Shown here: in pieces, positions 1 to 42,276 of the stretch
How the letters are laid out: each line of letters begins with the position of its first letter
Position numbering within the stretch: the stretch's first letter is position 1
Source: Orenia metallireducens
Lineage (GTDB): Bacteria > Bacillota > Halanaerobiia > Halobacteroidales > Halobacteroidaceae
Direction of reading: 5' to 3'
DNA: 42,276 bases
Assembly (NCBI RefSeq): GCF_003001995.1
Contig: NZ_PVNB01000033.1
Span: 1 to 42,276, forward strand
The notes under the pieces: model-generated
Databases searched by the model: none
Told to the model about the DNA's origin: nothing
Seen by the model: only the letters and a program-made list of their open reading frames with translations
Made by a program: the position numbers and the translations under genes

Positions 1-110
1 TTTATAGAAGTTCTAGAAACACCATATTCGCGAGCAAGCTCTGATTTAGATTTATTACCTGATTGATAAAGTTCAACTATCGTTTGTTTAAAATCCTCTG
101 TATAACTCAT
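1..110 (-). CDS. IS3-family transposase OrfA, partial (N-terminus)
   Basis: The gene runs off the left edge; 36 codons are visible, starting at the ATG at 108-110 behind an AAAGGG ribosome site. The peptide begins MSYTEDFKQTIVELYQSG and continues into a helix-turn-helix (SKSELAREYGVSRTSI), typical of the DNA-binding OrfA of IS3-family elements (HTH_Tnp_1). OrfA normally binds the IS ends and is joined to the OrfB integrase by frameshifting; OrfB would lie outside the window. The terminal repeat just upstream supports an IS end here. Whether the element is intact cannot be seen. Confidence 0.8.
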   Translation of the reverse strand, partial: MSYTEDFKQTIVELYQSGNKSKSELAREYGVSRTSI

Positions 111-164
111 ATGGACACACCCTTTCTTAGTTATATTGTAATATGTTCACTAAAGTGTGTCCAT
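111..164 (-). mobile_element. Terminal region of the IS3-like element
   Basis: Upstream of OrfA the sequence atggacacac (111-120) is repeated inverted as gtgtgtccat (155-164). Read on the minus strand, the outer copy starts TGGACACACTTTAG, which looks like the outer end of an IS3-type element (5'-TG). The inner copy overlaps the region just before the OrfA start. The exact boundary and target-site duplication cannot be confirmed without the other end. Confidence 0.55.
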
Positions 165-227
165 GATTTTATACTAGCATCATAGTGTAATAATCTAAAA
201 TATAAATATTATTAATATAAATCATGT

Positions 228-262
228 AAGAAAATCCCCCTGAAACTCAGGAGGATTTTCTT
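228..262 (-). terminator. Terminator of the tsa operon
   Basis: A near-perfect dyad (aagaaaatcc with ggattttctt, inner cctga/ctcagg) lies immediately after, and partly over, the tsaD stop codon. It is well placed to end the tsaE-tsaB-rimI-tsaD transcript. No long U-tract follows, so it is a strong hairpin rather than a textbook terminator. Confidence 0.6.
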
Positions 263-1280
263 AACCTAACTTAAGATTAGGATTTGCATTTAATGAATAT
301 GGTGCTATCTCCCCAGTCAATTGGTATTTAAAATAGCCAGCTGTTCCAATCATTGCTGCATTATCGGTACATAACCTTGGCTGAGGATAGTATAGCTTAA
401 TCTCTAGTTCATCTAACTTCTCTTCTAGCTCTCTTCTTAAATGGCTGTTAGCAGAAACACCACCTGATAATAAAACCCTCTTAACTTTCTTATCTTGAGC
501 AGCCTTAACTACTTTAGCAGTTAAGACATCTACTACCGCCTGCTGGAAGCTTGCTGCTAAATCAGCCTTGGGAATCTCTTCTCCCTTCTGCTTCTTCTGA
601 TTTATGTAGTTTAAAACAGCTGTCTTTAAACCACTAAAGCTGAAGTCATAATTATCATCATAAATTAATGGACGGGGTAAATCAATTGCTTGACTATCTC
701 CCTCTTTAGCCAATTTATCAATAGCTGGTCCCCCTGGATAACCAATCTCCATTACTCGAGCTACCTTGTCAAAGGCCTCTCCAGCAGCATCATCTTTAGT
801 TCTACCCAAAATCTGATAAGCACCTAGCTCTTCAAAATATAATAAATCGGTATGTCCTCCTGATACTGTTAAACAGACTAGTGGTGGTTCTATCTCTGGG
901 TGGGAGATGAAATTAGAATAAATATGCCCTTCAATATGATTGATCCCAACTAAAGGTAGATTATAGGCATAAGCTATGGCTTTAGCTGCTGCAATCCCAA
1001 CCAATAACCCTCCAACCAAGCCTGGTCCATAAGTAACCGCTACTAAAGACAAGTCCTCATAATCTACTCCTGCTTCTTCTAAAGCATCCTCAATTACTGG
1101 ATTAATCAGCTCTACATGTTTGCGAGAAGCTATTTCAGGGACAACTCCACCAAACTTCCGATGTAAATCGATCTGAGAGGCTACCACATTTGATAATACC
1201 TCTTTACCATCTTTAATTACTGCTGCCGATGTTTCATCACAAGAACTCTCAATTGCTAATATTAAAAATTCTTCCTTCAT
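261..1280 (-). CDS. tsaD: tRNA N6-adenosine threonylcarbamoyltransferase TsaD
   Basis: TsaD transfers the threonylcarbamoyl group from TC-AMP to A37 of ANN-decoding tRNAs (t6A) in the cytoplasm, working with TsaB and TsaE. Visible family features are the ASKHA-type opening [14 protein letters not shown], the metal-binding pair H115 and H119 in [16 protein letters not shown], and the C-terminal nucleotide-binding [11 protein letters not shown]. From the ATG at 1278-1280 it is 339 residues, the usual length. An upstream in-frame ATG at 1328 would add 16 residues ([10 protein letters not shown]...), but these come from the repeat array in the gap and precede the GGGAG ribosome site, so I reject it. 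It is last in the tsaE-tsaB-rimI-tsaD order. Family assignment is very secure; start fairly secure. Confidence 0.97.
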
Positions 1281-1304
1281 TACTTCTTCAACTCCCAAAT
1301 AATT

Positions 1305-1395
1305 CAGTTTACAATTATCAATGTACAATGTACAATTAAAGAATTAATAAATTTTATCTTTTAATTGTTAATTGTAAACTGTAAATTGTACATTG
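1305..1395. repeat. Inverted pair of 7-bp repeat arrays (family A)
   Basis: Left arm 1305-1339 reads as five heptads: CAGTTTA CAATTAT, then CAATGTA twice, then CAATTAA. Right arm 1361-1395 reads TTAATTG twice, TAAACTG, TAAATTG, TACATTG, which is the same family on the other strand. The arms can pair across a 21-nt loop. The array fills the rimI-tsaD gap, beginning next to the rimI stop codon. Confidence 0.8.
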
Positions 1396-1398
1396 CTT

Positions 1399-1848
1399 TT
1401 AAAGCTGTTTCCACATAATCACCGCATCTTCTTTATTATCACTATAATAATTCTTACGTACCCCCACCTCTACAAAGCCTTCTTGAAGATATAATTTACG
1501 GGCTCTCTGATTAGAAACCCTGACCTCCAGAGTGGCTTTATTAATCTGATTCTCCCTAACATCCTTAAATAGCTCCTCTAATATCAAGGTGGCTATTCCT
1601 TGCCTTCTATACTCTTTAGCAACAGCTAAAGTAGTAATATGAGCCTCATCAAAGATTAGCCATGCTCCTATATAACCCACTACCTTATCACCTATACTAG
1701 CCACTAGATAATAAGCATATTGATTCTTCAACTCACTAATAAAAGCATTTTTAGACCATGGACTACCAAAGGACTCTTCTTCAATCACCAATACCTCTTG
1801 GATATCAGCAAGTAGCATTGGTCTAGTCTCTATATTATTCAACTCCAA
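1399..1848 (-). CDS. rimI: Ribosomal-protein-S18-alanine N-acetyltransferase RimI-like (GNAT)
   Basis: A 149-residue GNAT acetyltransferase of the RimI family, which acetylates the N-terminal alanine of ribosomal protein S18 and possibly other proteins using acetyl-CoA. The acetyl-CoA loop RRQGIA (residues 81-86), the strand ITTLAV before it, and ATLEVRVSNQRARKLYLQEGF-type motif B are all present. The best start is a TTG at 1846-1848, six bases behind an AGAGG site; the first internal ATG would remove ten residues. It lies 10 bp after tsaB. Its place between tsaB and tsaD is the common Firmicute arrangement, which strengthens the call; the substrate is inferred from family only. Confidence 0.9.
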   Translation of the reverse strand: MELNNIETRPMLLADIQEVLVIEEESFGSPWSKNAFISELKNQYAYYLVASIGDKVVGYIGAWLIFDEAHITTLAVAKEYRRQGIATLILEELFKDVRENQINKATLEVRVSNQRARKLYLQEGFVEVGVRKNYYSDNKEDAVIMWKQL

Positions 1849-1858
1849 CTACATCCTC

Positions 1859-2563
1859 TCAATTATTATGCTTCTTCTCCCATTGAATCTCTGCTTGTGA
1901 ACGCTTAAGATAATTAGGCGTCAAAGCAAATAAATTATCTTCCTTACCTTCAAGAAGTTTCTTTAAGGATAGCTCACCTATAATTGAAGCCTTAGGTAAA
2001 TTAAAACTAGAACTTACAAATTTAGGCTGCTTAATCTCTTTAATAATCTTATCCTTATATTTGGTAGCTACCTCTCCAATAAAGTAAATAACTTCATCTA
2101 TATCAGCCAGCTCTTTTAGTAGATCATCAATCGCAATTAAAGACTCTTGACTTTCTGCTTCTAAGTTCTCCTCGCCCTTGCCTTTATATAAGGCAGTAAA
2201 GACCCTATCCCTGCGGCCATCTATCATTGGACATAGATAAGCAGAAGTATATTTTAGATTATAAGCTATAGCCTCTAAAGTAGATACACCTATCATAGGT
2301 ATCTGCAATGCCTGAGCCATAGTCTTAGCTGTAGTTAGACCAATTCTGATTCCAGTAAAAGAACCTGGTCCTAACCCTACACCAATTCCTTCTAAGTCTT
2401 GAGGTTCATAACTAGAGTTCTCTAGTAAGCTAACCAGTTGGGGCATCAATCGCTGAGAGTGAGTATTAGTTAAATTCAATAACTCCTCACCTATCAAACC
2501 ATCTTCAGAAATCAAAGCCACGCTTCCTGCATTTGTAGAACTATCAATTGCTAAGGTCAACAT
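1859..2563 (-). CDS. tsaB: tRNA threonylcarbamoyladenosine biosynthesis protein TsaB
   Basis: TsaB is the inactive ASKHA-fold partner of TsaD and scaffolds the TsaBDE complex that makes t6A37. The N-terminus MLTLAIDSSTNAGSVAL, and GIGVGLGPGSFTGIRIGL near residues 60-80 are the diagnostic signatures; 234 residues is the normal length. The C-terminal half (from about residue 110) is less conserved, as in other TsaB. Its start lies inside the end of tsaE (20-bp overlap, 2544-2563), indicating translational coupling in one operon. Confidence 0.95.
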   Translation of the reverse strand: MLTLAIDSSTNAGSVALISEDGLIGEELLNLTNTHSQRLMPQLVSLLENSSYEPQDLEGIGVGLGPGSFTGIRIGLTTAKTMAQALQIPMIGVSTLEAIAYNLKYTSAYLCPMIDGRRDRVFTALYKGKGEENLEAESQESLIAIDDLLKELADIDEVIYFIGEVATKYKDKIIKEIKQPKFVSSSFNLPKASIIGELSLKKLLEGKEDNLFALTPNYLKRSQAEIQWEKKHNN

Positions 2564-3014
2564 CTTTTTTCAACTCCGCCATTAATCCAATGAATTTATT
2601 TGCTTGGGGAATAATCCGAATCTCTCTATCAGTTCCTTCTCCCCTCAAATTAATATCTAGATATTGGTCAGGCATCAATGCCCCTGATTTATCAGGCCAT
2701 TCAATAATAGTCACACCATCCCCATATAAGTACTCTTCAAAGCCTAAATCAAATAACTCATCCTCTTGGCGAATACGATAAAGATCCATATGATTGACCT
2801 TATACTTGCCTCTGTATTCATTAACAATAGTATAAGTTGGACTAGTAATATCAGCTTTAACCCCTAATCCTGCACAAATTCCTTTGGCTAAACTGGTCTT
2901 ACCAGCTCCTAAGTCTCCTTGTAAGCAAACAATATCTCCAGGTGCTAATTTCTTTCCTAATTCTTCTCCTACCTTGAAAGTCTCCTCGGGATTGCTAGTA
3001 TTGATTTTAATCAT
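2544..3014 (-). CDS. tsaE: tRNA threonylcarbamoyladenosine biosynthesis ATPase TsaE
   Basis: A 156-residue P-loop ATPase needed for cycling of the TsaBD complex in t6A synthesis. The Walker A GDLGAGKTS (residues 33-41), the switch-like SPTYTIVNEY, the MDLYRI segment and the IIEWPD motif are typical of TsaE/YjeE. The ATG at 3012-3014 follows an AGAGGTGG ribosome site. It is the first clear gene of the tsa operon; a candidate short reading frame and a TATAAT hexamer (3207-3212, with no good -35) lie upstream. Confidence 0.95.
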   Translation of the reverse strand: MIKINTSNPEETFKVGEELGKKLAPGDIVCLQGDLGAGKTSLAKGICAGLGVKADITSPTYTIVNEYRGKYKVNHMDLYRIRQEDELFDLGFEEYLYGDGVTIIEWPDKSGALMPDQYLDINLRGEGTDREIRIIPQANKFIGLMAELKKDVDLSN

Positions 3015-3049
3015 TATTAAATTCCACCTCTTTATTTATTATATTATAA

Positions 3050-3148
3050 TTAACTCATTATATTGTTATCCAGTAAATCTTCAAAACTATCTAAAATCTC
3101 CTCTATTTCTTTAATAGATAGTAACTTTATAATAACTTCATTCTCCAC
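3050..3148 (-). CDS. Possible 32-residue peptide upstream of tsaE
   Basis: A short reading frame starts with GTG at 3146-3148, about ten bases behind a GAAGGA site, and ends at 3050-3052, 35 bp before tsaE. The peptide starts MENEVIIKLLSIKEIEEILD and is rich in I, L and E, like an amphipathic helix. No family is recognised. It could be a leader peptide, a real small protein or chance; the start codon and its A-rich spacer are suboptimal. This reading frame and a TATAAT hexamer at 3207-3212 are the main contents of the gap 3015-3281. Confidence 0.3.
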   Translation of the reverse strand: MENEVIIKLLSIKEIEEILDSFEDLLDNNIMS

Positions 3149-3281
3149 ATATGTTTTTTTTCCTTCACTTTTCTCTAGTCTATCCTAATAAAAGCTAGCT
3201 TATTTAATTATACTAAAGTACCACTTAGATAATATCATCATTTAAGCCTTAACTACAAGTAGAATTAATATAAATTTATCA

Positions 3282-3320
3282 AAAAAAAATTAACTACTAG
3301 CTATTAATAGCTAGTAGTTA
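3282..3320 (-). terminator. Terminator of the LolA-like/TPR gene
   Basis: A 30-bp perfect palindrome (3291-3320, built on taactactagcta / tagctagtagtta) directly follows the gene, and on the minus strand it runs into a T9 tract (complement of 3282-3290). This is a strong intrinsic terminator. Its arms belong to the tagcta repeat family seen elsewhere. Confidence 0.9.
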
Positions 3321-3325
3321 AAAAT

Positions 3326-5656
3326 CTAAAATTGATTAATCTCTTCTATATGAACTAATAAATCCTGTAATAGTCTGAGTTCTTCACCTTCTAAGACAGA
3401 TTTAGCCATCTCCAGTTGTAGATTATCCTCTCTAATTCCACTGATAAGACCTACATAAAAGTATGACAGCTTATAATCATAATTCTCATAGATAGATTCT
3501 CTATACTTCACTAAGGCTTCAGTTAATCTACCTTGCTGACGTAACCTATCACCTTTGATTCGGTTAATCCTTCCTGGTACATAGATATCTTTGTAGTCTT
3601 GCTCCAAATCACCTATCCTATCAATCAATTCCAATAGCTCTCTTCCTAGTGCCTCTTCTCCAGCGGTTATTATCTGCTCTGCTTCTGCTTTAGCCAAATC
3701 AATGTGATTAACTATTAAATAGGCTATAGCTAAATTATAATGATTCTCTAGATTATCCTGCCGATTAAGTGCTAGTTTAAAATAAGAGATAGCCTGATCT
3801 AAATCACCAGCTGAAAACTTATACTTACCCAACAGTTGATAAATTTTTGCTTGAGAATCAATCTCCAATAGCTGGTCTAACTTATTTAATTCCTTCTGAC
3901 CTTCTTCTTCAAAATAGATATACCCTAAACGTCTGTGAATCTCACCTACCTCTTCTTCTGTTAATAATCCCTCTTGTTGTAATGCAGAATGGTAAATATC
4001 AATTGCTGCATCAAGGTTATACTTCTTAACTATCTCTCCAATCTGCAAATAGAACTCTCCAAAGTTATTCTCTTCTAAAATCTTAGTAAATATGCTTAGC
4101 CCTTTTTCATTATCACCAATAGCTAAATAGCTTTCTGCTACCTTAAATCTTAAATTTAAATTACCTGCACTTCTATTTTGTAATGCCTGATACTCCTCTA
4201 AAGCCAGCTCATATTTTCCTATCTTAAAATAAAAGTCAGCTAAACGCCTTTGATTTTCTAAGGAATCATCTAAACAAACGATATATTCATATAATTCTTC
4301 TGCCTTGTTACTTTTACCTACCTTATCATAAAATTGAGCTAATTTAATATAAACCCAAGTATCCTCAGGTGCTAACTCAACTGATTTAGAATAAGACTGA
4401 TAAGCTTTAAATTCTTCACCTTTTTCCAGGTAGATATCAGCTAAATAGGTTCTATAGTTCTTATTCTTAGGTTCTAATTTTACTAATTTCTCTGCTACAC
4501 CTTCAGCACGATCTAACATATACTTACCATATTCATCGGCTAAATTACTATAAACCCAAAAAAGCTTTTCTAGATAAAGAGTGTTCTTAGGTTCTAAATC
4601 AATTGCTTTCTCTAAAGAATAACGAGCATTGTTGATTCTACCTAACTGTAGCTGTACCTCTCCCAATAGATAATTTAGCTCTGCATCATTATAAACTGAT
4701 TGTAATGCTACTCTAATCTCACCTAAGGCCTCTCTATATCTTCCTTGCATCTGATATATCTCTACAAGCTTCTTTCTATACTCTATACTATCTTTTATTC
4801 TAATAGCATTCTGTAGACTATTGACAGCTTCTGTCAAATTGCCATCCTTGACATATAAATCACTTAATAACCAATATAGCTTATCATTATTCCGTTGCTC
4901 TTCTAACTTCTCTTTAAGCTGTTTGATTTTAGTCTGATAATCTGTATCAAAGCCTTTAGCAAAATCAAATTCGGTCAAACCAATATTAACATCCCAATTC
5001 TGATAGATAACTTCCATTAATAGCTTTCCTCCACCATCATTGACCACCATCTTTACTGGTAGCCAGATGCTAGAATCAAATAGAGTAATATCTTCATAAG
5101 TAATAGTTGCTAACCTAATATTAGCTCCATTAAAGATTTCGACCTTAGAGATAGTCTTATACTCCTTATCAATAAATACTCTTTGCAGAGTGAGCATATT
5201 CTCCAACTGGATAATATAAACTTCTCGCTTACCATCAATAGATTCACCTAATAACTCTATATTATATAAATCTCTTAAGTCAGATAAAGGTTCTTGGTAG
5301 TCTAATTGCCCCTTTAAAGGTAGGGAGTTCTTTAAAGTATTATAATCTGGAGGTAAATAAATCCATGGAATAGAGTTTAATAACCTATTCTCTTCTGCTG
5401 CTAATTGACTATAATCACTTAAATTATGACTCATTGACCTAGTTTCAGATTTCATCACTTGGGTTCGATAACCTATTACTTCTTCACCTACATATAATTT
5501 AGATACAATTGTCCCTTTAAAGTCTTTTACTTGCTCTAACTGAGAGACTACATCTGCTAATAAATCTTTAGCAGATATCTCTTCTGCTTTAATTGGAGTA
5601 GACAGAACTACCATTATCATTAAAATAAAAGCCAACAAATATCTCTTCAACTTCAT
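3326..5656 (-). CDS. Exported LolA-like domain protein with long TPR tail
   Basis: A 776-residue secreted protein with no named function. Residues 1-24 are a signal peptide (MKLKRYLLAFILMIMVVLST...KA). Residues about 30-240 resemble the LolA/RseB-like half-barrel fold of outer-membrane lipoprotein-sorting proteins (LADVVSQLEQVKDFKGTIVS at its start; later KTISKVEIF and LFDSSIWLPVKMVV). From about residue 250 to the end runs a long series of tetratricopeptide repeats, with clear units such as LYWLLSDLYVKDGNLTEAV and AELNYLLGEVQLQLGRINNA. The start is the ATG at 5654-5656 behind AGGAGG; an upstream in-frame ATG at 5710 lies in repeat DNA and would bury the signal peptide. TPRs suggest protein-protein contacts in the periplasm. 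The LolA-like call is from pattern only. Confidence 0.8.
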   Translation of the reverse strand: MKLKRYLLAFILMIMVVLSTPIKAEEISAKDLLADVVSQLEQVKDFKGTIVSKLYVGEEVIGYRTQVMKSETRSMSHNLSDYSQLAAEENRLLNSIPWIYLPPDYNTLKNSLPLKGQLDYQEPLSDLRDLYNIELLGESIDGKREVYIIQLENMLTLQRVFIDKEYKTISKVEIFNGANIRLATITYEDITLFDSSIWLPVKMVVNDGGGKLLMEVIYQNWDVNIGLTEFDFAKGFDTDYQTKIKQLKEKLEEQRNNDKLYWLLSDLYVKDGNLTEAVNSLQNAIRIKDSIEYRKKLVEIYQMQGRYREALGEIRVALQSVYNDAELNYLLGEVQLQLGRINNARYSLEKAIDLEPKNTLYLEKLFWVYSNLADEYGKYMLDRAEGVAEKLVKLEPKNKNYRTYLADIYLEKGEEFKAYQSYSKSVELAPEDTWVYIKLAQFYDKVGKSNKAEELYEYIVCLDDSLENQRRLADFYFKIGKYELALEEYQALQNRSAGNLNLRFKVAESYLAIGDNEKGLSIFTKILEENNFGEFYLQIGEIVKKYNLDAAIDIYHSALQQEGLLTEEEVGEIHRRLGYIYFEEEGQKELNKLDQLLEIDSQAKIYQLLGKYKFSAGDLDQAISYFKLALNRQDNLENHYNLAIAYLIVNHIDLAKAEAEQIITAGEEALGRELLELIDRIGDLEQDYKDIYVPGRINRIKGDRLRQQGRLTEALVKYRESIYENYDYKLSYFYVGLISGIREDNLQLEMAKSVLEGEELRLLQDLLVHIEEINQF

Positions 5657-5687
5657 AATCTCCTCCTTCCAAATTACTATGTTAAGA

Positions 5688-5757
5688 CAGTGAGAAACAA
5701 CTAGTGACAAGTCAATAGTAAGTAATTTTACTATTGACCTGCCACTAGCTACTAAAT
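5688..5757. repeat. 7-bp repeat array forming a hairpin (family B)
   Basis: Degenerate heptads of the agtgac type (cagtgag, tagtgac, tagtaag) turn into their inverse (actattg, actagct). An 11-bp perfect stem (5711-5721 with 5728-5738) is extended by ctagtg/cactag at 5701-5706 and 5743-5748. It sits upstream of the LolA/TPR gene and could act as a terminator for reading from the amidohydrolase side. Confidence 0.7.
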
Positions 5758-6057
5758 TGCTGTATTAATCATCTTTATCAACAATATTTAACTATATCTA
5801 CTATGTTTTTTTCATTATAAACGCTAATCTCCTTTAGCAACTTAGACTCAATCTAAGAATAAGTTTAAGCAGACAATAAATATATTCTAAAAACTTATTT
5901 GTTTTAGAAAGTTAAGTTTAATCTACCTCCCTAACTATCTAAGCACCTGATACTGAAATTATCAATATAAAGAAATCATTAAATTACAGCTTAAAATCAC
6001 AAAGTTATAATAAGCAAAGTAATTTATCTTACTTGATATATTCTATAAATAGTAGCA
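5758..6057. other. AT-rich gap upstream of the LolA/TPR gene
   Basis: No gene is seen. On the minus strand a TATAAT hexamer (5814-5819) has only a weak TTGCTA -35 at 5835-5840 with a 15-bp spacer, so a promoter for the LolA/TPR gene here is possible but unproven. The rest shows no recognisable RNA or repeat. Confidence 0.4.
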
Positions 6058-7227
6058 TTACTCCTCTATTCTATTTAAAGTAATATAGACAAAAAGTGCC
6101 ACTCCTATCTTTAATGCTCTTTCATCAAAATTAAATTTAGGATGATGACCAGGATAATAATCTTCACTAGGGTCTGCTGCCCCCAATCTAAAGAAAATAC
6201 CAGGTACTTGCTGTAAGTAATAAGCAAAATCCTCTGCCCCCATAGAAGATTGGGAGATATACTTAATCTCATCAACATAGGGGATTGCTCCTATAGCATC
6301 TTTGAGTTCATGTACTAATTCTGTCGAATTGATTAGAACTGGATAACCAAATCTATAATCAAGATTATAATCAGACCTCTGACTTAAAGTAATACCTCTA
6401 ATAATCTGTTCTATCATTTCAGGCATCATCTTCCTTAAGTCAGGGTCAGTTGTCCGTACTGTTCCTGTTATCTCAACTTCATCAGCAATGACATTTCTCT
6501 TATATCCACCATTAATAGTTCCTAAACTAATTACTGCTGATTTTTGTGGATTAATCTGCCTACTAACAACAGTCTGTAAGGCTGTTACTACTTGACTGGC
6601 AGTTATAATTGCATCTACCCCTTGGTGTGGTGCTGCTGCATGTCCGCCCTTTCCTTTAATTAGTAGATCAATCTCATCTGCTGCTGCCGACCCTACCTTA
6701 GGTTGTACCCCTATAGTCCCAGTAGGAAGTGACTCCTCTACATGTAGTCCAAAGATGTTATCAACCTGTGGTTCTTCTAAAACTCCTGCCTCAATTAAAG
6801 GTAAAGCCCCTCCTGGTCCTTCTTCTGCTGGTTGAAAGATAAATTTCACCTTTCCCTTTAACCTATCTCTAAACTTGCTCAATACCTTGGCTACACCCAA
6901 GAGTATTGCAGTATGTCCATCATGTCCACAGGCATGCATTACCCCTGTAACCTTGGACTTATAACTAACCTTAGTCTTCTCTTCAATCGGTAAAGCATCA
7001 ATATCAGCCCTTAAAGCAATCACTGGTCCTTCTCCACAATCTAATAAAGCAACTACTCCCGTGGTAGCTATTCTCTTAACCTCTAAATCTAGCTTCTTTA
7101 AAAAATCAAATATCTTTTGAGAGGTTCTATACTCTTCAAAACCCATTTCAGGATATTGATGAATATCCCTTCTGATTGTAATCAATTGCTCTTCTATACC
7201 TTCAATAAACTTGATAATCTCATCCAT
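6058..7227 (-). CDS. M20-family amidohydrolase (N-acyl amino acid hydrolase type)
   Basis: A 389-residue cytoplasmic zinc peptidase of subfamily M20D, whose members remove acyl groups from N-acyl amino acids (hippurate hydrolase, IAA-amino acid hydrolase, N-acetyl-diaminopimelate deacetylase relatives). Seen motifs: RRDIHQYPEMGFEE at the N-terminus, ALRADIDALP, the metal-binding ACGHDGH, FQPAEEGPGG with the catalytic glutamates, GHAAAPHQGVD at the start of the dimerisation lid, and GAEDFAYYL with VPGIFFRLG near the end. The ATG follows AGGAAGTGAG. It has its own promoter and stands alone, so context does not identify the substrate. Confidence 0.92.
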   Translation of the reverse strand: MDEIIKFIEGIEEQLITIRRDIHQYPEMGFEEYRTSQKIFDFLKKLDLEVKRIATTGVVALLDCGEGPVIALRADIDALPIEEKTKVSYKSKVTGVMHACGHDGHTAILLGVAKVLSKFRDRLKGKVKFIFQPAEEGPGGALPLIEAGVLEEPQVDNIFGLHVEESLPTGTIGVQPKVGSAAADEIDLLIKGKGGHAAAPHQGVDAIITASQVVTALQTVVSRQINPQKSAVISLGTINGGYKRNVIADEVEITGTVRTTDPDLRKMMPEMIEQIIRGITLSQRSDYNLDYRFGYPVLINSTELVHELKDAIGAIPYVDEIKYISQSSMGAEDFAYYLQQVPGIFFRLGAADPSEDYYPGHHPKFNFDERALKIGVALFVYITLNRIEE

Positions 7228-7250
7228 AATCTCACTTCCTTAATTCAAAT

Positions 7251-7285
7251 TAGCTAATAGCTACTAGCCATTGGCTACTACATAT
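7251..7285. repeat. Short 7-bp repeat array (family C)
   Basis: Five consecutive heptads TAGCTAA TAGCTAC TAGCCAT TGGCTAC TACATAT lie in the leader of the M20 gene, between its promoter and start codon. The centre (tagccat-tggcta) is self-complementary. Confidence 0.65.
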
Positions 7286-7314
7286 ATATTAATCAAGGAA
7301 GATAAAGATAACAA
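7286..7314 (-). promoter_or_regulatory. Sigma-A type promoter of the M20 amidohydrolase gene
   Basis: On the minus strand TTGTTA (7309-7314) is followed after exactly 17 bp by TAATAT (7286-7291). It points to the M20 gene and starts just after the terminator of ndoA. Confidence 0.6.
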
Positions 7315-7352
7315 AAAATAATTTTAGCTAAGTAATTTAAATTACTTAGCTA
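7315..7352 (-). terminator. Terminator after ndoA
   Basis: A 28-bp perfect palindrome (7325-7352, tagctaagtaattt and its inverse) lies 11 bp past the toxin stop codon and is followed on the minus strand by AAATTATTTTTTG. Confidence 0.8.
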
Positions 7353-7363
7353 CAGGGTTAAAT

Positions 7364-7723
7364 TTATAATTCAACTAGACCAATGCTAATCTCTAATGCC
7401 TTATTTACTTCCTCTACTATCTTATCACCGAGATGAGTTACATGTCTTTTTAAACGTTTCTTATCTATAGTCCTAATCTGTTCAAGTAAAATAACTGAAT
7501 CCCTATCTAAACTAGAGGTTGTTGAATCAATCTCTACATGAGTAGGAAGTTTTGCTTTATCGATTTTAGAAGTAATTGCTGCAATAATTACTGTAGGACT
7601 ATACTTGTTTCCGATATCATTTTGTATTACCAATACAGGTCTAATCCCCCCTTGCTCTGAACCAACAACAGGGTTCAAATCTGCATAGTAAACATCACCT
7701 CGTTTAATTGTCAATTTAATCAC
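7364..7723 (-). CDS. ndoA: EndoA/MazF-type mRNA endoribonuclease toxin
   Basis: A 119-residue toxin of the MazF/PemK family, closely resembling Bacillus EndoA, which cuts mRNA at short U-rich sites when freed from its antitoxin. Seen: [31 protein letters not shown] with R28 and AAITSKI with T51, equivalent to the catalytic Arg and Thr of EndoA, and [16 protein letters not shown]. Length is normal and no catalytic residue is missing, so it should be active. Its start overlaps the antitoxin stop by 8 bp, the usual coupling in this family. A strong terminator follows. Confidence 0.96.
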
Positions 7724-7994
7724 ACTCCGCTAATCTAGCCTCATAATTAAAAAAGGTGTTATTCTCAACCATAAAGCATTCTGTTGCTATACAAAGATTT
7801 ATTTTGGCCATCTCTAAATATCCCTGTTTCATCTCATCTCGAAATTTACTGCTACGCAGTTGATTAACATAGACTTCCATAGCATCACTAATAAATTGAC
7901 TACGATCTTGATTATCCTCTTTAATGAAGCCATCGATTTCTTGTAATAAATTATTTGGCAGACTGATCATAACCTTCTTTAAATTAGTAGTCAA
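7716..7994 (-). CDS. ndoAI: EndoAI-type ribbon-helix-helix antitoxin
   Basis: The antitoxin of the pair: an N-terminal ribbon-helix-helix DNA-binding domain ([21 protein letters not shown], then [16 protein letters not shown]) and a C-terminal toxin-binding tail ([13 protein letters not shown]). I place the start at the TTG at 7992-7994 because a full GGAGGTG site (8001-8007) sits six bases before it, giving 92 residues ([13 protein letters not shown]...). An upstream ATG at 8021 would put the ribosome site inside the gene. Such antitoxins normally bind EndoA and repress their own operon. Confidence 0.92.
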
Positions 7995-8047
7995 AAAGAA
8001 CACCTCCAAGTTGTAGCTCAAACTTACATTAATATATGTTTAATAGT

Positions 8048-8076
8048 TTTATAACGTGTATAAGTTTATGATTGAA
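8048..8076 (-). promoter_or_regulatory. Possible promoter of the ndoAI-ndoA operon
   Basis: On the minus strand TTCAAT (8071-8076), 17 bp, TATAAA (8048-8053). The -35 is weak. The spacer holds the partly symmetrical TTATACACGTTATAA, which could be an operator for the ribbon-helix-helix antitoxin; this is inference. Confidence 0.3.
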
Positions 8077-8140
8077 CAGGGATAAAAAAATAATCTATAC
8101 CCTAGTTTTTACATTTTTCCGTAATTTATACATTTTAATG

Positions 8141-8168
8141 AATAAAAAGAGACGTTGTTAACGTCTCT
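8141..8168 (-). terminator. Terminator of the 54-residue gene
   Basis: A 9-bp perfect stem (agagacgtt / aacgtctct, 8148-8168) with a 3-nt loop is followed on the minus strand by TTTTATT. It separates the small gene from the toxin-antitoxin operon, so the two are distinct transcripts. Confidence 0.88.
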
Positions 8169-8175
8169 ATATATT

Positions 8176-8340
8176 CTAAAAATATTGATAAGCCTCTCTA
8201 TCTGCTGGTAATCCCTCTTGGGCCAATTTCAAGTTTATCTCTGCCATTTGGCAATAGCCTCTTTTCAATCTCTCTTTTAATTTTTCTCTATCTTCTACCT
8301 TACTATAAACTCTTCTTTTTAGGAATTGGCTTTGACCCAT
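8176..8340 (-). CDS. 54-residue protein resembling an antitoxin C-terminal tail
   Basis: A complete small gene: consensus promoter (8394-8422), GAGGTGA ribosome site nine bases before the ATG at 8338-8340, and an intrinsic terminator after the TAG at 8176-8178. The protein starts MGQSQFLKRRVYSKVEDREK and carries LKRGYCQMAEINLKLAQEGL at residues 26-45. That block matches the toxin-binding tail of the neighbouring antitoxin ([13 protein letters not shown]), while the ribbon-helix-helix domain is absent. It may be a free toxin-binding peptide, a regulator that competes with the antitoxin, or a family of small proteins that share this motif. Its reality as a gene is well supported; its function is inference. 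Confidence 0.8.
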   Translation of the reverse strand: MGQSQFLKRRVYSKVEDREKLKERLKRGYCQMAEINLKLAQEGLPADREAYQYF

Positions 8341-8393
8341 AGTATTTTATCACCTCATAATAAGTTATAACTATACAAAAAGCCACTAAAGTA

Positions 8394-8422
8394 ATTATAT
8401 ATTTTTATATGCCAGATGTCAA
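8394..8422 (-). promoter_or_regulatory. Full-consensus sigma-A promoter of the 54-residue gene
   Basis: On the minus strand the sequence is TTGACA (8417-8422), exactly 17 bp, TATAAT (8394-8399): both hexamers match the sigma-A consensus at all positions. A transcript would start near 8387, leaving a leader of about 47 nt. Confidence 0.85.
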
Positions 8423-8476
8423 TAGAGTGGAAAATTTATTAGTTAGTGCAGACATGTAATTTATTCCAAATACCCT

Positions 8477-10717
8477 TTATAATTTGTAGTAATATCCATT
8501 AGATTTAACATATTCTATTAAATTACTATAAGTTGAATTATTGGCTATAGTAGCAGCATCGCCAATAACAATCAACCTTCTTTTTGCTCTAGTAATAGAG
8601 ACATTTAACCTTCTAAGATCCTTTAAGAAGCCAATATTACCTTGGCGATTACTTCTGACTAATGATAAGATAATCACCTCCTTCTCTCTACCTTGAAAGC
8701 CATCTACAGTATTTATCTCAATCTCTTCACCTTTAAGTAACCTCTTAATCAAAGCAACTTGGGCTTTATAAGGAGAAATTAAAGCAATTTGATTAGAATT
8801 AAGCCCAGCACTGATACCATGTTTGATAATCTCTACACTCAATTCTGCTTCGATTCTATTATAGATAGACTTAGAATCCTGTTTAGAGCGTTCAGGGGCT
8901 TCCATCCCTTGAGTATCGAAGAATATGATCCCTTCTTGACGATTAAAAGCCTGCTCGGCTGGAGAATTTCCTGCAAAGCTATTGATATTTAAATCTTTAA
9001 GACTGATATCTTTGACCTCAGAAGCCACTAGTAAATTACCATTATAGAACTTCTGGCTAGCAAAGTTCATTATCTGCTCATTCATTCTATACTGGGTATT
9101 TAGCATACTCTTAATCTCAGAGCCATGAACATCTAATAACCTTTCAAATAAGGATCTTGCTAGACCTGAACTTTCAGCCTTTTGATTTAATATAGTTGGA
9201 GGTAGCTGCTTATGATCACCAACTAAGATAGCCTTATCTACTTTAACTAAGGGAATCAAGGTAGAAGGCTCTGTAGCTTGGGTAGCTTCATCTACTAATA
9301 ATAAATCAAAGGTCTCTGCTGCTAGAACTTCAGAGCCTGCTGTAGAGTTAGTTGTACAGACTACCTCAGCGTCATCAATTAACTCTTTAACTGCTTCCTC
9401 TTCTAAGCTATCAACTCTTGTGAATAAACTGTCAATCTTATCCTGTAGTTTTAACCATTCACCCATCTCTTTAACCCTCTTAGCAGGAATTCCTCTACTA
9501 CCACGACCATCTTCTGCCAAAGACTTAATTTGACTATTGCTCATCCCTCTTCTCCATCTACCGCTAGGATGGGTATACTTCTTCTGGTCTTCTAGAAGCT
9601 GATAGGCTTCTTCTCTAATTTGCTTAGCCTGTTGATATTTAGGATGTTCGTTAATTAAATAATCAAGGGTATGCTCCCTTAAAAGTGGTGTCACCCTAGC
9701 AGGATGTCCAATCCTTAATACCTTTCTACCCCTTTTGACCAATCGCTCTACCAGATTATCTACAGCTGTATTGGAATCTGCTGTGCCCAAGATACTCTTA
9801 TCTTGCTCAATACTCTGCTCCAAAATCTCAATGGCAGTTACCGTCTTTCCCGTTCCTGGAGGTCCATGGACTAAAAATAAATCTTTGGCTGCTAAAGCAG
9901 CCTTTACTGCTTCTTGTTGTGATGAGTTTAAGAGTTTATTTTTAAGATTAATAGATATATCTTCCCCAAATTCTATATCTTTTAATCCTAATATCTTATC
10001 CCTCAACTCTGCCAGCCTACCTTGAGCAGATTTTAACCTACCCAAAGCCGCTAACATTCTTTGAAAGGTAATATCATTTACATACAAATCTAATCTCAAA
10101 CCCTTACTGTAAATAAATTTGGGTGGTCTCTTGTCAAAAACTACAGTAATAGAATAATTAGTCATCTCTACTACCGTTCCTGTAGGATTATCTTTAGCCA
10201 AAGGATTTGCTTTACTAATCATTACTAAATCTCCCACACCAATCTGAGTATCAGGCAATACCTCTCCCCTTCTCTGTCTAATAAACTTAACTAAGGACTT
10301 TCCAGCAAATCCTTGTCCTTGATCTCTACCCCTTAAATGTAAGATAGCTCGTCCCTTATTCTCCCTTTGCTTTCCAGTTAAATTCTTGATCTCTAGCTCT
10401 TGAATTCTCATCTCTTCTTTGCGTTCTAATTGTACTAAATATCTATAATTATTGACATAATCATCTATATATTCTAATCTCTCTTTAAAATCATTATCGA
10501 TCTCAACCCTAACTTCTTTACCTGCTATCTTATTATTATCCATCACCTTTGCTACTTTTTCAGCAATACTATCATTTATCTCTACCAAAGCAATATTATC
10601 TTGAAAATCAATCTTCCCAATCTGACTAGACTCTATTTTGGCCTCATTAATAAAAGCCCCTACTATATCACCAGGTCCCGTACCTCTAACCAAATCTCTA
10701 ATAACTAAATTAAGCAT
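8477..10717 (-). CDS. SF1B helicase (UPF1/IGHMBP2-like) with N-terminal DbpA-type RNA-binding domain
   Basis: A 746-residue ATP-dependent helicase. Helicase motifs are in order: Walker A GPPGTGKT (285-292), LLLVDEATQ (Walker B), GDHKQLPPT, NTQYRMNEQIM, NTVDGFQGREKEVIILS and RRLNVSITRAKRRL, all typical of the UPF1-like SF1B group. Residues about 1-75 (GTGPGDIVGAFINEAKIES, QIGKIDF, ALVEINDSIAEKVAKVM, GKEVRVE) resemble the RNA-binding domain at the C-terminus of DEAD-box proteins DbpA and CsdA. A beta-rich stalk region follows (about 105-215). The fusion suggests action on structured RNA or RNA-DNA hybrids, perhaps at the ribosome; this is inference. The ATG follows GGGAGTG at a rather long spacing. 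Confidence 0.9.
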   Translation of the reverse strand: MLNLVIRDLVRGTGPGDIVGAFINEAKIESSQIGKIDFQDNIALVEINDSIAEKVAKVMDNNKIAGKEVRVEIDNDFKERLEYIDDYVNNYRYLVQLERKEEMRIQELEIKNLTGKQRENKGRAILHLRGRDQGQGFAGKSLVKFIRQRRGEVLPDTQIGVGDLVMISKANPLAKDNPTGTVVEMTNYSITVVFDKRPPKFIYSKGLRLDLYVNDITFQRMLAALGRLKSAQGRLAELRDKILGLKDIEFGEDISINLKNKLLNSSQQEAVKAALAAKDLFLVHGPPGTGKTVTAIEILEQSIEQDKSILGTADSNTAVDNLVERLVKRGRKVLRIGHPARVTPLLREHTLDYLINEHPKYQQAKQIREEAYQLLEDQKKYTHPSGRWRRGMSNSQIKSLAEDGRGSRGIPAKRVKEMGEWLKLQDKIDSLFTRVDSLEEEAVKELIDDAEVVCTTNSTAGSEVLAAETFDLLLVDEATQATEPSTLIPLVKVDKAILVGDHKQLPPTILNQKAESSGLARSLFERLLDVHGSEIKSMLNTQYRMNEQIMNFASQKFYNGNLLVASEVKDISLKDLNINSFAGNSPAEQAFNRQEGIIFFDTQGMEAPERSKQDSKSIYNRIEAELSVEIIKHGISAGLNSNQIALISPYKAQVALIKRLLKGEEIEINTVDGFQGREKEVIILSLVRSNRQGNIGFLKDLRRLNVSITRAKRRLIVIGDAATIANNSTYSNLIEYVKSNGYYYKL

Positions 10718-10746
10718 ATTATAAACTCTACACTCCCTTCATAAGA

Positions 10747-10770
10747 AAATACACCCATATGGGTGTATTT
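10747..10770. terminator. 24-bp perfect palindrome between CBS and helicase genes
   Basis: aaatacaccc, atat, gggtgtattt is fully symmetrical. On the minus strand TCTTATG follows, so it can act as a weak terminator of the CBS gene; as a duplex it could also be a binding site for a dimeric regulator just upstream of the helicase gene. Confidence 0.6.
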
Positions 10771-10850
10771 ACATTAATGAGTATAGCAAAAAAGTTTATA
10801 ATCGTCAAAAATCTATCAAAATATACTCTACATCTATTTAATTTTTTATA

Positions 10851-10874
10851 CTTAAACTCAGACTTAAACTTAAT
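10851..10874. repeat. 6-bp repeat array (family D) at the end of the CBS gene
   Basis: Four hexads CTTAAA CTCAGA CTTAAA CTTAAT run up to and over the stop codon of the CBS gene (10870-10872). Confidence 0.6.
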
Positions 10875-11325
10875 CTAGTAACCCTTCACTAATACATTTA
10901 ACAATATCTCCACGGCTAACAATACCAACCAATTTACCATCTTCAACTACAGGAACACGATTGACCCCATCTTCAGTTAAGATAGTAGCTATCTCCTCTA
11001 CCTCAGTATCAGGGCTAACAGTTATGACATCTTCTGTCATGATATCCTTAACTTCAACTCCAACCATCTTCTTAAAGTCCTTCTCAAACTTCTCTAAACT
11101 ATCTAAATAGAAGACACTATCCAAGAAATAAACATAGTTAGGAAATTGTAGCTTCTTATCTCGAGTTATTAAATCACCCTCACTAACAATCCCTATTAGC
11201 TTACCATCTTCAACTACTGGTACTCCACTGATTTTATTATCTGTTAATATTTTAGCTACCTCTTTTACAGTCTGTTCAGGTTTTACTGAAACCACTTCTT
11301 TAGTCATGATATCTTTAGCTAGCAT
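10870..11325 (-). CDS. CBS-domain pair protein
   Basis: A 151-residue soluble protein made only of two CBS domains (residues about 1-65 and 92-151). Each starts with a DIMT motif (MLAKDIMTKEVVSVKPEQTV and VKDIMTEDVITVSPDTEV) and ends with GVPVVEDGKLIGIVSEGD or NRVPVVEDGKLVGIVSRGD. Such Bateman modules bind adenine nucleotides (AMP, ATP, c-di-AMP, SAM) and act as sensors. No effector domain is attached, so the partner is unknown. The ATG follows AAGGAGGGG. It is downstream of nnrD/E but separated by a repeat array. Confidence 0.92.
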   Translation of the reverse strand: MLAKDIMTKEVVSVKPEQTVKEVAKILTDNKISGVPVVEDGKLIGIVSEGDLITRDKKLQFPNYVYFLDSVFYLDSLEKFEKDFKKMVGVEVKDIMTEDVITVSPDTEVEEIATILTEDGVNRVPVVEDGKLVGIVSRGDIVKCISEGLLD

Positions 11326-11352
11326 TATAACCCCTCCTTGAATTTAGTAATC

Positions 11353-11494
11353 AGTGACGTGTAACAAGTGACAAGTAACGAGTAAAAAACTTAAGAGTAC
11401 TAAAGCCAAAATTACAAATAAAACCTACACAGCTTTTAGTAACTTAATTTCTTAAGCTCTTTACTCTTTACCAATTACTCGTCACTCATTACTG
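11353..11494. repeat. Inverted pair of 7-bp repeat arrays (family B) overlapping the nnrD/E stop
   Basis: Left arm 11353-11387 reads AGTGACG TGTAACA AGTGACA AGTAACG AGTAAAA. Right arm 11461-11494 reads TTACTCT TTACCAA TTACTCG TCACTCA TTACTG, the same family inverted. The right arm encodes the last residues of NnrD/E (TVMSDE). Confidence 0.8.
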
Positions 11495-13028
11495 TTCTTA
11501 AAGCTTGTGGTAAATAATCTATAATATCACTTGGCAATAAAGAATACTCTGTTAACTCCTCTGCTGCCAAGTCAGCAGCCAAACCATGCAGATATACACC
11601 TATAATAGTAGCAGATCTTCCATCAATACCTTGAGCAAGTAACCCAGAGATTAAACCTGTCAAGACATCTCCACTACCACCAGTAGCCATACCAGAATTA
11701 CCAGTAGAATTCACATAAATCTCTCCCTGAGGAGTAGCTATAATAGTTCTAGCTCCCTTCAAAACCAAGATAACATTATATTCCCTGGCAAAATCCTTAG
11801 CTATCTCAATAGAATTAACTCTGATTGCTTCTATAGGCTGATTAATCAGTCTAGACAGCTCCCCTGGATGAGGGGTTAAAACTGTAGGAGCAGTTCTCCC
11901 TTTTAAAATGTTTAAATCATAAATAACATTTAACCCATCAGCATCAACCACCACAGGCTTGTCTGTCTTTTCCAGAAGATGATTAACAATATAACCAATC
12001 TCATCATTAGCAGTCAAGCCAGGTCCAATTGCCAATACATCTCTATCATTTAGTAGCTTTTTAATCTCAATTACAGACTCCCTTGATAAAATCCCTTCTT
12101 TACTCTCACCTAAAGGATAGGTCATCGCTTCTGTCAGCTTAATCTCTAGGATAGGATTTAAACTCCTTGGAACTCCTAGAGTCACTAGACCAGCACCTAT
12201 TTTTAAGCTTGCCTGAGTAGCCAAGGTTGCCGCCCCAGTCATACCAGTTGACCCAGCTACCAATAATAATTTCCCATAGCTTCCCTTATGACTATCGGCT
12301 GCTCTAATAGGCAGGAGATAATTGACCAACTTAGAGGTGATTAAGTCTATCTTAAACTCTTGCTTAGTAATCACCATCTGAGGAATTCCGATATCCACTA
12401 CCTTTAAATCCCCCACAAAATCTGCTCCTGGATAGAGTATATTCCCTATCTTTGGTAGAGCAAAGGTGATAGTTTCATCAGCTTCAATAGCTGTATCTAC
12501 CACTCTTCCTGTATCTGCTTCTATACCTGAAGGAATATCCACTGCAATTACAGCAGTAGGTGAGTTATTGACCAAAGTAATCACCTCAGGATATAACCCT
12601 CTCAACTCTCCTTTAATTCCTGTACCCAAGAGAGCATCTACTATTAAATCCGCCTTATCTAATAGCAGCTTTAGCTCTAGCACCTCTTCTTTACTACTTA
12701 TCTCCCAGACTTTAGCCTCTAACTTACCTAAAATCTCTAAATTTACCTTAGCATCTCCACTTATGTCTTCTTTCTTGCCTAACAGAATAGTCTTGACTTC
12801 AAACCCCTGCTCTATCAATAATCTACTGACAACAAAACCATCTCCACCATTGTTTCCTCTACCTGCTAAGACGATTACCATGCTACCCTTTAAATCATCT
12901 AACAGTTCTACAGCAGCTTGAGCAACCTCTCTACCTGCATTCTCCATCAGAACTAGACCAGAGATACCAACCTCTTCAATAGTATATCTATCGATCTCTT
13001 TCATCTCAGCCCCTGTTACTACCTTCAT
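11475..13028 (-). CDS. nnr: Bifunctional NAD(P)HX epimerase / ADP-dependent dehydratase NnrD/E
   Basis: A 517-residue fusion that repairs hydrated NADH and NADPH: the N-terminal YjeF_N half (about 1-215) epimerises R- and S-NAD(P)HX, the C-terminal carbohydrate-kinase-like half (about 225-510) dehydrates S-NAD(P)HX using ADP. Seen: AGRGNNGGDGFVVSRLL and the ALLGTGIKGEL region in the N-half; HKGSYGKLLLVAGSTGMTGA, LAIGPGL, TPHPGELSRL and ATGGSGDVLTGLISGL in the C-half. Length matches the common bacterial fusion. The gene starts at an ATG behind GGGGGTG and follows acpS, a frequent pairing. Its last six residues (TVMSDE) are encoded by a 7-bp repeat array, so the original end was probably altered. 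Confidence 0.95.
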   Translation of the reverse strand: MKVVTGAEMKEIDRYTIEEVGISGLVLMENAGREVAQAAVELLDDLKGSMVIVLAGRGNNGGDGFVVSRLLIEQGFEVKTILLGKKEDISGDAKVNLEILGKLEAKVWEISSKEEVLELKLLLDKADLIVDALLGTGIKGELRGLYPEVITLVNNSPTAVIAVDIPSGIEADTGRVVDTAIEADETITFALPKIGNILYPGADFVGDLKVVDIGIPQMVITKQEFKIDLITSKLVNYLLPIRAADSHKGSYGKLLLVAGSTGMTGAATLATQASLKIGAGLVTLGVPRSLNPILEIKLTEAMTYPLGESKEGILSRESVIEIKKLLNDRDVLAIGPGLTANDEIGYIVNHLLEKTDKPVVVDADGLNVIYDLNILKGRTAPTVLTPHPGELSRLINQPIEAIRVNSIEIAKDFAREYNVILVLKGARTIIATPQGEIYVNSTGNSGMATGGSGDVLTGLISGLLAQGIDGRSATIIGVYLHGLAADLAAEELTEYSLLPSDIIDYLPQALRTVMSDE

Positions 13029-13051
13029 TTGAATTCACCCCCAATTAAAAG

Positions 13052-13182
13052 CAATTGATAATTTACAATATACAGTTAAAAGATTAAGTTCTTAAAATGA
13101 ATTTAATCAAAATATTAAGTATCTTATGAATTTGATCTGTTATGATTTTAATTGTCAATTGTAAATTACTCATTGTACATTA
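13052..13182. repeat. Inverted pair of 7-bp repeat arrays (family A) between acpS and nnr
   Basis: Left arm 13052-13079 reads CAATTGA TAATTTA CAATATA CAGTTAA; right arm 13148-13182 reads TTAATTG TCAATTG TAAATTA CTCATTG TACATTA. The arms are inverse copies about 70 bp apart and fill the gap. Confidence 0.78.
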
Positions 13183-13186
13183 GAAG

Positions 13187-13555
13187 TCATATCGCTACTG
13201 CATTTGCAACTGCATAATCTCTACTGTGAGAGATACTAATCATAACCTCTGTTATTCCCTCTTCTTGAGCAAGTTTATTGGCTTGATTGTGCAATACAAC
13301 TTTAGGCTTTCCTAATTCATCTTTAACTATCTCTATATCCTGCCATTTAAAGCCTCTAAAGCCTGTCCCTAAAGCCTTAACTATAGCTTCCTTAGCTGCA
13401 AAGCGACCAGCATAATGAGCCCAAGGAGATTTATGTAACTCACAATAAGCGATCTCACCCTCTGTAAAGAATCTATTCTTAAATCTAGTTTTACTTAAAA
13501 TAGCATCTTTAATCCGTTCAATCTCGATAATATCAATCCCTATCCCCTTCATCAT
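13187..13555 (-). CDS. acpS: Holo-[acyl-carrier-protein] synthase AcpS
   Basis: Transfers 4'-phosphopantetheine from CoA to a serine of acyl carrier protein, activating it for fatty acid synthesis. Diagnostic motifs: GIGIDIIEIERIKDAI at the N-terminus with the Mg-binding Asp, and GRFAAKEAIVKALGTGF with the metal-binding Glu, then ISISHSRDYAVANAVA at the end. The 122-residue length is standard. Two adjacent ATGs (13555 and 13552) follow AAGGAG; the second has the better spacing, so the true protein may lack the first Met. It leads the acpS-nnr pair. Confidence 0.95.
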   Translation of the reverse strand: MMKGIGIDIIEIERIKDAILSKTRFKNRFFTEGEIAYCELHKSPWAHYAGRFAAKEAIVKALGTGFRGFKWQDIEIVKDELGKPKVVLHNQANKLAQEEGITEVMISISHSRDYAVANAVAI

Positions 13556-13703
13556 CTAGCTCCTTATCTATTATCTTCTTCTATAAATAACTTCTACAAA
13601 TTTCCTATTTCTCCTTGCTCTGATCAAAATTTAATTGATATTTAGATTAGATTGTAGTCAATTATCTTTGTTTATATAGAACCACAGTTATTATTTGATA
13701 TCC

Positions 13704-13744
13704 TAAAAAAAATAATCTCCTGAATTTAAATTCAAGGGATTATT
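13704..13744 (-). terminator. Terminator of the 169-residue gene
   Basis: The dyad aataatctcctgaa / ttcaagggattatt (13711-13744) follows the stop codon and runs on the minus strand into a T7 tract (complement of 13704-13710). Confidence 0.85.
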
Positions 13745-13752
13745 GATAACTT

Positions 13753-14262
13753 TTAAAATTTATATTCAGCAGTTGCCTTTAATTCTCCTCTCTGTAGCCT
13801 TAAAGAGATATTATCTTTGAGCTTCGCATTGCTAATTTCAACACTTCGATAAGCATCTAACAACTCCCATGATTTCGTTCCCACAAATGCCATTGAAGAG
13901 ATCATTCCAATAATCTCTTTTCTAGATGGATCTTTATAATCAAAGTCATCATCAAAGCTTAACATCATTATTATAACCTCAATCACCTCTGCATATAAAA
14001 ACTTTCTCCCTCTATCCCAATCGCCTGCATAGTAGTGACCTAAGGATGGAATAGTGGCAAGAACTGTTGCTAACCCTTTATTCTTCTTATTATTTAGATA
14101 TTCTAGTTCAGCCTGATAATCCCACTCTACAGGATAAGAGTTTAACCACTGCCCCTCTTTAAACTCTAGTCTCTTCTCGATATTTATCAGACCTTTAGCT
14201 TCCACTTTGGCTATACTTATTATAATTAATATTAGACCAATGATAACTAAATATCTTTTCAT
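13753..14262 (-). CDS. Small exported or membrane protein of unknown function
   Basis: A 169-residue protein with an N-terminal signal peptide (MKRYLVIIGLILIIISIAKV, cleavage probable after VEA at residue 22). In the middle, ATIPSLGHYYAGDWDRGRKF followed by the hydrophobic LYAEVIEVIIMMLSF resembles the pattern P-x-L-G-x-x-Y-x-G-x-x-x-x-G seen in TM2/DUF5683-type membrane proteins of the cell envelope. A second mildly hydrophobic stretch (IIGMISSMAFVG) follows. The ATG is behind AGAAAGGA. It is a single gene with its own terminator. I do not recognise a function. Confidence 0.75.
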   Translation of the reverse strand: MKRYLVIIGLILIIISIAKVEAKGLINIEKRLEFKEGQWLNSYPVEWDYQAELEYLNNKKNKGLATVLATIPSLGHYYAGDWDRGRKFLYAEVIEVIIMMLSFDDDFDYKDPSRKEIIGMISSMAFVGTKSWELLDAYRSVEISNAKLKDNISLRLQRGELKATAEYKF

Positions 14263-14567
14263 TCTATCAATCCTTTCTATTAATTTATAGTTTAATGTTA
14301 ATTTCTATTAATTTTTATAATTTTCCTCTTTTTTATTGAAATTTATTTTAGCAAAATCAAAATATTTATTTAGATTAGTTAACCAATGAATCCATTAAGA
14401 GAAACTTTATATAACCAAATTATTACAGATTGGAATTAGTTCAATTAAATATTATAATTTTAGCATCTATACCATATTTAAAAATCAAAAATATATTGGT
14501 ATATTTTGAAAACACATGTTAATATTGAAATATATGTTATTATAAAAATAAAAAAGGAGATGTTTTT
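14263..14567. other. AT-rich divergent intergenic region
   Basis: This 305-bp gap separates the minus-strand 169-residue gene from the plus-strand phytase and must hold both promoters. Several TATA-like hexamers are present but none has a convincing -35. A short inverted repeat aaaatata / tatatttt (14488-14495, 14500-14507) lies about 60 bp before the phytase start. The phytase ribosome site AAAAAGGAG is at 14551-14559. Confidence 0.5.
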
Positions 14568-15944
14568 ATGAAGAGTAGTGTATTGAAAAAAATGAAAGGT
14601 TATATTGTTGTTGTGGCTTTGTTAATGACAGTAAGTATATTTGTTTCAAAGGTAAATGCTAATGATAATGTTGTCACAGTCTATCCTACTTTAGAAACAG
14701 AATCTGCTCATAATTTTGGCGATACAGCAGATGATACTTGCATATGGATTCACCCAGAGGATGAAGAACTTAGTTTAATAATTGGTGATGACAAACACGG
14801 AGGGCTTTATGTATGGAATCTAGACGGAACTGAAAGGCAATACACTGAAGTTGAAAGTGACATGAATAATCTTGATATTAGATATAATTTTACTCTGGGA
14901 AATAGAGTAATTGCCCTAATTGGTGTGGTTAATGAGAATAATCAATGCCTTAGTTTCTATACAGTAAATCCTGTTACTAGACAATTAAAGTCTTTAGGTG
15001 ATATTCCTTTATACAAACGCAAACCATATGGTGGTGCTATGTATCATAGTTCTAAGACAGATAAATTTTACTTCTTTGTTAACTGGAAAGATGGCACAGT
15101 TCAGCAATGGGAACTTAATGGAGAAAGTGGCTACATAAATGGAAATATGGTACGTGAATTTAATGTAGGAAGTCAGGTGGAGGGTTGTGTTGCAGATGAT
15201 GAACTTGGAGCCTTCTATATTGGAGAAGAAGAAGTAGGCCTTTGGCGATATGGAGCTGAACCTAAAGATGGTGATAAGCGAACTATGGTTGATTCTACAG
15301 ATTCATCAGCTGGAGGACATCTAACCGCTGATGTTGAAGGTGTTACACTGTATTATTGTAATGATAAGGAAAAAGGCTATCTTATCTGCTCTAGTCAAGG
15401 AAATAGCACTTACCAAATATACAACAGAAAAAATAATGAATATATAGGTACCTTCTCAATAGAAGCAACCGATGAAATTGATAAGACTACTGAAACTGAT
15501 GGCTGTGATGTGACAAACGTTGATTTAGGTGATTTATTCCCAAAAGGCCTATTTATTGCACATGACCATAGCAATGATGGAACAGATTATTCAAATCATA
15601 AACTAGTCCGTTGGGATGATATTGCTGATAAATTAGATCTAGAAGTTGATGATGACTATGACCCAACTGAAGGAGAAAATGAAGGTCCTGATCTTAAAGA
15701 TATAAAAGATAAAAAAATTCATCCAGGTGAAAAAATCAGCTTTAAAATCTATGCAGAAGATGAGGAAGACAATGATATAGACTATTATGCCCTTAACCTT
15801 CCTGATGGCGCTACCTTTGATCCAGTTAATCAAGAATTCAGCTGGGTTCCAAGATATAATCAAACAGGAGATTATGAAATAAAATTTGTAGTAACTGATG
15901 GTTATCAGGTTGATGATGAAACAGTCGATATAAAGGTTAAATAA
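14568..15944 (+). CDS. Secreted beta-propeller phytase with C-terminal Ig-like domain
   Basis: A 458-residue exported enzyme expected to release phosphate from phytate using Ca2+. Residues 1-31 are a signal peptide. Residues about 34-360 carry beta-propeller phytase signatures: DTADDTCIWIHPEDEE, GGLYVWNLDG, RKPYGGAMYH, VEGCVADDELGAFYIGEEEV followed by GLWRYGAEP, ADVEGVTLYY, and TDGCDVTNVDLGDLFPKGLF with IAHDHSND. An acidic linker (DDDYDPTEGENEGPD) leads to a putative Ig-like/cadherin-like domain at about 379-458 (IHPGEKISFKIYAEDEED, GATFDPVNQEFSWVPRYNQT). It is the only plus-strand gene, which, with its isolation, suggests acquisition by transfer. Substrate specificity is inferred from family; the extra domain may bind polymer or surface. 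Confidence 0.92.
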   Translation: MKSSVLKKMKGYIVVVALLMTVSIFVSKVNANDNVVTVYPTLETESAHNFGDTADDTCIWIHPEDEELSLIIGDDKHGGLYVWNLDGTERQYTEVESDMNNLDIRYNFTLGNRVIALIGVVNENNQCLSFYTVNPVTRQLKSLGDIPLYKRKPYGGAMYHSSKTDKFYFFVNWKDGTVQQWELNGESGYINGNMVREFNVGSQVEGCVADDELGAFYIGEEEVGLWRYGAEPKDGDKRTMVDSTDSSAGGHLTADVEGVTLYYCNDKEKGYLICSSQGNSTYQIYNRKNNEYIGTFSIEATDEIDKTTETDGCDVTNVDLGDLFPKGLFIAHDHSNDGTDYSNHKLVRWDDIADKLDLEVDDDYDPTEGENEGPDLKDIKDKKIHPGEKISFKIYAEDEEDNDIDYYALNLPDGATFDPVNQEFSWVPRYNQTGDYEIKFVVTDGYQVDDETVDIKVK

Positions 15945-16057
15945 ATGGATTGATTTTTTAACTATGAACCAACTTGTTTCTTTAAAATCATTCAATAAAT
16001 AGATAAGCAAAAATTTCACATGTTATCTTTATAGTTTGCAAACAAAACACATTAACT

Positions 16058-16113
16058 AATAAATATAAAACCCTTGAAGAATTATATAATTCTTCAAGGG
16101 TTTTATATTTATT
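16058..16113. terminator. 56-bp perfect palindrome: bidirectional terminator
   Basis: The sequence centred on 16085/16086 (outer aataaatataaaaccc, inner ttgaagaattat) is fully symmetrical over 56 bp and has T-rich flanks on both strands. It lies between the convergent phytase and glmS genes and overlaps the glmS stop codon, so it can end both transcripts. Confidence 0.9.
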
Positions 16114-17932
16114 CTACCGTTACACTCTTAGCTAAGTTACGTGGTTGGTCAACATCACAACCGCGCTCTACAGCTACATAATACGCTAATAGCTGAGTTG
16201 GTACTACTGACAGGATAGCAGTCAATAACTCATCTGCCTTAGGTATTTCAATTCTATAATCTAAATCTTCAATTTCCTCTTCACCTTCAATAATAATTCC
16301 CGTTACAACTCCACCTCTAGCTTTAACCTCTTTAATATTACTTAAAGTCTTATCAATTACCGACTTCTGAGTCGCTAAAGCGATTACTGGAATCCCTTCT
16401 TCAATTAAAGCTAAGGTTCCATGCTTTAACTCACCAGCTGGATAGGCTTCTGAATGGAGATAAGAAACCTCTTTTAATTTTAATTGACCTTCTACAGCTA
16501 CAGCATAATCGATACTTCTTCCAATAAAGAAGGCATGCTCATGGTCTGCATATCCTTTAGATAATTCTTTAATATCTTCTTCACTATTATTGATAATGTC
16601 CTGTACCTGATTAGGTAGAGCCTTAAGTCCATCAATTAACCTCTTACTATCTATATCACTTAATGTCTTCTTAGCTCTAGCAAAATAGATAGCTAACATA
16701 TAAAAGGACATTAGCATTCCAATGTAAGCTTTAGTAGAAGCAACTGCAATCTCTGGTCCAGCTTGCAGATAAATAACATCATCGGCTTCACGGGCAATTG
16801 TACTACCAACGACATTACAAATAGCCACTACCTTAGCACCTTTATCTTGAGCTTCTCTTAAAGCTGCTAAAGTATCTGCTGTCTCGCCTGATTGACTAAC
16901 AACAATTACTAGAGTGCTTTCATCTACTAATGGATCTCTATATCTAAACTCAGAAGCAACATCAATCTCTACTGGAATCTTTGCTAGTTTCTCAATGGCA
17001 TACTTTCCAACCAACCCAGAATTATAGGCAGTTCCACAAGCTACAATATAAATCTTATTATAGGAGTTAATGTCTTGAGCTGTTAAGTTGAAATTAGCTA
17101 ACTCTATATCTGTCTCTGTTAGCCTACCAGCAGTACATCTTCTTAAAGTCTCTGGCTGCTCATGAATCTCTTTTAACATAAAGTGGTCAAACCCTGATTT
17201 CTCTGCCATACCAGGATCCCAATCAACCTTAAATACATCTTTATCTACTTGATCACCTGTTACAGTAGATAACTCTACTCCAGCACGAGTAATTACAGCC
17301 ATTTCACCATCATCTAAGATATAAACTTCATCAGTGTGCTTTAAAATAGCTGGAATATCAGAACCAATAAAGTACTCTTCTTCTCCTAAACCTATAATTA
17401 AAGGACTATCTTCTCGTACAGTAATTAATTTATCAGGCTCCTCAGAAGATAAGATTACTAAGGCATAAGCACCTTCTAATCTGGCAATTGTCTTTCTAAC
17501 TGCTTCTTCTAGATCACCATCATAATTTTCCTGAATTAAATTAGGGATTACCTCAGTATCAGTTTCTGACTTAAATTCATAACCTTTACCCTTTAATTCT
17601 TCCTTCAACTTCATATAATTCTCAATGATTCCATTATGAACTACTGTGAACTTTCCGTTAGCACTAGTATGGGGATGAGAATTAGGAGTAGATGGTTTAC
17701 CATGAGTTGCCCAACGGGTATGACCGATTCCAATACTCCCCTTAGGCTCTTCTTTATCAGTTAAACCTTTTAAGTTATCTAATTTACCGACTATTTTAAA
17801 GATATCAGTATTTCCCTCATTATATAACGCAATACCTGCTGAATCATAGCCACGATACTCCAACTTCTTTAATCCTTCTACCAAGATAGGAGTAGCCTCT
17901 TGCTTTCCAATATAACCGACAATTCCACACAT
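16109..17932 (-). CDS. glmS: Glutamine-fructose-6-phosphate aminotransferase (isomerizing) GlmS
   Basis: Makes glucosamine-6-phosphate from fructose-6-phosphate and glutamine, the entry step to UDP-GlcNAc and peptidoglycan. The N-terminal class II glutaminase starts MCGIVGYIGKQ, so Cys2 becomes the nucleophile after Met removal; LEYRGYDSAGIAL, IGHTRWATHGKP and HNGIIENY are also seen. Two SIS domains follow (about 285-425 and 455-590), with ACGTAYNSG, VVSQSGETADT and IGRSIDYAVAVEGQLKLKE; the end LAKSVTVE is standard. 607 residues is the normal length. The leader contains a glmS ribozyme, so expression should fall when GlcN6P is high. It follows glmM. Confidence 0.98.
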   Translation of the reverse strand: MCGIVGYIGKQEATPILVEGLKKLEYRGYDSAGIALYNEGNTDIFKIVGKLDNLKGLTDKEEPKGSIGIGHTRWATHGKPSTPNSHPHTSANGKFTVVHNGIIENYMKLKEELKGKGYEFKSETDTEVIPNLIQENYDGDLEEAVRKTIARLEGAYALVILSSEEPDKLITVREDSPLIIGLGEEEYFIGSDIPAILKHTDEVYILDDGEMAVITRAGVELSTVTGDQVDKDVFKVDWDPGMAEKSGFDHFMLKEIHEQPETLRRCTAGRLTETDIELANFNLTAQDINSYNKIYIVACGTAYNSGLVGKYAIEKLAKIPVEIDVASEFRYRDPLVDESTLVIVVSQSGETADTLAALREAQDKGAKVVAICNVVGSTIAREADDVIYLQAGPEIAVASTKAYIGMLMSFYMLAIYFARAKKTLSDIDSKRLIDGLKALPNQVQDIINNSEEDIKELSKGYADHEHAFFIGRSIDYAVAVEGQLKLKEVSYLHSEAYPAGELKHGTLALIEEGIPVIALATQKSVIDKTLSNIKEVKARGGVVTGIIIEGEEEIEDLDYRIEIPKADELLTAILSVVPTQLLAYYVAVERGCDVDQPRNLAKSVTVE

Positions 17933-17974
17933 ATAGATTACCTCCAGTATATTTAAATTTCAAAGTTCAAACTA

Positions 17975-18191
17975 GCTATTCTTAAATTCCTTTGTAATTA
18001 GGATTGCTCCTAACTTTTAAGAATTTAGTTTTAGGCTAATAGCTCTAGCCTGAGGGTATCCGCCGAAAGTTCGATAATCCCTCTCCTCGTCAACTTACAA
18101 TTGACCAAAGAATAAATAATAGTTAATAAAGAACATCCGATATTCTTTATTATTTACTCTTTATTAAGTTCTAATTGTAAGTTCGGGCGCT
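17975..18191 (-). ncRNA. glmS ribozyme-riboswitch
   Basis: On the minus strand, 40 to 260 nt upstream of the glmS start, the catalytic core of the glmS ribozyme is recognisable: the cleavage-site segment AGCGCCCGAACTTACAATT (cleavage between 18191 and 18190), then AAGTTGACGAGG and ATCGAACTTTCGGCGGATAC, P3 (GGCTAGAGCTATTAGCC) and a P4-like hairpin pairing ATTCTTAAA with TTTAAGAAT. P1 pairs AACTTACAATT (18175-18185) with AATTGTAAGTT (18092-18102). Instead of a short loop, P1 is capped by a long AT-rich extension (about 18104-18171) with its own stems. Binding of GlcN6P normally triggers self-cleavage and mRNA decay. Confidence 0.93.
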
Positions 18192-18204
18192 ATAATTATA
18201 AGAT

Positions 18205-18273
18205 TAAGGTTAAGTTCAAGCCTAAGGATAAGGAAAGTACCTCTTTGATCTTAAACTCAAACTTAAACTAATT
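18205..18273. repeat. Inverted pair of 6-bp repeat arrays (family D) between glmM and glmS
   Basis: Left arm 18205-18234 reads TAAGGT TAAGTT CAAGCC TAAGGA TAAGGA; right arm 18250-18273 reads CTTAAA CTCAAA CTTAAA CTAATT, inverse in sense, and covers the glmM stop codon (18268-18270). Confidence 0.7.
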
Positions 18274-19605
18274 CAACTCTGCCTCTACAACACTAGCTAC
18301 CTTATTGACTAGCTCTTCTATTTGAGCCTCATCTTTACCTTCAACCATTACTCTAACTACAGGTTCAGTTCCAGAAGCTCTAACAAAGATTCTACCTTCA
18401 CCAGCCAAAGCTGCTTCTACCTCTGCAATAGCCTCATTAATTGCAGAACTATCTTCCCAATCTTTATTAGTCACTTTTACATTGACTAATAACTGAGGGA
18501 ATTCAGTCATCTCTTGGCGTAGTTGAGATAGAGTCTTGCCTCTTTTCTTAACTACATTAATTAATTGTAAAGCAGTTAACACACCATCACCAGTAGTGTT
18601 ATAATCTAAGAAGATAATATGCCCTGACTTCTCTCCACCTAAGATATAACTCTTATCTAACATTTCAGCTAAAACATAACGGTCACCATTTCCTACAACT
18701 GAAACTTTGGCATCTACCTCATTCATAGCTTGTTGTAAGCCTAAGTTACTATATTTTGTAGCTACTATTGTATTATCTGCTAATTTGCCTTCTTTTATTA
18801 GCTGACGACCACAGATTGCTAAAATATAATCTCCATCAACCAGTTCACCTTTGTCATCAACAGCAATTACTCTATCAGCATCACCATCATGGGCAATTCC
18901 TAAATCAGCCTTGTTATCTAAGACAGCCTGCTGAAGGATTTCAGGATGAGTAGAACCACAATCCACATTAATATTTAATCCTGTTGGCTTATTATTAAGA
19001 GCAATAACCTCTGCACCCAACTCTGCTAATAATCTAGGTGCTAACTCATAAGCAGCTCCATTAGCAGCATCTACTACTACTTTCAGTCCAGAAAAATCAC
19101 CATCAACAGTTTTCTTAATATAATCTATATATTCATCTAAGCTATGATGGATAAACTCAACCTTACCTACCTTATCTCCTGCTGGTACTGGCAGTTTATC
19201 TAAAGAATTTAAGATGATCTCTTCAATATCATCTTCTTGCTGATCAGATAACTTGAATCCATTACCATTAAAGAATTTAATTCCATTATCTTGAACAGGA
19301 TTATGGGAAGCAGAGATCATAATACCTGCTGTAACATCCTTATGTTTAGTAAGATATGCCACAACTGGTGTAGGCACTACTCCAACCTTGACTACATCTA
19401 TACCTAAAGAAGTTATTCCAGCTATCAATGCCGCTTCTAACATATCACCAGAAATTCTAGTATCTTTTCCAATCAATATCTTAGGATTTGTCTTCTTTTG
19501 TGATAAATAGTAAGCACCTGCTTTACCAATCTTAAAAGCCATCTCAGCTGTTAAAAAGATATTTGCTTCACCACGAACACCATCAGTTCCAAACAACTCT
19601 CCCAC
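18268..19605 (-). CDS. glmM: Phosphoglucosamine mutase GlmM
   Basis: Interconverts glucosamine-6-phosphate and glucosamine-1-phosphate for UDP-GlcNAc synthesis. The phosphoserine loop GIMISASHNPVQDNG has the catalytic Ser100; the metal-binding DGDADR, GEKSGH sugar loop and C-terminal phosphate-binding RASGTEPVVRV are present; 445 residues is normal. The start is a GTG (19603-19605) eight bases behind GGAGGTG. A good promoter lies at 19681-19709. In many Firmicutes GlmM is encoded with and inhibited by CdaA; here cdaA is about 7 kb away across the mannitol operon. Confidence 0.97.
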   Translation of the reverse strand: MGELFGTDGVRGEANIFLTAEMAFKIGKAGAYYLSQKKTNPKILIGKDTRISGDMLEAALIAGITSLGIDVVKVGVVPTPVVAYLTKHKDVTAGIMISASHNPVQDNGIKFFNGNGFKLSDQQEDDIEEIILNSLDKLPVPAGDKVGKVEFIHHSLDEYIDYIKKTVDGDFSGLKVVVDAANGAAYELAPRLLAELGAEVIALNNKPTGLNINVDCGSTHPEILQQAVLDNKADLGIAHDGDADRVIAVDDKGELVDGDYILAICGRQLIKEGKLADNTIVATKYSNLGLQQAMNEVDAKVSVVGNGDRYVLAEMLDKSYILGGEKSGHIIFLDYNTTGDGVLTALQLINVVKKRGKTLSQLRQEMTEFPQLLVNVKVTNKDWEDSSAINEAIAEVEAALAGEGRIFVRASGTEPVVRVMVEGKDEAQIEELVNKVASVVEAELN

Positions 19606-19652
19606 TTTTTCACCTCCTTCTAGCTTATTATATTCTTTAACTCATCAAATGT

Positions 19653-19673
19653 GACCAGCTTAATCAGCTAGTC
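19653..19673 (-). promoter_or_regulatory. Hairpin at the 5' end of the glmM transcript
   Basis: An 8-bp stem (gaccagct 19653-19660 with agctagtc 19666-19673, one G-U pair in RNA) begins right at the start point predicted from the promoter at 19681-19709. It would cap the glmM mRNA with a stem. On the plus strand the same hairpin is followed by CTTTTTT and looks like a terminator, but no plus-strand gene lies before it. Confidence 0.5.
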
Positions 19674-19680
19674 CTTTTTT

Positions 19681-19709
19681 ATTATATGTTATAGAATAAT
19701 TAATTTCAA
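19681..19709 (-). promoter_or_regulatory. Sigma-A promoter of glmM
   Basis: On the minus strand TTGAAA (19704-19709), 17 bp, TATAAT (19681-19686), pointing to glmM with a leader of about 70 nt. The rest of the gap 19710-19885 is AT-rich without other clear signals, apart from a second TATAAT-like hexamer with a poor -35. Confidence 0.75.
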
Positions 19710-19885
19710 CTAAATCAATATTAATAGTTTCAAATTTTAAAATTTTTCTTTATTATACCTTGTAATGAAGAGATTGTGAGTATAAAAACTGTTAAGTTTA
19801 TATAAATTATTCCCAACTTATCTATTATATAAACAAAAATAAATTAAAAATAGGGATGGGTTAACCATCACCTACTTAAAAATTT

Positions 19886-19903
19886 ACTATCTCTAAAGAT
19901 AGT
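19886..19903 (-). terminator. Terminator after mtlD
   Basis: actatct and agatagt form a short stem (19886-19903) adjacent to the mtlD stop codon, followed on the minus strand by AAATTTTTAAG. It is short and AT-rich, so moderate in strength. Confidence 0.6.
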
Positions 19904-21064
19904 TTATAAATTATCCAGTAACTCTTTATATTGCTTTAATACTTCTTGACCTAAATCACCTTCAGGAGCAAGACCTGTAACCGCTTCTAAAGTACGCTCA
20001 ATTCCTTCTTTTTCAATCTTATCTTGAATCTTTTGAGCCGCTTCATCGCCATCTACATCAAATAAAAATCCTAAGGCAATACACTTTGCTAAGTTAGTAG
20101 GGAATTTACCCATTTCAACTGCTCTTGAGGCAGGCTTAACTAGTCTATCCTTTGCACCTAATTTTCTTAAAGGATCACGCCCTACTCTTGTTACAGAGTC
20201 CATTAAAGCTGGATTTTCAAATCTCTTTAAGATTTTATTAATATAACTTTTATGAGTATCTTCATCAAAACCATAAAACTCAATTAAGCTACTACCAGAT
20301 TCCATTAAAGCTTCTTTGATTGTCTTGTAGATTTCTTCATCTTTAATCGCCTCGTGAATATATTGATAACCTTTATAATATCCCATATAAGCTGTTCCAC
20401 AGTGCCCTGTATTGAGAGTAAAGATTTTACGCTCAACAAAAGCTACTAAATTGTCAGTTAAATTCATTCCTTCAATCTCTGGTATTTCACCTTTGAATTG
20501 GGTCTGGTCAACAATCCATTCCTTAAAAGGTTCTACTTTAACTTCTAAAGATTCAGTGATCTCTTGTGGAGGTACTATTCTATCGACTGCTGAATCTGGA
20601 AATCCGATATATAAGTCTGCTTTTTCTTGTAAATTCTCATCCAAATTCTGATACACATAATCCTTTAATTCTGTTGAAGCCTTTACAGCATTCTCACAAG
20701 CTATAATATTAAGCTCTGTAGGTCTAGCCTTCTCTAATCTTATCTTAAGACCTTCTGCAATTGCAGGCGCAATAAACTTTAGATTATTTGGTCCTACTGC
20801 TGCTGTAACTATATCTGCATCTGCTATCTCTTTAGCAACTGTTGAAATCTCCTTGCCATTAATCCCTCTAACATTATTTACTGTATACTCTTTCTCTTCT
20901 GCTCCACCTACTTCTAATACCTTATATCTGTTATTCTTATTCAGTGCAGCTAGAATCTCCTCATTTACATCAACAAAAACTACTTCATAGTCTGATAAGC
21001 CCAGTAATAGACCAATAAAACCTCTCCCTATATTTCCAGCCCCAAAATGTACTGCCTTTTTCAT
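19904..21064 (-). CDS. mtlD: Mannitol-1-phosphate 5-dehydrogenase MtlD
   Basis: Oxidises mannitol-1-phosphate to fructose-6-phosphate with NAD+, the step after PTS uptake. It is a long-chain polyol dehydrogenase: the N-terminal Rossmann motif KAVHFGAGNIGRGFIG, VDVNEEILAALN, ACENAVKAS, GFPDSAVDRIVP, and LNTGHCGTAYMGYYKG with the catalytic-region His. 386 residues is normal. The ATG follows GGGAGGG, 12 bp after mtlF. It is the last gene of mtlA-mtlR-mtlF-mtlD, the order found in several bacilli. Confidence 0.97.
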   Translation of the reverse strand: MKKAVHFGAGNIGRGFIGLLLGLSDYEVVFVDVNEEILAALNKNNRYKVLEVGGAEEKEYTVNNVRGINGKEISTVAKEIADADIVTAAVGPNNLKFIAPAIAEGLKIRLEKARPTELNIIACENAVKASTELKDYVYQNLDENLQEKADLYIGFPDSAVDRIVPPQEITESLEVKVEPFKEWIVDQTQFKGEIPEIEGMNLTDNLVAFVERKIFTLNTGHCGTAYMGYYKGYQYIHEAIKDEEIYKTIKEALMESGSSLIEFYGFDEDTHKSYINKILKRFENPALMDSVTRVGRDPLRKLGAKDRLVKPASRAVEMGKFPTNLAKCIALGFLFDVDGDEAAQKIQDKIEKEGIERTLEAVTGLAPEGDLGQEVLKQYKELLDNL

Positions 21065-21076
21065 GATTATCCCTCC

Positions 21077-21547
21077 CTAAACAAGTGTATTAAGAATAAA
21101 GTCTTTATCATCAGTATCGATTAATTTTTGTACTTCTTCTTCCTCTTGACAGATAGTTGCTAAATTCTGAAGAATCTGTATATGGTCATCTCCCTTGCCT
21201 GCAATCCCAATAACTAAATAGCATAACTCTCCAGCACCAAAATCAACACCCTCTGGAAATTGAATAAAAGAGATACCTGACTTGGCTATATGATCTTTAG
21301 CTTCACTTGTACCATGAGGTATAGCTACCCCATTACCTATATAAGTCGTTACCTTCTCCTCTCTCTCTTTCATTCCTGTTATATAATCTGAGCTTACATA
21401 TCCTCCATCTACTAACAGTTGACCTGCCATCTCTATTGCTTTATCTTTATCAACACTCTCTGCTCCTAAAACAATAGCCTCTTTACTTAAGATTGCACTC
21501 TCTTCTTTTACATTATTATCATTCTTTTTCTTAAATAACCCAAACAT
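21077..21547 (-). CDS. mtlF: Mannitol-specific PTS enzyme IIA component MtlF
   Basis: A 156-residue soluble PTS EIIA that takes phosphate from HPr and passes it to the IIB domain of MtlA. The phosphorylated histidine is H78 in GVAIPHGTSEAKDHI, with ISFIQFPEGVDFG and LVIGIAGKGDDHIQIL as further family signatures. The first 14 residues (MFGLFKKKNDNNVK) are an extra charged leader compared with the usual start. The gene follows mtlR by 21 bp with an AAGGAGG ribosome site. Confidence 0.96.
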   Translation of the reverse strand: MFGLFKKKNDNNVKEESAILSKEAIVLGAESVDKDKAIEMAGQLLVDGGYVSSDYITGMKEREEKVTTYIGNGVAIPHGTSEAKDHIAKSGISFIQFPEGVDFGAGELCYLVIGIAGKGDDHIQILQNLATICQEEEEVQKLIDTDDKDFILNTLV

Positions 21548-21568
21548 AATTATCTCCTCCTTATTAAC

Positions 21569-23689
21569 TTATTTAAATAGGGTTCTATAATAATCTTCCA
21601 TCACTTTTCTTAAATAATCTATCAATTCTTCCTTATTCCCTTCCCTAATTACATTATGAAAGTCTTTATTTTCAATTATTGAGGCACTAAAGCTACTGAT
21701 TAATTGAATCTCTTCAGCAATAAGCTCCTTTGGGGCTAACAACACAATAATCCTATCGATCTCTTGCTCTAAATTATTAGGTCCCGATAATGAAACTGCT
21801 TCATCTAGCATGACCAGTCCTATAAAAGGTTTTTCAATCCCATCTGTTCTAGCATGTAATAAAGTAAGTTTCATCTCTGGAATTATCGTTGAGCCCTTCT
21901 TTTCACGAGCTTTTAAAGCATCATATACTACTTTAGAATCGCTATTTAGAGGGATAAAATCTTCCTTACTCACCTCTCTAATAATCTGGTCATAGTCTTT
22001 AATAGCTATCTTTTTAACCTTTACATTCTTTAAAATACTGATAATATCATTAGATATCTTGGCCATAACCTCTAATTCATCTTCTATTCTATCTTCTTTC
22101 TTTACTTCTCTTTCTGTATCTCTTTCTAAGTTAACCATCTCAACCTCTCTTATCTTTCTTTTAATTCTTTGAACCTCTTCTGGCAATAAGATAGGAGATA
22201 CTACAACTAATTTATCCTGATAATTATCGATAGGAATAGTTGAGATTATAAGGTCGATATCTTCTTCATCTATTCTATTATCTTCTAAAGAGAAGGCAGA
22301 TACTTCATCAATTATCTCTAAATTTTCAATCGTTTTTTTCAATCTAGTAGCTAAAATTTTAGAGCTACCAATTCCACTAGAGCATACCAGTAAGACTTTA
22401 GCTTTATATCTATTTGCATTTTCTACTGCGGCAGCAATATGCATTGTAAGAAATCCAATCTCTGAATCAGGTATATTTGCTTCTATTATCTCTGCTAGCT
22501 TATTGGCTGCTTTCTTAGTAGCAGAGAAGATATCACTATATTCCTTCTTTAAATCAGTTAAGATAGGATTTCTAATTTCCATTCCCATTTTAATTCTAGA
22601 AATTGCAGGTTCTAGATGAGTTACTAATCCTGATATTAAAGTGACATCATCTGAAATTGTTACTCTTAATTCCTGCTCTACTTCTTTGACTAATATACGA
22701 GCCAATTTGATAACCTCAAGCTTTTCAACAGCTAAGGGGTCTCCATTAAATTCAAGTTTATTCATTAATTTAGCACCCTTTAAATGCATAGCTATATAGG
22801 CAGTTTCTTCTATTGGAATTATCAAATCAAATACTTCTTCTAATTTAGCAGATAAATTCTTTGCAATCTCATACTCCTTGCTCAACTTTAATCTATCTAA
22901 TTTATCTTTATTAATATATATCTTCTCTCCAGCTTCTAGCCTATTAATAGCTAAAGATAGATGAATTATCAATCCTATATATGAAGTGTTTACCATATTA
23001 AATTTAGTTTCTTTTAAAATTTCATCAACTGCTTTTTCTAACTCAGAAAGCGTATTCATATTCATAAAGTCTAATATCTTTTCTCTAACCCTTGCCGCTA
23101 TCGTCTCTTTATTAGCCCGCTTATTATTTAGGTTATTACGAATTAAGGTTAAAATATCTTCTTTTTCCATGTTATCATATAAAAAATCGATTACAGCTCT
23201 TCTAAAGGATGCTTCTGAACCCTTTAAATAAACACCTACCCCCTGTTTTCTAACCAAAGAGAGTCCTCTTTTCTCAAACCACTTAGCAACTTTATTTAAG
23301 TCATAACTAATAGTTGCTTCAGTTACTGCTAGCTTATAAGCAAGAGCAGTTAATTTTTGAAAACGATCTGATAACAGAAATTCCTCAATAATATAAATGT
23401 ATCTTTCTTGTGGAGTTAAGTCCTTCTTTTCTGATACCTCTTTTAAACCCTTCTGAGCTCTTTCTAAAAGCTCTTCCTTGCCTTCTATAAATAGTCCAAC
23501 CCCTGGTTTTGATTGTAAAGTCAAATCAAACTCTTTTAAAGCCTCTCTTAAACTCGATAGCTCTCTATTAATAGTTCTTTTACTAACACCTATTTCATCT
23601 GCTAGTTCTTTGATAGTAACAACATTAGATGCCTCTATTAAAATAGCAATAATTCTTTTCTGTCTAGAAGATAGATTATTTAACCTCAT
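21569..23689 (-). CDS. mtlR: PRD-containing mannitol operon transcriptional activator MtlR
   Basis: A 706-residue BglG/DeoR-like activator. Domains in order: HTH (KRIIAILIEASNVVTIKELA, about 10-60), a second Mga-like HTH (LTALAYKLAVTEATISYDLN), PRD1 (about 205-310, with AYIAMHLKGA), PRD2 (about 320-420, with GLVTHLEPAI and FLTMHIAAAV), an EIIB-like domain with the Cys motif VLLVCSSGIGSSKIL, and a C-terminal EIIA-like domain with LTLLHARTDGIEKPF. In related MtlR proteins, HPr phosphorylates PRD2 to activate and MtlF/MtlA phosphorylation of the C-terminal domains inhibits. All the relevant His and Cys positions appear kept. It lies between mtlA and mtlF in the operon, behind a hairpin. Confidence 0.95.
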   Translation of the reverse strand: MRLNNLSSRQKRIIAILIEASNVVTIKELADEIGVSKRTINRELSSLREALKEFDLTLQSKPGVGLFIEGKEELLERAQKGLKEVSEKKDLTPQERYIYIIEEFLLSDRFQKLTALAYKLAVTEATISYDLNKVAKWFEKRGLSLVRKQGVGVYLKGSEASFRRAVIDFLYDNMEKEDILTLIRNNLNNKRANKETIAARVREKILDFMNMNTLSELEKAVDEILKETKFNMVNTSYIGLIIHLSLAINRLEAGEKIYINKDKLDRLKLSKEYEIAKNLSAKLEEVFDLIIPIEETAYIAMHLKGAKLMNKLEFNGDPLAVEKLEVIKLARILVKEVEQELRVTISDDVTLISGLVTHLEPAISRIKMGMEIRNPILTDLKKEYSDIFSATKKAANKLAEIIEANIPDSEIGFLTMHIAAAVENANRYKAKVLLVCSSGIGSSKILATRLKKTIENLEIIDEVSAFSLEDNRIDEEDIDLIISTIPIDNYQDKLVVVSPILLPEEVQRIKRKIREVEMVNLERDTEREVKKEDRIEDELEVMAKISNDIISILKNVKVKKIAIKDYDQIIREVSKEDFIPLNSDSKVVYDALKAREKKGSTIIPEMKLTLLHARTDGIEKPFIGLVMLDEAVSLSGPNNLEQEIDRIIVLLAPKELIAEEIQLISSFSASIIENKDFHNVIREGNKEELIDYLRKVMEDYYRTLFK

Positions 23690-23729
23690 AGCATCTCCCC
23701 TTTTTATACTTATAGAGAAAAAAGAGGGT

Positions 23730-23761
23730 AAAGTAATGAGCTGGCACTAACTCATTACTTT
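23730..23761 (-). terminator. Hairpin between mtlA and mtlR (possible partial terminator)
   Basis: An 11-bp perfect stem (aaagtaatgag 23730-23740 with ctcattacttt 23751-23761) follows mtlA; on the minus strand ACCCTCTTTTTTC comes after it. It could lower transcription of mtlR-mtlF-mtlD relative to mtlA or protect the mtlA mRNA 3' end. The U-run is a few bases away from the stem. Confidence 0.55.
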
Positions 23762-23797
23762 AAATATATAATCCCCTTCAATTCTTCCATAAATTTA

Positions 23798-25183
23798 TTA
23801 GACTACTTCTGATTTTTCAGCTTTTAATCTCTCTACAAGTTCATCATAAACTGGATTATTTAAGAAGGTCTCAATTGGAATATACTCTTTGCCAGGAGCA
23901 GATTTTTTAGCTCTATCCAATAACTCCTTATGAACAATTACAATATCGACATCTTGAGGAATTTCATCTACTGCAGAGTTATCTACTTTTATATCTAGCC
24001 CTGCCTTTTGAACCTTATTTCTAACCTGTGAAGCTGCCATTGCACTAGATCCCATACCTGCATCACAAGCCACAATAATCTTATTTACTGTACCAATATT
24101 GCTAGCAGGAATAGCTACTTTCTTTCCTTTCATTTCTTTCATCTGTTTAGTAGCACTTTCTAAGTCATCATTGACATTATTTGCTGATGCCTTTAAAAGA
24201 GCAGAAGCAACCAAGAAGGATACTGCTGTTGCTGAAATAACACCTGCTATCACTCCAAAGAAGTTACCTTTAGGAGTCATCGCTAATAATGCAATTATAC
24301 TTCCTGGAGATGGACTAGCAACTAACCCAGCACCAGTTATAACAAAGGTAAATACTCCAGTTGCTCCACCAGCAATTACTGCTAGAAGTAAAGAAGGTTT
24401 CATTAAAACATAAGGGAAGTAAATTTCATGAATTCCTCCAAAGAAATGAATGATTGCTGCTCCAGGTGCAGACTGTTTAGCATTTCCTTTTCCAGCAAGC
24501 ATATAAGCTAATAGAATACCAAGACCAGGTCCAGGATTTGTTTCTAATAAGAAGAAGATAGATTGACCTAATTCTTTAACTTCATTCACACCAAGTGGAC
24601 TTAATACCCCATGGTTAATTGCATTATTTAGGAATAGTATCTTAGCTGGTTCAATAAATAATGAAGCCAAAGGCAATAATCCAGCATTAACTATTGTCTG
24701 TACTCCAGTTGCTAGTACCTTATTTAAAGATAAAACTACCGGTCCAATTCCTAAATAAGCTATTATAGCTAATGCCATTCCAATAATACCAGCAGAAAAG
24801 TTATTAACTAACATTTCAAAACCAGATTTAACTTTTCCATCTATCATCCCATCAAATTTCTTAATTACTAAACCACCAAGAGGTCCCATAACCATTGCAC
24901 CTAAGAACATAGGTATATCTGCACCTACGATAACTCCCATCGTTGCAACTGCACCTACTACTCCACCTCTAGCATCAGCAACCATCTTACCTCCAGTATA
25001 ACCAATCAATAAAGGTAATAAATAAGTAATCATTGGTCCAACCATAGAACTTAGATTTTCATTTGGTAACCAACCTGTTGGAATAAATAAAGCAGTAATA
25101 AATCCCCAAGCAATAAATGCACCTATATTTGGCATTACCATTCCACTAAGAAAACGTCCGAATTTTTGAATTCTTTGTCTCAT
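23798..25183 (-). CDS. mtlA: Mannitol-specific PTS enzyme IICB component MtlA
   Basis: A 461-residue membrane permease that takes up mannitol and phosphorylates it. The IIC part (about 1-340) is strongly hydrophobic with several membrane segments and keeps the sugar-binding [15 protein letters not shown]. The IIB part begins near residue 365; its phosphorylated Cys is C373 in [22 protein letters not shown] is separate (MtlF), as in the bacillar type. The ATG follows GGGGAGGA. It is the first gene of the operon, behind the promoter at 25306-25334 and two candidate activator boxes. Confidence 0.97.
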
Positions 25184-25305
25184 TTAATATTCCTCCCCAA
25201 GTTAAATTTATAGATTTCCTGTCAAACAATACTCAAATTCTTTTGATCTTATATTGTTATTTTCTTATTCACTTATTATCTTATTAGCTTGTTCAACTTA
25301 CTTAC

Positions 25306-25334
25306 ATCATACCACCATGGTATATTAGAGACAA
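25306..25334 (-). promoter_or_regulatory. Promoter of the mtl operon
   Basis: On the minus strand TTGTCT (25329-25334), 17 bp, TATGAT (25306-25311). The spacer contains the inverted repeat ATACCA / TGGTAT. Transcription would start near 25299, giving a leader of about 115 nt before mtlA. The weak -35 suits an activator-dependent promoter. Confidence 0.65.
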
Positions 25335-25352
25335 GGAATTCAATTTAACATT

Positions 25353-25374
25353 ATGTCCATATATGCTAGTGACA
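25353..25374 (-). promoter_or_regulatory. Candidate MtlR box 1
   Basis: A 22-bp element (on the minus strand TGTCACTAGCATATATGGACAT, given here as two halves TGTCACTAGCA and TATATGGACAT) with inverted TGTC/GACA ends, centred about 64 bp upstream of the predicted mtlA start point. A second near-copy is at 25591-25612. Position and symmetry fit an activator such as MtlR; binding is inference. Confidence 0.5.
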
Positions 25375-25590
25375 TTATTTAATATAGAAAGATAGATTAA
25401 TGACATAAATTGATTAAAATTCACTAGGTTTATATAGTTAGTAGTTTTAATTTACTCAACACAAATTTATTATAAGATTATTATCTGCCTTGATATACCT
25501 AATCTTAAGTAAGTATTAAAATATAAGCAGACTAATGATAGAAATTAATAGCTTATATTAAGTTCAGTTAAGCTATTAATATTTAAAAGG
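25375..25590. other. AT-rich spacer between the two candidate MtlR boxes
   Basis: No gene is seen. A fragment taatgaca near 25398-25405 resembles one half of the flanking 22-bp boxes. Nothing else stands out in the stretch, nor in 25613-25753. Confidence 0.4.
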
Positions 25591-25612
25591 ATGTCCACAT
25601 TTGCTAATGACA
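25591..25612 (-). promoter_or_regulatory. Candidate MtlR box 2
   Basis: This 22-bp element matches box 1 at 18 of 22 positions (plus strand: atgtcca, then tgcta, then tgaca in the same spacing). It is about 290 bp upstream of the predicted mtlA start point, so if functional it would act at a distance or on another promoter. Confidence 0.4.
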
Positions 25613-25753
25613 ACCTTTAATATCATCTTGCTTAAAATTGATTAGATAGATATAAATTTAATTTTAATCTATAACTTCAACTTGCTTATTATTTAATAAT
25701 TTATAAATATAGACTAAACCAAAAGATTACTTATTATTTATTTAATGATCACT

Positions 25754-25784
25754 AAAAATAAAAAAACCAGTCCAAATAGACTGG
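25754..25784 (-). terminator. Terminator of the 100-residue gene
   Basis: The stem ccagtc / gactgg (25767-25784) is followed on the minus strand by TTTTTTTATTTTT (complement of 25754-25766): a clear intrinsic terminator isolating this gene from the mtl operon. Confidence 0.9.
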
Positions 25785-25823
25785 GCTTTTCAAATTTTGA
25801 TTATTTATCAATCTAAAAGTTGT

Positions 25824-26126
25824 CTAGTCAATAATAAAGACTTCTCCACTTTTATAGGTTATCTTTAGCTTAATCTTTTCTTCCACCTTATCAATAAACT
25901 TCAACTCAATAATATCATCTATCGAAGGTAGTGAATCTAAAGGTTTAAGCCACCCCTCTTCTATAAAGTATATCCCTTTTTTAGGAACAAACCTCAAAGA
26001 TAGGCCATAAGTTTTGTTAGAGCTTTTATTGATTATCTCTAAGGCTTTTGCTAAATCATTATATCCCTGATGAAGCTGATCTATTGCCTCAAGACTTTGA
26101 CTAATCTGCTCATCATAACTATTCAT
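25824..26126 (-). CDS. 100-residue protein of unknown function
   Basis: A small soluble, mixed-charge protein starting MNSYDEQISQSLEAIDQLHQ, with a helical first 35 residues and a beta-rich second half (LSLRFVPKKGIYFIEEGW, EEKIKLKITYKSGEVFIID). No signal peptide or membrane segment is seen and no family is recognised. The ATG lies behind GAGGAGGG and a terminator follows, so it is a genuine single gene. It sits where cdaR might be expected (just downstream of cdaA) but does not resemble CdaR, which is membrane-anchored with YbbR repeats. Confidence 0.75.
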   Translation of the reverse strand: MNSYDEQISQSLEAIDQLHQGYNDLAKALEIINKSSNKTYGLSLRFVPKKGIYFIEEGWLKPLDSLPSIDDIIELKFIDKVEEKIKLKITYKSGEVFIID

Positions 26127-26268
26127 TATGTATTTCCCTCCTCTTCTCTCTAATAATTATCATATAATTTCTATTAAAAAAGTATCTCCTCCTTTAATTT
26201 TATCAAAATTGAATATTAATTACTATAATCTCAAGACTTTATTCTATAATTTCAGTGGATAATATAAT

Positions 26269-26302
26269 ACAGTCCTACAATTAAATTTAATTGCAGGACT
26301 GT
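26269..26302 (-). terminator. Terminator after cdaA
   Basis: acagtcctacaattaaa pairs with tttaattgcaggactgt (one G-U pair in RNA), giving a 17-bp stem about 80 bp past the cdaA stop codon. The downstream sequence on the minus strand (ATTATATTATCC) is only moderately T-rich. Confidence 0.7.
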
Positions 26303-26380
26303 TTCATAAATATCTTAGCAACCAATCAAGATAATTCATAATATATAATTTTAGTACCACTGAATTTAGATTCATAATTA

Positions 26381-27133
26381 TTAACTAATATCTAACTCTT
26401 CAAATTTTGTGAATAGCTTCTCTTTCAATGCAAATTCATCTAAACCATATTTAATCTTTCCTTCATAAGTGGTAGAGACCATTCCTGTCTCTTCTGAAAC
26501 TATTATCACAAAAGCATCAGTCTCCTCAGTTATTCCTATAGCAGCTCTATGCCTTGTACCTAGACTCTGCCTTAACCTCTGATTTTTAGTCAAGGGCAGA
26601 AGACAATTTGCTGCTATTACCCTGTCTTTGTCTATGATTACAGCACCATCATGCAAAGGGCTTTTAGGCATAAAGATATTAACCAACAATTCTGGGGACA
26701 ATTTAGCATCTAATTCAACCCCTGTATCGATTATATCACGTAATCCTGTACTTCTTTTTAATACAATTAATGCCCCTATCTTATCACGACTTAGCCTCAT
26801 TACCGTTGCTACTAATTTATCAATATAGGTCTTGAATTTATCTTTTCTTGTTAAGTAATTAAGAACCTTTCCTCTACCAATCTGCTCCAAAGCCCTACGT
26901 AACTCAGGCTGAAAGACAACAGGAATAGCAATTAAAACCAATGTCTTTATCTGGTCTAACAAGGAATTAAAGATTTTAAGACCCAAAAATTTACTGGCAA
27001 ATCGAATCAAAAATAATACTAATATACCATTTAAAAGCTGAATAGCCCGTGTTTCTTTAATTAAAGTAAAGAATTTATAAGAAACTAAAATTGTAACTAT
27101 AACATCAAGAAGGATTATAATATCAAAATCCAC
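26381..27133 (-). CDS. cdaA: Diadenylate cyclase CdaA
   Basis: Makes cyclic di-AMP from two ATP at the membrane; c-di-AMP controls potassium and osmolyte balance and wall homeostasis. Three N-terminal membrane segments (residues about 5-80) precede the DAC domain, whose active-site motifs are intact: PLHDGAVIID with D162-G163-A164 and GTRHRAAIG with R194-H195-R196. 250 residues is slightly shorter than the Bacillus protein. The start is a GTG at 27131-27133 right behind GGGGGAGGT. The usual partners cdaR and glmM do not follow; a terminator does. Confidence 0.95.
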   Translation of the reverse strand: MDFDIIILLDVIVTILVSYKFFTLIKETRAIQLLNGILVLFLIRFASKFLGLKIFNSLLDQIKTLVLIAIPVVFQPELRRALEQIGRGKVLNYLTRKDKFKTYIDKLVATVMRLSRDKIGALIVLKRSTGLRDIIDTGVELDAKLSPELLVNIFMPKSPLHDGAVIIDKDRVIAANCLLPLTKNQRLRQSLGTRHRAAIGITEETDAFVIIVSEETGMVSTTYEGKIKYGLDEFALKEKLFTKFEELDIS

Positions 27134-27228
27134 CTTTTACCTCCCCCATTACTAGCATATCCATTTTAATAATCATTAGTCTTTTAACTATTATTTGCTA
27201 TTAGATCAAATAATAACTTTGCTCTTCT

Positions 27229-27984
27229 TTATTCACTAATTTCATTGATTAAGCTTCCTATTCCTTCAATCTTTACTTCTAATTTATCACCTATCTCTAC
27301 ACTTCCTACCCCTGGAGGAGTCCCAGTAGCTATTACATCACCTGGTTTTAAAGTCATTACTTGAGAGATAAAGCTAACTAATTCCTTAAGGGAAAATATC
27401 ATTTGATTGGTATTAGAATCTTGTTTAATCTCTCCATTATGAATCAACTGAATCCCTAGGTTATTTGCAGCTAACTCAGTAGCTATTACTGGTCCTAAAG
27501 GAGCAAATCCATCAAAGGACTTGGCTCTAATCCACTGACCATCTCTACTTTGTAGATCTCTGGCGGTAATATCATTAAAGCAAGTATATCCTAAAATATG
27601 TTCTTCAACCTCTGCTGGCCTTAAATCTTTAATCTCATCTTTAATAACAATAGCCAATTCTGCTTCATAGTCAACTTGTTTACTCATTTTAGGATATTTA
27701 ACCTTTTGATTAGGATTGCTTACAGCAGTTGCTGGTTTCATGAAGATAACTGGCTCTTCAGGTAGCTCTTCTCCCATTTCTTCAGCATGATCCTTATAAT
27801 TTAAACCTACACATATTATTTTGCTAGGCTCACAAGGAGCTAATAGTTCCAGATCAAGTAGTTGATAACTTTTATCAACTACTTGATAATCTTCAAAGAT
27901 ATCCCCTTTAATCTCTTTTACCTTATTTTCCTCTAAAATACCATATTTAATCTCATCTTCTGCTTTAAATCTAATCAACTTCAT
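27229..27984 (-). CDS. Fumarylacetoacetate hydrolase-family protein
   Basis: A 251-residue FAH-fold metal enzyme. Family members include fumarylpyruvate hydrolase, 2-hydroxyhepta-2,4-diene-1,7-dioate isomerase and oxaloacetate decarboxylase/tautomerase; the exact substrate cannot be told. Seen: ICVGLNYKDHAEEMG, EPVIFMKPATAV, VDYEAELAIVI with the metal-binding Glu pair, NDITARDLQSRDGQWIRAKSFD and PGDVIATGTPPGVG. The start is the ATG at 27982-27984, five bases behind AGGTGA; a GTG three codons upstream is part of that ribosome site. It precedes cdaA by 95 bp and could share its transcript. Confidence 0.9.
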   Translation of the reverse strand: MKLIRFKAEDEIKYGILEENKVKEIKGDIFEDYQVVDKSYQLLDLELLAPCEPSKIICVGLNYKDHAEEMGEELPEEPVIFMKPATAVSNPNQKVKYPKMSKQVDYEAELAIVIKDEIKDLRPAEVEEHILGYTCFNDITARDLQSRDGQWIRAKSFDGFAPLGPVIATELAANNLGIQLIHNGEIKQDSNTNQMIFSLKELVSFISQVMTLKPGDVIATGTPPGVGSVEIGDKLEVKIEGIGSLINEISE

Positions 27985-28014
27985 TTTATTCACCTACTTT
28001 TATTTTATTTAAAT

Positions 28015-28074
28015 CTGAGTTTAAGTATAGGTCTAAAAGATTTTACTCAAACTTAGACTTATCCTTGAACTTAA
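28015..28074. repeat. Inverted pair of 6-bp repeat arrays (family D) between yihY-like and FAH genes
   Basis: Left arm CTGAGT TTAAGT ATAGGT (28015-28032), right arm ACTCAA ACTTAG ACTTAT CCTTGA ACTTAA (28045-28074). The right arm covers the stop codon of the upstream gene (28071-28073). Confidence 0.65.
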
Positions 28075-29324
28075 CATTCTTCATCTAATAAATCAGTAAT
28101 TGTTAAACTATCTAAATGCTTTCTTAATTCATCCTTTACAGCAGCATATACCCCACAAACCTCTTCATCGGCAAATATCTCTTTAATAGATACCTCTTGT
28201 TTAAAGAGTAGCTGTTCACATATCTCCCATAAGGATATCCTTTGCAGAGTAGTTATTGGAATATATCTATTCTCCTTAGTAATAGTAATTAAATTCTCTG
28301 CCATTAGGCCTTTGATGTTATCTTCAATTATTTCTACAGGAATATTGATCTTATTAGCCAGACCTGCAAAGGTTATCCCCGTTGACTTCCTATCCATAAA
28401 CTCCTTACAAATTACGACTAAGATTGCAATGGGGATTATATTTTGAATACCAATTGTGATATCTTGTAGAGCATTAAAGTGGTGCAGATTAGATCTATTT
28501 TGAAAGACATAACAGATAACTGCCCCTAATAATGTAATCATCCAAATTATATATAACCAAAATAAGAAGAGAGGAATCACTGATAAGGAACCATAAATCT
28601 GATTATAGCCAACCGCATGCTTGGTATAAAGCTTATAGAGATTTTTAGCTAAATTGAATAAGAAGCCACTGATCGAACCACCCACAATAGCAGCTAAAGG
28701 CTCTACATCTGTATTAGGAATTAAATAATAGCCTACAATAAAGATTAAAAAATATGAAACAATTGAAATAAATCGAAAGATATATGTATTACCAGTAGAG
28801 ACCTCAATCAAATCAGAACTAAGATAAGAACTGATAACAGAGATGGTCAGACTCAAAGAAAGTGTGATTAAAAAAGTTCCCAGAGTAACAAAAGTCCAAA
28901 AGGCAACAAACCGCTTAAAGATGTCGCGATGCTCCTCTACTCCCCAGATCTTATTGAAGGTCATTTCAATTCTAGCTAACATAAAGACTATTACTATTAC
29001 CAAAGAGAAGAAACTGATAACTCCTAGCTGAGTAATATCTACATTAGTAACATAATCTTCTAAATATCTAATTACAATTTCACCAGTCCCAGTAGCTAAA
29101 TTCTCTAAAATAATCTCTTTTAAAGCATTGATTATCCTATCCATTCCACCAAAGATATTAAATAAGGTCATTATATAAAAAGAGAAGATTAATAATGGAA
29201 CAAGTGATAATAAAGTTGTGTAAACCAAACTCATAGCATTAACGAATATATCTACTGTCCTTGCTTTTTGATAGACTCTATAAACAAACAGCTTCCAATC
29301 GAATTTAACTACCTCTTCCAGCAT
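28071..29324 (-). CDS. YihY/BrkB-family membrane protein with C-terminal winged-helix-like domain
   Basis: A 417-residue inner-membrane protein of the YihY (formerly misnamed RNase BN) family. About six hydrophobic segments lie between residues 30 and 285, with family features TVDIFVNAMSLVYTTLLSLVPLL, AFWTFVTLGTFLITLSLSLT, YYLIPNTDVEPLAAIVGGSI and YNQIYGSLSVIPLFLFWLYI. The last 100 or so residues (GITFAGLANKINIPVEIIED, ISLWEICEQLLFKQEVSIKE) look like an Rrf2-type winged helix, present in some longer family members. Function is unknown; transport or envelope roles have been proposed for relatives. It is first before the FAH gene, with its own promoter. Confidence 0.9.
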   Translation of the reverse strand: MLEEVVKFDWKLFVYRVYQKARTVDIFVNAMSLVYTTLLSLVPLLIFSFYIMTLFNIFGGMDRIINALKEIILENLATGTGEIVIRYLEDYVTNVDITQLGVISFFSLVIVIVFMLARIEMTFNKIWGVEEHRDIFKRFVAFWTFVTLGTFLITLSLSLTISVISSYLSSDLIEVSTGNTYIFRFISIVSYFLIFIVGYYLIPNTDVEPLAAIVGGSISGFLFNLAKNLYKLYTKHAVGYNQIYGSLSVIPLFLFWLYIIWMITLLGAVICYVFQNRSNLHHFNALQDITIGIQNIIPIAILVVICKEFMDRKSTGITFAGLANKINIPVEIIEDNIKGLMAENLITITKENRYIPITTLQRISLWEICEQLLFKQEVSIKEIFADEEVCGVYAAVKDELRKHLDSLTITDLLDEEC

Positions 29325-29433
29325 TTATTTCACTCCTATTTAATAGATTAAGATCCATAAGCCATACTACTAAATATTATAGCTAGAAATCATTTAAAGT
29401 ATCACTACTATAATTTTACAATAATTTTCTCTA

Positions 29434-29462
29434 TAATTAAAGGTAAAAAACCTTTAGATCAA
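29434..29462 (-). promoter_or_regulatory. Promoter of the yihY-like gene with symmetrical spacer
   Basis: On the minus strand TTGATC (29457-29462), 17 bp, TAATTA (29434-29439). The spacer holds AAAGGT-TTTTT-ACCTTT, an inverted repeat that could be an operator. The remaining part of the gap 29325-29570 is AT-rich with a small hairpin (atctaaat / atttagat near 29489-29509). Confidence 0.45.
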
Positions 29463-29570
29463 CATTTATCTAAAAACTCAAAAATAATCTATCTAAATAC
29501 TTTATTTAGATCGAGAGACTCATCAAATAATTAAATCTAATAATAATCATATCACCTTAAATGATAATTA

Positions 29571-29605
29571 TAAAAAAAGAACAGACATAATAAAATGCCT
29601 GCTCT
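29571..29605 (-). terminator. Terminator of the lipoprotein pair
   Basis: An 11-bp stem with two G-U pairs in RNA (agaacagacat 29578-29588 with atgcctgctct 29595-29605) runs on the minus strand into T7 (complement of 29571-29577), ten bases past the stop codon. Confidence 0.9.
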
Positions 29606-29614
29606 CTAATATTC

Positions 29615-32077
29615 TTAATCTATCCAAAGTACCTCACTGATATAAGAGGATTTACTATCTAGCAATTCACTAATATTTCCTTCTACATCTACAAGATAGA
29701 TAACCCCTTGCTTAGTAGCCAAAAGCTTATCATTGTCTGCATACCAGACATAACTATTCATACCTTCAAAAATCTTTTTAACTGTATTTTGATCAAAATC
29801 ATATACATAAAGTTGACTTACTCCATCAGCATTAATAAAATTACATGATACTTTGCTTTCATCTGGTGATAATTTAAGAGAATTTCTATATTCACCCAAA
29901 TTATTAGCAGGAGTTTCTAATAATTTATTATTATTTTGTCCATCTCTATCAACGGAGTACATATAACCCATTCCCTCTGAAACGTAAGCATAAAATAGTG
30001 TCTGACTATCTGATGTCCACCACCAAGAAATTTCTTTAGCATCTGCATCACATAATTCAATTGACTGTTTATCATTCATATCCCGTAGCTTCAGTTTTCT
30101 CCTTCCCTCCACCTGTTCAACGTAAGCTAATTTTTCACCATCTAGCGATATACCTGGCCAGAAAGCAACTTGATTCTCATTAGTTAAAGGTTGTTGGTTG
30201 CTACCATCAGCGTTTGCCATATAAATTCTACTACTAGAAATACTTTCATTACCTCCAGCATCATTAGTACTGGTTTTTATTTGATAATATATCTTTCCAT
30301 CTGATCCCCAAGTTAGAGATTCATATGGAGTATTAGACTCTTTTAATTTTATTGGACTATCTCCAGATATATCATTTAAATACATTGTCGTCTTAATAGA
30401 ACCATCTGTATTCTCTTCTGCAACATAATAGCTAATATTATCAAGATTAGGAGAGATAGCATAATCCATATAATTCCCATTTAAATTAACTACCTTACTT
30501 TTAGCAAAATCAGCAATATTAATTATATTTACACTATTATCTTTGGTTTTCCAATTTACTCCCCTATAAGAAACCTTATTTTCTCCTAAATAATAAAATC
30601 TATCAAAGAACATATCTGGATTATCTTCTAATACTTTAGTTCCATCATTATTTAATAAATTCAACTTCCCATAGTCATCTGCATATACTATGTTACCTAT
30701 TATTTCTGTATCATTAATATTATCAGGTAGGTCTAGCTCACTAATGTACCAATTCCCATTTATCAATTCTAACTTAGCACTTGCCATCCCAACCATTTTT
30801 ACCACTTCTCCAGTAGAATCTATCCCACTAGCAGAGAAATTATCAGCTTCTACTTTTGCTTTATTATCATCATTCACTACAACTCTTGTATTATTCCAAT
30901 TAAATGTATCCCAATCTACATATTTCCATTCTTTTTCTCTATTACGTAAGAAGGTATCTTTATTTGCAGTCAATGGTCCCACTGTTGTATAATCACTAAT
31001 AATTTCCCTCAATAAAGAAGAATCTTCATTAAGATAAGCTGTCTCCATTTTATCTAACTGAGCATTGATTACACTTATAGCACTAATATCAGATTCATCT
31101 ATTGCAATCTCTGCATATTCAGAAGTTTCTCCACCTACAGTATCTCTATCATAAGCCTCTACCCAATAATAATAAGTTCCACTAATTAATAATCTATCTG
31201 TATATGAGTTTTCATCTACATCCGCAATTCTTTTAGCAGTAGCATAATTGGGTTCATCACTTTTATAAACCAAATAGAAATCCGCTTCACCTAAGGAATC
31301 CCAAGTTAAATTTACAGTTCCATTATCTAATATCGCTTCTAAATTCTCTACTTTTCCAGGACCATTCTGTAGTTCAATGTCAATCCCAGTATCTGTATCC
31401 TTTAAAAGAAAACTAAACTCATTAACACGATCAGGTAATACATATACCCCTTCTTGTTTAATACTCTTATCACCTATATTAAATATGACATCCCATCTTC
31501 GAGCAGAAACATCTTCCAGTTTAATAGTTCCTTCTCCATCTGTCCACTCAATCTTTTCAGCATGCCTTTCACTTCTACGTGGATATTCTAATACAATTTC
31601 AGTATCTACATCTGCAGGATTCCATCCAAACTCAGTACTAACCTTTACCTCTACTTCTCCAGTAGCTAAACTGAGCAGAATCTTCTTGTTCTTAACTACT
31701 TCTCCTGCACCTAAACTTAAATCTTCACTTCCTTTATAAGCTACATATTCTTGTTCCCCAATTACTTCAATAGCTTCACCTACTACAGTATAATCACCTG
31801 GGCTTAGCTTGAAACTAGCTTTATCATCAAGAGAAGTCAATTCTTGTGTATCTATTACCTTCTCATCTTGTTTTACCTTAATCACATATTTACTAACATT
31901 AATCTCTTCACCAATATTTTGAGTTAAACTTGCTGAACTAAGACCTATTTCTACCATAGCTTCTTCTCCAACCTTAGGGGTATCACCACTACTACTACAT
32001 CCAGTAAGTAATCCTAAACTTACTAAAAGTACCAACGATATTACTATTAATTTTTGATTTCTAATTATATTAGTCAT
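29615..32077 (-). CDS. Lipoprotein with Fn3, NTF2-like and TolB-like propeller regions
   Basis: An 820-residue exported lipoprotein: lipobox LLTGC with lipid-modified Cys27. Residues about 30-230 hold beta-rich domains (LSPGDYTVVGEAIEV, TGEVEVKVSTEFGWNPADV). A fibronectin type III-like domain follows at about 240-332 (NGPGKVENLEA, VNLTWDSLGEADFYLVYKS, GTYYYWVEAYDR). About 335-455 looks like an NTF2/SnoaL-like fold (LDKMETAYLNEDSSLLREII ... NGNWYISELDLP). The rest is a TolB/PD40-type beta-propeller with repeats such as MANADGSNQQPLTNENQ, GISLDGEKLAYV and LKLSPDESKVSCNF. No enzymatic motif is seen; a binding or scaffold role at the envelope is likely. It follows a related lipoprotein by 19 bp. 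Confidence 0.85.
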   Translation of the reverse strand: MTNIIRNQKLIVISLVLLVSLGLLTGCSSSGDTPKVGEEAMVEIGLSSASLTQNIGEEINVSKYVIKVKQDEKVIDTQELTSLDDKASFKLSPGDYTVVGEAIEVIGEQEYVAYKGSEDLSLGAGEVVKNKKILLSLATGEVEVKVSTEFGWNPADVDTEIVLEYPRRSERHAEKIEWTDGEGTIKLEDVSARRWDVIFNIGDKSIKQEGVYVLPDRVNEFSFLLKDTDTGIDIELQNGPGKVENLEAILDNGTVNLTWDSLGEADFYLVYKSDEPNYATAKRIADVDENSYTDRLLISGTYYYWVEAYDRDTVGGETSEYAEIAIDESDISAISVINAQLDKMETAYLNEDSSLLREIISDYTTVGPLTANKDTFLRNREKEWKYVDWDTFNWNNTRVVVNDDNKAKVEADNFSASGIDSTGEVVKMVGMASAKLELINGNWYISELDLPDNINDTEIIGNIVYADDYGKLNLLNNDGTKVLEDNPDMFFDRFYYLGENKVSYRGVNWKTKDNSVNIINIADFAKSKVVNLNGNYMDYAISPNLDNISYYVAEENTDGSIKTTMYLNDISGDSPIKLKESNTPYESLTWGSDGKIYYQIKTSTNDAGGNESISSSRIYMANADGSNQQPLTNENQVAFWPGISLDGEKLAYVEQVEGRRKLKLRDMNDKQSIELCDADAKEISWWWTSDSQTLFYAYVSEGMGYMYSVDRDGQNNNKLLETPANNLGEYRNSLKLSPDESKVSCNFINADGVSQLYVYDFDQNTVKKIFEGMNSYVWYADNDKLLATKQGVIYLVDVEGNISELLDSKSSYISEVLWID

Positions 32078-32096
32078 TAACTCACCCTTTCTTATC

Positions 32097-33791
32097 TTAA
32101 TTAATATTTACTTCTACCCTATCAGAAATTTCACTTGCCAAACCATTACTATTATAAGCCTCAATCCAATAGTAATAAGTACCCTTTTCTAAGCTCTTAT
32201 CTTGATATGATCTTTCATCAACAACATTTACGCGTTTAGCAGTCTTATAGCTTGTCCCATTACTCCTATAAACAAAGTAGTATACTACATCTTCAACCTC
32301 AGTCCAAACCAACTCTACATCTCTACTACTAACTGTAGCAGTTATATTACTTACTTTTGCTGGTCCGTCTTCCAGTTCTAAACCAGGAATACTCACCCCT
32401 TCTAAAGTTATAAGTTTAAACTCAAGGGTCTTAGTAACGTTTTCATTTAATGATATTTGACCTATATAAACTACAGTACCAACTTGATCTCTACTCACCT
32501 TTTTGCTTTCAGGTACTTCCCAACCAGCAATCTTTTCTCGACTTCCATCAGAGTTTAGCTGATAAGCCTCAATCCAGTCTATTTGCTTACCTTCATTCTC
32601 TAAAGTAGGTAATGGAGTAGATTCACCAATCAATCTTTCTACCTCTAATCTTCCTATTATCTTTAGCTCTTCTACATCACAACTACCTGTTACATCTCCA
32701 TTCCCTTCATTAATTACAGTTGTTGAATCTTTAACTTTATCATTTACTACTACCTCTTCTATACTTCCACTATTCTCTATACTGGTATCTTTAGCACTCT
32801 CACCCACATTAACTTTAGTAACTTCGGTATTTTGGTTATTTCTTACTTTTATATTTTTAGCATCTACATTTACTTCATTAATTTGACTATCTTCATTCTC
32901 TAATTCAGTATCGCCCCCTTCTATAATTACTTTTCCTTTAATTATGGTGTTATTCTTATTCTTTACCTTCGTTCCTTCTGCCTTAACTGTAATATCTTCA
33001 AGTGTACTACCATCATTTTCTATAATAATATTAATAGCATCAGCTTCTATAGTAATTGAAGATACTTTACTCCCAGGTCTATTATTAAAGGAACACCCTG
33101 TTTTATCTTCAATACTTACATCACTTAGAATACCAGAATTGTAAAATGAGTTAGATGATACATCTTCAATTATCGTTCTTCCTGTAATAGCAGCTTTATT
33201 ATCTATTTCAGCCTCTGGAGCATTTACGGTTAAATCACCATCAATAGTTCCTTCACTAATAACTAATCTTCCAAAACCCTCAATTGGAGCTTCACTAGTG
33301 CCAATTGAAAGATTAGCAGTTAATGTTTTAGAATTAAGATTTAAATCAGCTATTCTAGTAAGAGTAATATCTGATGAGACCTTAATATCACTACCTAAAA
33401 TAATAGTATTAACACTCTCATCATTAATTGCCTCTAATAATTCACTTTCACTATTTACAACCTCCTGATGTGATTTATTAAAGATAACTGTTACTCCCCT
33501 ATCCTTGTCCATTAGAACTTTAGCTTTAAATGAATTGTTTTCAATAGGGCTGGCCCCTTTCCACTCTACTATATACCCTTCCTCAGTCTCGGCAGTTAGA
33601 GTCACTGTTTCCCCCTTATGATATGTATGAGTACCTGCAGATGGAACGACTGAACCAGCACCTTCTACGCTAATAGTTAGAGTGTATTCTTCTTTCGTTA
33701 TTCCACCATCACTACCTGATGAACACCCTGGTAGTAGGCTAAGTAATAAAACCAAAACAATACCAAACACGACCTTATGCCATATCTTCAT
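32097..33791 (-). CDS. Lipoprotein with InlB-B-like repeat, beta-helix-like region and Fn3 domain
   Basis: A 564-residue exported lipoprotein with lipobox LLPGC (Cys23). Residues about 36-108 match the divergent InlB B-repeat pattern (YTLTISVEGAGSVVPSAGTH, KGETVTLTAETEEGYIVEWK). About 115-390 is a run of short repeating strands rich in N, T, I and V (DITVKAEGTKVKNKNNTIIK, SQINEVNVDAKNIKV), suggesting a right-handed beta-helix or bactofilin-like stack. An Fn3 domain closes the protein (about 475-564, DGPAKVSNITA, GTYYYWIEAYNSNG) and is clearly related to that of the next gene. The ATG follows AAAGGGGGT. The pair probably forms one operon; function is unknown, surface or envelope binding is inferred. 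Confidence 0.85.
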   Translation of the reverse strand: MKIWHKVVFGIVLVLLLSLLPGCSSGSDGGITKEEYTLTISVEGAGSVVPSAGTHTYHKGETVTLTAETEEGYIVEWKGASPIENNSFKAKVLMDKDRGVTVIFNKSHQEVVNSESELLEAINDESVNTIILGSDIKVSSDITLTRIADLNLNSKTLTANLSIGTSEAPIEGFGRLVISEGTIDGDLTVNAPEAEIDNKAAITGRTIIEDVSSNSFYNSGILSDVSIEDKTGCSFNNRPGSKVSSITIEADAINIIIENDGSTLEDITVKAEGTKVKNKNNTIIKGKVIIEGGDTELENEDSQINEVNVDAKNIKVRNNQNTEVTKVNVGESAKDTSIENSGSIEEVVVNDKVKDSTTVINEGNGDVTGSCDVEELKIIGRLEVERLIGESTPLPTLENEGKQIDWIEAYQLNSDGSREKIAGWEVPESKKVSRDQVGTVVYIGQISLNENVTKTLEFKLITLEGVSIPGLELEDGPAKVSNITATVSSRDVELVWTEVEDVVYYFVYRSNGTSYKTAKRVNVVDERSYQDKSLEKGTYYYWIEAYNSNGLASEISDRVEVNIN

Positions 33792-33954
33792 TTTTACCCC
33801 CTTTTTGAATTAAAATGATTTAATTTGTAAATATATATCATTATAAGTATTATATACTACGCATTCATTTTCCTGCATGAAGTTGTATTTTTTGATTATA
33901 TAAAGCTCAATTTACAAATTATTCAAAATATTAATTAAAATTATTGATAAATGT
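33792..33954. other. Leader region of the lipoprotein operon
   Basis: On the minus strand several TATAAT-type hexamers occur (for example at 33849-33854) but no -35 at proper spacing is convincing, so the promoter cannot be fixed. No gene or RNA family is recognised. Confidence 0.4.
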
Positions 33955-34016
33955 AATAAAATTATAAAAAAGCTAGATATATTTTAAAATATATCTAGCT
34001 TTTTTATAATTTTATT
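33955..34016. terminator. 62-bp perfect palindrome after cimA
   Basis: The sequence is fully symmetrical around 33985/33986 (core agctagatatatttt and its inverse, flanked by attataaaaa / tttttataat). T-runs lie at the stem base on both strands. It closes the ilv-leu-cimA transcript, about 105 bp past the cimA stop. Confidence 0.85.
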
Positions 34017-34057
34017 TTTAGTTATAATAATATTTGCTTTTAATCCCATATCCCTAC

Positions 34058-34080
34058 AGGTTTACCAAAAATGTAAACCT
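34058..34080. terminator. Second, smaller hairpin downstream of cimA
   Basis: aggtttac (34058-34065) pairs perfectly with gtaaacct (34073-34080). On the minus strand it comes before the 62-bp palindrome and lacks a U-tract, so it may help RNA 3'-end stability rather than terminate. Confidence 0.45.
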
Positions 34081-34120
34081 TTCGTGTGTGATAGTCTTCT
34101 ACTAAATTATAATCTCAGCT

Positions 34121-35683
34121 CTAATCGACTTTCTTTAATTTAATCCCATACTCTATACTGTCCACTAAAGCCTGCCAACTGGCTTCGATAATATTGGTTG
34201 AAGCACCGACAGTACCCCAAGTCTGGTGACCATCGGTAGATTCAATCAATACCCTAACCTTAGCGGAAGTTCCTTCATTACCTTCTAAGACTCTAACCTT
34301 GTAGTCTATTAAGTGGATATCTTTAAGCTCAGGATAGAAACTAATGAGAGCCTTACGCAAAGCACCATCAAGAGCATTAACTGGTCCATCACCCTCTGCT
34401 GCTGTATGGACTCTCTCACCATTAACCTTTACCTTAATAGTAGCCTCTGATAAAGGGCTTTTATCCTCAGATTTTTCGGTAATAATTCTAACCCCTTCTA
34501 ATTCAAAGAGCTTTGTATATCTTCCTGTCGCCTTCTCTACTAATAGTTCAAAAGAGGCTTCAGCACCTTCAAAATGATAGCCTTGGTGCTCTAAATCTTT
34601 AATCTTATCTAAAACAGCCCTTAAATCTGTACTCTCTTCTTCGATATTAATACCAAGCTCTTGGGCTTTATAGACTAGATTGCTCTTACCAGATAGTTCA
34701 GAAACAAGAACTCGCTGCTTATTTCCTACTAACTCTGGTCGAATATGTTCATAGGTCTTAGAATCTCTTAAGATAGCACTGACATGGATTCCTCCCTTAT
34801 GGGCAAAAGCACTATCACCAACATAAGGTTTATGGCTAGGAGGGTTTAAATTAGCTACTTCACTAACATAACGAGAAACCTCTGTAATCTTGGCTAATTG
34901 TTCATCAGTTATAAACTCTTCATTATACTTTAATTTCAAATTCGGCATAATTGAAGATAAATTGGCATTGCCGCACCTTTCTCCATAACCATTAATCGTT
35001 CCCTGAATCTGTACTGCACCTGCCTCATAAGCAATCAAAGAGTTAGCCACTGCCAATTCAGCATCATTATGAGCATGAACTCCTAATGGCACACTAATCT
35101 CTTCTTTAACCTTAGCTATGATCTTTTTAATCTTAAAAGGCATTGTACCACCATTAGTATCACATAAAACTAGAGTGTCTGCTCCACCCTTTTGAGCAGC
35201 CAATAAGACCTTAATAGCATATTCAGGATTAACCTCATAACCATCAAAAAAGTGCTCAGCATCAAAGTTGACCTCTAAACCTTTACTCTTCAAATAAGCC
35301 ACAGAGCTCTCAATCATATTAAGATTCTCTTCTAAAGTGGTCTTCAGAGCTTGAGTAACATGTAAGTCCCATGTCTTTCCAAAGATTGTAGCAACTTTGA
35401 CTCCAGAAGCCAAGATAGCATTTAAATTCTTATCTTCCTCTGCTTTAATATTGGCTCTGCGGGTACTACCAAAAGCAGATATCTTAGCATTCTCAAGCTT
35501 TAACTCCTGTACTTTATTGAAATACTCAATATCTTTAGGGTTGGAACCAGGCCAACCACCTTCTATATAATCGATACCTAATTCATCTAATTTCTTAGTA
35601 ATATTTAATTTATCTTCTGTAGAATAGGAGATACCCTCTCTTTGACTTCCGTCACGCAAGGTAGTATCATAAATCTTTACCAT
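34121..35683 (-). CDS. cimA: (R)-citramalate synthase CimA
   Basis: Condenses pyruvate and acetyl-CoA to citramalate, giving 2-oxobutyrate for isoleucine without threonine. The TIM-barrel carries [17 protein letters not shown], the [10 protein letters not shown] segment typical of CimA rather than Leu[14 protein letters not shown] and [13 protein letters not shown]; the C-terminal LeuA-type dimer/regulatory domain lies at about 390-515. 520 residues fits the long CimA class. The ATG follows GGAGGTG, 14 bp after leuB. LeuCD and LeuB encoded just upstream can carry out the next steps. Substrate choice is inferred from sequence type; leucine or isoleucine feedback is likely through the C-terminal domain. 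Confidence 0.93.
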
Positions 35684-35696
35684 TAATATACACCTC

Positions 35697-36752
35697 CTAT
35701 CCTAAAACACTACAGATGTAATCCCCTACTCCGTCAGTAGTTAATTTTCCACCCATATCAACAGTAGTTTGGTTCTCTGCTAATGATAAGTCGATTGCTT
35801 TTTGAATCATTTGAGCCTCTTTAGGATTTCCTAGAACCTCAACCATCATTGCTGCTGCTAATAATGCTGCTAATGGATTAGCCTTGTTTTGACCTGCAAT
35901 ATCTGGAGCAGAACCGTGAACTGGCTCAAACATAGATACACCCTCTGGATTGATATTACCTGATACAGCCATTCCCATTCCACCTTGAATCTCTGCACCT
36001 AAGTCAGTGATAATATCTCCAAACATGTTGCAAGTAACTACTACATCAAAGATTTCTGGATTTCTAACCATCTTCATAGTCATAGCATCAACTAACATAT
36101 GGTGTTGATTTACCTTAGGATATTTCTCTCCAACCTCTTTGAATACTCTCTGCCATAAGTCGTGAGAATAAGTTAATACATTACTCTTATCACATAAAGT
36201 CAATTTATTCTCTTTATTGCGCTTTTGGGCATACTCATAAGCATAACGGATAACTCGCTCTACACCTTTATAAGTATTAATCATCTCTTGAGTAGCTACT
36301 TCGTCCTTAGTTCCTTTCTTAAAGAAGCCGCCTACTCCAGCATAAAGACCTTCTGTGTTCTCACGAACGATCATCATATCGATATCTTTAGGTCCTTTAC
36401 CCTTTAATGGAGTAAATTTAGAATCTAATAATTTAATTGGACGAAGGTTGATATATTGATCTAAAGAGAAACGTAAGTCCAATAAGATTCCATGCTCTAA
36501 AACACCAGGCTTAACTCTAGGGTCTCCTACAGCTCCTAAATAGATAGCATCAAAACTTGTTAAGTCAGCCTTAACCTCATCAGTTACTAACTCACCAGTC
36601 TCTAAATAATGGTCAGCACCTATATTGAAATTTTCAAACTCAAAATCTAAATCTGTAATTTGACTTAATTTTTCCAACACCTTAACACCCTGCTTAGTTA
36701 CCTCTGGTCCAATTCCATCTCCACCGATTACAGCTATCCTCTTTTTACTCAT
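35697..36752 (-). CDS. leuB: 3-isopropylmalate dehydrogenase LeuB
   Basis: NAD-dependent oxidative decarboxylase of 3-isopropylmalate, third leucine-specific step. Seen: [33 protein letters not shown], and [19 protein letters not shown] followed by [20 protein letters not shown] with the metal-binding Asp residues, then [18 protein letters not shown]. The start is the ATG at 36750-36752 behind AGAAGGAGAG, giving 351 residues; an ATG 17 codons upstream precedes the ribosome site. It may also oxidise methylmalate in the citramalate route, since cimA follows. A GC-rich palindrome separates it from leuD. Confidence 0.94.
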
Positions 36753-36804
36753 TATCTGCTCTCCTTCTCTATACTTTTTAAACTTTCTTATATCTGAATA
36801 CAAA

Positions 36805-36834
36805 TGTACGGGCTGGTCGCGACCAACCCCTACA
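36805..36834. repeat. GC-rich REP-like palindrome between leuD and leuB
   Basis: A 30-bp dyad with two mismatches centred on ggtcgcgacc, with arms tgta...taca. On the minus strand it reads TGTAGGGGTTGG then TCGCGACCA. Its G+C content is far above its surroundings. It resembles the short dispersed GTAGGGG-type palindromes found in intergenic DNA of many bacteria. Confidence 0.6.
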
Positions 36835-36839
36835 AATTA

Positions 36840-37331
36840 TTAATTTGCCTTTGCTTTTACGTAATTTACTAATCCACCTGCATCAATAATCTCTTGCATA
36901 AATGCTGGGAATGGTTCAGCTTGAAACTCAGTTCCTTTAGTTATATTCTTGATTACTCCAGAATCCACATCTATCTCTACTTCATCTCCCTTATCAATTC
37001 CAACCACTGCTTCTGGACATTCTAAGATAGGAAGACCAATGTTGATTGCATTTCTAAAGAAGATACGAGCAAAAGAGTTAGCAATTACTGCTGATACTCC
37101 TGCTGCTTTAATTGAGATTGGAGCATGCTCACGGGAGCTTCCACAACCAAAATTATCCTCAGCTACAATGATATCACCTTGCTCTACATTAGCAGCAAAA
37201 GTATCATCAATATCCTCCATACAATGTTCAGCCAATTTCTTAGGATCTGATGTATTTAAATATCTAGCTGGAATAATTACATCTGTATCTACGTCATTAC
37301 CATACTTCCATACTTTACCTTTAATCTCCAT
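36840..37331 (-). CDS. leuD: 3-isopropylmalate dehydratase small subunit LeuD
   Basis: Swivelling-domain subunit of isopropylmalate isomerase, pairing with LeuC. Seen: [20 protein letters not shown] at the N-terminus, [18 protein letters not shown] with the substrate-binding GSSREH loop, and [20 protein letters not shown]. 163 residues is the short form typical of Firmicute and archaeal-like LeuD. The ATG lies behind GAGGAAAG. It sits between leuC and leuB in the operon. Confidence 0.96.
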
Positions 37332-37374
37332 AATTCTACTTTCCTCCTCTGATACTTCAATAAATTTTTATTTT

Positions 37375-37423
37375 GTCAGTGCGAGTGTCTGTGTCTCGTT
37401 ACTCATCACTCGTCACTACTCAC
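37375..37423. repeat. 7-bp repeat array (family B) between leuC and leuD
   Basis: Seven heptads: GTCAGTG CGAGTGT CTGTGTC TCGTTAC TCATCAC TCGTCAC TACTCAC. The first two are inverse in sense to the last four, giving a short dyad (cagtgcgagtg with cactactcactg). Confidence 0.75.
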
Positions 37424-37429
37424 TGCTTT

Positions 37430-38692
37430 TTAAAGAACTTCTTCTGGACTAACAATCTTACCTGCAATTGCAGAAGCTGCTGCTACTGCTGGATTTGATA
37501 AGTAAACTTCACTTTCTGGATGACCCATACGACCAACAAAGTTACGATTAGTTGTAGCAATTGATCTTTCACCTTTAGCTAAGATACCCATATGTCCTCC
37601 TAGACAAGGTCCACAAGTCGGAGTACTTACCGCTGCACCAGCATCAATAAAGATTTCAATTAACCCTTCTTTCATTGCTTGCTTATAAATCTCTTGAGTA
37701 CCAGGGAAGATGATTAATCTTACATGTTTAGCCTTCTTCTTACCTTTTAAGATCTCTGCAGCAACTCTTAAATCTTCAATTCTTCCATTAGTACAAGAAC
37801 CGATAACAGACTGGTCAATCTTAATATCTCCTACTTCACTGATTCCTCTTGTATTCTCAGGCAAATGAGGGAATGCTACTTGAGGTTCAATATTTGTAAC
37901 ATCATACTCGATGACTTGAGAATACTCTGCATCTTCATCACTCTTATATACTGTCCACTCACGTTGAGCTCTACCTTTAACATACTCTAAAGTAATCTCG
38001 TCTGCTTCGATCAATCCACACTTTCCACCAGCTTCGATAGCCATATTGGACATAGTAAATCTATTATCCATAGACAAGTTTTCAATTACTGGCCCTGTAA
38101 ATTCCATAGCTTTATATAAAGCACCATCTACACCAATATCACCAATTGTATAAAGAATCAAATCCTTACCGCTAACCCACTTTTGTAGTTCACCTTTATA
38201 AACAAACTTGATAGTCTCTGGAACCTTAAACCATGCTTCACCTGTAGCCATACCTGCTGCCATATCAGTACTTCCAATTCCTGTAGCTAAAGCACCTAAA
38301 GCACCATAAGTACATGTATGTGAATCTGCACCAATAACAATATCTCCAGGAACAACTAAACCTTTTTCAGGTAATAAACAGTGTTCAATTCCCATCTCTC
38401 CTAATTCAAAGAAGTTCTTAATCTCTTTTTCCTCAGCAAACTCTCTAATCATCTTAACCTGTTCTGCTGAATTGATATCTTTATTAGGAACAAAATGATC
38501 CGGTACAATCGCTATTCTCTCTTTATCAAAAACATTCTCGATACCTATCTTCTTGAACTCCTTTACTGCTACTGGAGTAGTTACATCATTTCCTAAAACC
38601 AAATCTAATTTTGCATTTACCAATTCTCCTGGTCTTACTTTATCTTTACCAGCATGAGCTGCTAATATCTTCTCTACCATTGTCATTCCCAT
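37430..38692 (-). CDS. leuC: 3-isopropylmalate dehydratase large subunit LeuC
   Basis: Aconitase-family subunit carrying the [4Fe-4S] cluster; converts 2- to 3-isopropylmalate and probably citramalate to methylmalate. Cluster cysteines are in [12 protein letters not shown] and [33 protein letters not shown] is also diagnostic. The start is the ATG at 38690-38692 (MGMTMVEKI), nine bases behind AGGAGG; a TTG six codons upstream is inside that ribosome site. The 420-residue length marks the short HACN/LeuC2 class, which pairs with small LeuD as here. Confidence 0.95.
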
Positions 38693-38714
38693 AACTTCTC
38701 GCCTCCTCAATTTT

Positions 38715-38796
38715 AGTAAAGAGTAATGAGTAACGAGTTAAGTTCAAAACCTAACTTTTTTACTACTCGTTACCCATCACTTGTCACTCGTTACTG
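38715..38796. repeat. Inverted pair of 7-bp repeat arrays (family B) overlapping the leuA end
   Basis: Left arm 38715-38742 reads AGTAAAG AGTAATG AGTAACG AGTTAAG; right arm 38760-38796 reads TTACTAC TCGTTAC CCATCAC TTGTCAC TCGTTAC TG. The right arm encodes the LeuA C-terminus TVTSDK and its stop codon. Confidence 0.82.
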
Positions 38797-40291
38797 TATT
38801 TAATATCCTATTCATCGCATTATTATAAGCTCTAGCACTAGCTTCAATTATATCTGTACTAATACCTCTACCAACATAAATCTTATCTTGATGCTCTAAC
38901 TTAACAATTACCTCACCTAAAGCATCCTTGCCACTAGTTACTGAATCTATCTGATAATCAGCCAGCTTACACTTTAGACCTGTTATTCGATTCATCGCCT
39001 CATAAATAGCATCGATAGGTCCACCTTCAGAACAAGCACTCTCATTGATCTTCTTTGTATCCTTCTCCATCTGCACAGTAGCTGTTGCTAAACCTGGGCT
39101 ACTTGTTACCTGTAAGAGGTTTATCTGATATACTTCATCAACTTGGCTGATTTCATCTTCCATAATAGCTTCTAAATCAAAACCAGTAATCTCTTTCTTC
39201 TTATCTGCTAAATTTTTGAATCTTTTGAAGGCAGAATTTAATTCTTCCTGACTCAATTCATAGCCCAATTCTTCTAACTTCTGTCGAAAGGCATGGCGCC
39301 CTGAATGCTTTCCAAGAACAATTTTATTCTCCTCTAATCCAATAGTTGTTGCATCCATGATCTCATAAGTGGTTCTCTCTTTGATTACACCATCTTGGTG
39401 AATACCTGACTCATGGGCAAAGGCATTCTTACCAACAATAGCTTTATTAGGTTGAATCTCCATACCAGTTAAATGGCTGACCAATCTACTGGTACGAGCA
39501 ATCTCTTTTAAGTTTAAATTACTCTGTTTAGCAAAATAATCATAACGAGTATTCAGTGCTAAAGCAATCTCTTCTAATGCAGTATTACCTGCTCTTTCAC
39601 CGATTCCATTTACAGCACATTCAACCTGCTTAGCTCCATTCTCAATGGCTGCTAGTGAGTTAGCAACTGCCAAACCTAAATCATTATGGCAATGAACACT
39701 AATCACAGCCTGATTAATATTAGGCACATTATCTTTAATATATTTTATAAGTCCACCAAATTCTAAAGGAGTAGCATAACCTACTGTATCAGGAACGTTA
39801 ATTGTAGTTGCTCCAGCAGCAATCACTGCTTCAAAGACTTCGCATAAAAAGTCCTTATCACTTCTAAAAGCATCCTCTGCTGAAAACTCTACATCATTAG
39901 TATAAGTCTTAGCATACTTTACAGCTTCAACAGCACTCTCTAACACCTCTTGGGGTGATTTTTTCAATTTATACTTCATATGAACAGGTGAAGTAGCAAT
40001 AAATGTATGAATTCTTGGTTTTTTTGCATCTTTAAGTGCTTCCCCTGCCCTATCAATATCTTGTTTAGTAGCTCTAGCCAACCCAGCAATTACTGGACCC
40101 TTAACTTCTTGGGCTATCTTCTGAACTCCCTTAAAGTCTCCTTCTGAAGCAATAGGGAATCCAGCTTCAATCACATCTACTTCTAGCTTTGCAAGCTGCT
40201 TAGCAATCTCCAACTTCTCCTTAACACTCAAACTGACTCCAGGTGACTGCTCACCATCACGCAAAGTAGTATCAAAGATTTTAATAGCCAT
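38777..40291 (-). CDS. leuA: 2-isopropylmalate synthase LeuA
   Basis: First leucine-specific step: condenses 2-ketoisovalerate with acetyl-CoA. Barrel motifs [46 protein letters not shown] and [15 protein letters not shown] are present, followed by the linker and the LeuA dimer/allosteric domain (about 385-500). The start is the ATG at 40289-40291 (MAIKIFDT), six bases after GAGGTG; a GTG three codons upstream is part of that site. 504 residues is normal. The final six residues TVTSDK come from a 7-bp repeat array. Leucine feedback is expected from the family. Confidence 0.95.
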
Positions 40292-40310
40292 AAAACTCAC
40301 CTCACTATTT

Positions 40311-40395
40311 TAGCTTATAGCTACTAGCTACTAGCTTCTGGCTGTTCAATTTCTAGCCAATAGCTAATAGCTAGCAACAAGTAGCTATTATTTGC
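40311..40395. repeat. Inverted pair of 7-bp repeat arrays (family C) between ilvC and leuA
   Basis: Left arm TAGCTTA, TAGCTAC twice, TAGCTTC, TGGCTGT (40311-40345); right arm TAGCCAA TAGCTAA TAGCTAG CAACAAG TAGCTAT (40354-40388). The unit tagcta is self-complementary, so the array can fold in many registers. It fills the 106-bp gap almost completely. Confidence 0.8.
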
Positions 40396-40397
40396 TC

Positions 40398-41396
40398 TTA
40401 GTCAAGATAATTCATTTTAGATCTTAACTCTGCTCCAACCTTCTCAATTAAATGATCCTCATCGATAGCTTTCTTTCTATTATATCCTGGACGACCAACT
40501 TGATTCTCAAGTAGCCATTGCTTAGCAAATTCTCCCTCTTGAATATCAGTAAGTAATTTCTTCATAGCCTCTCTTGATTTATCATTGATAACCTGCTTTC
40601 CAGCGACTAAATCTCCATATTCAGCAGTATCAGAGATAGAATCTCTCATTGTAGCAATACCACCTTCATACATTAAATCAACGATTAGCTTAAGCTCATG
40701 TAAACATTCAAAGTAAGCAATCTCTGGTTGGTAACCAGCATCTACTAGAGTTTCAAAACCAGCTCTAACTAGCTCAGTAGTTCCACCACATAATACTGCT
40801 TGCTCACCGAATAAATCTGTTTCAGTCTCTTCTTTAAAAGTAGTTTCGATTACACCTGCTCTAGTACCACCTACACCCTTAGCATGAGCCAATGCAAAGT
40901 CCTTAGCATTACCAGTAGCATCTTGATAGATAGCAATCAATGCTGGTACACCAAAACCTTCAGTATAAACTCTTCTTACTAAGTGTCCTGGTCCTTTAGG
41001 AGCTACCATATATACATCTATATCAGCAGGTGGAACGATTTGTCCATAATGAATATTAAATCCATGTGAGAATACTAAAGCATTACCTGCTTCTAAATTT
41101 GGTTCAACATCACTATAATATACCTTCTTCTGTACTTCATCTGGAAGTAAGATTTGGATTACATCTGCTTCTTTAGCAGCTTCAGCAGCACTCTTAGGCT
41201 CAAAACCATCTTTAACTGCTTGCTCATAATTTGAAGTTCCTTCTAATTCAGCTACGATAACATCTAATCCTGCATCTCTCATATTTTGAGCTTGTGCATG
41301 ACCTTGACTACCATAACCTACAACCGCAATCTTCTTTCCTTCTAAAACCTTTAAATCAGCATCTTCATTATAATACATTTTTACCATTTTACTCAT
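40398..41396 (-). CDS. ilvC: Ketol-acid reductoisomerase IlvC
   Basis: Isomerises and reduces acetolactate or acetohydroxybutyrate, second common step of valine and isoleucine synthesis. N-terminal Rossmann motif [20 protein letters not shown], then [40 protein letters not shown] with the Mg-binding Asp and Glu, and the knotted C-terminal domain ([18 protein letters not shown]). 332 residues is the class I (short) form. It follows ilvN across a long repeat-filled gap. Confidence 0.97.
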
Positions 41397-41410
41397 CTCC
41401 TCGATTTTTT

Positions 41411-41656
41411 AGTTTACAGTTGACAGTGTACAGTGTACAGTTATAACAATAAGAGAACTACACAAAGTAAACTGACAACCTATATATATTTTTATATTAT
41501 GAATATATATTGCTAAATTAAAATTTCTTAGTATACAGTAAACAGCTAAAATTTAAACACCATATATCTTTAAAGACTTTGAAATTTAACTGTCTCTACA
41601 AGTCTAAAGAGCAAGACTTTCCGTGTAAACCACCATCAACTGTACACTGTACTCTA
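41411..41656. repeat. 7-bp repeat arrays (family A variant) filling the ilvN-ilvC gap
   Basis: Arm 1 (41411-41445): AGTTTAC AGTTGAC, AGTGTAC twice, AGTTATA. Arm 2 (41529-41549): TAGTATA CAGTAAA CAGCTAA, same orientation. Arm 3 (41636-41656): TCAACTG TACACTG TACTCTA, inverted, covering the ilvN stop codon (41654-41656). No gene is seen in the gap, and no T-box or leader peptide is recognised. Confidence 0.75.
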
Positions 41657-42133
41657 TTTTTTCCCTCTCGCCATTGCTATCTTACCAGTTCTAACTAGCT
41701 CTTTAATTCCAAAAGGTCTTAATAACTCTTCAATTGCTGTAATCTTATCTTCATTACCAGTGATTTCAACCATAATTGAATTAGAAGCTACATCTACAAT
41801 CTTTCCCCTAAAGATATCTACAATCTGCATAATCTCAGATCGAGTTGTTGCAGTAGCTTTGACCTTAATTAAAGCCAATCCTCTACTAACAACTGATTCT
41901 TTAGTCAAATCACTGATCTTATGGACAACAATCAACTTATTTAATTGTTTAGTCAACTGCTCTAAGACCCTATCATTTCCTTCAACAACTAAAGTTATCC
42001 TAGATATCTCATCATTATCTGTCTTACCAACAGATAAGCTTTCAATATTAAAACCTCTTCTACTAAATAAACTAGCTATTCTAGCTAAGACTCCAGACTC
42101 ATTAGCTACTAACACTGAAACTGTATGCTTCAT
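41654..42133 (-). CDS. ilvN: Acetolactate synthase small (regulatory) subunit IlvN
   Basis: Regulatory subunit that binds valine and stimulates IlvB. The N-terminal ACT domain (MKHTVSVLVANESGVLARIA, SRRGFNIESLSVG) is followed by a second domain (about 80-159) with ELVRTGKIAMARGK at the end. 159 residues is standard (IlvH-like length). Its ATG overlaps the ilvB stop by one base (TAATG), so the two subunits are translationally coupled. Confidence 0.96.
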   Translation of the reverse strand: MKHTVSVLVANESGVLARIASLFSRRGFNIESLSVGKTDNDEISRITLVVEGNDRVLEQLTKQLNKLIVVHKISDLTKESVVSRGLALIKVKATATTRSEIMQIVDIFRGKIVDVASNSIMVEITGNEDKITAIEELLRPFGIKELVRTGKIAMARGKK

Positions 42134-42276
42134 TATACCTCCTCCTTTAAGACCATATTATCTAAGCTACCACCTGGTGGTACCATCGGAAATACATTCT
42201 CTTCCTCTTCTATAATAAAGTCTAGTAGGTAAGGTTGAGGACTATTGATTGCTTCCTCTAATGCTGGTTTTATCTC
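42133..42276 (-). CDS. ilvB: Acetolactate synthase large subunit IlvB, partial (C-terminus)
   Basis: Only the last 47 codons are in the window; the gene continues past the right edge. The peptide contains EEAINSPQPYLLDFIIEEEE and NVFPMVPPGGSLDNMV, the typical C-terminus of the ThDP-dependent acetolactate synthase, which makes acetolactate from two pyruvates. It is directly coupled to ilvN and should be among the first genes of the ilv-leu operon. Confidence 0.93.
   Translation of the reverse strand, partial: EIKPALEEAINSPQPYLLDFIIEEEENVFPMVPPGGSLDNMVLKEEV

Follow-up and report, generated by a model that had tools for sequence, protein, structure and literature searches.

Models of type II toxin-antitoxin systems assume a single antitoxin that performs both neutralization of the toxin and repression of transcription. 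In Orenia metallireducens, a gene for 54 residues that resemble only the toxin-binding tail of the antitoxin EndoAI lies upstream of an intact ndoAI-ndoA pair. This raises the question of what such a tail does beside a complete antitoxin, and a conserved gene that parts neutralization from DNA binding would provide a natural experiment on the purpose of autoregulation. The locus lies in a stretch of 42,276 nucleotides that was analyzed as a whole (the window), and all positions below refer to it. The features are as follows.

8394-8422, minus strand: small-gene promoter TTGACA-N17-TATAAT, 12/12 match, outscoring all other promoter-like sites across the 3 kb scanned; conserved in relatives
8350-8356, minus strand: small-gene Shine-Dalgarno sequence GAGGTGA, 9 nt before the ATG
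8176-8340, minus strand: stand-alone tail-only antitoxin-like gene of 54 aa, an ORF with an ATG start and its stop codon at 8176-8178
8212-8283, minus strand: putative toxin-binding helix segment, residues 20-43, KLKERLKRGYCQMAEINLKLAQEG, assigned by homology to the EndoAI tail
8141-8168, minus strand: intrinsic terminator separating the small gene from ndoAI, a 9-pair stem (8168-8148) and a T tail, after the stop codon
8031-8060, minus strand: probable ndoAI-ndoA promoter TACACG-N18-TATATT, 8/12 match, with several relatives having a similar site at the corresponding position
8001-8007, minus strand: ndoAI Shine-Dalgarno sequence GGAGGTG, preceding the TTG at 7994
7716-7994, minus strand: ndoAI, EndoAI/MazE-type antitoxin with a DNA-binding part at its N terminus, probably starting at the TTG at 7994
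7364-7723, minus strand: ndoA, encoding the EndoA/MazF toxin (PF02452); neither this genome nor most of the relatives' genomes yielded another PemK/MazF family member

Distribution and linkage

The small gene, whose full translation is MGQSQFLKRRVYSKVEDREKLKERLKRGYCQMAEINLKLAQEGLPADREAYQYF, is flanked by a superfamily I helicase gene (8477-10717) on one side and by ndoAI-ndoA on the other, all of them encoded on the minus strand. The listed ndoAI ORF starts too early, and the likely TTG start agrees with the 91-aa form in relatives. Combining a genome profile search with ORFs spotted in the same gap, we found the small gene in 45 of 59 genomes of the salt-loving Halanaerobiia, directly upstream of full-length ndoAI-ndoA and encoding homologues of 47-62 aa. 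The profile matches two adjoining places in most genomes of the class, namely the small gene and the ndoAI tail. By family, the gene is present in f1 (8/8), f2 (5/5), f3 (14/14), f4 (2/2), f6 (8/8), f8 (1/1), f9 (6/8) and f10 (1/1), and absent from f5 (6 genomes), f7 (5 genomes) and genus g23 (2 genomes); the contig of the single f11 genome begins at ndoAI. Two of the thirteen genomes without the small gene (G050 and G056) have neither EndoA nor any profile match, and G026 was scored from the profile search alone. Named carriers are Halonatronum saccharophilum, Halanaerobacter jeridensis, Candidatus Frackibacter and Fuchsiella alkaliacetigena, and in the scan that gave these names all other matches, which lack a stand-alone copy, represent full-length antitoxins. 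Outside the class but within the phylum, 193 of 287 genomes match, each exactly once and with no second copy; among the matches listed, all are in open frames of full ndoAI length.

The earlier note had proposed a homologue search, its idea to be given up if homologues occurred mostly in genomes without EndoA. Instead, EndoA is present in 44 of the 45 genomes with the small gene, and in the exception (G043) the gene lies at a contig end. The distance to ndoAI is about 6 to 390 nt wherever measured. The upstream neighbor varies, being the helicase gene in f1-f4, f8, f9 and f10 and another gene (family C4) in f6, and where the small gene is absent only 76-225 nt separate the upstream gene from ndoAI; the small gene therefore belongs with ndoAI-ndoA. 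The EndoA gene tree is weakly resolved and needs about four changes; a single basal gain in the class with losses in f5, f7 and g23 would fit it. Since these three groups and the phylum outside the class make do with EndoAI alone, the module in general does not depend on the extra gene. An origin from a phage or plasmid was rejected, given that no stand-alone relative was found in IMG/VR, or in the phage collection and plasmids apart from S. aureus-type mazE. Two unannotated 'phage' records, OR845010.1 (L139) and OR847256.1, have mazE-like matches. The former is an unverified contig with a MazF-type ORF immediately after a 56-aa MazE ORF, which argues for host chromosome rather than phage; it is probably S. 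aureus chromosomal DNA.

Transcription signals and selection

A promoter of at least 11/12 lies within 130 nt upstream of the small gene in 27 of 35 homologues, against 0.3 expected from shuffles, and it is perfect in 20 of the 35 (0.01 expected). The scan placed an intrinsic terminator after the small gene in 25 of 35 homologues. The earlier note had credited the gene with its own promoter and terminator, and as far as sequence can tell this is borne out by the 12/12 promoter and by the stem with its T tail. Separate promoter candidates for ndoAI, located 3' of the terminator, are perfect in f4 and most f6 genomes and weaker in f1. No operator common to the two promoters was seen by eye.

Two further elements lie in the leaders. 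A conserved element, approximately TTGTARAAACTA, is found at 8100-8113 (minus strand) of the window; in most f1, f2 and f4 genomes it precedes the ndoAI start by about 94-131 nt. It may be an operator or a site for some other regulator. Elements like it sit upstream of the ndoAI promoter in the intergenic regions between the small gene and ndoAI (L079-L093), with TTTTTAGAAAATATTAATATAGAA at a similar place in f6. The leader of the small gene contains, between promoter and start, the palindrome AGTTATAACT (8363-8372, minus strand), which is at least partly kept in G001, G002 and G004 and absent from other families.

Across the whole small gene, the Orenia metallireducens genome and its nearest relative (G001) differ by five synonymous and no non-synonymous changes. 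Ka/Ks is mostly 0 to 0.3 in comparisons within families, although these values, like the promoter counts, are drawn from related genomes and are not independent observations. The small gene is real and under purifying selection: the promoter matches, the recurrence at the same site throughout the class and the changes relative to the nearest relative are more than chance would give. A chance ORF or pseudogene is ruled out by the class-wide conservation, the promoter statistics and Ka/Ks, and an RNA element by an Rfam search that gave no match.

Likeness to the antitoxin tail

The match to the tail of the adjoining EndoAI, on which the earlier note was built, is confirmed by BLASTP (E = 1e-7 over 50 residues) and by profile comparison (E = 5e-8; 34% identity over 32 aa). 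The alignment covers the tail alone, and the N-terminal DNA-binding part of EndoAI has no equivalent in the small protein. A Pfam search of the small protein gave no match, and a model built on 25 homologues (mean pLDDT 78.7) predicts a single long helix over residues 3-42, a short uncertain helix at the end and no other domain, so that the note was also right in assigning it no DNA-binding domain. The tail of B. subtilis EndoAI (PDB 4me7) is matched weakly (E = 0.034); its EndoA-binding C-terminal helix corresponds to Met64-Glu83 of YdcD (PMC4041440). The NCBIfam model antitoxMazE_Staph (NF041459) matches at 29.7 bits (E = 5e-7), below its curated cut-off of 108 bits, which on sequence supports homology of the helix and not membership of the family.

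Residues G28, Y29, M32 and N36 are invariant in the small-gene homologues. M/L(-3), G, Y, M(+4) and N(+8) are common to the small proteins and the tails of the adjoining EndoAI in 34-35 of 35 pairs. MazE occupies the groove of the MazF dimer with a helix, and the same is proposed for AimX of Bacillus phage phi3T, with M14, Y18, E20 and M21 of AimX as the published contacts among the residues it has in common with MazE (PMC10769878). At three of these positions the small proteins have retained M/L, Y and M, along with the invariant N, as have the adjoining EndoAI tails; at the position of E20, the small Halanaerobiia proteins have Q or, more often, K. In Halanaerobium-type small proteins the C-terminal half of the helix has drifted after the GYxxMA motif (...VNEDLIRNVS), so binding there may be weaker or different and the function may have shifted. 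Pairs of small protein and EndoAI tail from the same genome score 47.8 versus 44.6 when permuted, with 7 of 2000 permutations as high; since relatedness alone could produce this excess, co-adaptation within genomes was set aside.

The small protein thus has the GYxxMAxxN toxin-binding helix of EndoAI/MazE antitoxins and lacks their N-terminal ribbon-helix-helix DNA-binding domain. Its gene is also not placed as in the canonical arrangement of one operon directly before the toxin, having its own promoter and terminator and a full-length ndoAI intervening before ndoA. Like AimX it is a short protein consisting of a MazE helix with no other domain; it does not lie in a phage arbitrium locus, its chromosomal neighbors being the helicase gene, ndoAI and ndoA, conserved class-wide.

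The ndoAI-ndoA pair itself varies among relatives. EndoAI of G005 (L084, same family) has 85 aa and a DNA-binding half that looks degenerate, with no NRSEFI-like segment, next to an intact tail and stand-alone gene; from its sequence, a loss of autoregulation is possible there. In Halanaerobium-type loci (L103-L107 and L124-L130), the ndoAI and ndoA frames overlap by up to 88 nt if the first possible toxin start is taken.

Proposed role and comparison with known systems

With the gene's reality, its tail homology and conserved residues, its linkage to ndoAI-ndoA and its separate transcription signals established from these comparisons, we consider it probable that the small gene encodes a second, tail-only antitoxin for the neighboring EndoA (MazF). 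Its most likely part is that of a non-autoregulated antitoxin capping EndoA constitutively, a bacterial-genome counterpart of AimX. By analogy with AimX and SaMazE (the MazE of S. aureus), the short helical protein would, like the EndoAI tail, lodge in the groove where the two EndoA subunits of the dimer meet and there block RNA binding and hence RNA cleavage; it would also compete with EndoAI for EndoA and so set the amount of free EndoAI. Lacking a DNA-binding domain, it should be unable to repress transcription. Because this domain is absent and the promoter is strong and its own, the neutralizing capacity would be independent of ndoAI-ndoA autoregulation, and the promoter suggests steady, high expression that would form a constant buffer against free EndoA.

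It is unlikely that the small protein is instead a modulating competitor with little antitoxin action, which would fill the EndoA groove or bind the EndoA-EndoAI complex, shift the EndoAI:EndoA ratio on DNA and thereby alter ndoAI-ndoA expression. The near-consensus promoter and the terminator would suit such a role, and the +3 contact residue is unlike that of the adjoining EndoAI tail. AimX, whose affinity for MazF is five times that of MazE, displaces MazE from MazF (PMC10769878). However, any occupant of the groove should block RNA too, and both tail-only proteins in the literature inactivate the toxin: AimX inactivates MazF (PMC10769878), and SaMazE inhibits SaMazF, with its segment 23-56 binding SaMazF in an operon that is not autoregulated (PMC4041440). 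A modulator also presupposes autoregulation of ndoAI-ndoA in these bacteria, which is itself putative.

The phage protein phi3T_93 binds MazE and AimX by the same helix, releasing MazF (PMC10769878), and the small protein carries that helix. As a free tail it could soak up proteins of this type and keep EndoAI on EndoA; we regard such a decoy as very unlikely, given that the strict linkage to ndoAI-ndoA and the strong, apparently constitutive expression suit a toxin partner at least as well. Slightly less likely still is a function that does not run through EndoA, either with another partner or as a leader peptide or attenuator of ndoAI. The terminator does separate the small ORF from ndoAI, and the neighboring leader contains a conserved non-coding element, but it is the amino acids and the toxin-contact motif that are under selection, ndoAI in many relatives has a promoter of its own after the terminator, Rfam offers no match, and the genome holds no further MazF protein as a target. 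A functionless degenerate duplicate of ndoAI, which the alignment to its tail alone might suggest, has next to no chance and is refuted by retention across eight families with low Ka/Ks and a conserved promoter and start site.

The earlier note knew of no described stand-alone gene of this kind beside ndoAI-ndoA. It had missed the tail-only MazF inhibitors AimX (PMC10769878) and SaMazE (PMC4041440), and the mechanism itself would therefore not be new. What stands is that neither of these accompanies a full-length ndoAI as an additional chromosomal antitoxin; the open-access papers searched yielded no account of an intact ndoAI-ndoA with a second tail-only antitoxin transcribed separately next to it, nor of the conservation of such a gene throughout a bacterial class.

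All three small proteins have the GYxxMAxxN helix in common. AimX is likewise a stand-alone protein (51 aa) that has the toxin-binding helix of MazE but lacks a DNA-binding domain, and it shares 43% identity over 28 aa with the small protein (EEMAKGYEEMAAIN aligned to ERLKRGYCQMAEIN), common descent being demonstrable for nothing beyond the helix. Its target is a Bacillus-type host MazF; the partner of the small protein, putatively, is also of MazF type. AimX differs in being phage-borne, under arbitrium control and able to bind phi3T_93, whereas the small gene is found in bacterial genomes next to ndoAI-ndoA throughout a class. SaMazE (56 aa, NF041459) is also tail-only, and the small protein is closer to it (52% identity over 31 aa) than to the EndoAI next door. 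SaMazE is the sole antitoxin of its operon, directly before mazF, whereas the small gene is an extra one. B. subtilis EndoAI (YdcD/MazE) has a homologous EndoA-binding C-terminal helix, but in contrast to the small protein it has an N-terminal DNA-binding part. In B. subtilis, SpoIISB and SpoIISC provide two antitoxin genes for one toxin; they belong to an unrelated protein family, and the toxin is a different one.

The tail-only design of AimX and S. aureus MazE thus also occurs as a stably maintained gene next to an intact ndoAI-ndoA, and the small-gene family is a natural set of candidate MazF-inhibitor peptides. On balance we favor the view that throughout the class two antitoxins serve the chromosomal MazEF, an operon-encoded one that binds DNA and a strongly, separately transcribed tail-only buffer independent of autoregulation, in which case AimX would be the viral version of a cellular device.

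Follow-up and report, generated by a model that had tools for sequence, protein, structure and literature searches.

What might two lipoproteins that have an Fn3 unit in common, and little else, be doing side by side in a genome of the Halobacteroidaceae? The question is raised by a locus in the window (by which we mean the whole stretch of 42,276 nucleotides of Orenia metallireducens DNA that was analysed, contig NZ_PVNB01000033.1), where gene A, a complete ORF on the minus strand (32097..33791) encoding a lipoprotein of 564 residues, is followed on the same strand by gene B, a complete ORF (29615..32077) encoding a lipoprotein of 820 residues. On the evidence set out below we give roughly a 45% probability to the reading that A and B are an accessory-operon pair that would serve outer-surface display and polymer binding in a diderm halophilic anaerobe.

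An operon-like gene pair

The original prediction had placed the two lipoprotein genes correctly, at these coordinates and adjacent, and had taken them to be co-transcribed, which the sequence around them supports. Both proteins start with a signal peptide and, by reading, a lipobox-like Cys (LLPGC, LLTGC), and purine-rich ribosome sites stand in front of both genes; the 19 bp gap between them (32078..32096, minus strand) holds the ribosome-binding-like AAGAAAGGGTG before gene B. Upstream of gene A are cimA and leu genes, and downstream of gene B is a YihY-type gene (all named by ORF reading). In a terminator scan the interval from cimA to gene A yielded a palindrome of 20 pairs (33962..34009) that has T-runs on either strand and resembles a bidirectional terminator, and a terminator-like stem-loop was located directly 3' of gene B (29576..29607, minus strand); there were seven such listings against 1.2 expected, six of the seven being variants of the cimA/A palindrome. 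Based on the flanking terminator-like sites and the ribosome sites, A-B looks like a two-gene transcript. In what follows the window pair is A1/B1, a second pair in the same genome is A2/B2 (locus L030), a third in Halanaerobacter jeridensis is A3/B3 (locus L031), and B4 is a further relative of B.

Domain composition of A

Behind its lipobox, A comprises an InlB-B repeat (residues about 30-108), a predicted right-handed beta-helix (about 109-373), an Ig-like linker between helix and Fn3 (374-468) and the C-terminal Fn3 (470-564); the original prediction had named all of these except the Ig-like domain. Its InlB-B-like repeat was recovered with PF18998 (divergent InlB B-repeat), the cut-off of which (23.6 bits) is passed by A1 (28.3), A2 (34.5) and A3 (36.8). 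PF20585 (pectate lyase-like adhesive domain) stayed below cut-off in A1 (21.2 vs 24.3), and the Pfam search listed no match to it for A2 or A3; an NCBIfam search of A1-A3 returned no families.

For the beta-helix-like stack we relied on an AlphaFold2 model of A1, built from a two-sequence alignment (mean pLDDT 69.9), in which ten-residue blocks scored 83-95 over the strand ladder at residues 181-340; most Fn3 blocks were at 71-89, and confidence in the InlB part was poor. Structural matches agreed: the helix alone aligned with 8wm1_A (Z 14.8, rmsd 2.9 over 210 residues), the top match of A1 was ChiW 5gzt_B (Z 14.9, rmsd 14.3, with the 246 aligned residues covering two domains), and residues 474-564 aligned with the bacterial Fn3-like structure 3mpc_A (Z 13.2, rmsd 1.9 over 88), the Foldseek list for A being dominated by Fn3/Ig tandems. 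Model and fold match therefore both point to a right-handed parallel beta-helix, a fold common to many unrelated families. The layout is constant across A1, A2 and A3 and the number of coils varies, with an Asn ladder at a spacing of 19-22 residues marking eight coils in A1, ten in A3 and about 14 in A2 (hand count from the motif list); the DNA of A2 has repeats at 120- and 135-base spacing, equal to about two coils. Separately, one relative (L107 3-9251, G002:C7) has a single ORF of more than 3000 codons for which 19 InlB-B repeat matches are listed, mostly in tandem.

Domain composition of B and exchange of its head

Gene B starts with a DUF4493-like stem (residues about 30-227) that the original prediction had not separated out, followed by the internal Fn3 (about 228-328), an NTF2-like domain (about 329-461) and a putative beta-propeller (about 462-820). 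Against PF14900 (DUF4493, cut-off 27) B3 scored 28.3 over residues 37-255, B2 26.3 over 57-145 and B1 16.3, with no match in B4, and a stem/Fn3 profile matched 3mpc_A at 4.4e-9. The predicted NTF2-like domain held in part: the domain in B1 has no Pfam match of its own, but it is homologous to a domain of B3 (36%, E-value 2e-15 in a module comparison), which in turn matched DUF4440 at 2e-4, below cut-off (22.1 vs 25.2), while whole B3 passes that cut-off (37.5, over two stretches). A TolB-like propeller had also been proposed, and here the support was for a propeller but not for TolB: B1 matched TIGR02800 (TolB) at 2.8e-13 over residues 614-727, yet its 49.6 bits lie far under the equivalog cut-off of 343, by which we ruled out membership of that family. 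TolB chains were matched in PDB by sequence at E-values of 0.003 and worse, and the propeller region filled the list of structural matches to a B1 model of low confidence (mean pLDDT 58.7), with PDB propellers at Z of about 12-13.8. In line with the original prediction of a pair without enzyme motifs, family profile searches found no catalytic family at cut-off in A1 or B1.

The stems of B1-B4 are mutually 35-49% identical and their Fn3s 40-47% (module comparison), whereas among the heads only B1 and B3 have a domain in common, the NTF2-like one described above. Beyond it, the B3 head has a second DUF4440-like domain and an uncharacterised tail; the B2 head spans 759 residues without a Pfam match, and the B4 head has X25-type domains. 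The NCBIfam search of B2-B4 returned no families. By eye, the B2 head (residues 326-1084; L030 9389-12643) is rich in tyrosine, and it is without NCBIfam match as well. None of the B2, B3 and B4 heads has a propeller match, and thus the propeller is not a conserved function of B. This bears on a reading in which A and B are a periplasmic envelope-maintenance pair, B having a TolB-like adaptor propeller and A being a structural rod. The TIGR02800 match speaks for it, as do TolB/Pal structures matching the B1 model at Z 12.6; however, the propellers of S9 peptidases and of oligogalacturonate lyase reach equally high scores, the profile score is a fraction of the TolB cut-off, and the other heads lack the propeller, so that we consider it very improbable, and continue with an outer-surface pair.

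More distant lipoproteins with the stem and/or the Fn3 carry alpha-amylase, CBM26 or FGE-sulfatase (sulfatase-modifying-factor-like) domains. Since the stem and Fn3 occur with so many different heads, the stem is, as judged from sequence, a general display part of the Halobacteroidaceae. Two observations may be added on these relatives. A stem and Fn3 lipoprotein with an FGE-sulfatase-type head (L095 5279-7081, G001:C9) is unusual beside the amylase heads. In addition, there are long runs of adjacent lipoprotein genes (L088-L093; G002:C1 800-840 kb, G003:C9 18-52 kb and G004:C6 436-472 kb), several members of which combine stem/Fn3 with alpha-amylase or starch-binding domains; these runs recall surface glycan-use clusters.

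Recurrence of the pair in relatives

The original prediction had proposed looking for the same gene order in other genomes. We searched 13 genomes of the order with an A profile of three rows and a B stem plus Fn3 profile of four rows, the latter made from an alignment in which B3 and B4 were cut before or near their heads and which replaced one that included the unlike heads. Full-length A occurs at three loci in two of the 13 genomes and a close B stem at four loci (B1-B4) in the same two, each of the four scoring more than 510 bits on the stem plus Fn3 profile, with the next match at 141 bits. At all three full-length A loci B lies directly 3' of A on the same strand, at gaps of 19, 26 and 28 bp, and the predicted gene order thus recurs wherever a full-length A was found; the original prediction would have been refuted by homologues that never stand side by side, and this is not the case. 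Conversely, A stands in front of three of the four close B genes; B4, without an adjacent A, follows genes that read as LolA-like and barrel-like. Wider searches with the A profile revealed no additional helix in 59 genomes of the class, where 28 had matches at 1e-10, those to proteins other than A falling mainly at the InlB or the Ig/Fn3 end (from the listed ranges). Among viral contigs its matches, at 11 loci, were confined to the Ig/Fn3 end. The full B protein matched in 17 of 101 relatives, mostly on its Fn3 or propeller parts. In the open-licence papers searched we found nothing on this A-B pair.

It may be that A and B are nothing but two independent surface lipoproteins, co-transcribed, duplicated as a unit and reusing a common Fn3 spacer, without a complex or a common ligand. 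The existence of B4 without A, and of Fn3 and stem modules in many lipoproteins of the Halobacteroidaceae, agrees with this, as does the fact that two of the three pairs are in one genome; the three may have descended from one ancestral pair, and therefore their adjacency counts as fewer than three independent events. Against it, the adjacency has outlasted deep divergence (A1 is 40 and 44% identical to A2 and A3, respectively, and the stems only 35-49% to one another) as well as replacement of the B head, with the layout of A unchanged, and the three pairs sit in three dissimilar neighbourhoods. We regard independence as somewhat less likely than a working pair of surface proteins.

Evolution of the shared Fn3

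The Fn3 unit predicted at the C-terminus of A and within B is indeed shared: with B as query in the window genome, the A Fn3 was matched at 4.5e-21 (39% identity), and the A1 and B1 Fn3 pieces compared directly gave 42.6% (1.4e-26). Beyond the Fn3 the two proteins have little in common, as had also been claimed. The original prediction had suggested that the two may form an envelope complex; as many surface lipoproteins in the family have Fn3 and stem modules, however, a shared Fn3 alone is no sign of contact between A and B. The Fn3s of A2 and B2 (60%) and of A3 and B3 (51%) are mutual best matches, and a 24-row Fn3 tree pairs them by locus as well, with moderate support (85/73 and 87/91, respectively). 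In this tree a single clade of the A Fn3s is worse by 9.9 log units and mildly rejected (p-AU 0.045), and one of the B1-B3 Fn3s is worse by 12.3 (p-AU 0.03). These values hint at homogenisation within each locus, and would suit an obligate envelope complex in which the Fn3s of A and B pack together and are kept alike by within-locus gene conversion. However, the Fn3s of the window pair are not mutual best matches, and a seven-row tree leaves the A clade unrejected (p 0.127) and all forks open; we think such a complex improbable. Fn3-Fn3 gene conversion was dropped as the main reading because of the weak support and the window pair not following it. Similarly small is the chance we give to A and B forming a previously undescribed modular surface receptor, in which a helix rod of adjustable length would be permanently partnered with a stalk of swappable head, their touching Fn3s kept alike at each locus.

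Chromosomal slot and neighbouring genes

Between cimA and the YihY-type gene lies a slot that covers positions 29324-34121 of the window. Three relatives (G001, G002 and G003) have cimA (76-96% identical) and the YihY-type gene (58-93%) close together: in G001 (cimA 96%, YihY 93%) the slot encodes one 243-residue protein with weak barrel matches, in G002 it is 788 bp without an ORF over 59 residues, and in G003, H. jeridensis, it holds two transporter-like genes and one PHP-like gene (named by reading). In G004 and G005 cimA and the YihY-type gene are apart. The A-B pair is accessory, since the slot in these three relatives holds other genes or none. By reading, none of the three pairs (window, L030 and L031) has a gene for polysaccharide degradation as its neighbour, and the idea that A-B belongs to an operon degrading starch or glycans is therefore not supported. 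In L031 there are nucleotide-sugar genes about 3.4 kb upstream of the pair, with no specific link to it.

A proposed role and comparison with known systems

The order to which the window's genome belongs is described as having LPS outer membranes (PMC5007114). In such an envelope we propose that B would be a lipid-anchored stalk, its DUF4493-like stem and Fn3 carrying an exchangeable head, which in the window is an NTF2-like domain with a propeller of TolB/S9 type. A would be a lipid-anchored rod that has InlB-B at its base, Ig-like and Fn3 domains at its end and a beta-helix of differing length between them; by analogy with CBM54-type helices it would most likely bind or contact an extracellular polymer. 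If the two are co-expressed and cooperate, A might hold a ligand or matrix while the B head binds or senses a target of its own. To our knowledge there is little published description of the surface proteins of Firmicutes that have an outer membrane. A reusable stem on which amylase, sulfatase-modifying-factor, propeller and carbohydrate-binding heads are found would offer a handle on protein display in these halophiles, and the recurrent A-B pair is a compact example, open to experiment, of a partner that stays constant next to a head that changes.

Among characterised proteins, ChiW of Paenibacillus sp. FPU-7 (CBM54 beta-helix, Ig-like, GH18) is comparable to A in that an Ig-like domain comes after the right-handed beta-helix, and A, too, would be displayed at the cell surface, where ChiW is located; A differs in being a lipoprotein without a catalytic domain. 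According to the ChiW report, its helix, a CBM54, binds several polysaccharides with no detectable degradation, and GGGxxSxx is the cleavage motif of this CBM54 (PMC5132251). A motif search found GGGxxS absent from A1, A2 and A3, by which we rejected CBM54 membership of A by motif, and ChiW was not among the sequence matches listed for A. The B stems resemble DUF4493 to the extent that B3 passes its cut-off and B2 falls just under, but B1 and B4 depart from it, and in B the stem leads on to an Fn3 and a head. TolB, the propeller protein of the Tol-Pal system, is like B1 in its propeller part, though in B1 the propeller is preceded by the stem, the Fn3 and the NTF2-like domain, and the score is far below the family cut-off. 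Lastly, lipid-anchored alpha-amylases of the Halobacteroidaceae themselves (L088, L092 and L096), while unlike B in their alpha-amylase domain and in lying in lipoprotein runs without a full A-type neighbour, resemble it in the stem and/or Fn3 that comes after the lipobox.
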